Below, piece by piece: positions 1 through 64,000 of a stretch of DNA of 64,000 nucleotides. A model generated the notes under the pieces. That model was not told the DNA's origin, made no database searches, and saw only the letters and a program-made list of their open reading frames with translations. Each line of letters opens with the position of its first letter. The stretch's first letter is position 1. The DNA lies in assembly GCF_014356525.2 (NCBI RefSeq), contig NC_052508.1, positions 41,038,613-41,102,612 on the forward strand, in the 5' to 3' direction. The translations under genes and the position numbers were made by a program. The stretch comes from Nilaparvata lugens (Eukaryota; Arthropoda; Insecta; Hemiptera; Delphacidae).

Positions 1-1171
1 CAGATCATAAAAAATAAAAGTTTGCATGTACATTTGAGGTTAGAATTGTTTGTTTATGTTTTAAAATGAATCAATCGATCTAGGATGAATCGATAGTTAT
101 TTGAATCAACACCTAACGAATCAGCTGATTGTTCGATCAACCAGTTGAATTATAAAGTTTACTCACAAAATATGTATTATATATACTAGGGAAGGTTTAT
201 GTAAATAAATAGGGACAACTATTATTGCTGCATGAATATTTATTACAATCCAAAAAAATACGAAAACCAAGAGTATACAAAGCTCATATAAAAAATTGAA
301 TGTACACGGCGTGATAGTATCGTATATCACGATTTATTTATTAGAATAATCCAAGACAATCACTCCATCTATTTATATAAAAACTTTTTATCCATCTTTC
401 TATAATGAAGTTGAAGAAACCCTGAATCTGAAGTAACCAATTGTATTGAGTCTTGCTAAATAAGAAAGCCAATCAGAAGGAAGCTTACAAATCGTTCAAG
501 GAAGAGATGAAATTTTTCTGGAAATCACTTTTTTTTGGCTTGTGATCTCGATCTGTGAGGATGCACATGGGAATTAGGGTTCTTTCTTCCTGTTAAATTT
601 TAAAAATTATCAAGCCAATCCCTTTTTTAGATGTGAACTATTTGTAATTAATGTTTCTGTTTCTGGGAATAATGTTCCCATGGATATATCTTTAATATGG
701 AAAGGAATCAGTACCACGCGTGAGCCCAGCCGCAACGAAAAGGACCTGCATAATTGATTATTGGAAATAATTAATTTACTCTACAAGACCTCCAAGAACA
801 TCATTAATGTGAGTGTTAGTTCAAACGAGCTCGTTTTTTAAAGGCCTTTTAATAAGAGTTGGGGAATTAATCAGAGCGCTATATAAACTAATTCAAGTCA
901 AAGAAAATTCGCAATGTGTTGAGTGCTATCATATAGTCTATAAGAACGTTTTATGAATTTATTTGATTTATGTAGGAAGCTTACTTCCATGCACAGCACA
1001 TACTCATAAAAAACCCAGAGATTTTTAAATGTTAGTTTTATCAATTATTATTTGCTAATTGATCAAAGCATATCCTATTAAATCTACCAACCGAAAACAG
1101 GTTCCAAGTTGTAGAATTCTGAATTGACTTAAAGTCTGTCACATTATTTTTTATATATTTAAATAACGATT

Positions 1172-1243
1172 AGCCTCCTGCTTGGCATCAGTCGGTAGAG
1201 CATGAAATATTTTAATATAATTATAAAAATTAGGTCGTGGTTT
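1172..1243 (+). repeat. tRNA-Lys-like relic (SINE head or tRNA pseudogene)
   Basis: The stretch 'cagtcggtagagcatga' (about 1189-1205) matches the D-arm/A-box region of eukaryotic tRNA-Lys over 17 bases. It is followed by 'ttttaat' at the anticodon-loop position and 'aggtcgtgg' before the T arm. About a dozen extra AT bases lie between the anticodon stem and the variable region, and the T arm (B box) has decayed. The cloverleaf cannot fold, so this is not a functional tRNA. A tRNA-Lys-derived SINE head or a decayed tRNA pseudogene are the two options. Confidence 0.5.
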
Positions 1244-1326
1244 TTCATAGGATACAGTCTCATAAAATCTTTATAGGCCCAGATGTGAGCTTCCACTATA
1301 ATTATGATAATTCATTTAAAAAATAA

Positions 1327-1357
1327 ATAAATATATATATATATATATATATATATG
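1327..1357. repeat. (AT)n microsatellite
   Basis: Uninterrupted AT dinucleotide run of about 28 bp following an AAAT/AAATA run. Confidence 0.9.
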
Positions 1358-3163
1358 GTACTCATCCTATAGTATTGAGGAATTAAAATAAATTGCACAC
1401 CATAAACAATTTGATACATATATTAACAAATATTGCAAAAATAGATCAGGGCAAAAAATATAAAGAGCAATAAAAAATATATAATATAAAAATAGAACAA
1501 TAATCGAAATCAATAAAATATCACAGGCTAAATACTATTCTCTAAATTTTATAGCACGAAACGTTACCATGTGCTTTTATTTTATAATCATATGCATCCT
1601 TTTGTATGTAGCTGCGATATTAGCTTGCTAATACTTGTCGACTTGGACAATTCCATTAAAAATAGATTCCTTAAAATCAGCTTGATAAATTGGCAACCAA
1701 TAATCCAAATATATATATTAAATTCTATAGTATCTAATAGATTTCTTTGCAATGAATATATATTTCATCTCAGGGTGCAAGATTCGGCACCTGACGGAAT
1801 AAATAGAGCAATTCATCTAGTGAATCAGAGCTACGACAAACTATCGCAAATTATATTGCAGAAATTAAAGATCATATGAATATGTATTACTAGCCTAGAT
1901 TTTATACTTCTTTCATTTATAGAACTTCTGATATGTACTGACTTGTTACTCTTCTAATAAAATACTTTTAATACTATATTTACTTGTGCAAGTATTTTTT
2001 ACTAAATTCTTAATTTATGAGAAAAACCCTTTCGACGAGCTAGCTTTGATTCTCATGTAATTTTGAAGCACTGAGGGCGCCCTATCACCATTTCAATATT
2101 TCTCACTCACGTGTCGAAATTTTCTTATGAGCTGCTGATGTCGATCCAACTCCTGGTGGTCCTGGACTATGGTAGCTGGAGTCGTCTCTTCCAAGGGGTT
2201 ACAAAATTATTTAAAAAGTGAAAATGACTTTTGCTTTATAAGAGCATCACAAAGTCTTATAAGAAATTTAGTAATTCAATCTGACTTTAAATTTTTACAA
2301 GTCATAGCAAGGTATTACGCTCTATAATATTTAGGGACCTCTCATGGTGGCATTTGGCAGGCGAGTGTTGGTTCTCCTTTCTCAATTTTACAATTCTCAT
2401 TTCCGATTTCTAAATTTACATAAAATTTGAACATCCTAGTCCTCCGCCATTCAAGGTTCAAATAAACCGTACTAAAATATCAAATTATTACTTATGTTGT
2501 ATGTTTAATAATTTCTTTGCCTTCGGGCCATATCCAAAACATAGACTATACAACAATTTTATACAAATTCTATTTATTTGTAGAAATATATACAAATATT
2601 TTTGAATCAGCATACTATTGCCGCCTATCAATTGCCATTATGTGATTGGTGCATGCAAATTATCTCAGTATTCATGCGCCTGGTAACCTCCTATTTCCTG
2701 GATATGTTTAATTATTTTTATTGGGTTTTTTAAATATGCTCTATACATGCTAGTTAATTTTTTATATGTTATTATTTGTTTCATGCATCATAATAATTAG
2801 CCACGTGAGACCTTTTATTCCTCAAATTGCATACCGTTTTGCCACAGTAAATCTCTGCCAAGGTGTTTGGTCAGATTCTACGTTGCATGGCTCGGTCGAT
2901 CGTTAGGTCGCCGATCACTAAATGTTTATGCCTAACCTCAACCTTCAATATCTTATAATATATTATATATTAGCAAAAAATTATTTCAATTCCTCTTAGG
3001 CTGTTATACAGATTAGCCAGGACAATCTGATATTATCTAATCTTTATGTTATCTCTTTGGCGATATTAGCCAGTTACTTTACTTAGACCTGTTAATATTT
3101 CAGCTAGGGATTTTTATTTATCTATCCAAATTGAATATGTTACAAGTCCAAGTATCAGTATTA

Positions 3164-3191
3164 ATATAATATATATATATATATATATTAT
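3164..3191. repeat. (AT)n microsatellite
   Basis: Alternating AT run just upstream of the LTR-like relic. Confidence 0.85.
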
Positions 3192-3261
3192 TTCAAACTC
3201 ACAACGCTGAATGCTATTAAGCCTTGTGATAATCATTTAATTTATGGAAAAAATTTATTTA

Positions 3262-4045
3262 AAGAAAATTATAGATATAAGAATATTTTATATATATTGT
3301 TTTATGGGAATATATTTTGTGTTTTATGTCATCATAAAAAAACATAGAAGTTTTTATTATATCCTAATTCATCTCGTGATATACAGTTTGAGCTGTCTCA
3401 GTGCCAAGAAAAAATATTCTGCAGCATATGAAATTAGTGAATCAATTAATATTGATCTTATTAAGAGTATTCAGTATCCATCATCCTTTGATGATAGTCA
3501 TACTGGTCCGCCAGAAAAAACATATTGATAATTATATTAATAAGGTTCCAGTTATATCATATAAGGATCCAGAGAGCTTCAAGAACTGGCGTTGTAAGTT
3601 CTATGGAATTCCAGAAGGATAAATTGGTGGATACCTGTATTCATAGCGAGCGTTTCAAAAATCAACTAGAAAAAACCATAGTTGGTCTTCATTATCCTCG
3701 ATTGGATACATGGTTACTGGTAATCAGTCATTAACTATCTTTTTGATTTCCTCATTGGTATTCTTCAAGAACTCCACAGAAGCAGCGGTAAGAATTATTA
3801 ATCACCAGTCATTGAACCTTGTGGTGATTAATTATATTTGGAAAATTCATGCATCTACCACTGAGGTAGAGCTGCGGTTTGAACCCAGCAATTTTGCGAG
3901 CCGGACGGCCTTAACTTTTTGCGAATTTATTTGCAAAATAGGGACTTTAGCAACAGCTCTAACAAATATAAAAAATACCACACCACATATGAATAGTTGG
4001 CAATCTGAATCTTTATATAATGTCACCCAACAAGTGGGGCAAAAA
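3262..4045 (+). repeat. LTR-like relic, copy 1 of a dispersed family
   Basis: This block aligns over most of its length with 27850-28500. Shared landmarks in the same order include 'cctaattcatctcgtgata', 'cagtttgagctgtct', 'catcctttgatgatagtcat' and 'gcgagccggacggccttaac'. About 60 bp beyond the shared end, near 4021, 'cacccaacaagtggggc' resembles a tRNA-Lys primer-binding site. That suggests the conserved block is a decayed LTR followed by a primer site. Short ORFs inside it (94, 73, 69 and 131 codons) are not conserved between the copies and are treated as chance. No TG/CA ends or target duplication could be fixed. Confidence 0.5.
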
Positions 4046-4914
4046 TCTACGTTTTTACAATGGCAAGATCAAGTGGCGAGAGGGGGAGAGGATATGCTCA
4101 AGTGAGTGGTGAGTTGTTATCAACAAACAATAAGTTATTGAACTATGCTAATTGATAAATTTTATTAAAGCAGAACATACTTCATGTTTCCATAGTGAGT
4201 GGTTTTTTTAATATTTTGGACTTTCTATTTATCATGAACTCTTTTCACTACATATTGGAGTGTGCTTTTTCCCGATGCTAATATAGAATTCCATTATTAA
4301 TATAAGTATTCTTTCGTCTGTTCATGAATTCACTAGAAAGTATAGAACAATAATTCAACTATCTTTACTTCATGGTATAGATTATAGATTCATGAGGTAT
4401 TTTCCCCCCTCTCAATTGTTTGTTTCCATATTTCTACCCAGAATATTATAATTTTCATTTAATTCATTTTTATTCCATATTCTTGATTCAGATTTTTTTT
4501 TTTTATTGGTTTTTGCCTTCCAAGCATTATCTCCATCTATATAGTAGATGAATGATAATAATTGTTTATTGCCAGTATTATACAAATATATTTATGTAGT
4601 TATTCATTTTTTTCTTCATCTGCAATCTTTAATTAGCCAATAATTACAAATAAAGCAATTAAGATGCTCTATTCTTATAAATCCTCTCAGATTCTCACAA
4701 GATCTGTGATGATACTTTTTTTTATCTTCCTATTTTTTTTTCACCTGCACTTATAAATTAATATGTTAGAAGGAGGATGTATAATTTATTTTGATAATAT
4801 ATAGTGCAATTATTCTTATTTGTATTAATAACTAGATTAGCACGGAGCCGAATTTATACAGGACTGTCCAAAGAAACATTTTGATTATATCTCACCATTT
4901 TCGAAACTACTAGA
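4046..4914. other. AT-rich intergenic stretch
   Basis: No coding or structural feature recognised. Contains a T run near 4493-4504. Confidence 0.4.
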
Positions 4915-5089
4915 AAAGAATGTATTCCATTTCCCATACTTTGTTTCTCTTGATTTTCATCCTCTTTCCTTTTCAACTGTTCATTTCTTCTTCTTCTTCC
5001 TTTTTCTCTTTGATGCTTGCCAATATTATTGTTCTTGTCCTGCTATTTCTTCCAGCCGGCAAGCGGCCTTTGTTCCGCCTTGCTGTTCT

Positions 5090-6257
5090 GTGTCGATCAC
5101 TCTGTCTGCTCGGCCGGATGATAGCGTGGCCGCGCTGATTGTCGGCGATGTCCTCAAGCAGGCGGTCTCCCCATTCCCCGATCAGCTCAAAATTACTCAC
5201 GTCAACGCCCAATCACTCCTTCGTCACATAGATGAGTTCAGGTGCACTTTTAGTTATTGTGTTTCCGACATTATACTAGTTCTGAGTCCTGGCTAAAGCC
5301 TGCCATCCCAAATCGGCTTGTTGCACTTGATGACTACATGCTCATTCGTAATGACCGTTTGCACAAGAATGGCAGTGGGGTTGCAAGGTACATTAAACGT
5401 GCTCTGCTCCCTGTACATAAACTCTCGTCCGATAATTCTCGTGCATCAAGGCCTGAATATATGTTTTTTTTTAAATTAAGAGCAATGGCGTCAAAATGTT
5501 GATCATGGTATGCTACAGGCCGCCTCATATTGGCTTCATGTCTGGGTTTGAGGAGGCACTTTTAGAGCTGATGGTGCCCTATGAACATGTCGTTAACATG
5601 GGTGACTTTAATAGTGACTTACTTGGACCTGACACTTATGACAAGGTGCAACTGACTACTATGTTCTTTGCGAATGGTATGACCCTGCTGCCTCTCCAAG
5701 CTACTCACCATACTTCCACCTCGGACACGCTTTTAGATCTCGCAGCTATCGCTGATAAGAAATCCGCTGTGAGCCATGGGCAGATCCCTTTCCCAGGACT
5801 TTCAGCACATGACTTGATCTACCTTGTTTACAACATAAGGCAATCTAAACTTAAACCGAAAATCACTACCTACAGAGATTACAACAATATTAACCTTCCT
5901 AATCTATTTAATGATACATTTAATCTTGACTGGCTGAGCATTCTCAATACTAATGATGTAAATCAAATGTCGAATGTAATAAATGACAATATCCTCTTCC
6001 TTTATGAGAAACACGTCCCTCTTAAGACCCGTAGAGTAGCCAGAGACCCAGCTCCATGGCTCACTAAGGAAATACGTCAGTTGATGCGTGATCGTGATTA
6101 TTGGTGTAAGGAGGCTGGGCAGTCTAAGTTCCCTGATGATTTTAATCGTTACAAGTGCTTACGAGACTCGTGTAAGCAAATGATCAGGAACGCAAAGGCT
6201 GGCTTCTATCAAAATTTGATATCATCTAAGAGATCATCAACATCATCATTATGGTGA
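5090..6257 (+). pseudogene. LINE endonuclease domain, frameshifted
   Basis: This is the AP-endonuclease domain of ORF2, which nicks the target DNA. Motifs in order: 'VNAQSL' (about 5192), 'SESWL' (about 5280), 'YRPPH' (about 5516), 'GDFNSD' (about 5600), 'SDTLLDL' (about 5722) and 'SAHDLIYL' (about 5806). The reading moves from frame 2 to frame 1 near 5275 and to frame 3 near 5485, next to a T run, so two small indels have broken it. The last part (5496-6257) is continuous and ends in a TGA at 6255-6257. The frame beyond that stop is the same as the RT frame, so the stop is an in-frame nonsense codon inside ORF2, not a natural end. Confidence 0.75.
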
Positions 6258-7988
6258 GTTCTAAGAGGGATTGGAGCCAGCAAAGAGAGGCAGCCACCAA
6301 TTGTTGCTCACTCACTTGATGCTCTCAATGACTTTTTCACTGATATCCCTGTAGGTTTGGACCAAGCCCATGCTTACTATAATTCCTTACCAGAAATCCA
6401 ATCAAATGAATACTTCCACTTTTCTGGATTTACTGAGCAGAAGATTTTTCTAGCTATTAGAAGAATGAAAAGTTATGATGTTGGAGCTGATAGTATCCCT
6501 ATCAAGTTTTTGAAAATTCTTCTTCCCATGATTCTTCCTTTCCTAACCCATCTAATTAACACCCCACTAATGACTCCAGTTTTCCCTCAAGACTGGAAAT
6601 GCTCTATTTTTATCCCTCTGAACAAAATTCCTAACCCTCTCACTCCCTCAGATTATATGCCTATCAGCTTATTGCCTGTCCTGTCAAAGGTACTGGAGAT
6701 TATTGCTCACTCTCAAATGAGTCTGTACATTCATGGCTCTGCTTTAATTAGCGATTTCCAGTCGGGGTTCCGTAGTGGTCACAGTACCACCTCGGCTCTG
6801 CTGAGAGCTGCTGATGATATCCGCAGGGCTATGGATGGTAGACAGTTAACTGTTCTAGTATTAATTGATTTTAGTAAGGCCTTTGACTCCATTTTTCACC
6901 CCACCCTCTTGTATAAACTTCGTAAATTGGGATTTTCAAACACCACTGTAGCATGGGTAAGGTCTTACTTGCAGGGTCGGTGTCAGAGTGTGAGAGTGGA
7001 GGTTGTCTTTTCACAGTGGCGCACCGTGGATAGAGGGGTGCCTCAGGGGTCGGTCTTGGGTCCTCTGCTGTTCAGCATATACATAAATGATGTTACTAGT
7101 TCTCTACTAACCACCAAATATCATCTATATGCAGATGACCTGCAAATCTATAAACACTGTAGTAAAAAAGAATTCAACAAGACAGTAGAGGAAATCAATG
7201 ACGAATTAGTACGTTCACTTGATTGGGCTAGTAATAATGGGCTAAAGGTGAATGAGACAAAGTCAAAGGCAATCGTGGTTGGTTATTCGAGACTACTGAA
7301 CACACTTGACTTGTCAGATGGACCATATATTACAATCAATGGCGTTCAATTGGAGTACAACTCAGACGTGAGAAACTTGGGACTCACTATGACTAGGACC
7401 TTGGACTGGACAAACCATGTGACGTTGACATGCAATAGGGTGATTGCTGGGATCAAGATGTTGAAGAAGATTTCTGACATTATTTCTTTTCCAACGAAGG
7501 TTATGTTGGTGAAGACCTTGATTTCCCAGGTTTTCAACTATTGCGACATTGTAACTACTGACATGACTGTTCAACTACTTCAGAGGATGCAGCGTGCACA
7601 TAACTACTGTGTCCGCTTCATCTTCAACCTCAGACGGGATGACCATGTGACTGAATACTTTGACCGACTTGGACTCATGAAGCTACATGAATGTAGGTCA
7701 TTCCATGCTGTTCTCCTTCTGTATAAAGTGTTGAAAACTCAGACACCCAAGTACTTAGCTGAAGACTTTCACTTCTTGAGTGACATTGGTCGGGGTGGTA
7801 CCCAACATGGTCCCCATCTGCTGGCTGTCCCAATTCATAGGACAGTCATGTTCAACAAGTCCTTTCTTGTGATGGCTTGTGGATTGTGGAACACATTGCC
7901 TGTTGAGCTGAGGCGAATTGAGGAACCTCGTCAGTTTGATGCAGCTGTTTTCAGGTGGATCACGGGTGATGTGGGTGGCTGGACCTAG
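6258..7988 (+). pseudogene. LINE reverse transcriptase, same frame as upstream EN part
   Basis: An open stretch of 543 codons starting at 6357 carries the RT domain: 'DFSKAFDS' (about 6866), 'GVPQGSVLGPLLF' (about 7036) and the catalytic 'YADDLQIY' (about 7130), all intact. The C-terminal 'thumb' and tail region continues to a TAG at 7986-7988. Between the TGA at 6255 and 6357 the frame stays open, so EN and RT were one ORF2. RT itself has no internal stop, which contrasts with the damaged endonuclease half. Confidence 0.8.
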
Positions 7989-8009
7989 CTCATGGTTTAT
8001 TGGCCAGTA

Positions 8010-8172
8010 TTTCTTTTTTTTTCTCGAAACTAAATTAAATATTTATCATTTCTCTTTCTTCCTCTTCTTCTTCTTCTTCTTTCTCTTCTTCTTTTTCTAC
8101 TTTTACTTCTTCTTTTGTAACATTGTCTTATTTTTCATTTTTTATTCTTTAATTTCTATCTATTATATTCTA
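8010..8172 (+). repeat. Polypyrimidine (TTC)n-rich tract
   Basis: Long run of T and C with TTC/TTTC units directly after the LINE stop codon. It is possibly part of the 3' UTR or tail. The ORF running through it encodes low-complexity Phe/Ser only. Confidence 0.7.
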
Positions 8173-8190
8173 ATTTCTATTTAATTACTA

Positions 8191-10880
8191 TCGCTGCCAA
8201 GGTTGAGTTGACTCACCTATAATAAATCTTGTACTGAGTCCCCAGTATTGAGGTTAGGAATTTGAAAATGCATGCGTGGATGCTAAGCGAACACCATACT
8301 GACTGAGTCACTACAAGATTCGATACAATCGTCTGAATCGCGGGAGGCATGAACACTCGCTCACCCTTGATTCTTCTTATGACTGATTGTATGATGATAA
8401 AATTCAAGATGTAGTGTAGCGGTCGCTAAACACTGAGTATGGTGATCTTAAAACAATTACCTGTGATGAAACAGCATACAAAATCATACAGGTCGAGCAA
8501 GAACCCTGAAGTAGATAATCTATGGGACTGCGCCCCTAATAAGTTCCAAAGGATTAAGATAGGGTACTAAGGACCGAAGATCGTTCGGAATATACTTCGA
8601 GAACAGAGTCTTGTCGGGCTTCATGCTCTATTGTAGGAAATTATATTATCTCCAGCTGCATCTGCCATACAGTAGAAAAATTTGCTCCCAAGTCGAAGTT
8701 GGTCACAGATAAAAGCTGATATATGAGCAGGTAAGGACAGAGAATAGATAATCTCGATCCGACCCTACACATTATATCCACTTAGATCTGTTCCAATATC
8801 CAGGTTGAATCCATTATTTCAATGATTGTACTTGATCGGTTCTTGATAATATGGAATGTGTCAGACACTATAATCGACAGGCTTGAGAAATAATAAAACT
8901 CAGAAGACGAATTGATAAAGTGGAAATATAATATAATGAAATATATAATTTGACAGTGCAGATTTGAAGCTTGGATTACAGATTGAAAATAGTTTAACAT
9001 TGACAAAATAACTAGAAATTTGCTTGTGCTGGCATGATACCATGCATGATCCAACAGACTTGATAATTGACAAATTTAACAGTTTTTAAAATAATGAAAA
9101 CAAATTATAAAAGATTTTCAGAATTACTCAAGGTCGTGGTTCTGGCAGCAGAGGATAGTTAATCAACTACAAGTTCTTTTAAATTCTATACCAGATAAAA
9201 TCTAGGATCGCTTCTAGTCATGAGCTTGTCAGTGTGGCCATTAATTTAACGAAGAAAATTTTATATTTTTCTGCACTATGTTTTTCGAAGCGAAGATTGG
9301 GGCCTCGAACATAAAAGACAACTCACGTGAATCCTCTTGTTGGTCGTGGCTCTTTTGATTAAAATTCTGGTATGATCAGTAGCTGGTCCAGGCTTCGGTC
9401 TTGGCAAGTGTGGAATATTTTGACTAAATATTTCCTTCACCAATTAAATTGGGGGATAATTAAATTTGTATTTCTAGAATAATCAATTGATAAATAATTC
9501 TATGAAATAATAGATAAATTAGCCCTAGATATTGGCTCACAGATAAAAAATACAAAACTCGAATAAAATTTCACTAATAGGTCTTTGGTAACTTTTCAAC
9601 AAGGTCTTAATGGTGAGGATTTTAAAAGGGAAGTGTCTTGCTTCTTCTAAGCTTTTGGCTAGAACCTTTTTCTTGGAACCTCTGTGTAATTAATTTGCAT
9701 GAAAATTCGCCATTGGTAGAATGATTATGACGTAGGCATGACGTCAGTGGCAAGCAGTGAAATATAACTCCTTTGATTACAATAATAACTTAATTTGTAT
9801 AATTGTGTAAATTGCTTGATTCTCTATATAAAGTTCCCCTATACAGTGTACATGCACTAGCATATCTGTTAAGGCAAGCTTGCTGGCTGATAACAGATTG
9901 ATATATGATGCTTTCAAACGATCATCCCTTTTGGGAAAAATTCTTATTATATTCGAAACTGTTATAATTAATTTTGCTGCTCTTATCAATGATACAATAT
10001 TCATGCTATGACCTTGTTCGTTACTACAATATTCAACATCATAATGTAATTTCGTGAGTGATAAATAATAATTTTAACAATAATACTTTTTATTTTTTTA
10101 TCGAAATTCTTTATCCTTTTTCGATAGTTCTCAATTTAAGAAATAATATTATAGCTTGCATTAAAACCTGGCATGACATTGATAATATTGAATCAGACAG
10201 CTGTGTCTGAGCTGTTACAAAACATCTGATTAATTGTAAACAAAAGTGTAACCTCCAAAAGTTCAATGAGCAATTTGTGAATGATTTGTACTTAATTGGC
10301 AAAATAATTATAATTTTATTAAATAGTTCTTTGAAAAAATGTGTGGTACAAAACGGTACTCTTATCTTATACTCAGCTGTTAATAAGTGAGCCTTATTGC
10401 TCGGGTTCTACTGTTTGTTTGACAATCCTTCTATTTTATAAGGGTAATGATAATTTTTACAGTTGATTCTCTCCTTTCCTGAGATTTACTCAAAAGAATC
10501 ATCACAGAGTAAACTAATAAAAATTGAAGAGGAAGTGTTGAACAATTGTAGTGGATTGTGTAAATAAATTTCTAGTGTATACTCGATTGTTTTCATTTCC
10601 ATTATACATGCAATGTCTAGGTTTAATCATTCAGTAATGCTTTGTTAGTTGAGCTGTAAAGATCTCACATGCATTGGAGCTTAATTCTATTTATAGAAGT
10701 GAGTAGTATAGTGTGCAGATACAAGTTCATTAAAATAGTTTCTTATCATGCTTTACCTGTACATACACTCAACTGAAAAATATGGTTGATTGTCATGGCT
10801 TTTCAAAGTTCAAGAAACTATCTCGTCTCTTGATGTCAATTTCATTCAATGAATTTGATCTAATTGCAATAGTTATTTGT
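8191..10880. other. AT-rich region without recognisable genes
   Basis: No ORF has a recognisable motif. The 14-base word 'tgctaagcgaacac' near 8280 recurs near 26124, each time followed within about 100 bp by 'ctgagtca', a hint of a very old dispersed repeat. Confidence 0.4.
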
Positions 10881-10888
10881 GCAACTAG

Positions 10889-10988
10889 TGCGCAAAGTGA
10901 CAGATTGCTGCACTGAAAGAAACATTAACGCCCGAGCCATAGGCGAGGGCGGAATGGCTTCTTGAGTGCAGCAGAGGAACTTCGCGCA
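10889..10988. repeat. Imperfect GC-rich inverted repeat (hairpin)
   Basis: The left arm (10889-10921) and right arm (about 10959-10988) are imperfect reverse complements, pairing 'gctgcactgaaagaa' with 'ttcttgagtgcagc' and 'tgcgcaaagt' with 'acttcgcgca'. The loop contains a smaller palindrome-like 'gcccgagccataggcgagggc'. The block is more GC-rich than its surroundings, as expected for a small MITE-like or structured element. Confidence 0.55.
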
Positions 10989-11708
10989 TGTATTTCACAT
11001 TCAATTTTTCCTACAGTTACCATTGAATATGAAAAGTGGGTAATTATGGATAAAATTATGGCTGAAATTTATCAAATGTTTGTGTGTGTGATGCTGTTAT
11101 TAATAACAACCTCAATTTATTCAAAAAACTGATAATCCAATTGAAGTTGAAAATTCTCAGCCAAAGTTCTCATTTTTATTCATTCAAGAATCAGAAAAAA
11201 TACAGATAAAACAAAAACTTCGCATTCAAAATAGGCTACACACCAAGCAGCTGGACTGCAAAATGGCTGAACCGACAAGCGCGCGATCTAGCGGGAAGAA
11301 TCGTACCTAACTTTGTTCCATCCAGCTAAAAACAGTATTCAGATATTTAGAATTATGATCAACTAGAATTACCGAGAAACACCATAAGTAAACTGAAAAA
11401 TATTCATAAAATAACATAGACAACAGAAAATATTTTATTGTAGTATATTCTAATGTTATTCCATTAATTTTATTGACATGGATTTTGAATGGTAACTATT
11501 TAACCTGGAAATTCGAATTTCAAAATGTGTGTTTGCTACATTTCTCATTGCTTGGAGTTGAAATAATTATTACTGTCAATAGAAAATGAACATTATTTAT
11601 TATGAAATGATGAGAAGTTATCATTTGATTATGATTTAGATAAACATTATTCTTGTTTTGGATTTCTAGATTGGGATTTTATCATAAATGTAGGGTACGG
11701 TAGCCATT

Positions 11709-11807
11709 GAAATGATTCTTATTCAATCTAACCACAGTCATTGTTACCAACTTGATAATTAAGTTGGTAACAATGACTGTGGTTAGATCTAGATAAGAAT
11801 TATTTTT
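11709..11807. repeat. Long near-perfect hairpin with 28-bp perfect core stem
   Basis: Bases 11726-11753 are the exact reverse complement of 11761-11788, leaving a 7-base loop 'gataatt'. Outside the core, 'aaatgattcttat' pairs with 'ataagaattattt' after a small bulge, extending the stem to roughly 44-46 bp. It is either the footprint of a palindromic MITE or foldback element, or a precursor-like hairpin RNA. The perfect core argues for recent origin or selection. Confidence 0.7.
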
Positions 11808-12253
11808 GTTTTCATGCAGTAATCCTCCATATAACCCACCAACTATTTTGTGTTGCCATGTTGCAAATCTGGAGTGCAGAAAAATTTTTTCCTGTACTAG
11901 AGCGGAAAAGTGATTCTTCGCGTTCTGTAATCAGTGCAGGAATGGCCACTTTTCAAGGTAACTGTAGGAAAAGAATATCAAATTTTCAACAGGTGATGAG
12001 GTTAGCGATTTTGCATTAACAAAACAGAAAATCTCCACTTTCCAATTTTATCTGAAATTTTTTAATTACTTGATATACTAGAAACTGGACAGTTGCATTA
12101 TGGTTGTTCAAATAATGATGAATCATTAGCTATCATTAATAATTCTAATGATCTCTGGAAATGCTTATATGACATTGCTGATAAAAAATGTAAAAGATCA
12201 TAGATAACTCTGTAGAGAGTTTCCCCCCACTGATATATGTCTAATTCAAAACT

Positions 12254-12275
12254 AATGTGTGTGTGTGTGTGTGTA
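12254..12275. repeat. (GT)n microsatellite
   Basis: About ten GT dinucleotides. Confidence 0.85.
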
Positions 12276-12367
12276 TTTGGATATACTAGTTCATTCTATG
12301 CATTAGTTATGATTGAGGAAACATTATAAATATAATGTTCACTGTGTGTACAACCCACAATTCTGTA

Positions 12368-12393
12368 TGTGCTTGACAACGTTGTCAAGTACA
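12368..12393. repeat. 18-bp perfect palindrome
   Basis: 'cttgacaacgttgtcaag' is its own reverse complement, and flanking bases extend the arms to 13 with one mismatch. It abuts the start of the following minisatellite. Confidence 0.7.
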
Positions 12394-12521
12394 TGTTTCA
12401 GTTAAATCTGTCAGTAAGATGAGATCTTCGTTTCACTTAAATGTGACAGTTAGACGAAGATGTTTCAGTTGAATCTGACAGTAAGATGTTTGTTTCACTT
12501 AAATCTGGCAGTAGAATGCCT
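12393..12521. repeat. ~32-bp degenerate minisatellite, about four units
   Basis: Units begin with 'gtttcagttaaatct' or 'gtttcacttaaatgt' and continue 'gacagtaagatg'. Four successive units are visible with base changes and length variation between 27 and 35 bp. Confidence 0.7.
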
Positions 12522-12658
12522 CTCTCTCACATCTCTCTCTCCCTGCTATTAATCATCAAATGAACCATGACTAAATATAATGGAGAATCTAACTTTGCAG
12601 AACATTTGATAACAAATAATCACAAGTTCACAGTTGAGGAGAATGTTGCAGTGGCGTT

Positions 12659-12705
12659 TTAGGGGGGGGGGGGTCCGTGATGCAGCCGCCCCCCCTTGAC
12701 CAGAG
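12659..12705. repeat. Poly-G then poly-C block
   Basis: Thirteen Gs followed about 20 bases later by seven Cs, in the context 'cagtggcgttttagggg'. Similar C-run contexts recur at 13330-13395, 15362-15405, 18658-18672 and 25403-25445. Confidence 0.7.
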
Positions 12706-12892
12706 ATTTTTCTTTCATGAGCCATTTAAACACACTTGCTAGTGTAATTTATACCTAAATCTTTTGAATAACTTGCATTGTTAAACAATAGGAATAGGCT
12801 ACTGCAAATAATATAAATTGTATTAATTGCCAAACTGTTCAGTAAAATATTAAACACCATACAAAACGGCAAAACTACTCAACCAATCTAAA

Positions 12893-13207
12893 GACCTTTT
12901 CACACCGAGTTCGAGGACGTCGTCTACGTCCGGGATGTTTTTGAAAAAATAAATCGCTGACCATGCTATCAAATGAGTTAATCTACACCGCGCATCCAGG
13001 ACATCCCGGACGTCGGCGACGTTTTTCTGAGTATCACTTGCTGTGCAATTTTTCACAAACGTCTGCGATGTATGCAAGCAAACTAGCGCATGCGCAGGTA
13101 ACACTTTTGAACCACGTGCTCAGCTCCCTCTCATTGAGTGAGATGTGGTTATTTGACTGAAAAGTCTGTGGATGTTTATTTATGTTGCTTGGCGGTGTGA
13201 AAAGGGC
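12893..13207. mobile_element. MITE-like element with inverted termini
   Basis: The left end 'ccttttcacaccg' (about 12895) is the reverse complement of the right end 'cggtgtgaaaagg' (about 13194), enclosing about 310 bp. Internal sequence is rich in CpG words such as 'ggacgtcg' and 'cccggacgtcggcgacg', unlike the AT-rich surroundings. The CG-rich subterminal repeats are reminiscent of PIF/Harbinger-type MITEs, but I could not fix a target duplication, so the superfamily is open. Short ORFs across it on both strands are not credible genes. Confidence 0.6.
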
Positions 13208-13297
13208 GAGTCGTGGACGTCGGCAAAGGGCTCTAAATAACAGTGAGTTTTATTGCTCAAAATGCTTGAAATGTGAGTTTTAATAAAAAAATAATTC

Positions 13298-13396
13298 CCC
13301 CCGTACCCCCCTTTATAGGTTAAAGTAACCCCCTGGACCCCCCCCTACTGTCAGACTACCGCCCCCCCCCTCAAAACTATCATAAGACCGCCCCTG
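13298..13396. repeat. C-rich low-complexity block
   Basis: Several runs of 5-9 Cs separated by short AT words. The reverse-strand ORF across it encodes only Gly-rich low complexity. Confidence 0.7.
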
Positions 13397-13674
13397 GAAT
13401 GTTGAGTTTCTGCATGTTAATAACAAAGGCAGAACTTTGAATATCCTAGAGGCTTTAGAAATAACAAGAGTGATCAAGGAAAATTCCCAGTATAGTTTAA
13501 ATGACCACATTCATTTCAACTAATACAACACTACAAATTTATGTTTATCATAAAATTGTAAGCATACATTAGTCAATGGTTTTTCCATTTACATATTTGT
13601 TTTATCATCTTTCACACTTGTTTGTTATTTTGCACTGAAAGTGGATTTCGTTATCATTGCGATTTTGTTGTTTA

Positions 13675-13810
13675 AGCCGCCATTTTGTCACACCGTTGAG
13701 TGGGAGGAGACTGTGTAGTTGGGCCAATGGCAGGCGTTCATGCCCTTGACCAATAGTAGTAATCGCCTACTAGTATAAATTCTGCTGCTCTTGTATCAAG
13801 TTTCAGTTTA
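13675..13810 (+). promoter_or_regulatory. Candidate RNA polymerase II promoter without an assigned gene
   Basis: Within 130 bp there is 'gccgccattttg' (YY1-like), two CCAAT boxes ('gggccaatgg' about 13722 and 'gaccaatag' about 13750), a TATA-like 'tagtataaattc' (about 13772) and 'tttcagttt' (about 13801), which fits an arthropod initiator about 28 bp downstream. The spacing is canonical. No convincing ORF follows within the next kilobase, so this could be a promoter of an RNA gene, a first non-coding exon, or a relic of an LTR. Chance co-occurrence is possible. Confidence 0.35.
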
Positions 13811-15530
13811 TCAGAGATTGACAATGGTGTAATAACCGAATCTGGTCTTTCTAAGTATCAATAAGTCTGTTGCTTTTTGACAATTCCTTAGTCTTTTCCA
13901 TTCAAAAGTGTTAATATTGGTGTAGGAGCCCCATCTGTGCTGAAGTTTCCACCTGTCATGCACTATGGCTTTGTTTAAGGAGGTAGTGAGTAATCGCAAG
14001 CAATGATTATTCCAGCTGACTAAATGATAAATCACAACATTTTGTTTCTTGTGGATTTTCAATGCTATTTGTTATATCCTGAGAAAGGACGAAGGAGTGA
14101 GTCAATTTTGTTGTGCAACGTACTTGACCTGTAAAAAAGTTTGAAGAATAAGTGTTCAAAATTTGAAACTGATTGATCAATTCTTTCCAAAGTTATTGTA
14201 TAACATACAGACAGACGGACAACGACTTTGGCCTTGAGTTAAAAGTAAGAACTCCCTAAAGCTCGTTCAATTATTATAATAATTGTTATATACTTGTATC
14301 TGTTACATGTGAAAGTTGAGGATTGTACCTTTCATTCTTAAAGGTACTATCTTTCATACTATCTTTCAATTCGCAACTTTAAATCTGCAATAATCCATTT
14401 TTGAAATTTGCAATTGTCAAATGCTGAGTAATTCAGCAAGAATACGATTTGCGTATTTTTCAAAATGGGGTTCTGCTTGGATGCTCTGCAGGTCTTGAGC
14501 GCTATCATATCCAAATAAATGAATATCTCAAACAAATTCAATTAGCTGCTGATCGATGGCAAAGGTGTCTAGGGAGGAGGTAAATTGGAGCCAGCCCGAT
14601 ACAGTTTCATTAGTATATATTGTTCTATCTTTTCCTGTCCCTGAAGAAAATTATCAAGAGAGACTTTGGTGCCTTGACTGATTCAAATAATTCTAATTTG
14701 GAATTATCATATGAGTCATGAATATTTCTGATTACGGATCCTGATCAGCTTATACATGATTTTGTAGAGGTGGAATATTCAGACCCTATCGGCATAAATA
14801 GAGAACGTACTAGTAGTTCTGTGGAAAGTAGAACTAACACAGTTTTCACATCCACATGTATCTGATGTCACCTGTTCTAGTTGATTCAGTTGAATCATAA
14901 TTTACTCTTAAAAACTGTTATTATTTGTTTCATCCAAGATCAAAAACTCAATTATGATAATAAGCTCAGTTCACGTTTGAAAATTTGTATCCCATATCAT
15001 AATATCCAGTTCTGTGATAATCTTTCCATCTGATAAAAATATTTCTCAACTATCTTGAAATTAATTTTTTCAATCAAGAATGTTATAATTTCTTCAGCAT
15101 TATTTAGTCCATTTTATCAATCTTTTATTTTATTATCAATCACCTATTACTTTTTTTTCAAATGTGAATATATTGATACAGATAGGTACGCATCATGGAG
15201 AAATTTGAAAACCTACCCTATTCTATTTTATTCATAGAGAAGCTGATATAAAAGAATTCGTAATAACATACACTTTGATCAAAATTTAGCTAACCAAGTA
15301 CTTGGTACACAGGGTTATTGCAGGATTCATGGGTGCCCAGCCTTCCAAGTGCAATGGTGCATGCCCCCCCAAATTCAAGTGTGATGCCCACCCCCCCCAA
15401 AGTATCCCAATTCCCAACGCTTTAGTTTTTAACATTAGTTAGTGTATGACAATAAAATTCACATCTTATATTCTAATCTCCCAGAGGACATTATTTACCT
15501 TTGTTCTTGTGAGAAATTCTTTCTGTTTTC
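13811..15530. other. Region without recognisable genes
   Basis: Only short ORFs without motifs. C-rich blocks at 15362-15405 resemble those near 25403 in wording ('aggattcatgggtgccca' versus 'gggcacccctggcaggattc' on the opposite orientation). Confidence 0.4.
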
Positions 15531-15715
15531 ATAATGTCACAGAGTAAAATTGTGACGAGAAAATAATAAATAATATTATTGAAAGACGCTTGGCTATCAG
15601 CAAACCTAGCTGACTGTAGAGATAAGGAGGGTACTGATGGCGCACCATCTTCAGTGTATCGAGACGACTCTTAACACCTCTGGCGTTGGCAAAACTCCAT
15701 CTCCTCTACTTTGGG

Positions 15716-15730
15716 AGAGTATATAAACGC
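15716..15730 (+). promoter_or_regulatory. TATA box of the 5' LTR
   Basis: 'gagagtatataaacgcc' is preserved at the equivalent place in the 3' LTR (about 18871). It lies about 60 bp upstream of the minisatellite and is a plausible U3 core promoter. Confidence 0.6.
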
Positions 15731-15774
15731 CGGACAAGCCCCAGTCCACAGCATTCCGCTCCCAACCTTCCTGT

Positions 15775-16275
15775 CCTTGTACAGTGACCCGTTGGCTGCC
15801 GTACGTCCCTGACCTCCTGTCCTTTTACAGCGGCCCGTTGGCTGCCGTACGTCCTTGACCTCTTGTCTTTGTACAGCGGCCCGTTGGCTGCCGTACATCC
15901 CTGACCTCCTGTCCTTGTACAGCGGCCCGTTGGCTGCCGTCCCTAACCTTCCATCCTCCCAGGGCACAGCGGCCCGTTGGCTGCCGTCCCTATCCTCTCA
16001 TCTCCACAGGGCACAGTGGACCGTCGTCTGCCATCCCTATCCTTCCATCTCCCCAGGGCACAGCGGACTGTCGTCTGCTGTCATTAACCTTCTTACTCTC
16101 CAGGGCACAGTGGACCGTCGTCTGCCATCCCTAACTTCCTATCTCCCCAGGGCACAGCGGACCATCGTCTGCCATCCCTATCCTTCTATCCTCACAGGGC
16201 ACAGCGGCCCGTTGGCTGCCGTTCCTATCCTTCTATCCTTTCCGGGCACAGCGGCCCGTTGGCTGCTGTCCCTCC
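15775..16275 (+). repeat. ~47-bp minisatellite inside the 5' LTR
   Basis: About ten units built on 'cagcggcccgttggctgccgt' plus a variable 25-base part ('acgtccctgacctcctgtcc' or 'ccctatccttccatctcccc'). Two unit subtypes occur in blocks, and the same array with a different unit order is in the 3' LTR (18918-19420). ORFs across it on both strands simply follow the repeat. Confidence 0.85.
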
Positions 16276-16556
16276 TGTCTATCCTTCCTCTCCCTACTAT
16301 ACTGGAGCGGAACCAAGGCTGTAAGGCCCATACAAAATTACCTCGAAGTGGTGTCATCAGAGAAGAGAGCGACCTTCACGCCGAGAGAAGCACCAGGAGG
16401 TGCTATCCACGCCAGCTGAGGCACAAAGAAGAAAGAAGAGGAACTTCGACTTGCCACCTCTCCCGGCCCACATTACGACTGAGCTGAGTCATCCAGGAGC
16501 AACACCTGGGTATCAATCACCCACCTCCAAAGCTACTCAGGGTGTACGTGATAGAT

Positions 16557-16574
16557 TGGCGCCCAACGTGGGGC
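16557..16574 (+). promoter_or_regulatory. Primer-binding site (tRNA-Lys)
   Basis: 'tggcgcccaacgtggggc' is the exact complement of the 3' end of metazoan tRNA-Lys(1,2) and sits six bases after the LTR end, as expected for minus-strand priming. Confidence 0.85.
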
Positions 16575-16599
16575 ACGAGGCAATGAAGTAAGAATCATC

Positions 16600-17277
16600 A
16601 TGAGTCAACAAGGCGAGGCTTATTTAGATGCTCAGCACCGGGAGCTGATAGAGGGTCAGTTGGTCGAGGACATAAACCCCAAGGTGATAGCCGACCCCAG
16701 ATTTTCCTGGATCTATAGATTGGAAAAGGATGAAGCATTTAATCTTCTACAAGATTGGGGCCTAGTGTCATCTGGAACACTTGCTGAGTTGAGAAGGTTG
16801 TTGGTAGAACAACATAGGAAGATGGCTGAACGTTATCCCAGCCCAAGACCTGGAATAGTGAGTGGAAGCAGTGAGGAATCAGGACACTCAGCAACAGGTA
16901 CTCATGCTGAAGTTGGAACCAACATCCACACAAACCCCCTCATGGACCCAGGGGCGGTATGTGACAAAGTAAGAAGCTGGATACTGTCATTCGATGGCCA
17001 ATCAGATGCTGCCAGCTTCTTAGAAAGGCTAGACGAGCTACAACAAGCCTTTGGGCTCACTGGCAACGAACTACTAGTCGCGCTACCTGAATTACTAGTT
17101 GGTAAAGCTTCTTTATGGATGCGTAATCGTCGTGACCAGTGGAAATCATGGGAAAATTTTGTGACAGATTTCAGATCACACTACTACCCACTTACCTTAG
17201 TATTGACGAATTGGGAAAATTCGCAAGGGAGTATAAACAAATCAATGCAGAGGAAAAACAGAATAGACAGAGTTTGA
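16600..17277 (+). pseudogene. gag: Gag, N-terminal and capsid part
   Basis: The ORF starts with ATG shortly after the primer site and runs 225 codons. The segment around 16970-17190 has the layout of a Ty3-type capsid ('LVGKASLWMRNRRDQW', then 'W.NFVTDFRSHYYP'), the retrotransposon gag domain that assembles the particle. The reading continues in another frame from about 17139 (nucleocapsid and protease), so a frameshift near 17180 either is a lesion or marks a programmed shift. The overlap of ~140 bp leaves both options open. Confidence 0.65.
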
Positions 17278-17759
17278 GAGTTCACATGAATGAGGACACA
17301 AAAAAGATTACAAGGCTCAAGGTTGAGACAGTGATAGCCCCTACTAGTAACAGACCATCTCTTAGTGAGTCTGAACCCATGTGTGGGCAATACAAGAGAC
17401 CGAGGCACTGGAGATCACACTGTCCCGATACCCCACCATGTAAAAGGTGCGGGAAGAGAGCACTCAAATGTGTCTGTGATATGCAAAAGAAGAATAGAAC
17501 TCCAAACAAGACAGCAGTGATGCATACGGCACAGAGGATTTCTGTGATTGGAAAGTCATCAAGGGACAACAGACTATTTATTACCGTGACAATCGGCGGT
17601 AAAAAGTGTCAGGCATTGCTGGATACCGGCGTCGAAGCTAATTATATGAGTTATGAGGTGTATGAAGTCCTCCAGGAAATAGGGATGATACGGAAGGAAA
17701 CTACATGTCACTGCACAATATTGGCTGATGGACGATCTACCCCATTAAATGGAAGGTGA
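17139..17759 (+). pseudogene. Nucleocapsid-like and aspartic protease part
   Basis: After a basic linker there are Cys/His-rich motifs 'CGQYKRPRHWRSHC' and 'CKRCGKR', which look like degenerate CCHC zinc knuckles that bind the RNA genome. Near 17612 'ALLDTGVEANYMS' is the DTG active site of a retroviral-type aspartic protease. The ORF stops at 17759. The continuation 'LLLGIEFM' in the ORF at 17756-17968 matches the end of the protease fold in a shifted frame. RT, which should follow, is missing. Confidence 0.65.
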
Positions 17760-17968
17760 TGACTAATGTTACTATAGAACAAATCACTGTTCCACTAGTG
17801 GCGTATATAATGGAAGGACTTGGACAAAAGTTACTATTAGGCATTGAATTTATGCATGAGAACAGAGTGAATATTCACACATTCACGAGAGAGGTAGAGT
17901 GGGGATCCTCCCCAATTGAATCCTCAAAGTTAGCGAATTATGTCGCGATAACTCTTATTGAGGACTAA
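17756..17968 (+). pseudogene. Protease C-terminal fragment
   Basis: A 70-codon ORF overlaps the end of the protease ORF by four bases in another frame. 'KLLLGIEFM' is typical of the C-terminal strand of retrotransposon proteases. After it the pol gene is truncated. Confidence 0.5.
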
Positions 17969-18027
17969 GACAACATCAGTCCCAACAATAGCAGCTGTAG
18001 ACTCCAAAACTCAGGAGTTGCAACAGA

Positions 18028-18540
18028 ATGATGTACAAGCAGGTTTTTTGGAATGGAGTCAAACTCAATGACTTGATTGATACCAGGACGGAATTGTCAT
18101 ATATTCCAGAACAAGCATCTTGGGACAACACAGTTCATGACTGTAATGAGATGACCGACTCTGAACGACAGGCCGCGATTCATGCTCCAGCCACCACAGC
18201 AAACACTTTGAGCTCCAAGAAAGTTGTGGAAATTAGGATGGAACATAAACCATCTCATGATGAGTCAGAATCTAGCACAGCACTCCCAACAAACAGGAAG
18301 GTGGTGAGGAAAGAATTAATGCCACCATTGACCGACATGAATACGGAAGAGTCAACAACCCCTTTGACTGTCAAAGAGATAGTCCCACAGGATCCCAGAC
18401 CAGGCCCCTCTCGAAATAAGGATCCGGGGCTGTGTCACCGCAACACAACTCCAGGAAAGCACAGACGAGCAGGTCGACCACGTATGAGAGTCCGGTTACC
18501 AGATGGACAGTGTAAATATGTACCTGTGGACCAGGTATAG
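18028..18540 (+). CDS. 3' ORF of the LTR element, unknown
   Basis: A 170-codon ORF lies between the truncated protease and the 3' LTR. It starts with a stretch that repeats protease-like wording ('LIDTRTELSYIPEQ', with DTR where DTG is expected), then a polar Ser/Thr/Pro/Lys-rich part, and ends 'RVRLPDGQCKYVPVDQV'. It may be a second protease-like segment joined to the pol C-terminus by the internal deletion that removed RT and integrase. I do not recognise a complete domain. Confidence 0.45.
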   Translation: MMYKQVFWNGVKLNDLIDTRTELSYIPEQASWDNTVHDCNEMTDSERQAAIHAPATTANTLSSKKVVEIRMEHKPSHDESESSTALPTNRKVVRKELMPPLTDMNTEESTTPLTVKEIVPQDPRPGPSRNKDPGLCHRNTTPGKHRRAGRPRMRVRLPDGQCKYVPVDQV

Positions 18541-18686
18541 ATGATGCTCATAGTGAGTGGCATACACCTCTAAAAGGTGATGCCTGGGAGGTGTACACCT
18601 CTTAAGGTGATGCCTAGATGGCTCACACCTTTTAAGGTGGTGCCATAGAGGGCTCCGACCCCCCCCCCCCACAAGTAGGAGTAGGG

Positions 18687-19700
18687 TGTCACAAAGTTAA
18701 ATTGTGACGAGAAAATAATAAATAATATTATTGAAAGACGCTCGGCTATCAGCAAACCTAGCTGACCGCGGAGATAAGGAGGGTACCGATGGCGCACCAT
18801 CTTCAGTGCATCGAGACGACTCTTAACACCTCTGGCGTTGGCAAAACTCCATCTCCTCTACTTTGGGAGAGTATATAAACGCCGGACAAGCCCCAGTCCA
18901 CAGCATTCCGCTCCCAACCTTCCTGTCCTTGTACAGTGACCCGTTGGCTGCCGTACGTCCCTGACCTCCTGTCCATGTACAGCGGCCTGTTGGCTGCCGT
19001 ACGTCCTTGACCTCTTGTCCTTGTACAGCGGCCCGTTGGCTGCCGTACATCCCTGACCTCCTGTCCTTGTACAGCGGCCTGTTGGCTGCCGTACGTCCTT
19101 GACCTCTTGTCCTTGTACAGCGGCCCGTTGGCTGCCGTACATCCCTGACCTCCTGTCCTTGTACAGCGGCCCGTTGGCTGCCGTCACTAACCTTCCATCC
19201 TCCCAGGGCACAGCGGACTGTCGTCTGCTGTCATTAACCTTCTATCTCCCCAGGGCACAGTGGACCGTCGTCTGCCATCCCTAACTTTCTATCTCCCCAG
19301 GGCACAGCGGACCATCGTCTGCCATCCCTATCCTTCCATCCTCACAGGGCACAGCGGCCCGTTGGCTGCCGTTCCTATCCTTCTATCCTTTCCGGGCACA
19401 GCGGCCCGTTGGCTGCTGTCCCTCCTGTCTATCCTTCTTCTCCCTACTATACTGGAGCGGAACCGAGGCTGTAAGGCCCATACAAAATTACCTCGAAGTG
19501 GTGTCATCAGAGAAGAGAGCGACCTTCACGCCGAGAGAAGCACCAGGAGGTGCTATCCACGCCAGCTGAGGCACAAAGAAGAAAGAAGAGGAACTTCGAC
19601 TTGCCACCTCTCCCGGCCCACATTACGACTGAGCTAAGTCATCCAGGAGCAACACCTGGGTATCAATCACCCACCTCTGAAGCTACTCAGGGTGAATGTG
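18687..19700 (+). repeat. 3' LTR (1014 bp)
   Basis: It begins 'tgtcacaa', carries the same TATA context near 18871 and a reshuffled minisatellite (18918-19420), and ends '...gggtgaatgtg' followed by the target duplication ATAA. Its last ~475 bp are included in the tandem duplication described next. Confidence 0.85.
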
Positions 19701-21003
19701 ATAATAATGTTGTAAAAATATATACCATTGTAACCGGTGGAGTTATTTTTAAACCCTACACCACACCTAACATAATTCTGTAACCGGAGATATCTTTGTC
19801 TCTATTTGGTCAATCTTCCAAAATATAAAATAAATAAGAATAAAATGTGGTTCGATAGTCATTCTTGCAGACTATACCACCGCTGGCCACCAATGTAAAC
19901 GGCGTGATGTTGTTGCTTCTTTTCTATAATATTTGCTAAAGTTTACTGCTATCAATCCATCTACCGGTATTTGAATCCTTGATTGGTTGGGGGCTTTTAG
20001 TGGATTCGTTCATTCAAATGCACAGATTATCATCATTATCTAATTGTCACCTATTTTAGCAACTAGCAACTACGAGCCAGGAACTTCAATGAAAATTACT
20101 AATAAAATTCAACTTGTGGTTTATTTTACTCTAAATGAATAAAACGAATTGATTAAAGTCAGGTAACATGTCAAATTTTCAAAGAGAACAAGTTATTCAG
20201 CAATCGATTCAGGTCAAGAAGACATACTCAATTTTCACTCTATAAATTTTTGGGAACCTGCTAACTTGCTGCATTTGAATTTGGGCCTCGGTATTTCTAC
20301 GAAACTAAATTTTGAGCTTAATAAGAAAAAACAACATAAGTTCGGCACTCAACATTTTAACAATATTCAAACTTGGACTCTTCAGAAACACTCACATACG
20401 CTTTAATGAAACTCACTATACTTGAACTCACACGCACAAATAATTTCCTGATTCTACTCCTACTAACTCTATGAAATTTGGTTTCCTTTTCAACTAGATA
20501 AAAATTACTGATAACTGAAAACTTAACAATTTGTTCCTCTGAATGGGAAATGGGCCCATTCAGAGGACCTAGGCTCGCACACCGTTACATGTTTTCCCAG
20601 TTATGTCTCAATACCAACTGTGGCCCTTTCACTGAAAATCATTCCCCCTCCACGAGCGTTGAGCATTACTTCCATTGGAAAAGTCAAAGCTGCAAAAAAG
20701 TCAATGCTCGTACAATTTTCAAATACAGTGGCTTTTCGACATGAAATTGAAACTGCATTTGAAAAATGCACGAAAATTGCTTTAATTTTGACAACTAAGC
20801 AACAAGTTAGCAAATTCAAACAAGACAGGATCAATTCTCACACTGAAAACGCAGGGTTCAACATACAGTTAGAATCAAAGTTCAAAAACCTGAAAAATAA
20901 TATGAGACACCCAAAAACAACTACAATAATACCCACCCAATATTCACACTATTACACCATCGTTTCTTATCTCTTTTAAAATTGAAATAGAGTATCTTTT
21001 TGA
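19226..21003 (+). repeat. Tandem duplication unit A (~1.77 kb)
   Basis: This unit runs from inside the 3' LTR minisatellite through 1.3 kb of flanking DNA to 'gagtatctttttgat'. Unit B follows directly at 21004. Corresponding points are offset by 1771-1778 bp (for example 20550 versus 22321), with only scattered substitutions and one ~7-bp indel. ORFs of 64, 119 and 77 codons recur in both units but show no known motif and overlap on both strands. I treat them as non-coding. Confidence 0.9.
20537..20567. repeat. 12-bp-arm palindrome in unit A (copy in unit B at 22308-22338)
   Basis: 'cctctgaatggg' and 'cccattcagagg' are perfect reverse complements separated by seven bases. It is preserved in both duplicated units. 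Confidence 0.8.
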
Positions 21004-22775
21004 TGCCGTCCCTATCCTCTCATCTCCCCAGGGCACAGCGGACTGTCGTCTGCCGTCCCTATCCTTCCATCTCCCCAGGGCACAGCGGACCGTCATCTGC
21101 CATCCCTATCCTTCCATCTTCCCAGGGCACAGCGGCCCGTTGGCTGCCATCCGTATCCTTCTATCCTCCCAGGGCACAGCGGCCCGTTGGCTGCCGTCCC
21201 TCCTGTCTATCCTTACTCTTCCTACTGTACTGGAGCGGAACCAAGGCTGTAAGGCCAATACAAAATTACCTCGAAGTGGTGTTATCAGAGAAGAGAGCGA
21301 CCTTCACGCCGAGAGAAGCACCAGGAGGTGCTATCCACGCCAGCTGAGGCACAAAGGAGAAAGAAGAGGAACTTCGACTTGCCTCCTTTCCCAGCCCACA
21401 TTACGACTGAGCTAAGTCATCCAGGAGCAACACCTGGGTATCAATCACCCACCTCTGAAGCTACTCAGGGTGAATGTGATAATAATGTTGTAAAAATATA
21501 TACCATTGTAACCGGTGGAGTTATTTTTAAACCCTACACTACACCTAACATAATTCTGTAACCGGAGATATCTATTTGGTCAATCTTCCAAAATATAAAA
21601 TAAATAAGAATAAAATGTGGTTCGGTAGTCATTCTTGCAGACTATACCACCGCTGGCCACCAATGTAAACGGCGTGATGTTGTTGCTTCTTTTCTATAAT
21701 ATTTGCTGAAGTTAACTGCTATCAATCCATCTACCGGTATTTGAATCCTTGATTGGTTGGGGGCTTTTAGTGGATTCGTTCATTCAAATGCACAGATTAT
21801 CATCATTATCTAATTGTCACCTATTTTAGCAACTAGCAACTACGAGCCAGGAACTTCAATGAAAATTACTAATAAAATTCAACTTGTGGTTTATTTTACT
21901 CTAAATGAATAAAACGAATTGATTAAAGTCAGGTAACATGTCAAATTTTCAAAGAGAACAAAGTTATTCAGCAATCGATTCAGGTCAAGAAGACATACTC
22001 AATTTTCACTCTATAAATTTTTGGGAACCTGCTAACTTGCTGCATTTGAATTTGGGCCTCGGTATTTCTACGAAACTAAATTTTGAGCTTAATAAGAAAA
22101 AACAACATAAGTTCGGCACTCAACATTTTAACAATATTCAAACTTGGACTCTTCAGAAACACTCACATACGCTTTAATTAAACTCACTATACTTGAACTC
22201 ACACGCACAAATAATTTCCTGATTCTACTCCTACTAACTATATGAAATTTGGTTTCCTTTTCAACTAGATAAAAATTACTGATAACTGAAAACTTAACAA
22301 TTTGTTCCTCTGAATGGGAAATGGGCCCATTCAGAGGACCTAGGCTCGCACACCGTTACATGTTTTCCCAGTTATGTCTCAATACCAACTGTGGCCCTTT
22401 CACTGAAAATCATTCCCCCTCCACGAGCGTTGAGCATAACTTCCATTGGAAAAGTCAAAGCTGCAAAAAAGTCAATGCTCGTACAATTTTCAAATACAGT
22501 GGCTTTTCGACATGAAATTGAAACTGCATTTGAAAAATGCACGAAAATTGCTTTAATTTTGACAACTAAGCAACAAGTTAGCAAATTCAAACAAGACAGG
22601 ATCAATTCTCACACTGAAAACGCAGGGTTCAACATACAGTTAGAATCAAAGTTCAAAAACCTGAAAAATAATATGAGACACCCAAAAACAACTACAATAA
22701 TACCCACCCAATATTCACACTATTACACCATCGTTTCTTATCTCTTTTAAAATTGAAATAGAGTATCTTTTTGAT
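21004..22775 (+). repeat. Tandem duplication unit B (~1.77 kb)
   Basis: It starts within LTR minisatellite sequence ('gccgtccctatcc'), continues through the LTR 3' end and repeats the flanking DNA up to 'gagtatctttttgat', where single-copy sequence resumes. The junction at 21002-21005 joins 'ttttgat' to 'gatgccg', so a 3-base overlap may have guided the event. Confidence 0.9.
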
Positions 22776-24200
22776 ATCATTTCTGAGACTAGCAGTGCAC
22801 CCGTTCTTGTTCGGGGCATCCCATGGAGGGGCATCAGAAATAAGGATAGATACATCTCATACCACAGCTCATTCTTCAAAGCTTTTAAAGGTGGTCTAAA
22901 AGTATGTTGAAAAATATATGGCGAACTTTCAGGGTTATTAAACCTCTTTCTCCTCCAACTAATAAGACTGTCTCTGTCTGACTCAAATATACACTGTATT
23001 TTCTATCTCGAAGTCTCTCGATGCTGAGAAACTATTCTCTGTCTCAAATTTTGAAGCTCTTTTGTGTTGGAAGTTTTTTTTATGTTGTTTTTTTTTTACT
23101 CTCCTGTTGAAGTATGTGTGTGAAACTTTCATACGTTCCTTTCAAAAAGTGGAAAAATTGGAATAGAATGACTACTGTATTTTATTTGATTGGCGAAGAG
23201 TGGACAGTAATGTCAACTCTTTTCCACTTGACTACAAAATTGACGGAATTCTCCCCTTTTTCACGGTTGAAGCGAATGCATTATGAATTGGAGAAAAGAC
23301 GAACTTGAGACAACTAAGCTTGTAGAAGATTGATGTGTATGCAATTTAAATAAGAATTTATTGTTGTATCAATTAGTATAGACCTGAAGAACCGTTTTAA
23401 AAACAGTAAAATTATAAAAAAAAATCATCACAGTTTCTCTCTCATTGAGAAAGATTGGTATGACTCTGAATGGCAAGGTCATGGAGACGTTCATTGGTGC
23501 TGTTCAAAGAAGAGAGTTTTCTACCCAACAATTTCAAATTCCTATTCTGAAACTGCATTATTTTCAATAATAAAGCAACTATAATCATGTAGGTATTGAA
23601 AAATTTGCGATTATGTTCAAAGAGGCATTTAAATCATCTTATTCATTTATTGGAAAAACCAAAATGAGGAGAGGTTGTGGAAAAATGTATTTTATCAGAT
23701 TCCCTTTAAATTATCACATAGATAAATCCTAATTTAGAAGTTTCACCCAATTAAAACATTCATCTTTTCATTTTCCATAATACTCAACATAATCAACCGC
23801 TTCTGAATAAAGATTGATACTTGATAGAAAGATGTCTTTGAATTTAAACTATGTACAATTGAATCTTATAGAAGCTTGGTTGTTGTGTCTGATACATCTT
23901 CTACGTTTTTCCAATTGAAAATTCAGCAGTTTTTCGACAGATTAGATTGATCATATTAGTCAAATATCTGCTACGTCAAATTTATTCGTTCAACACTCAT
24001 TGAACATAGAGCAATAACTATTCAAATAATTCAGATTTTCGAAAATCAACCTTATATATTCATAATGAGCTTGAATACAGTTTGCCTCAAGTTGAGATAA
24101 ATAAATTCAAGCAATAAGCGTTATTTCTCATATCAATGTATCAGAAAAGCATTGATGAGAACGCTTGTTGGTGGGGGTGGGTGGAGGTTAACTACACTTT
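22776..24200. other. Region without recognisable genes
   Basis: AT-rich; only motif-free ORFs up to 64 codons. Short T runs near 23067-23097. Confidence 0.4.
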
Positions 24201-24204
24201 TCCC

Positions 24205-24420
24205 AATTGTATTTGAGAAAGTATCAAGTTAATTTTAAAGAGTATAAATTGTATTTGAGAAAAGTCACTTATAATTGAGAGAATGCCATATATGTAGATA
24301 AGAATAGTCAATTGTATTTGGGAAGTCATCACATGTAATTGAGAATAGTGAAATATATTTGAGAAATCGTCAACTGTAAATGAGAAGATATCAATTGAAA
24401 ATGAGAAAATTCTCCAATTG
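24205..24420. repeat. ~21-bp-period minisatellite, about ten units
   Basis: Degenerate units on the theme 'caattgtatttgagaa' plus 3-5 variable bases. Each unit has an A tract ('gagaaa'), so A tracts recur about every two helical turns, which predicts intrinsic curvature. Confidence 0.7.
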
Positions 24421-27190
24421 GCATGTCGTGACTCTTCTGTAGGCTACAGTACATGTTTGATTTGAGCAGGAAAGGATACACAGTATTCCAATTACCACCA
24501 TAGGCTTTGCATGGGAGTAAATTGATATTTTTAATGGTGAAAGTATTTCCCCTGTACTGTTTACGAATGATTCATGAGTATCATTCCTATGTATGTATTG
24601 GCAACGCGACTTTCATCTCCAAACATTCTATAAAATATTGCACTTGATGAAGATCAAATTATCTATGTTCACGGAGCAATTGAACTCCATCATCAATCAA
24701 TTGAATCTCTTGATCAAACATTTCGGCAATTCTACAATGAATTTTGGGGCTTGAAAATATCATTTTTTTCAAAAACTAAATGTTTTATTGGAATACTGAA
24801 TATATTATCATACTATTTTATATGAGTAGCCTACAGTTGGGAAAAATATTACTTGATTACTGTGTGGTAAATAGGGTGTAAATTTGAAAGATTGAAATTG
24901 ACTTCATTTGATATTTTTCGCAAATTCTTGACAAGAGAAGTTTTTTCTTCTGTCAAATTCAATAGAGTTTGCGATGTTGTTGTTAATTGCACCCCCATTT
25001 CAGAGACATTAATATCTTCATGAAACGCCTTCGAAATTAAAATAATTATTAGATTTAAATGTACCTTACAATTTAACTTATCATTGTGCTTTTAAGAAAA
25101 CTAGGTTGAGGAAAGGAAATCAAGCAAGGGAAATCAGAATAATAGTGGATGATGAAGTTATAATTTATTTTTGTCAGAGATTTACCTTTAAACTCATAGG
25201 CTTGAAATTACTAGGATTCCTGCATACAACATATTATCAGTTGTATTTTTTATGCTTTATATTGAGTTACAATTTGCAAAATATAACATTGTAAAGGTGT
25301 GGAAAAGAATCAAAATTAACTATATTCGAATATCTCCATTTAATACCTTGATTTTATAGCCATGATTCAAAATGTTGTCATAAAATATAAAAAAAACCAT
25401 GCCCCCCCCCCCCCAAAAAATGTTGATGGCCATGCCCCCCCCTTGTGGGCACCCCTGGCAGGATTCAACGTTTTCATTCATGAAGGAATGACTATTCATC
25501 GAAAACAGTTTGAAAGGATGAGTATGATTTACTTACTTTCATTTTTTCCAATTTTACTTGACATTTTGTGACTAATAATAATCAGAATTCAAATTATGTA
25601 TGATACTTCACATGTCACTGGAGGAGAAAAATTATAGTGTTAAAGGAGAGAGTTTTATACAGTTTGAAAAGTGTTCAAATAAGCACCGCTCTCTTTTATA
25701 GTTTAAGAGACTTCATTCCATTATGATTTTGGTGCATCATTGAGTATATTCTAGAATATCATGAAAACATCGAAGAAGACTCACAGCCTATTTGGAACTG
25801 ATCAGAATGTAAAATTCCGCAAAATATCATCTTGAAAAACATATTTTTTCTGTACTTTTTCATTATATTGTGGTAGATGAGGTGCAGTAAGGAGTCCTGT
25901 AAGAGTTTTGCTCTGTGAAGATAGGCCTACATAGTTTATGAATGAAATTTTACCGTGATACAAAAGCGACTGACAGTAAATCCTGAGTCAATAAATATTA
26001 CAAATTGAGGGCTATAGAAGAATCGTCTATCTGTGTCAGTATTTCCAGACCCCCATGAATCGTTAATACAATGAGAAGGATAATGAGATTGATATGACCC
26101 AAAATTGTTTTGGTGAATTCAGTGGTCATGCTAAGCGAACACTGAATTTAATTTGCGAAAATGATCCCAGAAATTTTCTCTGTGGAATAAGATTCGACTC
26201 CAGATCCATACTGAGTCAGCCTCGTAGCTGATGGATCAATATGATCCAATAATCTATCTTAAAATTAAAATATTTTGATTTCGGAGAAGAGTTTTGAAAT
26301 TAAACAGCCACAATTAGCAATAATAATTGTTGAAATTGAAACATATTTCTGATAGAATATTTTTCATCGACGTTCTATCAAACACAGCAATACCTCCAGT
26401 TTAAGAGATGTTGCTTTTTGAGAGGAGAAGGAATGATGAATGTAATATATTTTCATTATTATCTATCTTAGATGGGAATGCTTCACACATCTGAGCAAAT
26501 CTAGAGCAAGTGGATTGATAAAACTGGAGGTTGAAGTTATCCCTCTAGTTGATTTGATGGCATTTCTATGATATATAATTCAACAATTCCGTACGGTACT
26601 GTACATTGATTTCTGCTTTGGAAGAACATCATAAATTAAATCCATAGTCTGGTTGAAACCTGAGGTTCTACAGTTTCATGGATTGCGATAATGTTATGAG
26701 TTGAATTGTAACTACCGTAGGCATATAACTGATTGTAGCATCTATCGCTTCACATATTGACTGTTGGATTAAAATAATGTTGAGCTGGCGAAAGTTCTAC
26801 TGGAGGTATGAACAGTGTTGACTTGGATTTATTTATTTATTTATATTTTTCACAAAGAAGGAATAATTGGGAGAGAGAAACTAAGGATACTCCTTGTACT
26901 ATTTGTCTCCCAAATTGGAACTAACATTGAGAATAGCATTAATAGTAGTAAGATATTGATGCTATACTTTGAATATAGTAGAGTGGAATAATACTCGAAC
27001 ATTGTCAGTGATGGGCAAACCAATAAGAACTCTATAGTAAAACTTATGTTTTAAATGAAAATATACTTGTGTGATCACATACTCTGAAATATACTTTTAT
27101 TTTATATGGAATTTGTAGAAGTGCAAAAGTACTATAACTTGCGTCAAGCTGAACATAGTGTTCATCTCAGCTAGCATTGTGAATTAGGAT
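24421..27190. other. Region without recognisable genes
   Basis: AT-rich with a C-rich block at 25403-25445 and a (TTTA)n run near 26828-26848. ORFs of 62 and 69 codons show no motif. Confidence 0.4.
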
Positions 27191-27230
27191 AATTTTATGA
27201 GTAGTTGAAGCGTGGAGGAAGCTGGGTACT

Positions 27231-27473
27231 AAGCCTGAGCAGTATAGTGTTAAGCTTGAAGAGAAAACATGGCAGAGACCTGCAGATGCAGAGTGTGAGA
27301 CTGGCCCTAAGCCAGCACCCACAGCTACAGCTGAAGGGAGTCTCCAGTCTCCAGCTCAGGCCTAGTCGAGCCGGGACGGCAGCGAGTTACTCTATGCAGA
27401 TTTAATGGATTTAATACCTGCCACAGACATCTGTGCCCCATTACTTCTGTCGACTAATTCGCACCAAAATTAA
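27231..27473 (+). pseudogene. Coding-like fragment with one stop, unassigned
   Basis: One frame reads 80 codons interrupted by a single TAG at 27363-27365. Composition differs sharply from the neighbourhood: Ala/Pro/Glu-rich before the stop ('KPAPTATAEGSLQSPAQA') and Leu/Asp-rich after it ('ELLYADLMDLIP'). GC content is clearly higher than its flanks. It could be an exon of a decayed host gene or part of a retroelement gag. I do not recognise a domain. Confidence 0.3.
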
Positions 27474-27849
27474 TCCCAGCTATTCTGCTTGCTAGCATTT
27501 CCGATAATTAAAGTTCACAGTCGCGCGTGAGGTCATCACTTACTCTCGACTTTGGATAGCTCCAAGGGTGTAGCCTACATAAGTGAACTGATTCAACGAT
27601 ATTGATTGATTAAGTGAGGAACTGAAGTTGAGAGCCTTGATATCACAATTGGAGAATATTATTAGTTACTAAAATGTTCATTAATATTGAATTACAATAA
27701 TCATTGAGATATTGTTTCTATTATATTGTCAATATAGCAACAAGCCATGGAGAGTAAATAATTGAAGCTGTTCATAAAGCTGGAGTGCTTTATCAAGAAG
27801 AATATAATACCTGAATAAAATTGATCAATAATCTATATTGTTGAATAAT

Positions 27850-28498
27850 TTTTGTGAATATATTTGTGTTTTATGTCAGCATACAAGATCTCAGAAGTTT
27901 TTATTATTCTCCTAATTCATCTCGTGATAGACAGTTTGAGCTGTCTTGGTACAAAGAATTTTTATTCTACAGCATATATTATTAGTGAATTAATCAATAT
28001 TGATCTTATTCAGAGCACTCATTACTTATCATCCTTTGATGATAGTCATATTAATCAGCCAGCAAAATTCCACTGATATTTATAATGATAAGTCTACAAT
28101 ATATCATATAAGAATCCAGAGAACTTCAAGAACTGGTGTTGTAAGACTCAAGGAATTTCAAAAGGATAAATTGGTGCATACCTGTATTCATGATGAGCGT
28201 TTTAAAGATCAATTAGAAGAATAATAGTGTATTCTCATTATTCTTGATTGAATATATGGTTACTGATAATCAGTCACTAACCATTTTTTTGATTTCCTTA
28301 TTGGTAATCTTCAATATCTTCAAGAGAGCAGTTACATTACATTGAGAGTATTAATGCATCTATTACTGAGCTAGAGCTTTGGTCAGACCCCAGTATATTT
28401 GCGAGCCGGACGGCCTTAACTTTTTGCAAATTTATTTGCAGGCTAGGGATATTAACAGCTACACTGGTATACATAAAAGATACCATTTCACATAAGAA
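27850..28498 (+). repeat. LTR-like relic, copy 2
   Basis: Homologous to 3262-4000 in the same orientation with many substitutions and small indels. The shared end 'gcgagccggacggccttaactttttgc' is about 90 bp before a primer-site-like motif, supporting an LTR identity. Confidence 0.55.
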
Positions 28499-28520
28499 TG
28501 GTGCCGAATGTGGGGCATGA
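28499..28520 (+). promoter_or_regulatory. Degenerate primer-binding site
   Basis: 'tggtgccgaatgtggggcatga' resembles the tRNA-Lys primer site 'tggcgcccaacgtggggc' seen at 16557, with a few mismatches. It lies directly after LTR relic copy 2. No gag follows. Confidence 0.4.
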
Positions 28521-29059
28521 TGGAAAGCTCACCTACTCAACTCTACTATCAATGCTGAATAAAATTATTAATAAAACTGAAAGCTGCAAGAAGCATAATC
28601 AGAAGTTGATTCAACAAGGTATATCTGATGATCTATTGAAAGTTTCTGGCTAACATAATTGAGTTGCTCATCAAGTTGAAATCTTTCAAGCTGCATAAAT
28701 ATAGACAGACGGTATCACACGAGTTTGATAACATAATTCTCAATAATAGAGAAAAGTTGTATGGAAATTTCTATCGAATTTATTGTAAAATTATTGATCT
28801 TGATTTTTAAATCCAAATATTGTATGCTGACCAGGGTTATAGGCTATTTTAAATATAAGATTATTATTGATTAGGGAAGATAAGACCCTACATGGAATTT
28901 TAAGACCTATATTAATAGTAATTTCTCCATGTTTGCTGCCATACCTGAGTCACATTGATGGGTTGGGCGGGGTGTGATGGGAGTAGAAACAATTTGGTGT
29001 CTTCTGTGACAAAATCAATTTTCCTCACTAGTTATGATATACATCATGACAATCATAAC

Positions 29060-30004
29060 TGAAAATTATATAGATATAATGTATCTTGACTGCAGAATGG
29101 GGGAAAATCTTTGACATTTTTTGATAACTCTAATAAGAAGAGTGTTAATGGGTAGAATATTTGGAAATCATGGAAAGTTAATTTCAATTAAAAAAGATTC
29201 AAAAAAATCATTCTCTATCACAATTGATGTATTTTGATGGGAAGGATAGGAAATGTCTTCTGACATTTTTCAATATCTATCTCAATTAATGAGATAATTG
29301 AGAAAAACTGACTCACATTGTAAGACTGAAAAAATACCCTCTAAATAATTTTTTTTTTTGAAAATATGATTGAAAAATATATGAATATTAAGTTTCTTGG
29401 GAACAGGATAAGGAAAGTAACTTGACATTCTTTGATAACTTCAATAAGAAGGGAGTTCAAGGGTAAAATATTTGGAAATTTCAAAAAATTATTTTCAATC
29501 ATAAAAAAATTATAAAAAAAATTCCCATTGCAATTGATGTATTCAGGTGGGAAGAATAAGGAATGTACTTTGACATTTTCCGATATATCTAACAAGATAA
29601 TTGAGAAAAACTGACTCACATTGTAAGGCATAAAATTCCATCTAAATATTCTTTATTGGAAATATCATTGAAAAAAGTATGGATATTATGTATCTTGACC
29701 GCAGAATAAGAAAAGTATCTCGACATTCTCTGATAACTTCATTAATAATGGTTTTGATGGGTACAATATTTGAAAATAATTATAAAAAATCATTTTCAAT
29801 TAAAGTGGATTCAAAAAACTTATTTTCTAATGCAATTGATATATTTTGATGAGAAGAAAAATAATTGTCCTCTGACATTTTTCAATATATCTCTCAACGA
29901 GATAATTTAGAAAAACTGACTCACATTGTAAGACTGAAAAAATTCCCTCTGAATATTTTTTTTGAAAATAACATTGAAATAGCCATTTATGTATTAAGAG
30001 TGTA
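29060..30004. repeat. ~305-bp satellite array, left part
   Basis: The anchor 'actcacattgtaag' recurs at about 29311, 29614 and 29919, a period of 303-305 bp. Units include 'gatgtattttgatgggaag', 'gaaatgtcctctgacattttt', 'agataattgagaaaaactg' and 'aatgggtaaaatatttgg'. Reverse-strand ORFs of 63-96 codons in the array are repeats of each other and not genes. Confidence 0.85.
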
Positions 30005-30444
30005 ATGCACAACTTCATCGCTCACGTGAAACAGTTATCACAGGACTCGAAACAGAGCATGATAGTTTTGCAAGAGTGATAAAGAAGCATTATGCACAAA
30101 TTAAATAAAAAAAAATTTCTACAACTGCACAAACCTGTTGAATCACTTATATATGGTGGAGTTTATTATAATTTGTCTACACTGATTTCCATCATGGCTG
30201 TATAATCGGTACAATTACCGTCTTTCTAGGTTAAGATCTGACCGAGAACGGTTTGTCTTTTGGCAAGATTCTTATCATCAGCCAATTAGCGAGTGTAAAG
30301 AAACTCTTCTGCACATGTGTGAATGATTAGCGAGCATAAAGGAAATCTACTGCACATGCACAAAAGGTAAGCAAGCGAAAAAGTTAATTCACCTCAGAAA
30401 TAAGCTGTTCCATGAGAAGAATTGAGTATGTGAATTCTTTCCTC
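30005..30444. other. Non-satellite segment inside the array
   Basis: Satellite homology stops at 'attaagagtgtaatgcac' and resumes at 'gaaaaaatatatggatatt' near 30457. The segment contains two copies of a ~48-bp unit ('attagcgagcataaagg ... ctgcacatgcac') at about 30284-30375. It is probably an insertion. No coding content. Confidence 0.5.
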
Positions 30445-30548
30445 ATGCACAGTGGTAGAAAAAATATATGGATATTATGTATCTTTACCACAGAATAAGA
30501 AAAGTCCCTTGACATTTTTTGATAACTCTAATAAGAAGAGTGTTAATG

Positions 30549-30553
30549 GGTAA
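30549..30553 (+). other. Left target-site duplication of the CsRn1-like element
   Basis: GGTAA before the left LTR corresponds to GGTAC at 45986-45990. Undisturbed satellite units show 'gggtacaatatttg', so the two flanks rejoin to a normal satellite unit. Confidence 0.65.
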
Positions 30554-31060
30554 TTTGGTGTTGCTGATAGAGCCTATACTCAAAAACTGTATATATATTC
30601 ATATTCCATCTGTATATTTGTATTGCTTATTGTTTGCATAATGAACCCTCACAGGCCAGTAACTTTGCACTCCCCTATTCCTTTCCATTCTGTTACCATT
30701 GTCCAAGCTCCTTTCTTTCAAGTCCTTTGCACCAACACATACCTGCATAGTATTTCCACCCCTCACAACTCACATCCATTCCTTCTTTGTCTCACTCTTT
30801 ACACTCCCACTCTCTCCCCTATTTTTGTAACTTTTACCTCCCTTTCCCTCTAATAGATATTAGACCTTCCACGAGGAGACAGTCGAGTTCCAAGATTCCT
30901 ACCAAAAACATGTGCTTACCGAAAGTCTCCTGTAGCTGGCCTGCCAATAATGTGATTGTACTGTATTATTTGTAGTTTCATATATTGGAGTCAGATTATT
31001 AAATCGTCATCCAAATAATATAAATGTAGTTATCCAATAGTATACACCCATACTTCTACA
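30554..31060 (+). repeat. Left LTR (507 bp)
   Basis: It matches 45479-45985 along its full length with scattered substitutions. Its end '...catacttctaca' is followed directly by the primer site. Its first base pair has mutated relative to the TG start of the right LTR. Confidence 0.85.
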
Positions 31061-31061
31061 G

Positions 31062-31077
31062 TGGTGACCCCGACGGG
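31062..31077 (+). promoter_or_regulatory. Primer-binding site (tRNA-Trp)
   Basis: 'tggtgaccccgacggg' complements the 3' end of eukaryotic tRNA-Trp. tRNA-Trp priming is a known hallmark of the CsRn1 clade. Confidence 0.75.
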
Positions 31078-31145
31078 ATATGAAATTTTAAGTGTTACCC
31101 ATTTCTAGTTTTGTCGTTTTGCTACCTGTCATGCCACGTATCGTC

Positions 31146-31228
31146 GTGTTGCGCTGTGTATCCGTATCCATGTCTGTCCATATCCGTATCTGTGTCCATC
31201 CATATCCATATCCATCCATATCATAGCC
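31146..31228 (+). repeat. Hexamer-like (CCATAT)n repeat in the element leader
   Basis: Runs of 'tccatatccg', 'tccatccatatccatat' between the primer site and gag. Low-complexity leader. Confidence 0.7.
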
Positions 31229-31330
31229 GTCATTATCTGTAGCCGTATCATATTTTCCACGACCTGTGGACTTTGCCAGTTTGTGTGTCAACTTCAGTAG
31301 TGTGGTATCGATTCTGTCACACTTTCAACT

Positions 31331-31814
31331 ATGGCAGATGAAGCAGCAGCATCTGTCAACGAAATCGCAGTGAGGATCCCACCATTCTGGCCATCAGATC
31401 CTGAACTTTGGTTTGCACAAATTAAAAATCAGTTCACATTGGCTGCTATAACTTCTGATAAGACTAAATTCAGTTATGTGGCAGGAAATTTAGATTCAAA
31501 ATATGCTGCTGAAGTTCGAAATATTTTGATAAGACCACCAACAACCATGTAATATGAGGAGCTGAAAACAGAGCCGATTCAGCGACTCAGTGCTTCACAG
31601 GATCATAAGACAAGGCAGCTTTTGGAACATGAAGAGATAGGGGATCAGAAGCCTACACATATCCTGCATCATCTCCGAGACCTTGCTGGTACAGTTGTTC
31701 CTGACAGTGTGCTTAAACCTCTGTGGCTATCACGTCTGCCAACCTTCACCCAAGCTATCCTGACTACTCAACAGAGTTCTGATTTGAATGCCCCAGCTGT
31801 GCTAGCTAATGCTG
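31331..31814 (+). pseudogene. gag: CsRn1-type Gag, N-terminal part
   Basis: It starts with ATG at 31331. 'VRIPPFWPSDPELWFAQIK' is the signature of the gag family of this clade, and 'LLEHEEIGDQKPTHILHHLR' and 'LWLSRLPTFTQAILTTQ' follow in the same frame. A TAA at 31550-31552 interrupts the frame and reading resumes immediately. The ORF is cut at 31814 by the poly(T) end of a minus-strand LINE and resumes about 5.6 kb downstream, near 37428. Gag forms the particle shell around the element RNA. Confidence 0.8.
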
Positions 31815-31838
31815 TTTTTTTTTTTTTTTTTTTTTTTT
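31815..31838 (-). repeat. Poly(A) tail of LINE C
   Basis: 24 consecutive Ts on the plus strand at the junction with gag mark the 3' end of the reverse-strand element. Confidence 0.85.
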
Positions 31839-31943
31839 AATCTCTATTCATAAACATGTAAAAATACATATGAATAGTGTCACAGAATACTAATGAATAT
31901 AGCCTAAATACTAGTTACAAACAAATGTCATACACATAAAATA

Positions 31944-32807
31944 TTATAAAAACTCCTGTAACGAGTACAGGGATAATCTTACCAAATATTCCTTCAACTC
32001 AATACCAAACCTTTCAACATCTTCTAAAATTTTCAAATCGTTTGGCAATTTTGAGAAAAATGATCTTCCCTTAAAAACGGGTTTCCTCTCGAATAGGTAT
32101 AATCTATGTCTTTCAACTATTCTGCCATAATGGGTAAAGTAGCTGTGAGTCTGGTTTCTTATTTCAGTATTAGTCTTTCTAAAAAACATGATGACATCAT
32201 ATATATACTGCCCATACACTGTCATAATCCCAAGCTGCGAGAAAAACAATTGTACTGAATCACATCTTTCAAGCTTGAGGATTATTCTGATAGCTCTCTT
32301 TTGCTGCTTGAGTATCTTGTCCAAATTCTTTTTGGTTGTACCGCCATAGATACAAAGTCCATACACCAAATGTGAATGAATCACAGCATGGTATACCGAC
32401 TTCAATGTCTGGACACCACAAACATTGGACATCTGCCTTAGAGCATAGAGACCTGTGGAAATCTTTTTCATAACATGGCAAACATGACTATCCCATGTAA
32501 GATTACAGTCCACTAATAATCCCAAAAACTTTGTACTCTCTTTTGTTGCTCTAATTTCATTATTCAATGTCACCATAGGATATAGATTTTGGTTCCTATT
32601 CTGCTTTGTCATTAATGGGATGACTATTGATTTACTTGAGTTCAAAATAAGATTATAGCAATTCAAATAATTATTAATAGAGGCTATTCCAATAGCAGAT
32701 GAGATTTCTACATCCTGAACCGATCTACCAGAGAATATTATATTTGCATCATCGGCATATAGACAGACAGACTCTATCTTGAACCTTCCTAGGCATACCT
32801 GAAACAT
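31944..32807 (-). pseudogene. LINE C reverse transcriptase, C-terminal half
   Basis: A 287-codon ORF contains the catalytic 'CLYADDANIIF' near its start, followed by 'KFLGLLVD' and the CR1/Jockey-type tail. It overlaps the upstream RT half (32749-33639) in a different frame, so a single small indel near 32780 separates the fingers/palm part from the YADD part. The catalytic residues are intact, but the protein cannot be made whole. Confidence 0.8.
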
Positions 32808-33639
32808 AACACAGGAATAGTAAAGGACCTAAGATAGATCCTTGGGGAACTCCATACTTCAAGCTTCTTAGGTCGGAGCAATAGATATTTTTATATTTAT
32901 ATCTTTGAGACTCTTCTAAATGCTCTATTTGAACGAACTGCTGTCTGCCTTTCAAGAAAGATGAAAACCAATTCAGCTCCTTACCATGCACTCCCATAGA
33001 CTCTAATTTTTTCAACAGAGTATCGTGACACACACTCTCAAACGCACGACTTAAGTCTAAAAAGGCGCCGACAACCTTTTCCCCTTTGTCAATAGCATCA
33101 ATCACAGTACTAATAAAATCTACTCCTGCAGTGATAGTAGATTTTCTAGAGCGGAAGCCATGCTGTTCTTTATCTAGTATATTATGTGTCTCTAGATAAT
33201 CCATCAGCTGAATATATACAATACGCTCATATATTTTCGAAAACACAGATAATAGTGCCACTGGCCTGTAACAAGCAGGATCTTTCAAATTACCTTTTTT
33301 AAAAATTGGTATAACTTTGGCTGTCTTCAAATTGTTGGGAAATTGGCCTGAAATTAGAGAGGAGTTTATTATATGTAATAATGGCTTAATTATAGCTGGC
33401 AGAATCTGTTTTACTACTGTAATTGGTATGTCATCCGGTCCAGTCGAGAGTTTCTTTTCAAAATTCATAACAATTTCCTGCAACTCTGATTCTAAAATTG
33501 TTTTAAATTTGAATTTCGGAGATGGCTGGCAATTTTGAATGTTTGGTAAATATACAGGTTCATCATTATTTTCAGGAATATTTGGTATCACAAAATTGTC
33601 CACTGCTGTAGCAAAAAAGTCATTAAATATATTGCTCAC
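32749..33639 (-). pseudogene. LINE C reverse transcriptase, N-terminal half
   Basis: 'VIPIFKKGNLKDPACYRPVA', 'HGFRSRKSTITAG', 'FLDLSRAFESVCHD' and 'GVPQGSILGPLLF' give RT motifs 1-4 in order. The ORF ends just before YADD, which continues in the frame of 31944-32807. Upstream, the C-terminal half of the endonuclease is missing. Confidence 0.8.
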
Positions 33640-33713
33640 TCTAATAGGTTCAGTTGTATTCGTTTCATTACTTATTATACTTATATTTGAATGTTAACAA
33701 GTTTTTCGTTTTC

Positions 33714-34130
33714 CTATCTCATCGATTCTATCTCATTGATAGATGCAATTGCAGGTAAGTTTACAGGTTTACATTTGGAAACAATATTATTATGCACTAA
33801 GATCATTACCCCGCCTCCTATACTATTGATTCTAGAAAATTTAGAGCTTAAGCAATAATTAGGTAAATTCAGCATTTCTGTTTCTGCTTCCGACATTTTG
33901 TGCTCTGATAGGGCTAGTATCTCAGGTTTTATCTCTTCTAAATTTATTCCCAACAAATCAAGGCGTGATGGTAAGTGCTGAACATTCTGATGCATTATTA
34001 AAATATGTTTTAAGTGATTTTTTTCTTGATATTTACGATAAGGAGAAGTAGCTATCACAAGATCCTTGTCATTAACTTCACTACATACTAAATTTTTAAC
34101 ACAATTTGCACTAGCTTCATCTAATCTCAA
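33714..34130 (-). pseudogene. LINE C endonuclease, N-terminal half only
   Basis: 138 codons from an ATG at 34130. 'MHQNVQHLPSRLDLLG' and 'ILALSEHKM' are the first two AP-endonuclease motifs (Asn and Glu of the active site), then 'GGGVMILVHNN'. Motifs with the later catalytic Asp and His are absent. Only about 75 bp separate this stop from the RT ORF, so an internal deletion removed the second half of the domain. Confidence 0.7.
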
Positions 34131-34134
34131 ATCA

Positions 34135-35200
34135 TCTGAATGATAAACTACAGCGTTGCCAAAATTATTGTCTACGTTTCGTCTACTCTCTCCAACGCCA
34201 TGATCATATCACCCCAGCCCACATTGCTAGTTCAACATTGAAGCTTCCCAATCAGAGGCTTTTTCGAATAGTCAAGCTTGTTAGAGATATCTTGAAATAC
34301 GGTAATCCGAACTATTTTAAAGATGATTTCAAATTTGTCTCTGAAGGTAGGAGGATAGATGCTTCACATACTAGAACCGGAGAAAGTACTTTAAGGATAC
34401 CCAATCATCGAACTACTATTTTCACAAAATCCTTCTTAGTCAGTGCCTGTCGTGCATGGAATGCACTTCCTGTTTCTATCAGGTCCATCGAGAGCCGAGC
34501 GAGCTTCATCCTGACTTTAAAAAAACATCTTTTGGAAGAAATGACTGAAACTGTCCGGCCCTAGAACGATCACATGACAACCATCCCCCACCCATCCCAC
34601 AAATACAAACCTTTAAACCTGTTATAGAACGAATTGTATATATATATATATTATATAAGCTCATGTTATTTCACTTAACCACTGCATACTGCTGTATATT
34701 ACTAAAAGTTGATTACCCTGATCTACTTTCAGCCTACTTCATTTTATTAATCAATTATTTGATCTTATCTACCTATATAATTATTTTACTTTATAAATTT
34801 TCTGTTTTTTTTTTTCTCTTAAATATTCATATTGATTAAAACTTTTACAATATTTCCATTAATAAATAAATCCTTAGTTTAAATAATGAAATTAACGTTC
34901 TGGTAGAGAGTTAGTGGGGAGGATATTCTTAATATTCTTTCCGAAGAATGGACATTGATATGTCCAAAGCTCCGCCAATTTATGTAGATGCATAACAATA
35001 TAATTATTATCTATAGTTATTATATTACAAATTGCGTTTTCATATCATATACAGTTCAATAATTATTTTCTTAGTCTATATCATGTAAATTCATCTATAA
35101 TTTTGCTGTATTGTAAGCTATTGTATATAAGTGTATAAGACAGTATATATTGTAATCTACATAAATAAAGTACTCAATCAATCAATCAATCAATCAATCA
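34135..35200 (+). mobile_element. 5'-truncated copy of non-LTR family B
   Basis: From 'tctgaatgataaactacag' to the tail it is nearly identical to 54816-55870 of the long copy, including the 3' UTR, AATAAA and a (TCAA)n tail (35173-35200). It contains only the last ~140 codons of ORF2. It lies plus-strand between ORF1 and ORF2 of LINE C. High similarity to the long copy indicates recent activity of family B. Confidence 0.85.
34150..34564 (+). pseudogene. ORF2 C-terminal fragment of family B
   Basis: Open from inside the truncation to a TAG at 34562-34564. 'LFRIVKLVRDILKYGNPNY' and 'SFLVSACRAWN' match the C-terminus of 53211-55247 with few substitutions. No catalytic part remains. Confidence 0.75.
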
Positions 35201-35228
35201 TTGCATGACAGATTCAAAACGTTGGGCT

Positions 35229-36504
35229 CTAGCCCAACCCTAAAAAAGATTCCCTGTCATACTTTAAAGGTAAAGGCTCAGGCATTTTTTCCATTTCAGA
35301 AGCCAGCATGTTTGTCACACTCAGGATTCTATCACAAACATATTTTTTCCCTATAGAATTCAGATGCAGACCATTTCTTGTGTGGAATCTTCGACCAATA
35401 TCACTTATATTTATAAAAGTTACATTACTAGAATGCTTACATAAGTTGAAATTTTCTTTGGTTGCCCTGTGAATTTCATTGTTGATGGCTGACCATGTTG
35501 GTAGATCATGTCTGTGTGGCACAGAGAACACAATCGCGTGTCTGGATCGACCACTTTGCAGCTGCCGCAGCTTACTCCGAAGAGAGGTGTGAAGTTCTCT
35601 TCTTTCATTATGGGCAACATCATTTGTTCCAGCTAAGAAGACACTTACGTCATTGGCATTCGGTTGGAGAGTTCCATCAACCACATCTCTGAATCGAGAA
35701 CCCGGTTTCACCATACCAAAGAATGTGTGGTTCTCATCATTGAAGTACTTATAGACATCCCTGCCCTGGCTATCAGCGTAAAGACGTACGTTCATAGACC
35801 TAGACCTTTTATTCTGTGGACGTTTCTCTAGATTAGGTGTAGAAGCCAGCTCTTCACTCTGAATTACCTCCTCAACAGGCGGAATATCCGGTGGATCATG
35901 TACATCTAAAATAGAAAATCTATTCTGAGTTCGCACTGGGGTGTTGGGAGCACTCTTTTCTGCTCTGGTAGAGTACTTAGGTATAACGAATTCTCTGTCA
36001 TTAACATCCGGTTGAATTGCAAGAGACAATTTCTCGCAGTCAGATCTTAAAAGAGCAATAATCGCATCCCTGTCCTCTATTTCCTTTTTCAATGATAGCT
36101 GACTTTTAGTTGAGCTTGAAATTTCCATTTTCAGTTGTTTTATTTCATCTTCTGCTATCTCTTCACATTGTAGTGATTCTTCAAAAGCAAGTTTTCTTCT
36201 ATTTTTTCCCAATTCCAAAAGAGCTCATTAATACTTGATTTTCCTTAGTCATATCCATGAGACATTGTTGCAAATCGTTATTCACTTTAATACAAGCGTC
36301 ATACCTATTCAATAGTGTCGTCATTTCTGGGATTAAATCAATGATTGCGTCACTGGAATATCTATCACATATTCCTGACATAATTCCAGGGACAGTCATT
36401 GCAATCTCAGCCACTTCTGGATTAATCAAGTCGTTCTTTATATCATAAAGGTGTTGCTGCGCCAGACCACTGGCTTTGTCATATTCACTCCGAGTTCTGG
36501 TCAT
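35229..36504 (-). pseudogene. LINE C ORF1 with coiled coil and SGNH-hydrolase-like domain
   Basis: A first segment (36504-36199) is followed, after a one-base shift near 36215, by a 329-codon ORF (36218-35229). The N-terminal ~100 residues are charged and heptad-like. A Pro-rich linker then leads to a domain with 'RLYADSQGRDVY' (block I, Ser nucleophile), 'FLAGTNDVAH' (block III, Asn) and 'RNGLHLNSIGKKY' (block V, catalytic His). These are the SGNH/GDSL esterase blocks seen in ORF1 proteins of several CR1/L2 elements. The usual block-I GDS reads ADS here. The protein probably coats the RNA, and the role of its esterase activity is unknown. Confidence 0.7.
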
Positions 36505-37427
36505 TTTGTTTCTGTTGCTTTATGAAGAAATGAAGGAGATATAATTTGGAACAGGAAATTCAAGAAAGGATTTTGTAGAGCCTAGAGAGCAATCAAGGCG
36601 GGAGAATGGGAAGCTCCTGATAGAAGGAAATTGGTCACAGAAAGGGAATTGTAATAAGAAATATGTAAGATCTCAAGCTAGTCAAATATTCTCTTAAACG
36701 TAAGTAAATGTTCGCCAATAAACAATGAAACTTTGAAAAATAGCGCGTCTCCCTATCCGTTATAACAGCACTCGTTCCAAAACAATATTGTTGCCATGAC
36801 AACCAGTAAGGACGCTAAACTGTGCTATCAACTGATTTGTGCTTATCGGCTCGGGTAGAAAAACAGGATTTGAAGCAGTTCAGTCAGGAGGCCTTATCAG
36901 TTGATATATATATACACAGGCCTATATCTATGTTCAAGCGATGGGAAGACCTGAGCAGTCTATGATACACAGCCAGTACAAAAGAGGAAACTGAAGCCAG
37001 TCGTTGCTCTTACAATACAGTTATTTGACACTAGGTGAAGAGACGAAACACTGGTCCGTCCAATAGGATATATAATAATCCACCGACAAGCTGAGTTGTC
37101 AGCGTCGTCTGCTACATATCAAAGTTACAGAGAGTCAGACTAATTGAGTTGTCTGAATTTAGAGACGATAGCTAATTAAAGCTTTAATTTTTCGTGTCAT
37201 CAAGTTTATCCCAGGGTAATCAAAGTCCAAGGACGTCTTGTAGCTACTGATGAAATTGAATACAAGGTTCCAAATACCCTTTTAGGCTAATGACGAACAA
37301 ACCACAGTGAGTTAGAACAAATACGACGGAATTAATTGATTGTGTGCGATATTTCACTACTTAACAACACCAACAGACACAAGAACACCTTACCTATATC
37401 ACAGTAACTACCTCATTCAACTTTTAA
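36505..37427 (-). other. Probable 5' UTR of LINE C
   Basis: No ORF. It lies between the ORF1 start and the point where gag coding resumes. Contains (AT)n near 36904-36913. The true 5' end was not found. Confidence 0.4.
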
Positions 37428-37951
37428 CTATCTTAAAATTGTTCTGGAGGCAAACCCAAGACCTAGCATTTCTGAGACTGCTGTTGCCACAAATAGTGGA
37501 GAACAGATGATGGAGCGACTCACAATACTCATGACAACCAAGATGGGAGAGATTGCCAACACCTCACGTCAAGAAATTGCTGCAGTGGCTGAGGTTCAAC
37601 ATGAAAATCGTCCACGCTGCTCAAACCTTCCAGCGCTTTATGGATGGTGTATTAAGGGATCTGGTTTTTTGTTTTGCTTACATTGATGATGTCCTGATTG
37701 CTTCAGAGTCAGAGGAGCAGCACTCCCAACACCTGAGATTGCTCTTTGAACGTTCGACCTCCTTTGGTGTTTTGATCAATCCAGGCAAGTGTCAATTAGG
37801 AGCAAACAGTGTAAAGTTCCCAGGATACTGTGTGTCAGGAGAAGGCACAAAGCCCTTAGCAGATGGAGTTGAAGCTGTACTGTCATATATCAAGCCTACA
37901 ACAGTCAAGGAGTTGAGAAGGTTCACAGGGATTTTTAACTTCTATCGCTGG
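37428..37951 (+). pseudogene. Gag C-terminus fused by deletion to RT C-terminal half
   Basis: From 37436, 'KIVLEANPRPSISE' and 'RLTILMTTKMGEI' continue gag. Near 37608 the text jumps, with a frame change, to RT: 'AAQTFQRFMDGVLRDL', 'FAYIDDVLIAS' (catalytic YIDD, about 37677) and 'LRRFTGIFNFYRW'. The gag zinc knuckle, protease and the first half of RT are missing, so an internal deletion of roughly 1-2 kb is inferred. The frame then runs into the left end of the Polinton-like element at 37952 and resumes at 43503. Confidence 0.75.
37946..37951 (+). other. Left 6-bp target duplication of the Polinton-like element
   Basis: CGCTGG here and CACTGG at 43497-43502 flank the element. Removing one copy plus the element restores an uninterrupted RT-RNase H connection reading. 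Six-base duplications are the Polinton norm. Confidence 0.8.
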
Positions 37952-38309
37952 AGTAGTGGGAAAGTGGGAGTACTGAAGAAAAGCTGCTCCAAAGCTGCCC
38001 CAAAGCTGGAGAAAAGCTGGAGAAAAGCTGCCACAAATCTGCCCCAAAGCTGATTCTTGGTTCTAACCTTGCCCAATTCAATGTAATCTGAACTAACTTA
38101 ACCTAGCCATACCCCTAATCTCACAATCAATCTCAAATGAAGATCCCCATTCCCACTTTTTTGGGAAAAACTAGATCCAGCTTTTTTTTATTTCTTGAAT
38201 AACTAAGAAACCGTTAATTTTACAAAAAAATTACAAGAATAACTTTTCCCAGTAAATCCAATTACGAATCCATTGACACCCCATTTGTCAAGATTGAACA
38301 AAAAATAAA
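37952..38309 (+). repeat. Left terminal inverted repeat (358 bp)
   Basis: Matches the reverse complement of 43139-43496 with about 5% difference. It contains tandem 'caaagctgccc' and 'ggagaaaagct' words near the tip and 'aactaacttaacctagcc' further in. Confidence 0.9.
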
Positions 38310-38407
38310 AATCAGTCCACATTCAGATCACCTATAACAGATCATGATTTCACTTTTTGCTGGAGGCTAGACATATTTTGTCGAGACAGAAAGTTGTTTG
38401 ACCTCTA

Positions 38408-38640
38408 CATGTGAAAGTGAGTCAAACAGCTTCCAGTTTCTTTGGTTAGAGTAAAGTGAAAGTGGGTTAAACAGCTTCCAGTTACAAACTATAAAAGCTG
38501 ATTTCTAGTCTGAAATTATTCACACTGTATTCAAGGAAGCAGTTGGAGGTGGACATACACATACTACAGCAAACATCTGTGCATATTCTCCTACCTTCCA
38601 AGTTGGAAACATGAAGGTGAGTGTTATCTATTATACTTTC
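38408..38640 (+). promoter_or_regulatory. Candidate outward/inward promoter with direct repeats
   Basis: Two direct repeats 'gtgaaagtg.gt.aaacagcttccagtt' (about 38410 and 38457) precede 'actataaaag' (TATA, about 38489) on the plus strand. About 30 bp downstream is 'attattcacactg', and 'atgaaggtgagt' near 38610 looks like a short first exon with a splice donor. No plus-strand ORF follows, presumably because the gene was deleted or lies on a spliced transcript. Confidence 0.4.
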
Positions 38641-38940
38641 TTGAGTTTATAATCTATTCTAATGTAATGATGTGGTAACAATTTTGAAATAATTTTTATG
38701 AGTGTAACAGTCCCTCCCCTTCTTACTCACTCACTCTGTTTCTTCCCTATCTCTACTGTGATAGTGCACAGAAAGGTGATTGGCATAAATCAACCTCAAA
38801 TTTACATATACTGTACAAGATTCCTTTCAAAGTTTATTGTTATATTGTCCTAATTTTTTCTTAAGCTTTTTCAAGAATATTTTTTTCCCAACACCAATAT
38901 TTTTCTTCTTTATCATTTTTATTATATATATTTTTTCTTA

Positions 38941-39369
38941 TCAACTATCCTCCTGAATGGGATAATATCCTACAATATTCAAATCAAAAGATTCAACTGA
39001 ATCAATTACCCATCCACTTCCATGCTGTATAAATCTATCTATTCTCTTCCACATATTTGCTTTAATCTCAAGCCATTGATTATCAAATTCATTTATATTA
39101 TCTTGAATTTGTAGAATTGTTTGTGTTCTTCCATGAAAGGTTGGTGAACTATTCATTTCATAATCTCCAACTAATTTCTTCAGCTTCAATTTGAGAGCAA
39201 CATACAATTTTATATTATTATTGGACTTTTTAGCTTCTTTTAAACAGATATCAAGTACAATTGGTTTCAATTTTTGAAATATTGTATCTGGATCTGTAGT
39301 ATCTATTTTTTTCCATCTATATAGGAGACATTCACCATTAAAAGCTTGTGTCTTTTCAAAACTCTCCAT
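38941..39369 (-). pseudogene. Polinton PolB N-terminal fragment (probable)
   Basis: 142 codons from an ATG at 39369. The C-terminal 'FIQHGSGWVIDSV' followed by 'NIVGYYPIQ' matches the wording I associate with the start of protein-primed DNA polymerase B in arthropod Polinton-like elements. The usual continuation and all exonuclease and polymerase motifs are absent. The ORF ends 570 bp from the left TIR, so over 900 residues are lost. Identification is from memory of the family and is moderate. Confidence 0.45.
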
Positions 39370-39479
39370 ACCAGTTATTATTTTTATTATAGTAAAAAAT
39401 TACTGGGTCTGGTTAACCAAACCTACAATTTTTTTCTAGTTGTACTCACCCACACATACAGTACATTTTTCTTACATGT

Positions 39480-39721
39480 TATTTCCACACCAAAATTTGA
39501 ATTTATTTTTAGAAGAGGGTGGGAATTGTTGGAGTAAGTTTGAATCAGTTAAATTATTCCAATGTCTCCTATCATTGAGATCAACATTCTGTGGTAGATA
39601 ATATGAATCAATATTTTTTTGCTAAACTAACTATATTTTGTAATATATTGATTAATTCTTCAGTCTCTTGATTTCTAGTTTGTTTTCTACTCAAATGGCA
39701 TCCAAATTTATCAATACTCAT
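39480..39721 (-). pseudogene. Small-protein family, copy 3 (degenerate)
   Basis: Starts 'MSIDKFGCHLSRKQ' at 39721 and stops at 39608 after 37 codons. Nucleotide similarity to the end of copy 1 continues to about 39490 ('aattgttggagtaagtttgaatcag'). Unknown function. Confidence 0.5.
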
Positions 39722-39736
39722 GTTTTTAATATTGTA

Positions 39737-40006
39737 TTAAACTTCATGTTTATATATGAATTTTTCATCAAACCAAGCTCTGAAGAACCAGGGTTGTACT
39801 CTTTCAGCAGAATACTTTTTATACTTTGATAATAATTGTGGATCTGACATTGCTTCATATTGATCATTCTTATTAAGATCGATTTAAGGTATATTATGAG
39901 CAGCTAATAGTTTGTATTGTATAATCCTTATTGAATTTTTAATTTCAATATTAATATAATTATTATTACTATCATGCAAATATCGACCACATTTATCAAT
40001 AGACAT
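39737..40006 (-). pseudogene. Small-protein family, copy 2 with one in-frame stop
   Basis: Starts 'MSIDKCGRYLHDSNNN' and reads 40 codons to TAA at 39884-39886. The same frame continues to 39737 ('YSAERVQPWFFRAWF'), making a 90-codon unit that parallels copy 1 in length and layout. Function unknown. Confidence 0.5.
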
Positions 40007-40056
40007 TGCACAATAACAGTTATATATTTTTTCTATAATACTAAATTTCCAAATTA

Positions 40057-41097
40057 TTAAATTATTCCAATTTCACGTAACTCTTCAATAATAAATGCAA
40101 TTTTAGAATTGTGTCCAGTGTGTCCTGCTAGTTTAGAATTTACTAACAACTCTAATCTTTCACATAATTCATTTGGATCATCCCAATAGACACAATTCAT
40201 TTTCATTTTCTTCTTTGGTAATTCAATTTGCATATCTTCTTCTACTCCTTCCACATGCATTCCTCCTCTACCAGAGATAGGTTTCTTCTTAGATATCTTT
40301 GGAGGAAATAAATTTTTGATTATACTTGTGTATTTATACCCATGATTCCTTTTAACACATCCCAAACTATCAAGATGAACTCTAATTATTTCAAGTATTC
40401 ATTTATAGGTTTTTAAATCTTTCCTACCATAAATAAATGTATCTGGTACCGCTTTGAATAGTAATTCCAATAGACCATGTGTGAGAGTAAATGAATGTTG
40501 GTTATCATTTATATTATCATTATTTTCAAATCTGACTACTTTATCACCAATTTGCCACTCATCAATTTCGGGGTTGAAGTGAACACCATATATATTACCT
40601 CTTTTTGTTGATCTCATGAAATTGTTCATATAAGTAGATACACTGCGCCTACGTGCAGATGATTTTAGTCTTTGGAGACTTGTATCAAATATATTTCTTG
40701 AACCATGTTCTTTATTTGATTCTTCTTCTACTGATACTTCTCCATCATTATCATCATCTACTCTATTTTCTTCTTCATCTTCTTATTCTTCATCATCCAA
40801 TTCTCCATCATCTAATTCTTCTTCTTTTTCTTGTTTTAATTCTTCTTTTTCCTTTTCAATAGTTGCTTCTAGAAAAAGTTGTTTCAATTGTTTCAATGAT
40901 TCTGTAATAGGTTTAAATTGTTTTTGAAAGTTCTCCTCCTCACTTGCTACATCACCTGATAATTGACGGTGCTTTTGGAGTATTGAATCACGCAGTTGTT
41001 TAATATTTTTCTTGAGTGCACTCAACTCTTTCAAATCTTTCCTATACATTTTTATATTACTGTATAAATTTATTAAAACCAATTCTATATCTACCAT
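40057..41097 (-). pseudogene. Coiled-coil protein with DUF8207-like domain, two nonsense codons
   Basis: One frame spans 347 codons, broken by TAA near 40783 and TGA near 40399. Layout: N-terminal coiled coil ('LKELSALKKNIKQLRDSIL'), a highly acidic stretch ('KEELKQEKEEELDD'), a central domain ('IYGVHFNPEIDEWQIGDKVV', 'LTHGLLELLFKAVPD') and a C-terminal module ('YWDDPNELCERLELLV', 'HTGHNSKIAFIIEELREIGI'). The central domain belongs to a family of arthropod element-borne proteins that I recall as DUF8207. A structural or virion role is plausible but unproven. A divergent homologue lies at 57940-58861. Confidence 0.7.
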
Positions 41098-41758
41098 TAC
41101 TTCTAGTACACTCTTTGTTTATAACTAGAAATGTGTTATTTTTTTTCCAAGCTTGAGCACACATTTCTTCAAATTCTCTCTTATTCATATCAGGATAAAT
41201 ATGATCAAAATATATGTGTGTTAAATTATGATTATCTTGTTTAAATAGAACAATCAAGTTTGTGTTATCACGAATTAACTGCTTGGGTATACTGGAATAA
41301 GTTTGAGAAATGTAGAAACAATCAATATCATTATGTCTACCCATACTGAAATAGTTGCGGATATTCTGTTGATTTTCCATACAAATATCATCAAAAATCA
41401 TAACTGAATTTGGGTGTGCATCATTTGGGTGTGGTATTTCATCATTATCTTGATACAAGTTGAAGTCAATTCCAGGTATTTGTATCATAATCTGCTTTAG
41501 AAGTTGGTATTTATCTTGTTGATGTGATTTGGTGAATACATATAAGTTTGAAAACTTGACACCATTCTGTGCAAATAGTAAATTGAATACTGTATTTGTT
41601 GTCCCAGAATTACTTGGACCACAAACAATACATCTTCTGGAATTTGGTAAAAGTTTGCTGTGTCTGTGATAATTGATATTCTTCTTAGTAAGGAATTTAT
41701 CAAAATTCATGACAGGTGATTTTGATTGATGTTCTTCCAATTTCAGCATATTTTTCAT
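41057..41758 (-). pseudogene. Polinton packaging-type ATPase with altered Walker A
   Basis: 233 codons, intact frame, overlapping the next gene by 41 bp. Walker A reads 'CGPSNSGTTN' where the family has GK[ST], so the nucleotide-binding Lys is Thr, one base change. Walker B-like 'SVMIFDDICM' and the conserved 'YFSMGRHNDIDCFYISQTYS' and 'IPKQLIRDNTNLI' identify the FtsK/HerA-type DNA-packaging ATPase of this element group, which pumps DNA into capsids. With the Lys lost the copy is probably inactive even though its frame is open. Confidence 0.75.
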
Positions 41759-41762
41759 TATA

Positions 41763-42692
41763 TTACGTTATATCATCACCTTCAACCCATGAATTATAAG
41801 ATTTATCGAATCCAAGCCATTTGAGATACAATTTACTACCCTTTTTCTTTAATACTTTTTCAATGAGGAATATATCTGGATATTTTGTTTTATTCATTTC
41901 ATATTCATAGAATGTACCCTTGATAATTCCATTGTTCATATCTTTTAATCTATAAGTAAAGGGTATAGTGGGGAGAACATTTTGTATGGTGAAAATCTCA
42001 TTTGTCCAGTTTGGGAGATAACCTTTCTCAAATATTGATTTGTATCAACTAATGTGTACCCTATCACCAATTCTATATTCTGGTTTACTTTGATTATCAA
42101 TTTTACATTGTGCACTTTTATCTAAATTCATTGGTATATATTTTTCATTTTCTTCATTTACATCAATTAGTTCCATATTAATGCTATGATGTGTGGTGTT
42201 GTTATATTTTAAGATAAGTTTTGGTAATAGTTCTAGCCATCCATGATTACCCTGTATAGTGAATTCATGGAACATATTCTCTTTAAGAGTTCTGTTGAAA
42301 CGTTCACAAATAGCGGCTTTATTATCACTATATGTTATGTAATGATTGATCTTATATGTTTTGAAGAGATTCTGAACAGTTGTGTTGTAGAACTCTTTAC
42401 CTGCATCAGTTTGAAAATTGATAATCTTATGTTTTTTGAGTATTGGTTTCAATGCTGCTGCCACCTCATTTCCAGTTTTAGTTTTCATTGGTATTGCAAA
42501 TGCAAATTCACTGAAACAGTTAATCACAGTTAGTATGTATCTGAAGTTCTTATTCAATGTGCTATAGTTGGACTTGTCAACAATATCAGCTTGATATAAA
42601 TCTGTAAGACCTTTTATTTCAGTGCGAAGTGTGAGGAAATTACGTCTGACTCTACCATGTAGCTCATGTGCAAGTTTCTCTCTTGTGGACAT
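41763..42692 (-). pseudogene. Polinton integrase with chromodomain, one nonsense codon
   Basis: 310 codons in one frame with a TGA near 42045. Core: 'LYQADIVDK' (first Asp), 'NFQTDAGKEFYN' (second Asp) and 'AAICERFNRTLKEN' (Glu), a complete DDE triad of a retroviral-type integrase. After the TGA the frame continues with 'GYLPNWTNEIFTI' and a chromodomain-like 'KVLKKKGSKLYLKWLGFDKS'. The enzyme joins element ends to target DNA with 6-bp staggering. It ends five bases before the ATPase start, suggesting co-transcription. Confidence 0.8.
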
Positions 42693-42742
42693 TCCTTTTT
42701 AAATATACAAAGTTGAGGTATCCAGGTGGGGTGGGAGATAAT

Positions 42743-43006
42743 CTATTCTTCCATATTTATCACATTTTTTTCATACCATTCTTTAAAAGAGATTCCAGAA
42801 GAGAGTGAGAATTGTTGAATCAAGTTTGAATCAGTCATATACTTCCACTTTTTTTCGTTATTGAAAATAATGTTTGGAATATAGGGTGCAGCTAATGGTA
42901 TGATTTGTAGAACATAGAAAAAATTCTGAATCAGATTTTTAATATCAACATTAATATCATTATTATTTCTATCATGCAAATATCGACCAAATTTATCAAT
43001 ACTCAT
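42743..43006 (-). CDS. Small-protein family, copy 1 (87 aa)
   Basis: Intact ORF from ATG at 43006: 'MSIDKFGRYLHDRNNND', then a hydrophobic centre ('FFYVLQIIPLAAPYIPNIIF') and an aromatic/acidic tail. It is the first gene inside the right TIR and lies 50 bp upstream of the integrase. Two degenerate paralogues lie at 39480-40006. I do not know its function. The hydrophobic centre may be a membrane segment. Confidence 0.55.
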   Translation of the reverse strand: MSIDKFGRYLHDRNNNDINVDIKNLIQNFFYVLQIIPLAAPYIPNIIFNNEKKWKYMTDSNLIQQFSLSSGISFKEWYEKNVINMEE

Positions 43007-43138
43007 GAACTATTTTTATTATGGATGAGAACTGATCCTTATTTTCTGTTCAATCCTAACAAATGGATTTACAGGGAGAAGTTATCCTTGGTTTCTTAGT
43101 TATTCAAGAAATCATGATCTACTTTTCTCATGAGATCC

Positions 43139-43496
43139 TTATTTTTTGTTCAATCTTGACAAATGGGGTGTCAATGGATTTGTAATTGGATTCACTAGAA
43201 AAAGTTATTCATGTAATTTTTTTTGTAAAATTAACGGTTTCTTAGTTATTCAAGAAATAAAAAAAAGCTGGATCTAGTTTTTTCCAAAAAAGTGGGAATG
43301 GGGATCTTCATTTGAGATTTATTGTGAGATTAGGGGTATGGCTAGGTTAAGTTAGTTCAGATTACATTGGATTGGGCAAGGTTAGAACCAAGAATCAGCT
43401 TTGGGGCAGATTTGGGGGCAGCTTTGAGCAGCTTTTCTCCAGCTTTGGGGCAGCTTTGGAGCAGCTTTTCTTCAGTACTCTCACTTTCCCACTACT
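43139..43496 (-). repeat. Right terminal inverted repeat (358 bp)
   Basis: Inverse of 37952-38309. Just inside it (43060-43115) part of the TIR wording ('ggtttcttagttattcaagaaatcatgat') recurs, suggesting a subterminal duplication. Confidence 0.9.
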
Positions 43497-43502
43497 CACT
43501 GG

Positions 43503-45055
43503 TTCCTCCCCAATGCTGCATCTCAGCAAAGCCCTGTCGATGATTTGCTGAAGGACAAGGTGAAAGGCAACTCACCCATCAATTGGACAAAAGACAGTGA
43601 AAAAGCATTCCAGCAGTGTAAGCAGAGCCTCAGTGATGCAGCATTACTTGCACATCCTATTCCAGGTGCCCACCTTGCCATCATGTCAGATGCCTCAGAT
43701 TATGCAGTGGGACCAGTGCTGCAGCAAAAGTCAGAAAACAATTGGCAACTACTCTTATTCTTTTCGAAAAAGCCAAGTCCTGCTCAACAGAAATACAATG
43801 CCTATGACAAGGAGCTAACTGCAATATACTTGGCCATCAAATACTTCCAACACATGGTGGAGGGCAGGGACTTTACTATCCACACTGATCCAAAGCCACT
43901 GACCTTTGCCTACCAACGGAAACCAGAAAAGTGTTCACCTCACCAATTCCGCCACTTGGAGTACATAGGTCAGTACACTACTGAGATCCGACATATCTCT
44001 GGTTGTGACAATGTAGTAGCTGACAATCTCTCTCAAGAATCGATGAACTCTTCACATATTTGGATCATGAAGCTCTGGCCAGAGCACAAACCCATGATGA
44101 AGAAGTTCAGCATTTTTCGAAGCCTGACTCTGTCATCAAGCTGGAAAGAGTCCCAATACCTGGTCTGAAAACCTCATTGCTATGTGACTGCTCAACATCC
44201 ACACCTCGCCCTTTTGTCACCAAGGACCTCAGATGGGCTGCATTTAATGCAGTGCATGGACTTTCACATCCAGGAAGGGATGCCACAGTCCATCTGGTCA
44301 TCCATGAAAGCAGACTGCCGAAATTGGGCCAGAGACTGTCTATCTTGTCAGAAATCAGAAGTGACAAGACACAATTGGCCACCAGTGGGTACATTCACTG
44401 CTCCATCTGCAAGATTTGAACATGTTCACATCGATTTGATAGGACCATTGCCTGTTTCAGAAGGATATATTGCCTCACATGTGTTGACAGATTCTCCCGC
44501 TGGCCAGAGGTTGTCCCTTTGGGAAATATTGAGGCTGAAACTGTAGCTAGAGCCCTGTTCACTACTTGTATCTCTCGCTTTGGCACACTCCTCCACATCA
44601 CAACTGATAGAGGCCAACAATTTGAATCCAACTTATTCCTGCACCTTGGGAACCTTTCTGGAACCACCCGCTTCAGGACCACTGCATATCATCCATCAGC
44701 AAATGGCTTGGTTGGAAGGCTCCACCATCAGCTCAAGGCTGCAATCAGATGTCATGCAAATGGACGTTGGACTGAAATACTGCCAGCTATTCTCCTTGGC
44801 ATACGAGCAGCTTGGCGTGAAGATTTCAAGGCATCTACTGCAGAAATGGTGTATGGTCAGGTTCTTTGCCTTCCTGGAGAGTTTCTGACACCAAACCTCC
44901 CAACTGGGATGGAAAGTATCAAAGTATCAAAAGAAAGTATCAAAGAAGATGACCATCCCAACTGGGATGGTCATACACATCCATCAACATTTTTGACCAA
45001 CCTTCGAAGCTATTTCAATGCTCTTAGAACAGTAAAGGGTGCATGCCATGGGTAG
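43503..45055 (+). pseudogene. pol: CsRn1-type RNase H and integrase, frameshifted
   Basis: RNase H residues are in 'IMSDASDYAVGPVL' (Asp), 'YDKELTAIYLAI' (Glu) and 'IHTDPKPLTF' (Asp). Three frame changes (about 44110, 44300 and 44510) then cut the integrase: zinc-binding 'HGLSHPGRDATVH' and 'CRNWARDCLSCQ', core 'HVHIDLIGPLP' (Asp) and 'TTDRGQQFES' (Asp). The third catalytic position reads 'SANGLVGRLHHQ', with Gly where the DDE Glu is expected. Confidence 0.8.
44949..44974. repeat. 12-bp-arm palindrome in the integrase region
   Basis: 'atgaccatccca' and 'tgggatggtcat' are separated by two bases. 'cccaactgggatgg' also occurs 50 bp upstream, so this looks like a local templated duplication. Confidence 0.75.
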
Positions 45056-45157
45056 CAAACGCTATTCGTCTTCAAGGACCTTGCTACATGTCAGCACGTC
45101 TTTGTTTAGACTAACACTTCAAAAAGTGCACTGGAGCCACCATACTCTGGGCCACAC

Positions 45158-45424
45158 TTGGTCATCAGCCGAACTGACAAAACTGCAGTAGTGCAAATCC
45201 AGGGTTCTGACATTACTATCTCAATGGATCACCTCAAGCCAGCCTTCCTCATGGCAGATGATGATCAGTCAATCAGCATCAGTCAAACGATTCCCCCTTC
45301 AACAGCCAGCCCTCTTCCTAATGCCATCCAGGATCCACTGCCAGATTCTGACACTCCAGCAGTAACTACCAGAAGTGGTCATCGGGGGCACTTCCCAGAT
45401 CACTTGCAAGCTGGTGTTTTGTAA
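45158..45424 (+). pseudogene. Pol C-terminus of the CsRn1-like element
   Basis: 'ISRTDKTAVVQIQGSDITIS' and 'MDHLKPAFLM' form the C-terminal module that follows integrase in this clade. The ORF ends at TAA 45422-45424, about 50 bp before the 3' LTR. Confidence 0.65.
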
Positions 45425-45463
45425 TTTGTGTTGTTGAATTGTGTAGTATATCTAGCCAAATCA

Positions 45464-45478
45464 CTGGCAGGGGGGTAC
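45464..45478 (+). promoter_or_regulatory. Polypurine tract
   Basis: 'tggcaggggggtac' immediately upstream of the right LTR is the expected plus-strand priming site. Confidence 0.6.
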
Positions 45479-45985
45479 TGTGGTGTTGCTGATAGAGCCT
45501 TTACTCAAAAACTGTATATATATATATCTGTATTCCATCTGTGTATTTGTATTGCTTATTGATTGCATATTGAACCCTCGCGGGCCAGTGACCTTGCACA
45601 CCAATATTCCTTCCCATTCTGTTACCATTGTCCAAGCTCCTTTCTTTCAAGTCCTTTGCACCAACACATACCTACATAGTATTTCCACCCCTCACAACTC
45701 ACATCCATTCCTTCTTTGTTTCACTCTTTACACTCCCACTCTCTCTCCTATTTTTGTAACTTTCACCTCCCTTTCCCTCTAATAGATATTAGACCTTCCA
45801 CGAGGAGACAGTCAAGCTCCAAGATTCCTACCAAAAACATGTGCTTACCGAAAGTCTCCTGTAGCTGGCCTGCCAATAATGTGATTGTACCATATTATTT
45901 GTAGTTTCATTTATTGAAGTCAGATTATTAAATTCTCATACAATATAAATGTTGTTATTCAATAGTATACACCCATACTTCTTCA
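45479..45985 (+). repeat. Right LTR (507 bp)
   Basis: Starts TGTGGTGTTGC and ends CTTCTTCA. Its length equals that of the left LTR. The 77-100 codon ORFs within are LTR sequence, present in both copies. Confidence 0.85.
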
Positions 45986-46255
45986 GGTACAATATTTGAA
46001 AAATTATAAAAAAATATTTTTAAATAAAAAAATTATTTTCTATCACAATCGATGTATTTTGATGAGAAGAATAAGGAAAGTTCCTCGACATTTTTCAATA
46101 TCTATCTTATTAACGAGGTAATTGAAAAAAATTGACTCACATTGTAAGACTGAAAAAATTCCCTCTGGATGATTTTTTTTGAAAATATCAATAGAAAATA
46201 TATGGATATTATGCATCTTGTCGGCAGAAAAAAAAGTCCTTTGACATTTTTTATT
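45986..46255. repeat. ~305-bp satellite array, right part, first unit
   Basis: Resumes exactly at the unit position interrupted at 30553 ('ggtacaatatttg') and runs to 'ttattactccaattg'. Confidence 0.8.
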
Positions 46256-47165
46256 ACTCCAATTGAATGAGTGAAGCGAATTCTATGTTTAAAGTCAATT
46301 GGCGTTTGTCTGTTTGTTTGTTTGTTTGTACCGCAGTTACAGTCGCATTTATGGTCCTATTTGAATGAAATTTGGTATACAAATACTTCGAAACAAGGCG
46401 CAGAAACGTATGTATTCGGAATTTTTCAATTCATCCCTGTTTCAAGATGATGGCATCTTTATTAGGAAATTTTACCCTAAAAATCAACCCAACTTCTCAA
46501 TACTTTATCAGATCAGGTTCAAATTGGACTCATTCTTCTCAGCTCATCAAAGCGGTATTATCCCATGTATCACATGTTGAAAATTCTCTAACTATTGGAA
46601 TTTAATTTTTTTTCTACAAGTCCCAATCCAAGTTTTAGATTTTTTATCTTTTCAACTGTACTTCTGAGCTCAAAAGTGTATAGCACCTTCATTCTTAATC
46701 ATTTCAAGGTAGTCTTATTTCATATATCACATTTTTTAAAACTTTTTCAAATTATAATTGGATAATTTCCTCCCCACAACAAAAAGTCCCAAATTCCAAG
46801 TTTCAGATTTCTCAGCTCTTTATCCATGCATCTTACAGCCAAGTGTAAGGAGCTTTCATTTTCCAGCGCTCCAAGGTGGTCTTATTTCATACATAACAAC
46901 ATGTTGAAAATTTTGAATTTGTTATAATTTAATTATCGCCCCCCAAGATCCACATTTCAAATTTCAGATTTTTTATCTCTCGAACCATGCATCCTAGCTC
47001 AAAAATGTAAAGAACTTTTATTTCTCTGCGTCCTCCACTGATCCTTTCACATTTATATCATCATACTCTAAATCCAATCTGTGTGTTAGTGTGTGAATAG
47101 GCGGGCATGTGTCAATAGTGATTACAGTGAGTGTAGTGAATTCTACACTGTCCTCTGAATTACAA
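46256..47165. repeat. Insert with ~165-bp tandem repeat, about four degenerate units
   Basis: Between satellite units lies sequence starting 'gaatgagtgaagcg' with a (TTTG)n run (46308-46327). From about 46460, 160-167-bp units follow, each with 'aagtcccaa.tccaagttt.agatttttta', then 'ctcaaaagtgta' and 'aaggt.gtcttatttcatat'. Unit starts are near 46619, 46785 and 46945. Not coding. Confidence 0.65.
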
Positions 47166-48715
47166 GTAAGAAGGGTGTTAATAAGTGAAATATTTGGAAA
47201 TTATAATAAATCCTTCTCATTTGAAAAAGTTCTTTTTGATTGAAAAAATTCAAAAAAATTATTCCTCATCGCTATCAATGTATTTTGATGGGAAAAATAT
47301 GAAATGGCCTTTGAAATTTTTCAATATCTATCTTAATTAATGAGATAATTGAGAAAAACTGACTCACATTGTAAGACTGAAAAAATTCCCTCTATTATTT
47401 TTTTTCAATTATAATCAAAAAATATATAGATATAATGTATCTTGACTGCAGAATAGGAGAAGATCTTTCACATTTTTTTGATAACTGTAATAAGGAGGGT
47501 GTTAATGGGTGAAATATTTGGAAATCATAGAACATTTTCTTTTATTAAAAAAGATTCAAAAGAATCATTTTCTATCGCAATTTATGTATTTTGATGGGAA
47601 GGATAGGAAATGTCCTCCGACATTTTCCAATATCTATCTCAAGCAACGAGATAATTGAGAAAAACTGAGTCACATTGTAAGACTGAAAAAATACCCTCTA
47701 AATATAATTTTTTTTCAAATATCATTGAAAAATATAGGAATATTTGGTATCTTGACAACAGAATAAGGAAAGTAACTTGACATTTTCTGATAGATCCAAT
47801 AAGACGGGTGTTGAAGGGTAAAATATTTGGAAATTTCAAAAAATTATTTTCTATTGAGAGAAAATCAAAAAAAAATTTCCCTCGACAATCGATGTATTCA
47901 GATGGAAAGAATAGGAAATGTACTTTGACATTTCCCAATATATCTCTCGATTAACGAGATAATTGAGAAAAACTGACTCACATTGTAAGACATAAAATTC
48001 CAACTGAATAATCTTTTTTGAAAATACCATTAAGAAAAATATGGATATCATGTATCTTGACCACAGAATGAGGGAAGTATCTCAACATTCTCTGAAAACT
48101 TCAATAATAATGGTGTGGGTGAAATATTTGAAAATTATAAAAAATCATTTTTAATTAAAGAGTATTTGAAAGACTTATTTCCTAATGCAATTGATGTTTT
48201 TTGATGGGGAGAATGAGAAATGTCCTCTGACATTTTTCAATATCTCTCAATTATAGAAATAATTGAGGAAAACTGACTCACATTGTAAGACTGAAAAAAT
48301 TCCCTGTAAATATTCTTTATTGAGAATATCCTAGAAAAATATATGGATATTATATTATATCTTGACCACAGAATAAGGAATGTACCTTGACATTTTTTGA
48401 TAACTCTAATAAGAACGGTGTTAATGGGTAAAATATTTGGAAATTATAAAAAATTATTTTCTATTGCAATCGATGTATTTTGATGGGGAGAATAAGAAAT
48501 GTCTTCTGACATCTTCCAATATCCATCTCAATGAATGATATAATTGATAGAAATTGACTCACATTGTAAGACTGAAAAAATTCCCTCTAAATAATTTTTT
48601 ATGTGAATATTATTAAAATATATATGGATATTATGTATCTTTACCACAGAATAAGAAAAGTCCTTTAACATTTTCTGATAACTCTTATAAAAAGGGTGTT
48701 AATGGGTAAGGGGTG
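47166..48715. repeat. ~305-bp satellite array, right part, main block
   Basis: Anchor 'actcacattgtaag' recurs near 47362, 47669, 47975, 48277 and 48559. Units diverge by perhaps 10-20%. Array ends at 'ggtgttaatgggtaagg'. Confidence 0.85.
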
Positions 48716-50880
48716 GGTTAATGTCATTGGGATGGGGGTGTGGGTGTGTTGGTGGGGGGTGAGGGAGTTAGGTTGGGTTATAGAGAGATTAGTTAGGTTA
48801 GGTTAGTTCTGTTTTCGTTAGGTTTGGTGACCTTGAACTTCTTACATGGCTGTAGAGTTGCGCCAGAAGGAACAAAATCTAACTACTGATAAGTTATGTT
48901 CAATCTAATCGAATCTATAAGGATTAAGATATCACCATTTTGTTATAAACTTTGGTGTAAACACAGCTCTAGACAGGCGTATAGCAGTGCTTCAAGGACT
49001 CATTGATACTGGAATCTGCATTGAATTAGAAGCCAAATATCTTGTCCATCGGAAACCGCAACTTATTTGTGGTGAACACCTGATGAAAATGTGCCCAGCA
49101 TATTTGTTATCAATTGAATTATGATATGTAGTAATTACATACCTATTCCAACTTACATTTCACCACAATACACGAAATAGATTCTTTCAAATACTGTATT
49201 GTATTATTGTAATACCTAGAACCCTACATAATTATTGTTCATTCTCTTTGCAACTCAAGTAAGCTTTTAATGTGTAACCTACCTTTTCCAAGAATCTGCA
49301 ATTTTCACACTTATTGGATTGGAAGAATGTCAAGATTGTGAGATGAATGAGTTAAATACAAGATTGGTATTCTTAATAACTTCATAGCAACAGAAATCAA
49401 GAAATTTATGCTTTAAGAATGATAATGAGCTTGAGAATAGTTATGTGTGATTTTACTAATGTCGGAAACATTAGTAGCGTTGGAAAAATAAGGTTAGTAG
49501 TCTAGGGTTGAAATGTGCTAAATTACAATGACTTCACAATATTTCCTTAAGTAATAGCAGTAAGCAGTAAGTAACGTCGGGAAAATAGGCCTACTAGATT
49601 GGAGATTGAGGCGACGAATATGTGTGCTTTACCAAGCGTCTGCTGAGCTGATCCTCCTTTGTTTAGCAGATATGAAATTCCGATCCTACTACTTTGCTAA
49701 CCTAGCTCTAGGCTGTAACCTGATACACAGAACATAGTTTGCATGTAACTCCAAGTCAACTCATGATATTATACAGTTCACAGCAGAGAATCTATTCTCG
49801 CCCATTAAACTGGCTTCATAGAGTTCTACTAACATATCTGAGTAGAACAGTAATACGTCCTCAATGTTGGTTATTGCTCATCTATGTTATGGATGGATGA
49901 ATGAAAACAAACCAATTGATATTATCAATAAGAGTGTTCAAGGCTCTAACAAATGATGTATAGAATGAAGTCAAAAATAGTCTCTATTGTAATTTGATTA
50001 TGTGGATTCCGGACAGAATGACTTGATGATGCATAAATGAAGTGTGAGTCATTCAACAATAGATCTTGAAAGTTTCTCACACCACAAATTTGATCTGTGA
50101 GAGCTGTTTTCCAAAAGAGGTATTGTTGAAGAGGAACATAATTCCTATGATTATAACGCGGGGTTGAAAATGTAGTATGGAGCATTTGGAATAGCTGTTT
50201 TCCAAAGAAATCAACTCCCCTACATAGTATGTACTTCAAATGATGTTATTCACATAACCAGAGAGGAAAACATGCAAGTCAAATTCATGATATATGAAGA
50301 ATATAGAATCTGTTAAAGACATCCGATTTTGTCGAAACACTCTTGTAGACGTTGTGAGGAGTTGATGATTGAGTCACATGCAATATTATAACCTTGCCGT
50401 ATCTACCGTGGAGAGAACGTTGGTACGTTTGTAGTTTCTGTTTGTCATAATGTAATAATTGCTGTTTTTGTAGTAATGACGAATGATTGACCGTTTGGTG
50501 AGGCATTAGTACAGACTCGATTATTATGGCTCTCACATTTCCGAAAAATACGTTTCTTTCAATCCAGATCGTTATCTAACAATACTGCATGATTTTTCTA
50601 CCACAATATTGAGGAGATGATTTATCAGCCTGAATGCTGTGTGATTCGTACATCCAGAGATACTATGGGATTTCTAAAGTTAGATTATCTTTCTATGTAC
50701 TTAGTCCAATCCATTACTGATATCAGTAGGCATAATCTGAGATTTCAAAGACGCTTTTTTGCTCGAAATCTCCCTCCCCACTCACACCCATCTCTCATCT
50801 CACCTCCCCCAGATCCCTCACCCCTCCCCCACAGGGTGGGGGGTGTTCTAAAAATAGATTTCACCCCCCCCCACTCACTC
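48716..50880. other. Region without recognisable genes
   Basis: Begins G/T-rich with a few 'ttaggttagg' words. ORFs of 97, 83 and 88 codons (49946-50883) show no motif I recognise. Confidence 0.4.
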
Positions 50881-50961
50881 TAATCTTTTCTAATCTAATC
50901 TAATCCAATCTAATCTAATCTAATCTAATCTAATCTGATCTAATCTAATCTAATCTAATCT
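50881..50961. repeat. (TAATC)n pentanucleotide repeat
   Basis: About fifteen units of 'taatc' with single variants. Confidence 0.9.
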
Positions 50962-51144
50962 CCCTCTCAATCTCTCCCCCTCTCCCAGTGAGGACGAGGG
51001 GGATGATGAAGGAGAGAGATATATCTCTCTCTCAAATAGATTTTCCCTTCTCCTCCACCAGTATAGATGAGGAGGGTGGATATCGATTATCGACTATCGA
51101 CTATTGGTTGAGGGAAAAAATAATTTCCCTTTGAGGGAAAATTT

Positions 51145-51212
51145 CCTCTCTCTCTGTCTCTCTACATCTAATGCTATACTGACAGATTAAAGTGAATTGA
51201 GAAATTCCCTAT

Positions 51213-51247
<35 letters not shown>
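51145..51247. repeat. (TC)n tracts and a 53-bp word repeated at 55871-55929
   Basis: 'tctctctacatctaatgctat' with 'cagattaaagtgaat' at 51145-51197 recurs right after the tail of LINE B (55871-55929), there with a 14-base insertion. A long (TC)n run follows at 51210-51247. Confidence 0.75.
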
Positions 51248-51799
51248 TACCAAAATTATTTCCATAATTAATAATTTTCGAAATGCTGAATTTCAAATAA
51301 ATTGGATGATTAACATACGTTATAGATAAGGATGTAATCTATAGGTAAAGATGGTAATCTCCTATATAATGATATCTTCTACTGTTGCCACAGCTTGAAC
51401 AATAGAAGCTAATGTGTGGAGAATTATTATTGATAGAGCAGAGGGGTGGGTAGTCTGTTCATATGCTTATATAGGGGCTGTGTTTCATTTAACGTTATCT
51501 TAGACATTCATCACTTAACTATTACAGTTCTCAATTTACTACTTTTATTGTTATTGCAACTCCCAATAGTTAATTATACCTCTAATACTATATAATATTT
51601 TAATATCCATATATTTGTCCATATAATATTCGATTCTTTCCCACATTAAATCATACTATTCCTCTTCAATTTTATGCAAATATTTTTCATTATCAGTTGT
51701 ATTATGTATCTTTCCTCTATTGATAACTTTCTTCAAAGATTTTTCGTTTTTCTGCTGGCTTCTTCTTCTCTTTTTCAGTTGTTACTGGATCCCATTCCG

Positions 51800-52030
51800 C
51801 TCTATCTCCACCATGAACACGATCTTCCACTACTGGATTTCATCTCTCTCTATCTCCACTTGGACTCGATTTTCCACCACTGGATTCCATCTCTCTCTGT
51901 CTCCACTTGGACTCGATCTTCCACTACTGGATTCCTTCTCGCTCTACCTCCACTTGGACCTGATTCTTCCACTACTGGATACCTACTTGCTCTATCTCCA
52001 CTTGGACCAGATCTCCCACTACCAGTTCTT
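51800..52030 (+). repeat. 48-bp minisatellite upstream of LINE B ORF
   Basis: About 4.8 units with the core 'tctccacttggactcgatcttccactactggattcc'. Because 48 is a multiple of three, long ORFs run through it in two frames, which I treat as artefacts. It may be part of the LINE B 5' UTR. Confidence 0.75.
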
Positions 52031-52277
52031 CCTCAATCTTCATCTTATTCACCATTAGGATTATTCATCACCGAAACTCCACACATCTACATCTTATTGT
52101 GTTTAGTGAATTTTTGAACTAGTGCTTTAAATAGTGAAGGGAGCCGAACTGTCAAGGCATACTGAATGCACTCGAATCAAGAGACTTTTTCATTTAGGTT
52201 AAGTTTTATCAGTTTCATCCCCATTTCCCCCGTCATGTGTCGTTCTGAGGTCGGTTCACGATTGGTCTGCTGCTTCC

Positions 52278-53207
52278 ATGATGCCTCTCACTGACACGTC
52301 AGCTCGCTCGCCCTCAAGTAGGTTTGATTATTTCAATAATAGTAATAATAACGCAGGTATGTTTCTAGCAAATAAGCTCCACTCTTTCAAAAAACTTTTC
52401 AAGGCTGCTCACCTTAACGTACAATCCCTCAGTTGCCACATTGATGAACTCAGAGCAATCTTCCGTTTTCAGGACTTCAATATAATCGGAATTTCCGAAT
52501 CTTTTTTGAAGCCTAGTATCTCATCAAATTTTGTTGCATTGCCTGGATATAATCTTTTCCGGAATGATAGATTAAATAAAGCTTGTGGGGGTGTAGCAAT
52601 TTATGTGAAAGATGGTATCAAAACAAAAGTTTTAATCACATCTAAACAAGAGTATTGTTCCAGACCAGAGTTTATGCTACTTGAATTATCCTTATCTAGT
52701 AATGATAAATTACTCGTTGATATCTGTTATCGCCCACCAAAAATATGTCATTTCACAGATTTCGAAAATGCCTTGCTTTCTCTTATGCCTTGTTATAACC
52801 ATATACTAGTTATGGGGGATATGAACACCAACTTGAACATGACGAATCGTAACTTTGACTACTTTCAACTGACTACAATTTTCCAATGCCTAAACATGAC
52901 TATTTTACCCCTCCATCCAACTCATCATACTCATGAATCAGACACACTCATTGACCTTCTCATTGTTAGTGATCCCGATGAGGTTGTTCAAGCAGGCCAA
53001 ATCTCAGTCCCAGCTATTTCTAGACATGATTTGATCTACTGTGTACTTTCCCATAAGATACCCAAGCCAGAACAGAAAATTATCACTTATAGAGACTTCA
53101 AAAACTTTGATGAAGCCGCCTTCCTGACTGATGTGGCTCAGACTCCATGGCATCAAATTGAAGCATTACCCTCAGTTAATGACATGGTCAAGACTTTCGA
53201 GAATTGA
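52278..53207 (+). pseudogene. LINE B endonuclease domain
   Basis: 309 codons from ATG. Motifs: 'AHLNVQSL' (Asn), 'GISESFL' (Glu), 'YRPPKI', 'VMGDMNTN' (Asp/Asn), 'ESDTLIDL' (Ser-Asp) and 'ISRHDLIYC' (His), a complete AP-endonuclease catalytic set. It ends at TGA 53205-53207. The RT ORF begins four bases later in the same frame, so this is a single nonsense codon in ORF2. Confidence 0.8.
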
Positions 53208-55247
53208 ACTTTGACTTTGTATGACAAACATGCACCTTATGTGACAAGGAGGATTAATAGAAAACGACGAGTACCGTGGATGACTGAAGACATACTTAAG
53301 ATGATGGGACGTAGAGACAAAGCACATAGAAAATTTAAAAAGACATTTGACTTGGACAGTTTGATAGAGTATAGGAGCCTTAGAAATAGGGTTAAACAGG
53401 AATTACGGAACTCAAAGATTAGGTATTTGAATTCGTTTATGACAAACAATAGACAAGACTCTAAATCACTTTGGCTGGGAATAAAAGAATTCGGGCTTGG
53501 CAAACAGAAATCGAATCCACAAATTGACTTACCATTGAATAATATAAATGACCATTTTGTTTCACACTCTAACCAGCGCGACGAAGTTGTCATTGCTAAT
53601 CATATAGATGATCTTGAAGAGCAGGTTACAAACTTAGATTTACCAATCACTGATCAATTTCATTTCCATCCAATCTCAAAAGAAGACACTTTCAGAGCAA
53701 TTCAACGTATTCATAGTGATGCTATGGGTGTAGACAGAATTCCTATTAAATTTATCAAGAAGATGTTATTTGCTGTTTTACCAACCATTACATACATTTT
53801 CAACAAGTCACTTGAAGAAGGCATTTTCCCTGAAAACTGGAAGTTTGCTCTGGTTCGCCCTCTAAATAAAGTTCCATCACCCAATAAAGTTGAGGATTTT
53901 AGACCAATCAGTATTTTACCTGCATTGTCCAAAGTGCTAGAAAGACTCATTCATGCTCAAGTTGAAAAATTTCTAGACAACAATAGTAAGCTTCATAACT
54001 TTCAATCAGGCTTTAGAAAATTCCATTCAACTGAGACAGCTCTGCTTCGTGTCACTGATGATATAAGGTTAGCTATGGACCAAAGAAAATGCACCATCCT
54101 CACCCTATTTGATTTTTCTAAAGCATTCGATACTGTTGATCATACAGTCCTTCTGAATAAGTTGGCTATTCTTGGTTTCAGTCACAACTCGTTAGTTTGG
54201 TTTAAATCCTATCTATTAGGTAGGAAACAATGTGTATCTGTCAGTGACAAAAAGTCAACTTGGAAAAACGTTATGCATGGAGTACCACAAGGTTCAATTT
54301 CAGGCCCTCTCCTCTTCACTCTGTATGCTAATGACCTTTCTTCCATTATCAAATTCTCCAGTTTCCATACTTATGCAGACAACCTTCAAATCTATTTAAG
54401 CTGTCCCATAACAAAAATTAATGAAACAGTTGGAATAATGAATCAGGATATCAATTCGATAGTGGAATGGACAAAGAAAAATGGCCTTAAGCTTAATCCC
54501 ATCAAAACACAACCCATTATAATTGGATATTCTTGTCTTATGAACAATATTGACCTTGAATCGATTCACAAAGTTAGTGTAGACGGTAATGCCATTCCTT
54601 ACTGTAGCTCAGTTAAAAATTTAGGCATTATTATGAATAATACTCTTGACTGGTCAGAACAAGTGAACAAAACTTGTAAAAAGGTATTCTCAGCCATGCA
54701 TGCATTGAAGAAAATTCACGATATCCTCCCTAGAAACATTAAATTATTATTGGTTCAATCTCTCATCTTCCCACATTTAATGTATTGTAATTCTGTTCTT
54801 AATGATATGCAAGTCACTCTGAATGATAAACTACAGGGTTGCCAAAATTATTGTCTACGTTTCGTCTACTCTCTCCAACGCCATGATCATATCACCCCAG
54901 CCCACATTGCTAGTTCAACATTGAAGCTTCCCGATCAGAGGCTTTTTCGAATAGTCAAGCTTGTTAGAGATATCTTGAAATACGGTAATCCGAACTATTC
55001 TAAAGATGATTTCAAATTTGTCTCTGAAGGTAGGAGGATAGATGCTTCACATACTAGAACCGGAGAAAGTACTTTAAGGATACCCAATCATCGAACTACT
55101 ATTTTCACAAAATCCTTCTTAGTCAGTGCCTGTCGTGCATGGAATACACTTCCTGTTTCTATCAGGTCTATCGAGAGCCGAGCGAGCTTCAACCTGACTT
55201 TAAAAAAACATATTTTGGAACAAATGACTGAAACTGTCAGGCCCTAG
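53208..55247 (+). pseudogene. LINE B reverse transcriptase, YADN at the active site
   Basis: 678 open codons. Motifs: 'RPISILPALSKVLERLI', 'NFQSGFRKFHSTETALL', 'LFDFSKAFDTVDH' and 'GVPQGSISGPLLF', then 'HTYADNLQIYLS' near 54370, where the catalytic second Asp of YADD is Asn (GAC to AAC, one transition). The rest, including the C-terminal domain, is intact. The enzyme is expected to be inactive despite its open frame. Confidence 0.85.
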
Positions 55248-56139
55248 AACGATCACATGACAACCATCCCTCACCCATTCCACCAATATAAACCTTTAAA
55301 CCATGTTATAGAACGAATTGTATATATATATATATTATATAAACTCATGTTATTTCAATTATCCACTGCATACTGCTGTATATTACTGAAATTTGATAAC
55401 CCTGATCTACTTTCAGCCTACTTCATTTTATTAATCAATTATTTGATCTTATCTACCTATATAATTATTTTACTTTATCAATTTTCTGTTTTTTTCTCTT
55501 CAATATTCATATTGATTAAAACTTTTACAATATTTCCATTAATAAATAAATCCTTAGTTTAAATAACAAAATCAACGTTTTGGTAGAGAGTTAGTGGGGA
55601 GGATATTTTTAATATTCTTCCCAAAGAATGGACATTGATATGTCCAAAGCTCCGCCAATTTATGTAGATGCATAACAATATGATTATTATCTATAGTTAT
55701 TATATTACAAATTGCTTTTTCATATAATATACAGTTCAATAGTTATTTTCTTAGTCTATATTATGTAAATTCATCTATAACTTTGCTGTATTGTAAGCTA
55801 TTGTATACAAGTGTATAAGCCAGTATATATTGTAATCTACATGAATAAAGTACTCAATCAATCAATCAATCTCTCTCTCTACATCTATTGCTTAATAATC
55901 TAATGCTATATTGTCAGATTAAAGTGAATACTTATCTCTACAAAAATCTAAGTACTATAATATCCATATCATGCTTGGTTCCCAACTGACAGTCAAGAGT
56001 TCAATCAAACTGTTTATCAATATTATGCATGTGTAAAAAATTGAGCTCTTTTGCTGTACAAGCACCCAGTCATTATTGTTAAAGTGTTTTCTCCAACAAT
56101 ATGTAAGTATAATTGGAATGAGGTAGCATATCTTAATAC

Positions 56140-56460
56140 TCAATGCCTATAGTTACCATAAAACTCTCTTAAGAATATGTGATTCCCACTCACATTCAAT
56201 TCCCATGAACAAGAATTAAAACTTCTGACCTTATCCTCATTCAAAACCATTGAATATTCTTTTGGTAACTTAATAGTGTGTTTAAAGTCATCTTCACTAT
56301 CAATATCGATTATTTTAAGGTGAATTTTGCAATTATCAGCAAATGTTACCTTCATTACTACAAACCAATCAAAAGGATAAAATTCATAACCCCAATCAGC
56401 TAGTGGATTTGCTTCTACAGAGAACTCATTGAAACTTCTCCAATCAAAATAGTGAGACAT
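56140..56460 (-). CDS. Orphan 106-aa ORF of the second virus-like cluster
   Basis: Intact ORF from an ATG in good context ('acaATGT'). It is aromatic and acidic ('WGYEFYPFDWFVVMKVTF', 'HLKIIDIDSEDDFKHTI'), with predicted beta-type alternation and no signal or membrane segment. It lies between LINE B and the inverted-repeat segment, on the same strand as the other cluster genes. Not recognised. A small capsid-associated or element-borne protein is possible. Confidence 0.45.
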   Translation of the reverse strand: MSHYFDWRSFNEFSVEANPLADWGYEFYPFDWFVVMKVTFADNCKIHLKIIDIDSEDDFKHTIKLPKEYSMVLNEDKVRSFNSCSWELNVSGNHIFLREFYGNYRH

Positions 56461-56487
56461 TGTGAACTTATCAGCTCGAGTGTTTAG

Positions 56488-56583
56488 AGAGAAGTGATGC
56501 CTGTGCTACGCCCCCCTATGGCTGAATGTTTCCCCAGAGAAGTGATGCCTGTGCTATGCCCCCCTGTGGCTGAATGTTTCCCC
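56488..56583. repeat. Two tandem 48-bp units
   Basis: 'agagaagtgatgcctgtgct' begins both units (56488-56535 and 56536-56583), which differ at two bases. They lie upstream of the 106-aa ORF and just outside the inverted repeat. Confidence 0.85.
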
Positions 56584-56589
56584 CTTCCC

Positions 56590-56850
56590 AAATTCTATAG
56601 ATAAGAGTGTATGCCATCATATGACTCCTACATAGAAAAAACTGTTACATTCAGTTAATCAATCATAGACACATGGAAAAAAAATGTATAATGAGTCAGA
56701 TTTATCATCTTGAAGTAGCACATGTTCATCTCAACAAGAAAACCGTTACATTCAGTTAATCAATCATAGACACATGAAAAAAATGTATAATGACTCTGAT
56801 TTATCATCTTGAAGTAGCATGTGTTTGTGTCAGCAAGAAAACTGTTAAAG
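56590..56850 (+). repeat. Left arm of long inverted repeat (with internal ~100-bp duplication)
   Basis: Matches the reverse complement of 58855-59018: 'tcatatgactcctacat', 'gttacattcagttaatcaat', 'gatttatcatcttgaagtag' and 'tgtgtcagcaagaaaac'. The part from 'gttacattcag' to 'caagaaaac' is present twice in tandem in this arm. Confidence 0.85.
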
Positions 56851-56912
56851 TTCACTGTACTTCAAATTCAAATTTCTCCCTCATAGGCCAAGTATTATCC
56901 TTTCACAAGATT

Positions 56913-57905
56913 TCATGTTTCCAGAGACAACACAAAGCCTTCATATTGTGGCAATCCCATTTTTGTTGTTATCATTTCTGCAACCTGATTTTCGGAAAGG
57001 TTATGTTGCTTAGCTTCTATCCAATTCATATTAAAACTAACGCATGCGTAGCCACTGACGATATCATAAGCTATCTTATGGATGAATAAATTAAGATAAT
57101 CTATGAATGTGGCCGAACATTGCAGCCTCATAACCGACCCCTCTTCTAAATTTTTAATTGCCTCAGCTATTTCATCATGAACGCTTTTCACAGCGACTTC
57201 CATCTCGTTTTTCTCAATAAAATCTCTTATATCATTTTTAGTTGCATACTTGTCTGCAATTTGATTAATCAGAGTAGCAATAGCATCTTTGGTAATGAAT
57301 TTTTCAATACCATCCATAATATAAGCTTTTATTGCACTTGCCATTTCAGATAATTGTTTTTCAAACTCTTCCTTTGTTAATGAAGAACTAGTCAATTTCT
57401 GCAAATCAGATTCTAAACATTGCTTATCAATTGGTGATGGCTGTGTTTCATTTACTTCAGTAAAAATTCCTGTACTAAGCTGTTTTGATTAAGTATTGAG
57501 GTAGTTTCTGTCCAAGACCTCCAAATTCTTAATTTTATCTGATATGCCTTTTAATTTCTAATCTAAATAACCCTTATCAACTTCATCATTGTTAATACTG
57601 ATCAACTGGAATGAAAAGCTGTCTGTTATAGTTTTCACTTCTCCTAGAGCGGATTCTAAAGTTAGAGTTCTCTCTGCAATAGCTTTATCAATATTGACAT
57701 TAAAATTTTGTAATGAACTTAGAATATGTTCTCTTTCAATTATGCTCACACCTATATTCTTAGTACTTTCCGAAACGAGTTTGGTTATTTGTGAATCTAA
57801 ATAAAATTTCACAGCTTCGCTGATTCCCTGCTGATTTATCGATTCAATTATTTTCTGTGTTATCGAGTCAATATCGCACGTAAGATTAGCACTACTAGGT
57901 GAATC
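56913..57905 (-). pseudogene. Coiled-coil protein of the second cluster, two nonsense codons
   Basis: One frame of 331 codons from 57905 to 56913, with TAG near 57558 and TAA near 57489. Heptad-like stretches ('LTKEEFEKQLSEMASAIKAY', 'IADKYATKNDIRDFIEKNEM') are followed by a compact C-terminal part rich in aromatic and Cys residues ('ATFIDYLNLFIHKIAYDIV', 'MNWIEAKQHNLSENQV'). No start Met is visible, so the N-terminus is lost or uses another exon. A fibre-like or structural protein is conceivable. No family recognised. Confidence 0.5.
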
Positions 57906-57939
57906 AATCCGACTGAATCAATGCAAGGTCATTGTAACA

Positions 57940-58861
57940 CTAAACAATTAGTTTTGCTTCTTTTAGCTCTTCAATTATAGATGCAATCTCAACATCATGT
58001 CCAGTGTTGCTAGAAGCTTTTGAGAAATAGAGTAAATTTAGACTTTCCACTAATTTGTCAAAATTATCAAAGTATTGATAAATTCTATCATGAGAATTAT
58101 TTTTTGCAAATTTCAATAAACCCCATTCCTTCTTTTTACTAAGTTTTTTACTGGGAAATTATTTCTGAATCATTTGCGATTTAATTCCCTGATTATGTTC
58201 AACATACCCTCTTCGATCTTAATGTATGCTTGTAAGTGTTGAGATTTTTTTATACTTATCCAGATCTCTCAGATTATAAAGATTTTAATTCGGCCATGAA
58301 CTGAATAATAACTCAAGTAAACCGTGTGTTATACGAAATCTGTCATTATCAATATCTATATACCCGTTATCGAATATTACTTGCTGATCTCCAATATAAT
58401 ACACGTCATCTTTAGAATTGTATGAAATTCCATAACTAATTGAATTATTCAATTTTTTCGCATGAAACGTTTTCAGGTATTGTGCCAACACCTCATTGTT
58501 TCTACTAGAACCAAGTAAACTGTTTTCAAAGTTGAGCTTAAAAGATTCTCTGTTGAACTCCCATAGCTTTTATCATACCTCGCTTCCTCCTCATCAATCT
58601 CCATGCTCTCCTCTTCCTCTTTTACTTCTTCCTTTTTTGGTGTGAAACCATGATTAGAGTGGAAACTAGATTTTGTTTTTCCCAGTTCGATTATGGACTC
58701 TATCAACAGTGAGAGCGCTTTCCTATTGTATTCCTCCGATCGTTTTTCAAAACTAAGTAAGCTTTTATGTTTGTCACTGATTACTTTTCTCAATTTCTTA
58801 ATCTTATTGATTAAACCGACGTTCTTGCTATTTAGTTTTCTCCTACGTGTTTTAGGATTCA
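57940..58861 (-). pseudogene. Divergent homologue of the Polinton coiled-coil/DUF8207-like gene
   Basis: Starts 'MNPKTRRRKLNSKN' at 58861. A coiled-coil/basic region and acidic stretch ('KEEVKEEEESMEIDEEE') come first. After a frameshift near 58500 comes the central domain ('ISYGISYNSKDDVYYIGDQQ', 'RITHGLLELLFSSWPN'). After further lesions comes the C-terminal module ('FDKLVESLNLLYFSKA', 'NTGHDVEIASIIEELKEAKL'). The order matches 41097-40057, but sequence identity is low, so the two come from different element lineages. Confidence 0.65.
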
Positions 58862-59018
58862 TAACGGTTTTCTTGCTGACACAAACACGGGCTACTTCAA
58901 GATGATAAATCAGAGTCATTATACATTTTTTTCATGCATCTATGATTGATTAACTGAATGTAACAGTTTTTTCGATGTAGGAGTCATATGAAGGCATAAA
59001 CTTCATCTGTAGATCTTC
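58855..59018 (-). repeat. Right arm of long inverted repeat
   Basis: Inverse of the left arm. It overlaps the start of the DUF8207-like gene, which begins immediately inside it. The pair encloses about 2.4 kb. No target duplication could be fixed. Confidence 0.85.
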
Positions 59019-59482
59019 CTTGTGAAATTGTTCGTGTTCTGTGAACTCTCCTAGGCCGAATTTTTTTTTTCTCAGCACTCCGCCGAGTTTTTCATAAGAG
59101 AACTACGAAACCCTACAGCAGGCCACCATGCAAAGACTCAGTAGCCACCACGAAAAGCAACAACCAGAACGGCAAGACTCCAATACTCACACAGATTGTA
59201 ACCTGCAGACGTAATCATCTCAATCATCTGCTATCCACCATTGCGGGCCAACACCTAAATAGATTTTCACCAATTCCAACACGAGTTCCAGCAAGGAGAT
59301 TCCTGGACGAACCTCTCGAAAAAATTTTAAGTGGCCTCGAACCAGAGCAGTCGACATCTGATGTGCCGAACCAACTAGTTCCAGCGACCCACAATATCAG
59401 TGCTCCACGTCCGGACCCTCCACATCACCTGCAACCTCAACTTCAAGAACTTCACGGATCTCACCAACTTGAAAAAGGTACA
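59019..59482 (+). other. Leader upstream of the errantivirus-type gag
   Basis: No LTR or primer site was recognised. The gag frame stays open upstream through about 59160 without an ATG. The last in-frame ATG before conserved gag wording is at 59483. The element may be 5'-truncated at the inverted repeat. Confidence 0.4.
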
Positions 59483-60826
59483 ATGGCTTCAAAAATCCTA
59501 TCAGCCAGCATTACTAATTTAGTACCATCATTTAATGGCGACCTTCTAGAACTCCCCTATTTTTTAAGAATTTGTCAAGAAATATATGATGAATTCTGTA
59601 GCCAAAATGTGGAAGCACGAGAGACTAACCACTGGCTTTTATTCCACCACACTTACAGTCATCTCTCAGTGGAAGCCCATACGGCTGCCCAAGGTTGTAG
59701 AACTATTCCTGACTTATTGACTGCAATTAAAAATAGTTTTTGCGAGAAAAGACCTATAGCTGACTTAGTAACACAAGCCATGATGCTCAAACCATTCAGT
59801 AACGATAGGCTTAAGTACAAAAAGAGTGTTATAATCGATTGCTGTAGCATGGAGGAACTATGTGATGACACAATCACTTACTTGACTAGTCAACTTGATC
59901 GCACATTGATGACCACTCTCATTCGAAATGTACCAGCAGACTTTGCTGCTTTCCTTAGGGTACACAAAATTCTAACAATTGAAGATGCTCAAAACAGCTT
60001 ATTGCATGATTTCGACGAGTCATTTGATTCCAAACCCTCATTTCATAACTCCCGTAACAATAACTATCGTAACTTTGAAGACAATCGTAATAATTGCTCC
60101 AATCACTTTAATGACGGTCGTAATAATCCCAACAGAAACAATCACTACAATAATCAGCAACGAAACGTTCATCCTGGTTCCACCAGACACAACACCCCAA
60201 ATTTTGAAAATCCTCCTAAATTCCAAAATGGCAGACAATTCAGTAACAATCACAATGGTAGTGCTTTTGCAAATCGGAATCATTCTGATTCCAACACCGT
60301 GTCAATGTGCACTGTTTCAAACAGAGCATATCAAAATCATCACATTGTAGAAGAGTCTGATGAAAACTCTTCAGTTCAAGATCAGCTCTCCACATTAACC
60401 AAACATATGAACCTTTTGACTGAAAAAATTACCTCACTTACTGATCATTTTTTTAGAAACAGGCAAGGTCTCGGAGAATTTAACTTAAATATTTGTACAA
60501 ACCTTTCGAGTCTACCCTATTTTATTGACCACAAAAACCGCAAATGGCTAATAGATACAGACTCCAATAAAAACTATATTCACCCGAGCATTCTTACCAA
60601 AGATGACCAACTAATTAAGAAAGATTTTATACTTAAGACCGCCACAGGGGCAAAAATGGGTCACAATTTTATAAAACTTGACACTTTCGAAACATTTGGC
60701 ACTCGACTCATAGTTCCTTTGCAAGTATTTCCTTTTTCCAATGGCTATAATGCATTATTGGGTTGCGAAACTTTGGAACAACTGAAAGCCTCCGTTAATT
60801 TGTCAAAAATGCAACTTGAATTCTAA
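59363..60826 (+). pseudogene. gag: Errantivirus-type Gag joined to protease
   Basis: The likely start is ATG 59483 ('aATGGcttc'); the open frame extends further upstream, where 59363 is a GTG. 'SFNGDLLELPYFLRICQ' near the start is typical of gypsy-like errantivirus gag. An Asn/His/Arg-rich stretch (about 60040-60290) replaces zinc knuckles as the likely RNA-binding tail, and the protease follows in the same frame. Its active site reads 'KWLIDTDSNKNY', with Asp where the conserved Gly of DTG is expected, so proteolysis is probably lost. It ends at TAA 60824-60826, and the pol frame continues beyond without a shift. Confidence 0.75.
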
Positions 60827-63280
60827 AATGGTATCTTTATTCCCCTAAAACGTGAAAAAACTAAAGTTGACCTGAAACGAGGATTGCATAAATACAAACT
60901 TCCCGTAAAAGGTAACCTCAAATATGGAGTCATTCAAAAAATCGAAAATAATGATTTCACAATCGAAGATTCCCTCGTGCAAATTGATGAACAATTTACA
61001 TATTGTCTGATTCATACCAACCAGGACAAGACTGTTTATCTTGATCCCCTTGACATTGAAGAAGTGCATCGTGTACTCAATCATGGAATAATACCTGATA
61101 CAAAAAATATCTCGGTCTCTAGCCTCGATATGCAGGAATTGTTCCACTCTTTTAGTGAGAATACATTAGATGAAATACGCAATGAAATACCCTCTCTAAT
61201 TCGTACATCTCACATGAACGAAGAAGAAAGAGAATTTATTATGGAATTGTTATCAGAGTTCCCTGAAATAATTAAGCGTGAACACGACTCTCTAACAAGC
61301 ACTAATCTTCTCCAACATAGAATTAAAACCAAGACCGACGATTATATCTATACCAAGAACTATCGCTACCCCGAATGCTATAGAGAAGATGTTAAAATTG
61401 TAATTGAAAAACTCTTGAAGAACAAGGTCATTCAACATAGTAATTCCCCGTACAATTCCCCAATTTGGGTTGTCCCAAAGAAAAAAGATGCGTCCGGTAA
61501 GCGTAAAATCCGCGTAGTAATTGACTATCGTAAGCTTAATGACATCACTGTAAGTGATAGGTTCCCACTCTCTAACATAGAAGATTTATTCGGAAAAATC
61601 GGAAAAGCTACATACTTTTCAGTGATAGATTTGTCATCAGGTTTTCACCAAATTAAAATGGATACTGAATATATCCCAAAAACCGCTTTCTCCACAGAAA
61701 ATGGTCATTTTGAATTTCTGCGCATGCCTTTCAGTTTAAAAAATGCCCCTCTGACTTTTCAAAGAGCAATGAATCTGATTTTCTCAGACACACCCAACGT
61801 CCTTGTCTACATGGACGACATAATTATTTTTTCAGACAGCCTTTCCGAACACAAAAAGCATCTTCGGACGGTATTACAAAAATTGAAAAGTCACAACCTT
61901 CAAATTCAATTGGATAAAACCGAATTCTTCAAACGAGAACTATTGTATTTAGGGCACATAATTTCGAGTGATGGCATACGCCCTAATCCAGAAAAATTAA
62001 ACGCTGTAAGGAACTTTCCAATACCTAAAACACCTAAAGCAATTAAACAATTCTTAGGTCTCACTGGCTACTACTGTAAAATGATCCATAATTACGCAAA
62101 AATTGCTAAACCTCTTACGCATTGTCTTCACAAAGATGCAAAAGTCGATCCCACAAACAATGAATTTTTAAATGCTTTCGAAACTTTAAAATCTGCATTG
62201 CAAAACGAACCAATTCTCAAACTTCCAGACTTCTCAAAAAGCTTCACACTCACCACAGATGCAAGCCAATTTGCGATTGGAGCAGTCCTGTCGCAAAATT
62301 TTGAGAAAAACGATCTCCCTATTGCCTATGCCTCTCGCACTTTGAATAGGTCAGAAGAAAATCTCTCTACAATTGAAAAAGAACTTCTTGCAATCGTATG
62401 GGCATGTAAACATTTCAGACCATACCTATACGGCCGACGTTTTGTATTGAGAACTGATCACAAACCTCTTGTTTGGTTGAAGAGTCTGAAAGAACCCAAT
62501 TCAAAACTATCACGATGGCGACTCTTATTAGAGGAATTTGATTTCGAAATTCAATTTTTAAAGGGTAAAACCAATTTTGTGGCCGACAGTTTGTCTAGAA
62601 TAAAACTTGACACGCTTGATCTTTTAAATATTGATGACTCTGACGACCTTGCCTCAGTTCTTCAGGATTTCATTGATGACTACTGCCCACCTGAAATTCC
62701 CAATAACGACAATGTAAGTACTCAAACGGTACACAGTCAACTTAGTTCAGATAATAATCATATTGCAATCATGGATGAGGACAAGATCGTTAATGTTGAA
62801 CACAATCAAATAATTATCAAACGAGGTACAGACGATCCCACATTCCAAAAAATATTTAATAAGAATCGGCTAACCATTTATTTCGACGCCTTTTTCGATC
62901 TAGATTGTATGCTTGCTATTTGCCGTGAATATCTAAGACCGAACACAACTTATGGACTTTTTTGTAAAGGAACAGGTATACTAGAACGCTCATTAACAGA
63001 CTTTCAAACACGGTTCACTTCCTTGATTCGCGAACACTTTGCGACTAGTACCATTAAAATATTATATTCTAAGTTCGTTATTGATGTAACTAAAACTGAT
63101 GAGCAACAAGAGATTATTGCACAACACCATGTAGGTAAAACATGCCATCGAGGTATTAATGAGAATCTCGCAAAACTTAAACAGAAAAACCTGGACTCAC
63201 AAATTATTTATAATCATAGGTTAACAGACAAATTTAATGACAATATGAAAATTATTCAAAGCAACAACGCTGTTTTATAG
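60827..63280 (+). pseudogene. pol: Errantivirus-type Pol: RT, RNase H and truncated integrase
   Basis: Same frame as gag-protease, open for more than 800 codons. RT: 'IRVVIDYRKLND', 'YFSVIDLSSGFHQIKM' and catalytic 'VLVYMDDIIIFS'. RNase H: 'TLTTDASQFAIGAVL', 'TIEKELLAIVWA' and 'LRTDHKPLVWL'. All catalytic residues are present. The zinc-binding start of integrase ('HHVGKTCHRGINE') appears near 63125. After it the DDE core is missing: the ORF stops at 63280 and env-like sequence follows at once, so an internal deletion removed most of integrase. RNA copying would be catalytically possible, integration not. Confidence 0.8.
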
Positions 63281-64000
63281 GATTTTTTACTGAAAGCCTC
63301 ACATGAAATGAATGTCATTGAACGTCTTCAACAATATTCTCTTCTATTAGCAAGTGTGTCTCTTCTTGAGCTTCATGTAAATGATATTGTGGAAAGTCTG
63401 GAATTTTGTAAAAAGAATATTCTACATTCTAGTATTTTATCTCGCTCAGAAATATCTTCAATAATTTTAAATACTCCCGATAATTTGGCATCACGAGATG
63501 CTTCCGTGCTATGGCAGATCTCAAACGTGCATTGCGCACTTGGTAATGATTTATTGACTTACTTCATTCAAATCCTATTGAAACCTTGTTATTAGACTCT
63601 TATTTTATTATTTCGTATCCAATTACGCCCAACGCAAAACCGACAGATTACAGAGAGTATACAATAAAAATCAACTAATCTATTGTATCCTATTGTAAAG
63701 GCGAATTGTATGTTCTGGACGATTGTGTTTTAATCTCTAATACTAGGTATTGTAATAAGCTTGATAGGTTAGATGATCCATGTTAGATTTATTTAGTAAT
63801 AATGAATTGAAAAATTGTGAATTAATCTCTTTGCAAGCGACTTGTGGTTTTGTAAAATATATTGATAGCATTAGTAGTTACTTAATCTATAAGAACAATA
63901 ATGTACGATTGTGTGTTAATGATGGTAGTGAACAATTGATTAATTTTCATAGTACTCCACTCTTACATGTTACGTTAAATGAAAAAATGTGTGGCTTCAA
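63281..64000 (+). pseudogene. env: Errantivirus env remnant, broken, running off the window
   Basis: From about 63290 the reading resembles the middle part of the envelope protein of errantiviruses (the insect retroviral glycoprotein related to baculovirus fusion proteins). A 95-codon ORF (63308-63595) starts in env-like helical sequence. Env-like wording then continues to the window edge only in other frames, with several shifts and stops (about 63500-63600, 63660-63700 and 63770). Signal peptide, furin-type site and fusion peptide are absent because the 5' part of env is missing. It is not functional. Confidence 0.55.

What the first reader, a model, noticed from the sequence alone, without database searches (positions are those of the whole stretch)
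37952..43496. Compact 5.5-kb Polinton-like element with intact TIRs and 6-bp target duplication
Ends are near perfect (358-bp TIRs; CGCTGG/CACTGG), yet the interior keeps only integrase, ATPase, a coiled-coil protein, small genes and the start of PolB. It is either a non-autonomous miniature mobilised in trans or a post-insertion deletion. A miniature Polinton lineage with a defined gene set would be unusual.
Basis: partly seen in the sequence, partly recalled or inferred. Interest (0 to 1): 0.75.

Follow-up and report, generated by a model that had tools for sequence, protein, structure and literature searches.

The report
Decayed Polinton and capsid-only mini-Polintons
The 5.5-kb element is one old Polinton copy that lost its middle through a deletion not found at any other place examined, but the same genome holds a separate family of 3.3-3.6-kb mini-Polintons, many with an open virus-capsid gene and with no replication or integration gene detected.

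Summary
Boundaries confirmed: 37952-43496, ~358-bp TIRs (95.8% identical), duplication CGCTGG/CACTGG. Joining the flanks restores an open Ty3/gypsy pol frame. In a 15.87-kb relative (TSD AATAGT) the two sides of window 38843/38848 lie 10,369 bp apart, with PolB, capsid, penton-like and protease-like genes between. None of 39 other scored places spans that junction (40 of 74 candidates scored). So this copy is a private internal-deletion derivative. The 'start of PolB' is a short gene with the same stop in three relatives. Integrase and ATPase carry damaging changes absent from both relatives compared. A miniature lineage does exist, with another gene set: 13 TIR-bounded elements of 1.5-3.6 kb, 10 with perfect 6-bp TSDs; 13 of 13 hold capsid sequence (PF21738, E 1.5e-92 in L053), 11 of 13 the MSVDKFGR module, and none a detected integrase, ATPase, PolB or penton piece. 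Forty capsid loci scored at 94% or more; 18 of 25 examined keep a 402-aa frame, and changes shared between copies lean synonymous (10 of 18, p 0.013). Capsid genes kept by non-autonomous Polintons are the real surprise.

The parts
37946..37951 (.). left target duplication CGCTGG (in gypsy pol)
37952..38309 (+). left terminal inverted repeat, about 358 bp, with 11-bp subrepeats
   Evidence: 82 matches in this genome from the best 40 of 954 candidates
38330..38843 (+). left (PolB-side) subterminal region of the full-length element
   Evidence: held, wholly or in part, by 36 of 39 other scored places; 96% at C1:63720448-63720958 next to the left TIR of the 15.87-kb copy
38843..38848 (.). deletion junction with about 7 bp of filler; partners lie 10,369 bp apart in the C1 relative
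   Evidence: 0 of 39 other scored places span it
38848..38937 (-). stump of a phospholipase-A2-like gene (PF08398 2.4e-11 in the C12 relative), cut by the deletion
38941..39369 (-). short gene of about 140 aa, not a PolB cut by the deletion
   Evidence: same stop in C1, C12 and C4 relatives; no protein relative at E<=0.001 among proteins of similar length
39475..39721 (-). broken MSIDKFG-type module
39740..40006 (-). second broken MSIDK-type module
   Evidence: 72-nt stretch 90% identical to 42935-43006
40060..41118 (-). acidic coiled-coil frame; if one gene (inferred), interrupted by two in-frame stops
41057..41758 (-). packaging-type ATPase; Walker A lysine lost in this copy
41766..42692 (-). 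RVE integrase with one internal stop (codon 216)
42743..43006 (-). 87-aa MSIDKFGRYL protein (called KF here)
   Evidence: related module in L058 and in most minis
43139..43496 (-). right terminal inverted repeat
43497..43502 (.). right target duplication CACTGG

Best explanation
The window element is an old Polinton/Maverick copy that inserted with a 6-bp target duplication into a Ty3/gypsy pol gene. Compared with relatives it has lost roughly 9-10 kb (PolB, capsid, penton-like, protease-like genes and most of a PLA2-like gene) by one end-joining type deletion at 38843/38848. Its remaining genes are damaged: integrase stop, ATPase Walker A, two stops in the coiled-coil frame. It is an inactive derivative, private as far as scored. 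Shown: insertion, TSD, missing block, absence of the junction from 39 other scored places, damage. Inferred: that the deletion came after insertion. Separately, the same genome carries a non-autonomous family of 3.3-3.6-kb 'capsid minis'. These have two ends of the integrase-side type, one leading into a double-jelly-roll capsid gene and the other into the KF gene. They most likely moved with integration and replication proteins supplied in trans by full-length relatives (inferred).
For: Junction and 10,369-bp spacing. Full-length relative with TSD AATAGT. Its gene content. Empty site. Private changes are 47 of 1,891 sites (2.5%) inside the element against 12 and 5 of 356 in the two TIR arms (mean 2.4%), so interior and ends look equally old. 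Integrase stop and lost Walker A lysine are absent from both relatives compared, L058 and L067. Minis.
Against: Only 40 of 74 candidates were scored for the left region, so another copy with the same junction could be among the 34 unscored. A deletion before insertion (a defective genome that integrated once) would look the same. The helper for the minis was not identified: the genome-wide integrase search did not complete.
Confidence: 0.87

Rival explanations
1. The deletion arose before insertion: a defective, 5.5-kb genome was copied and integrated once, in trans.
For: Intact TIRs and TSD; private changes inside are no more frequent than in the TIRs, so a short form could have integrated with its frames open; the genome has mobilised other short forms.
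Against: Single occurrence of the junction among 40 scored places; end-joining type junction. Neither excludes it.
Confidence: 0.3
2. The 5.5-kb form is a multi-copy miniature lineage of its own.
For: Ends intact; L058 and L059 match 40457-43496 at 95.6%.
Against: The fetched stretches of L058/L059 show no match to window 38330-40457 other than short module repeats; the two are 99.8% identical duplicates of each other; 0 of 39 other scored places share the junction.
Confidence: 0.04
3. The capsid minis are ordinary deletion debris whose capsid gene is open only because the copies are young.
For: The 21 least diverged copies differ from L082 by 0 to 21 of 1,188 bases; changes seen in a single copy are not significantly biased to synonymous (16 of 41, p 0.09); several older pairs have dN/dS near 1 (up to 1.11); L053 and L079 are no more alike in the gene than in the flanks.
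Against: Changes shared by copies are biased to synonymous (10 of 18, p 0.013; 9 of 18 in an older set against 23 of 101 single-copy changes, p 0.023); L082 against seven older copies gives dN/dS 0.14-0.37, and capsid identity (98.4-98.7%) exceeds the flanks (93.6-95.8%) in three old-young comparisons; KF is broken in L083 and mostly gone in L084 while capsid is open.
Confidence: 0.4

Closest known systems
Polinton/Maverick (Polintoviricetes; animal adintovirus-like)
   Same: RVE integrase, packaging-type ATPase, TIRs, 6-bp TSD; the full-length C1 relative also has PolB, double-jelly-roll capsid and, by recalled resemblance, penton-like and protease-like frames.
   Different: The window copy lacks PolB, capsid, penton and protease; in the minis only capsid, KF and a weak remnant of the 140-aa gene were found.
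Fragmented Mavericks of Mayetiola destructor (PMC8504770, passages seen)
   Same: Short decayed Maverick copies (consensus sizes 600-4500 bp).
   Different: Those passages describe elements with only a polymerase or integrase domain; the passages seen do not describe a TIR-bounded, TSD-flanked family that keeps an open capsid gene.
MITEs and other non-autonomous DNA transposons (recalled)
   Same: TIRs and TSD kept, transposase lost, many copies.
   Different: MITEs have no coding capacity; many minis keep a capsid frame, with signs of selection.
Defective genomes with duplicated ends in protein-primed viruses such as adenovirus (recalled, no call)
   Same: Minis carry two copies of one genome end and long inverted arms.
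   Different: Minis are integrated, multi-copy and keep a gene.

Membership tests
Polinton/Maverick (window element) | long TIRs and 6-bp target duplication | tested here: met
   (duplication 5 of 6 now)
Polinton/Maverick (window element) | RVE integrase | tested here: met
   frame interrupted
Polinton/Maverick (window element) | FtsK/A32-type ATPase | tested here: met
   by homology to PF04665 proteins; Walker A lysine lost. The window protein itself had no PF04665 match at E<=1
Polinton/Maverick (window element) | protein-primed PolB | tested here: not met
   no PolB frame; a PolB piece is present in the C1 relative (L076). Membership rests on kinship with that relative (96% over the left region), not on an own PolB
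Polinton/Maverick (window element) | capsid and penton genes | tested here: not met
   no such frame; in C1 they lie in the segment lost here (penton by recalled resemblance)
5.5-kb miniature lineage | same internal junction at independent loci | tested here: not met
   0 of 39 other scored places; 34 candidates unscored
Non-autonomous Polinton family (3.3-3.6-kb minis) | same structure at independent loci with own TSDs | tested here: met
   13 TIR-bounded copies delimited, 10 with perfect and 2 with 5-of-6 TSDs, 1 without; 3.3-3.6 kb in 8 of the 13 (L051, L052, L053, L056, L057, L079, L080, L083), shorter in 5
Non-autonomous Polinton family (3.3-3.6-kb minis) | no integrase, ATPase, PolB or penton | tested here: met
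   0 of 18 capsid-bearing loci (of 24 scanned) hit at E<=1e-5 with the window integrase and ATPase and one C1 piece each of PolB and penton-like frame
MITE | no coding capacity | tested here: not met
   18 of 25 copies have a 402-aa capsid frame
Capsid-supplying satellite or split genome | capsid made from the mini and packaging it | not testable with these tools
   -

The most novel reading that the evidence does not exclude
The capsid minis are a maintained part of a split Polinton system. A 3.3-3.6-kb DNA with two integrase-side ends makes the major capsid protein from a terminal promoter, and depends on full-length relatives for replication and integration. Its capsid gene is kept by selection because its own packaging, or interference with the helper, depends on it. 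This would be a capsid-encoding satellite transposon.
Probability: 0.3. Interest if true: 0.85.

Novelty: new variant of a known kind. Interest (0 to 1): 0.6.

Why it matters
Whether animal Polintons act as viruses or only as transposons is still argued, and the capsid gene is a main argument. A non-autonomous lineage in which no polymerase or integrase was detected, but whose capsid frame is open in many little-diverged copies, offers a direct test: if the capsid were useless for spread, minis should be free to lose it. It also offers a naturally reduced system (392 candidate places in one genome, 40 of them scored) for studying trans-mobilisation, packaging and interference. The window element itself matters only as an ordinary deletion derivative and as the probe that led to the minis.

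Tried and rejected
Host-gene capture at 38330-38940: a TATA box and ATGAAG|gtgagt looked like a captured promoter and first exon. Rejected, because the region is the PolB-side end of the family, found at 36 other places. 'PolB cut by the deletion': rejected. Viral and prokaryote collections: ATPase queries gave no relative in IMG/VR or in genome contigs; the integrase alignment gave 20 IMG/VR loci with 19-47% matches to parts of the integrase core, which were dropped. The 142-aa protein gave no relatives; only proteins of similar length could be found that way. Capsid against PDB sequences: no hit at E<=1. Structure prediction was not tried, because loci from whole genomes are not on that tool's list of accepted sources.

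Literature: searches, of a library that lacks most subscription journals, listed no paper whose title or abstract start names a capsid-only or other non-autonomous Polinton family; most listed papers were not opened. Passages were seen in eight papers; none was read whole. The Starrett adintovirus paper and the Krupovic and Koonin review are not held.
Full report
1. The observation. The window lies at G000:C5:41038613-41102612 of an unnamed 1.085-Gb assembly. The element runs 37952-43496, starts AGTAGTGGGAAAGTG, has about 358-bp TIRs with 343 of 358 identical ungapped columns, and is flanked by CGCTGG/CACTGG. It interrupts a Ty3/gypsy pol gene: RVT_1 lies on the left and RNase H on the right, and joining the flanks minus one duplication gives one open frame over the stretch printed. 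The boundaries are therefore exact.

2. Its genes. All are on the minus strand: KF (87 aa, MSIDKFGRYL...), integrase, ATPase, a coiled-coil acidic frame, two broken KF-like modules, a gene of about 140 aa, and the stump of a PLA2-like gene. The integrase is 40-57% identical to the 120 proteins listed and has one internal stop. The ATPase is 76% identical to P0121 and has lost the Walker A lysine present in the 15 of 15 homologues aligned. In the two relatives compared, L058 and L067, the integrase has no stop in the aligned codons and the Walker motif is intact. Changes private to the window copy are 47 of 1,891 sites; the two TIR arms carry 12 and 5 private changes of 356. Interior and ends thus show about the same age, which fits decay since insertion.

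3. Full length or miniature? The left region 38330-38843 occurs, wholly or in part, at 36 of the 39 other scored places, and the piece just right of the junction at the remaining 3. None of the 39 spans the junction; 40 of 74 candidates were scored. A copy on C1 runs from 63720091 to 63735961 (15,871 bp, from the termini) and has TSD AATAGT on both sides. The two sides of the junction lie 10,369 bp apart in it, and about 9.3 kb (C12) and 10.5 kb (C4) apart in two others (from coordinates). Pieces of C1 hold a PolB part on the plus strand (PF03175), a capsid gene 68% identical to the mini capsid, and penton-like and protease-like frames, named by recall from their sequence (no Pfam hit). C1 also carries an inserted DUF7869 transposon, so 10.4 kb overstates what the window copy lost. 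The junction has about 7 bp of filler and no long homology. The window element is thus one full-length-type copy minus its middle.

4. The '142-aa PolB start'. In C1, C12 and C4 the same frame stops right after VESFDLNIVGYYPI; C12 and C4 are nearly identical to each other, and the C1 gene is itself broken further upstream. The next gene begins MIKKKNIGVGKK... or alike and is PLA2-like (PF08398 2.4e-11 in L073, the C12 piece). So this is a short gene of the family, and the deletion starts in the next gene. Its resemblance to PolB N-termini is recalled and untested (no hits).

5. A real miniature family. I fetched 20 stretches around high-scoring TIR matches and 6 around capsid matches. Of these 26, 24 were scanned for genes (L059 and L067 were left out: L059 duplicates L058, L067 holds a long run of N). 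Eighteen hold capsid sequence, and 0 of these 18 hold integrase, ATPase, or the PolB and penton-like pieces used, at E<=1e-5. Thirteen elements of 1,540-3,635 bp could be delimited by both termini: 10 with perfect 6-bp TSDs, all different (ATTGAG, CCTAGG, AAACAG, AACGTC, CTTGCG, CATTTC, TATTCC, TTCAAC, TATATA, CTTCTT), 2 with 5 of 6, and L051 with none. Different TSDs show independent insertions. Capsid sequence is in 13 of 13 (only a remnant in L055, partial in several) and the KF module in 11 of 13. The L053 capsid protein matches PF21738 at 1.5e-92. In the older copies many of these frames are broken.

6. Anatomy of the minis. In L052, L079, L080 and L083 the inverted arms (about 720-910 bp, 91-96% identical) end within 2 bases of the capsid start codon on one side and 6 bases before the KF start codon on the other (coordinates; the L052 capsid start is extrapolated). 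In the other four full-size copies the arm alignment breaks earlier (L051, L053, L056, L057). The two genes converge and share one leader. In C1 capsid and KF lie on the same strand, so the minis are not simple internal deletions. Both ends of the five minis compared match the integrase-side end of C1 further in (to base 383-415) than its PolB-side end (to 329-341); the gain of some 40-75 bases is modest. The region 38330-38843 of the PolB side shows no match in the 20 loci; L079-L084 were not tested for it. Minis therefore look like right-end/right-end chimeras. Template switching during replication is my inference.

7. Numbers and selection. The capsid query gave 392 candidates; the 40 scored, L053 itself included, are at 94% or more. 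This set is biased towards young, complete copies. Of 25 examined for the frame (20 plus L080-L084), 18 have an open 402-aa frame and 7 do not; 11 of the 40 were not looked at. Among the 21 of 25 least diverged, changes in a single copy are 16 of 41 synonymous (neutral expectation 0.28, p 0.09), and changes shared by copies 10 of 18 (p 0.013). In an older set of 10 copies, single-copy changes were 23 synonymous to 78 other and shared ones 9 to 9 (Fisher p 0.023). L082 against seven older copies gives dN/dS 0.14-0.37, and the three fixed young-old differences are all synonymous. Capsid identity is 98.4-98.7% where flanks are 93.6-95.8% in three old-young comparisons; in L053-L079 the gene (97.7%) is only as similar as its flanks (96.7 and 97.4%). 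Old pairwise dN/dS values range from 0.39 to 1.11, as expected if constraint ends at insertion. The picture is constraint while spreading and release after landing. It is suggestive, not proven; the tests are my own scripts and treat shared changes as independent.

8. What it is called. The window element descends from a Polinton but lacks PolB and capsid genes itself. The minis are non-autonomous Polintons and not MITEs, because many still code. The known Polinton gene set is from passages in PMC4028283 and PMC11071308. No named precedent for capsid-only minis appeared in the listings of searches.

Noticed in passing
G000:C11:19389689-19391792: Tandem array of a unit repeated every 144 bp that is the inner part of the Polinton TIR, 15 listed units (the last partial) at 84-89%: a satellite-like array grown from a transposon end.
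   Followed up: no
window 37553-45055: The host sequence of the insertion is a decayed Ty3/gypsy pol gene split by the Polinton.
   Followed up: yes
L058, L059 (C4:45395500-45402300 and C4:45057000-45063500): Two 99.8% identical 6.5-kb stretches in opposite orientation about 344 kb apart, each with half a Polinton of the window's own TIR subtype next to an unrelated frame (604 aa open in L059, broken in L058) that looks like a retroelement envelope by recall, not tested. Inverted duplication or assembly duplicate.
   Followed up: partly
L077:1615-3404 (C1 copy): A transposon with a DUF7869 (PF25273 2e-13) frame sits inside the full-length C1 Polinton.
   Followed up: partly
window 37962-38063 and 43396-43475: The outer TIR is built of 11-bp repeats (AAAGCTGCCCC type), and the arms differ there.
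   Followed up: no
window 42935-43006, 39935-40006, 39692-39722: Three copies of the MSIDKFG-encoding start; the two 72-nt copies lie exactly 3,000 bases apart, suggesting duplication of this module within the element.
   Followed up: partly
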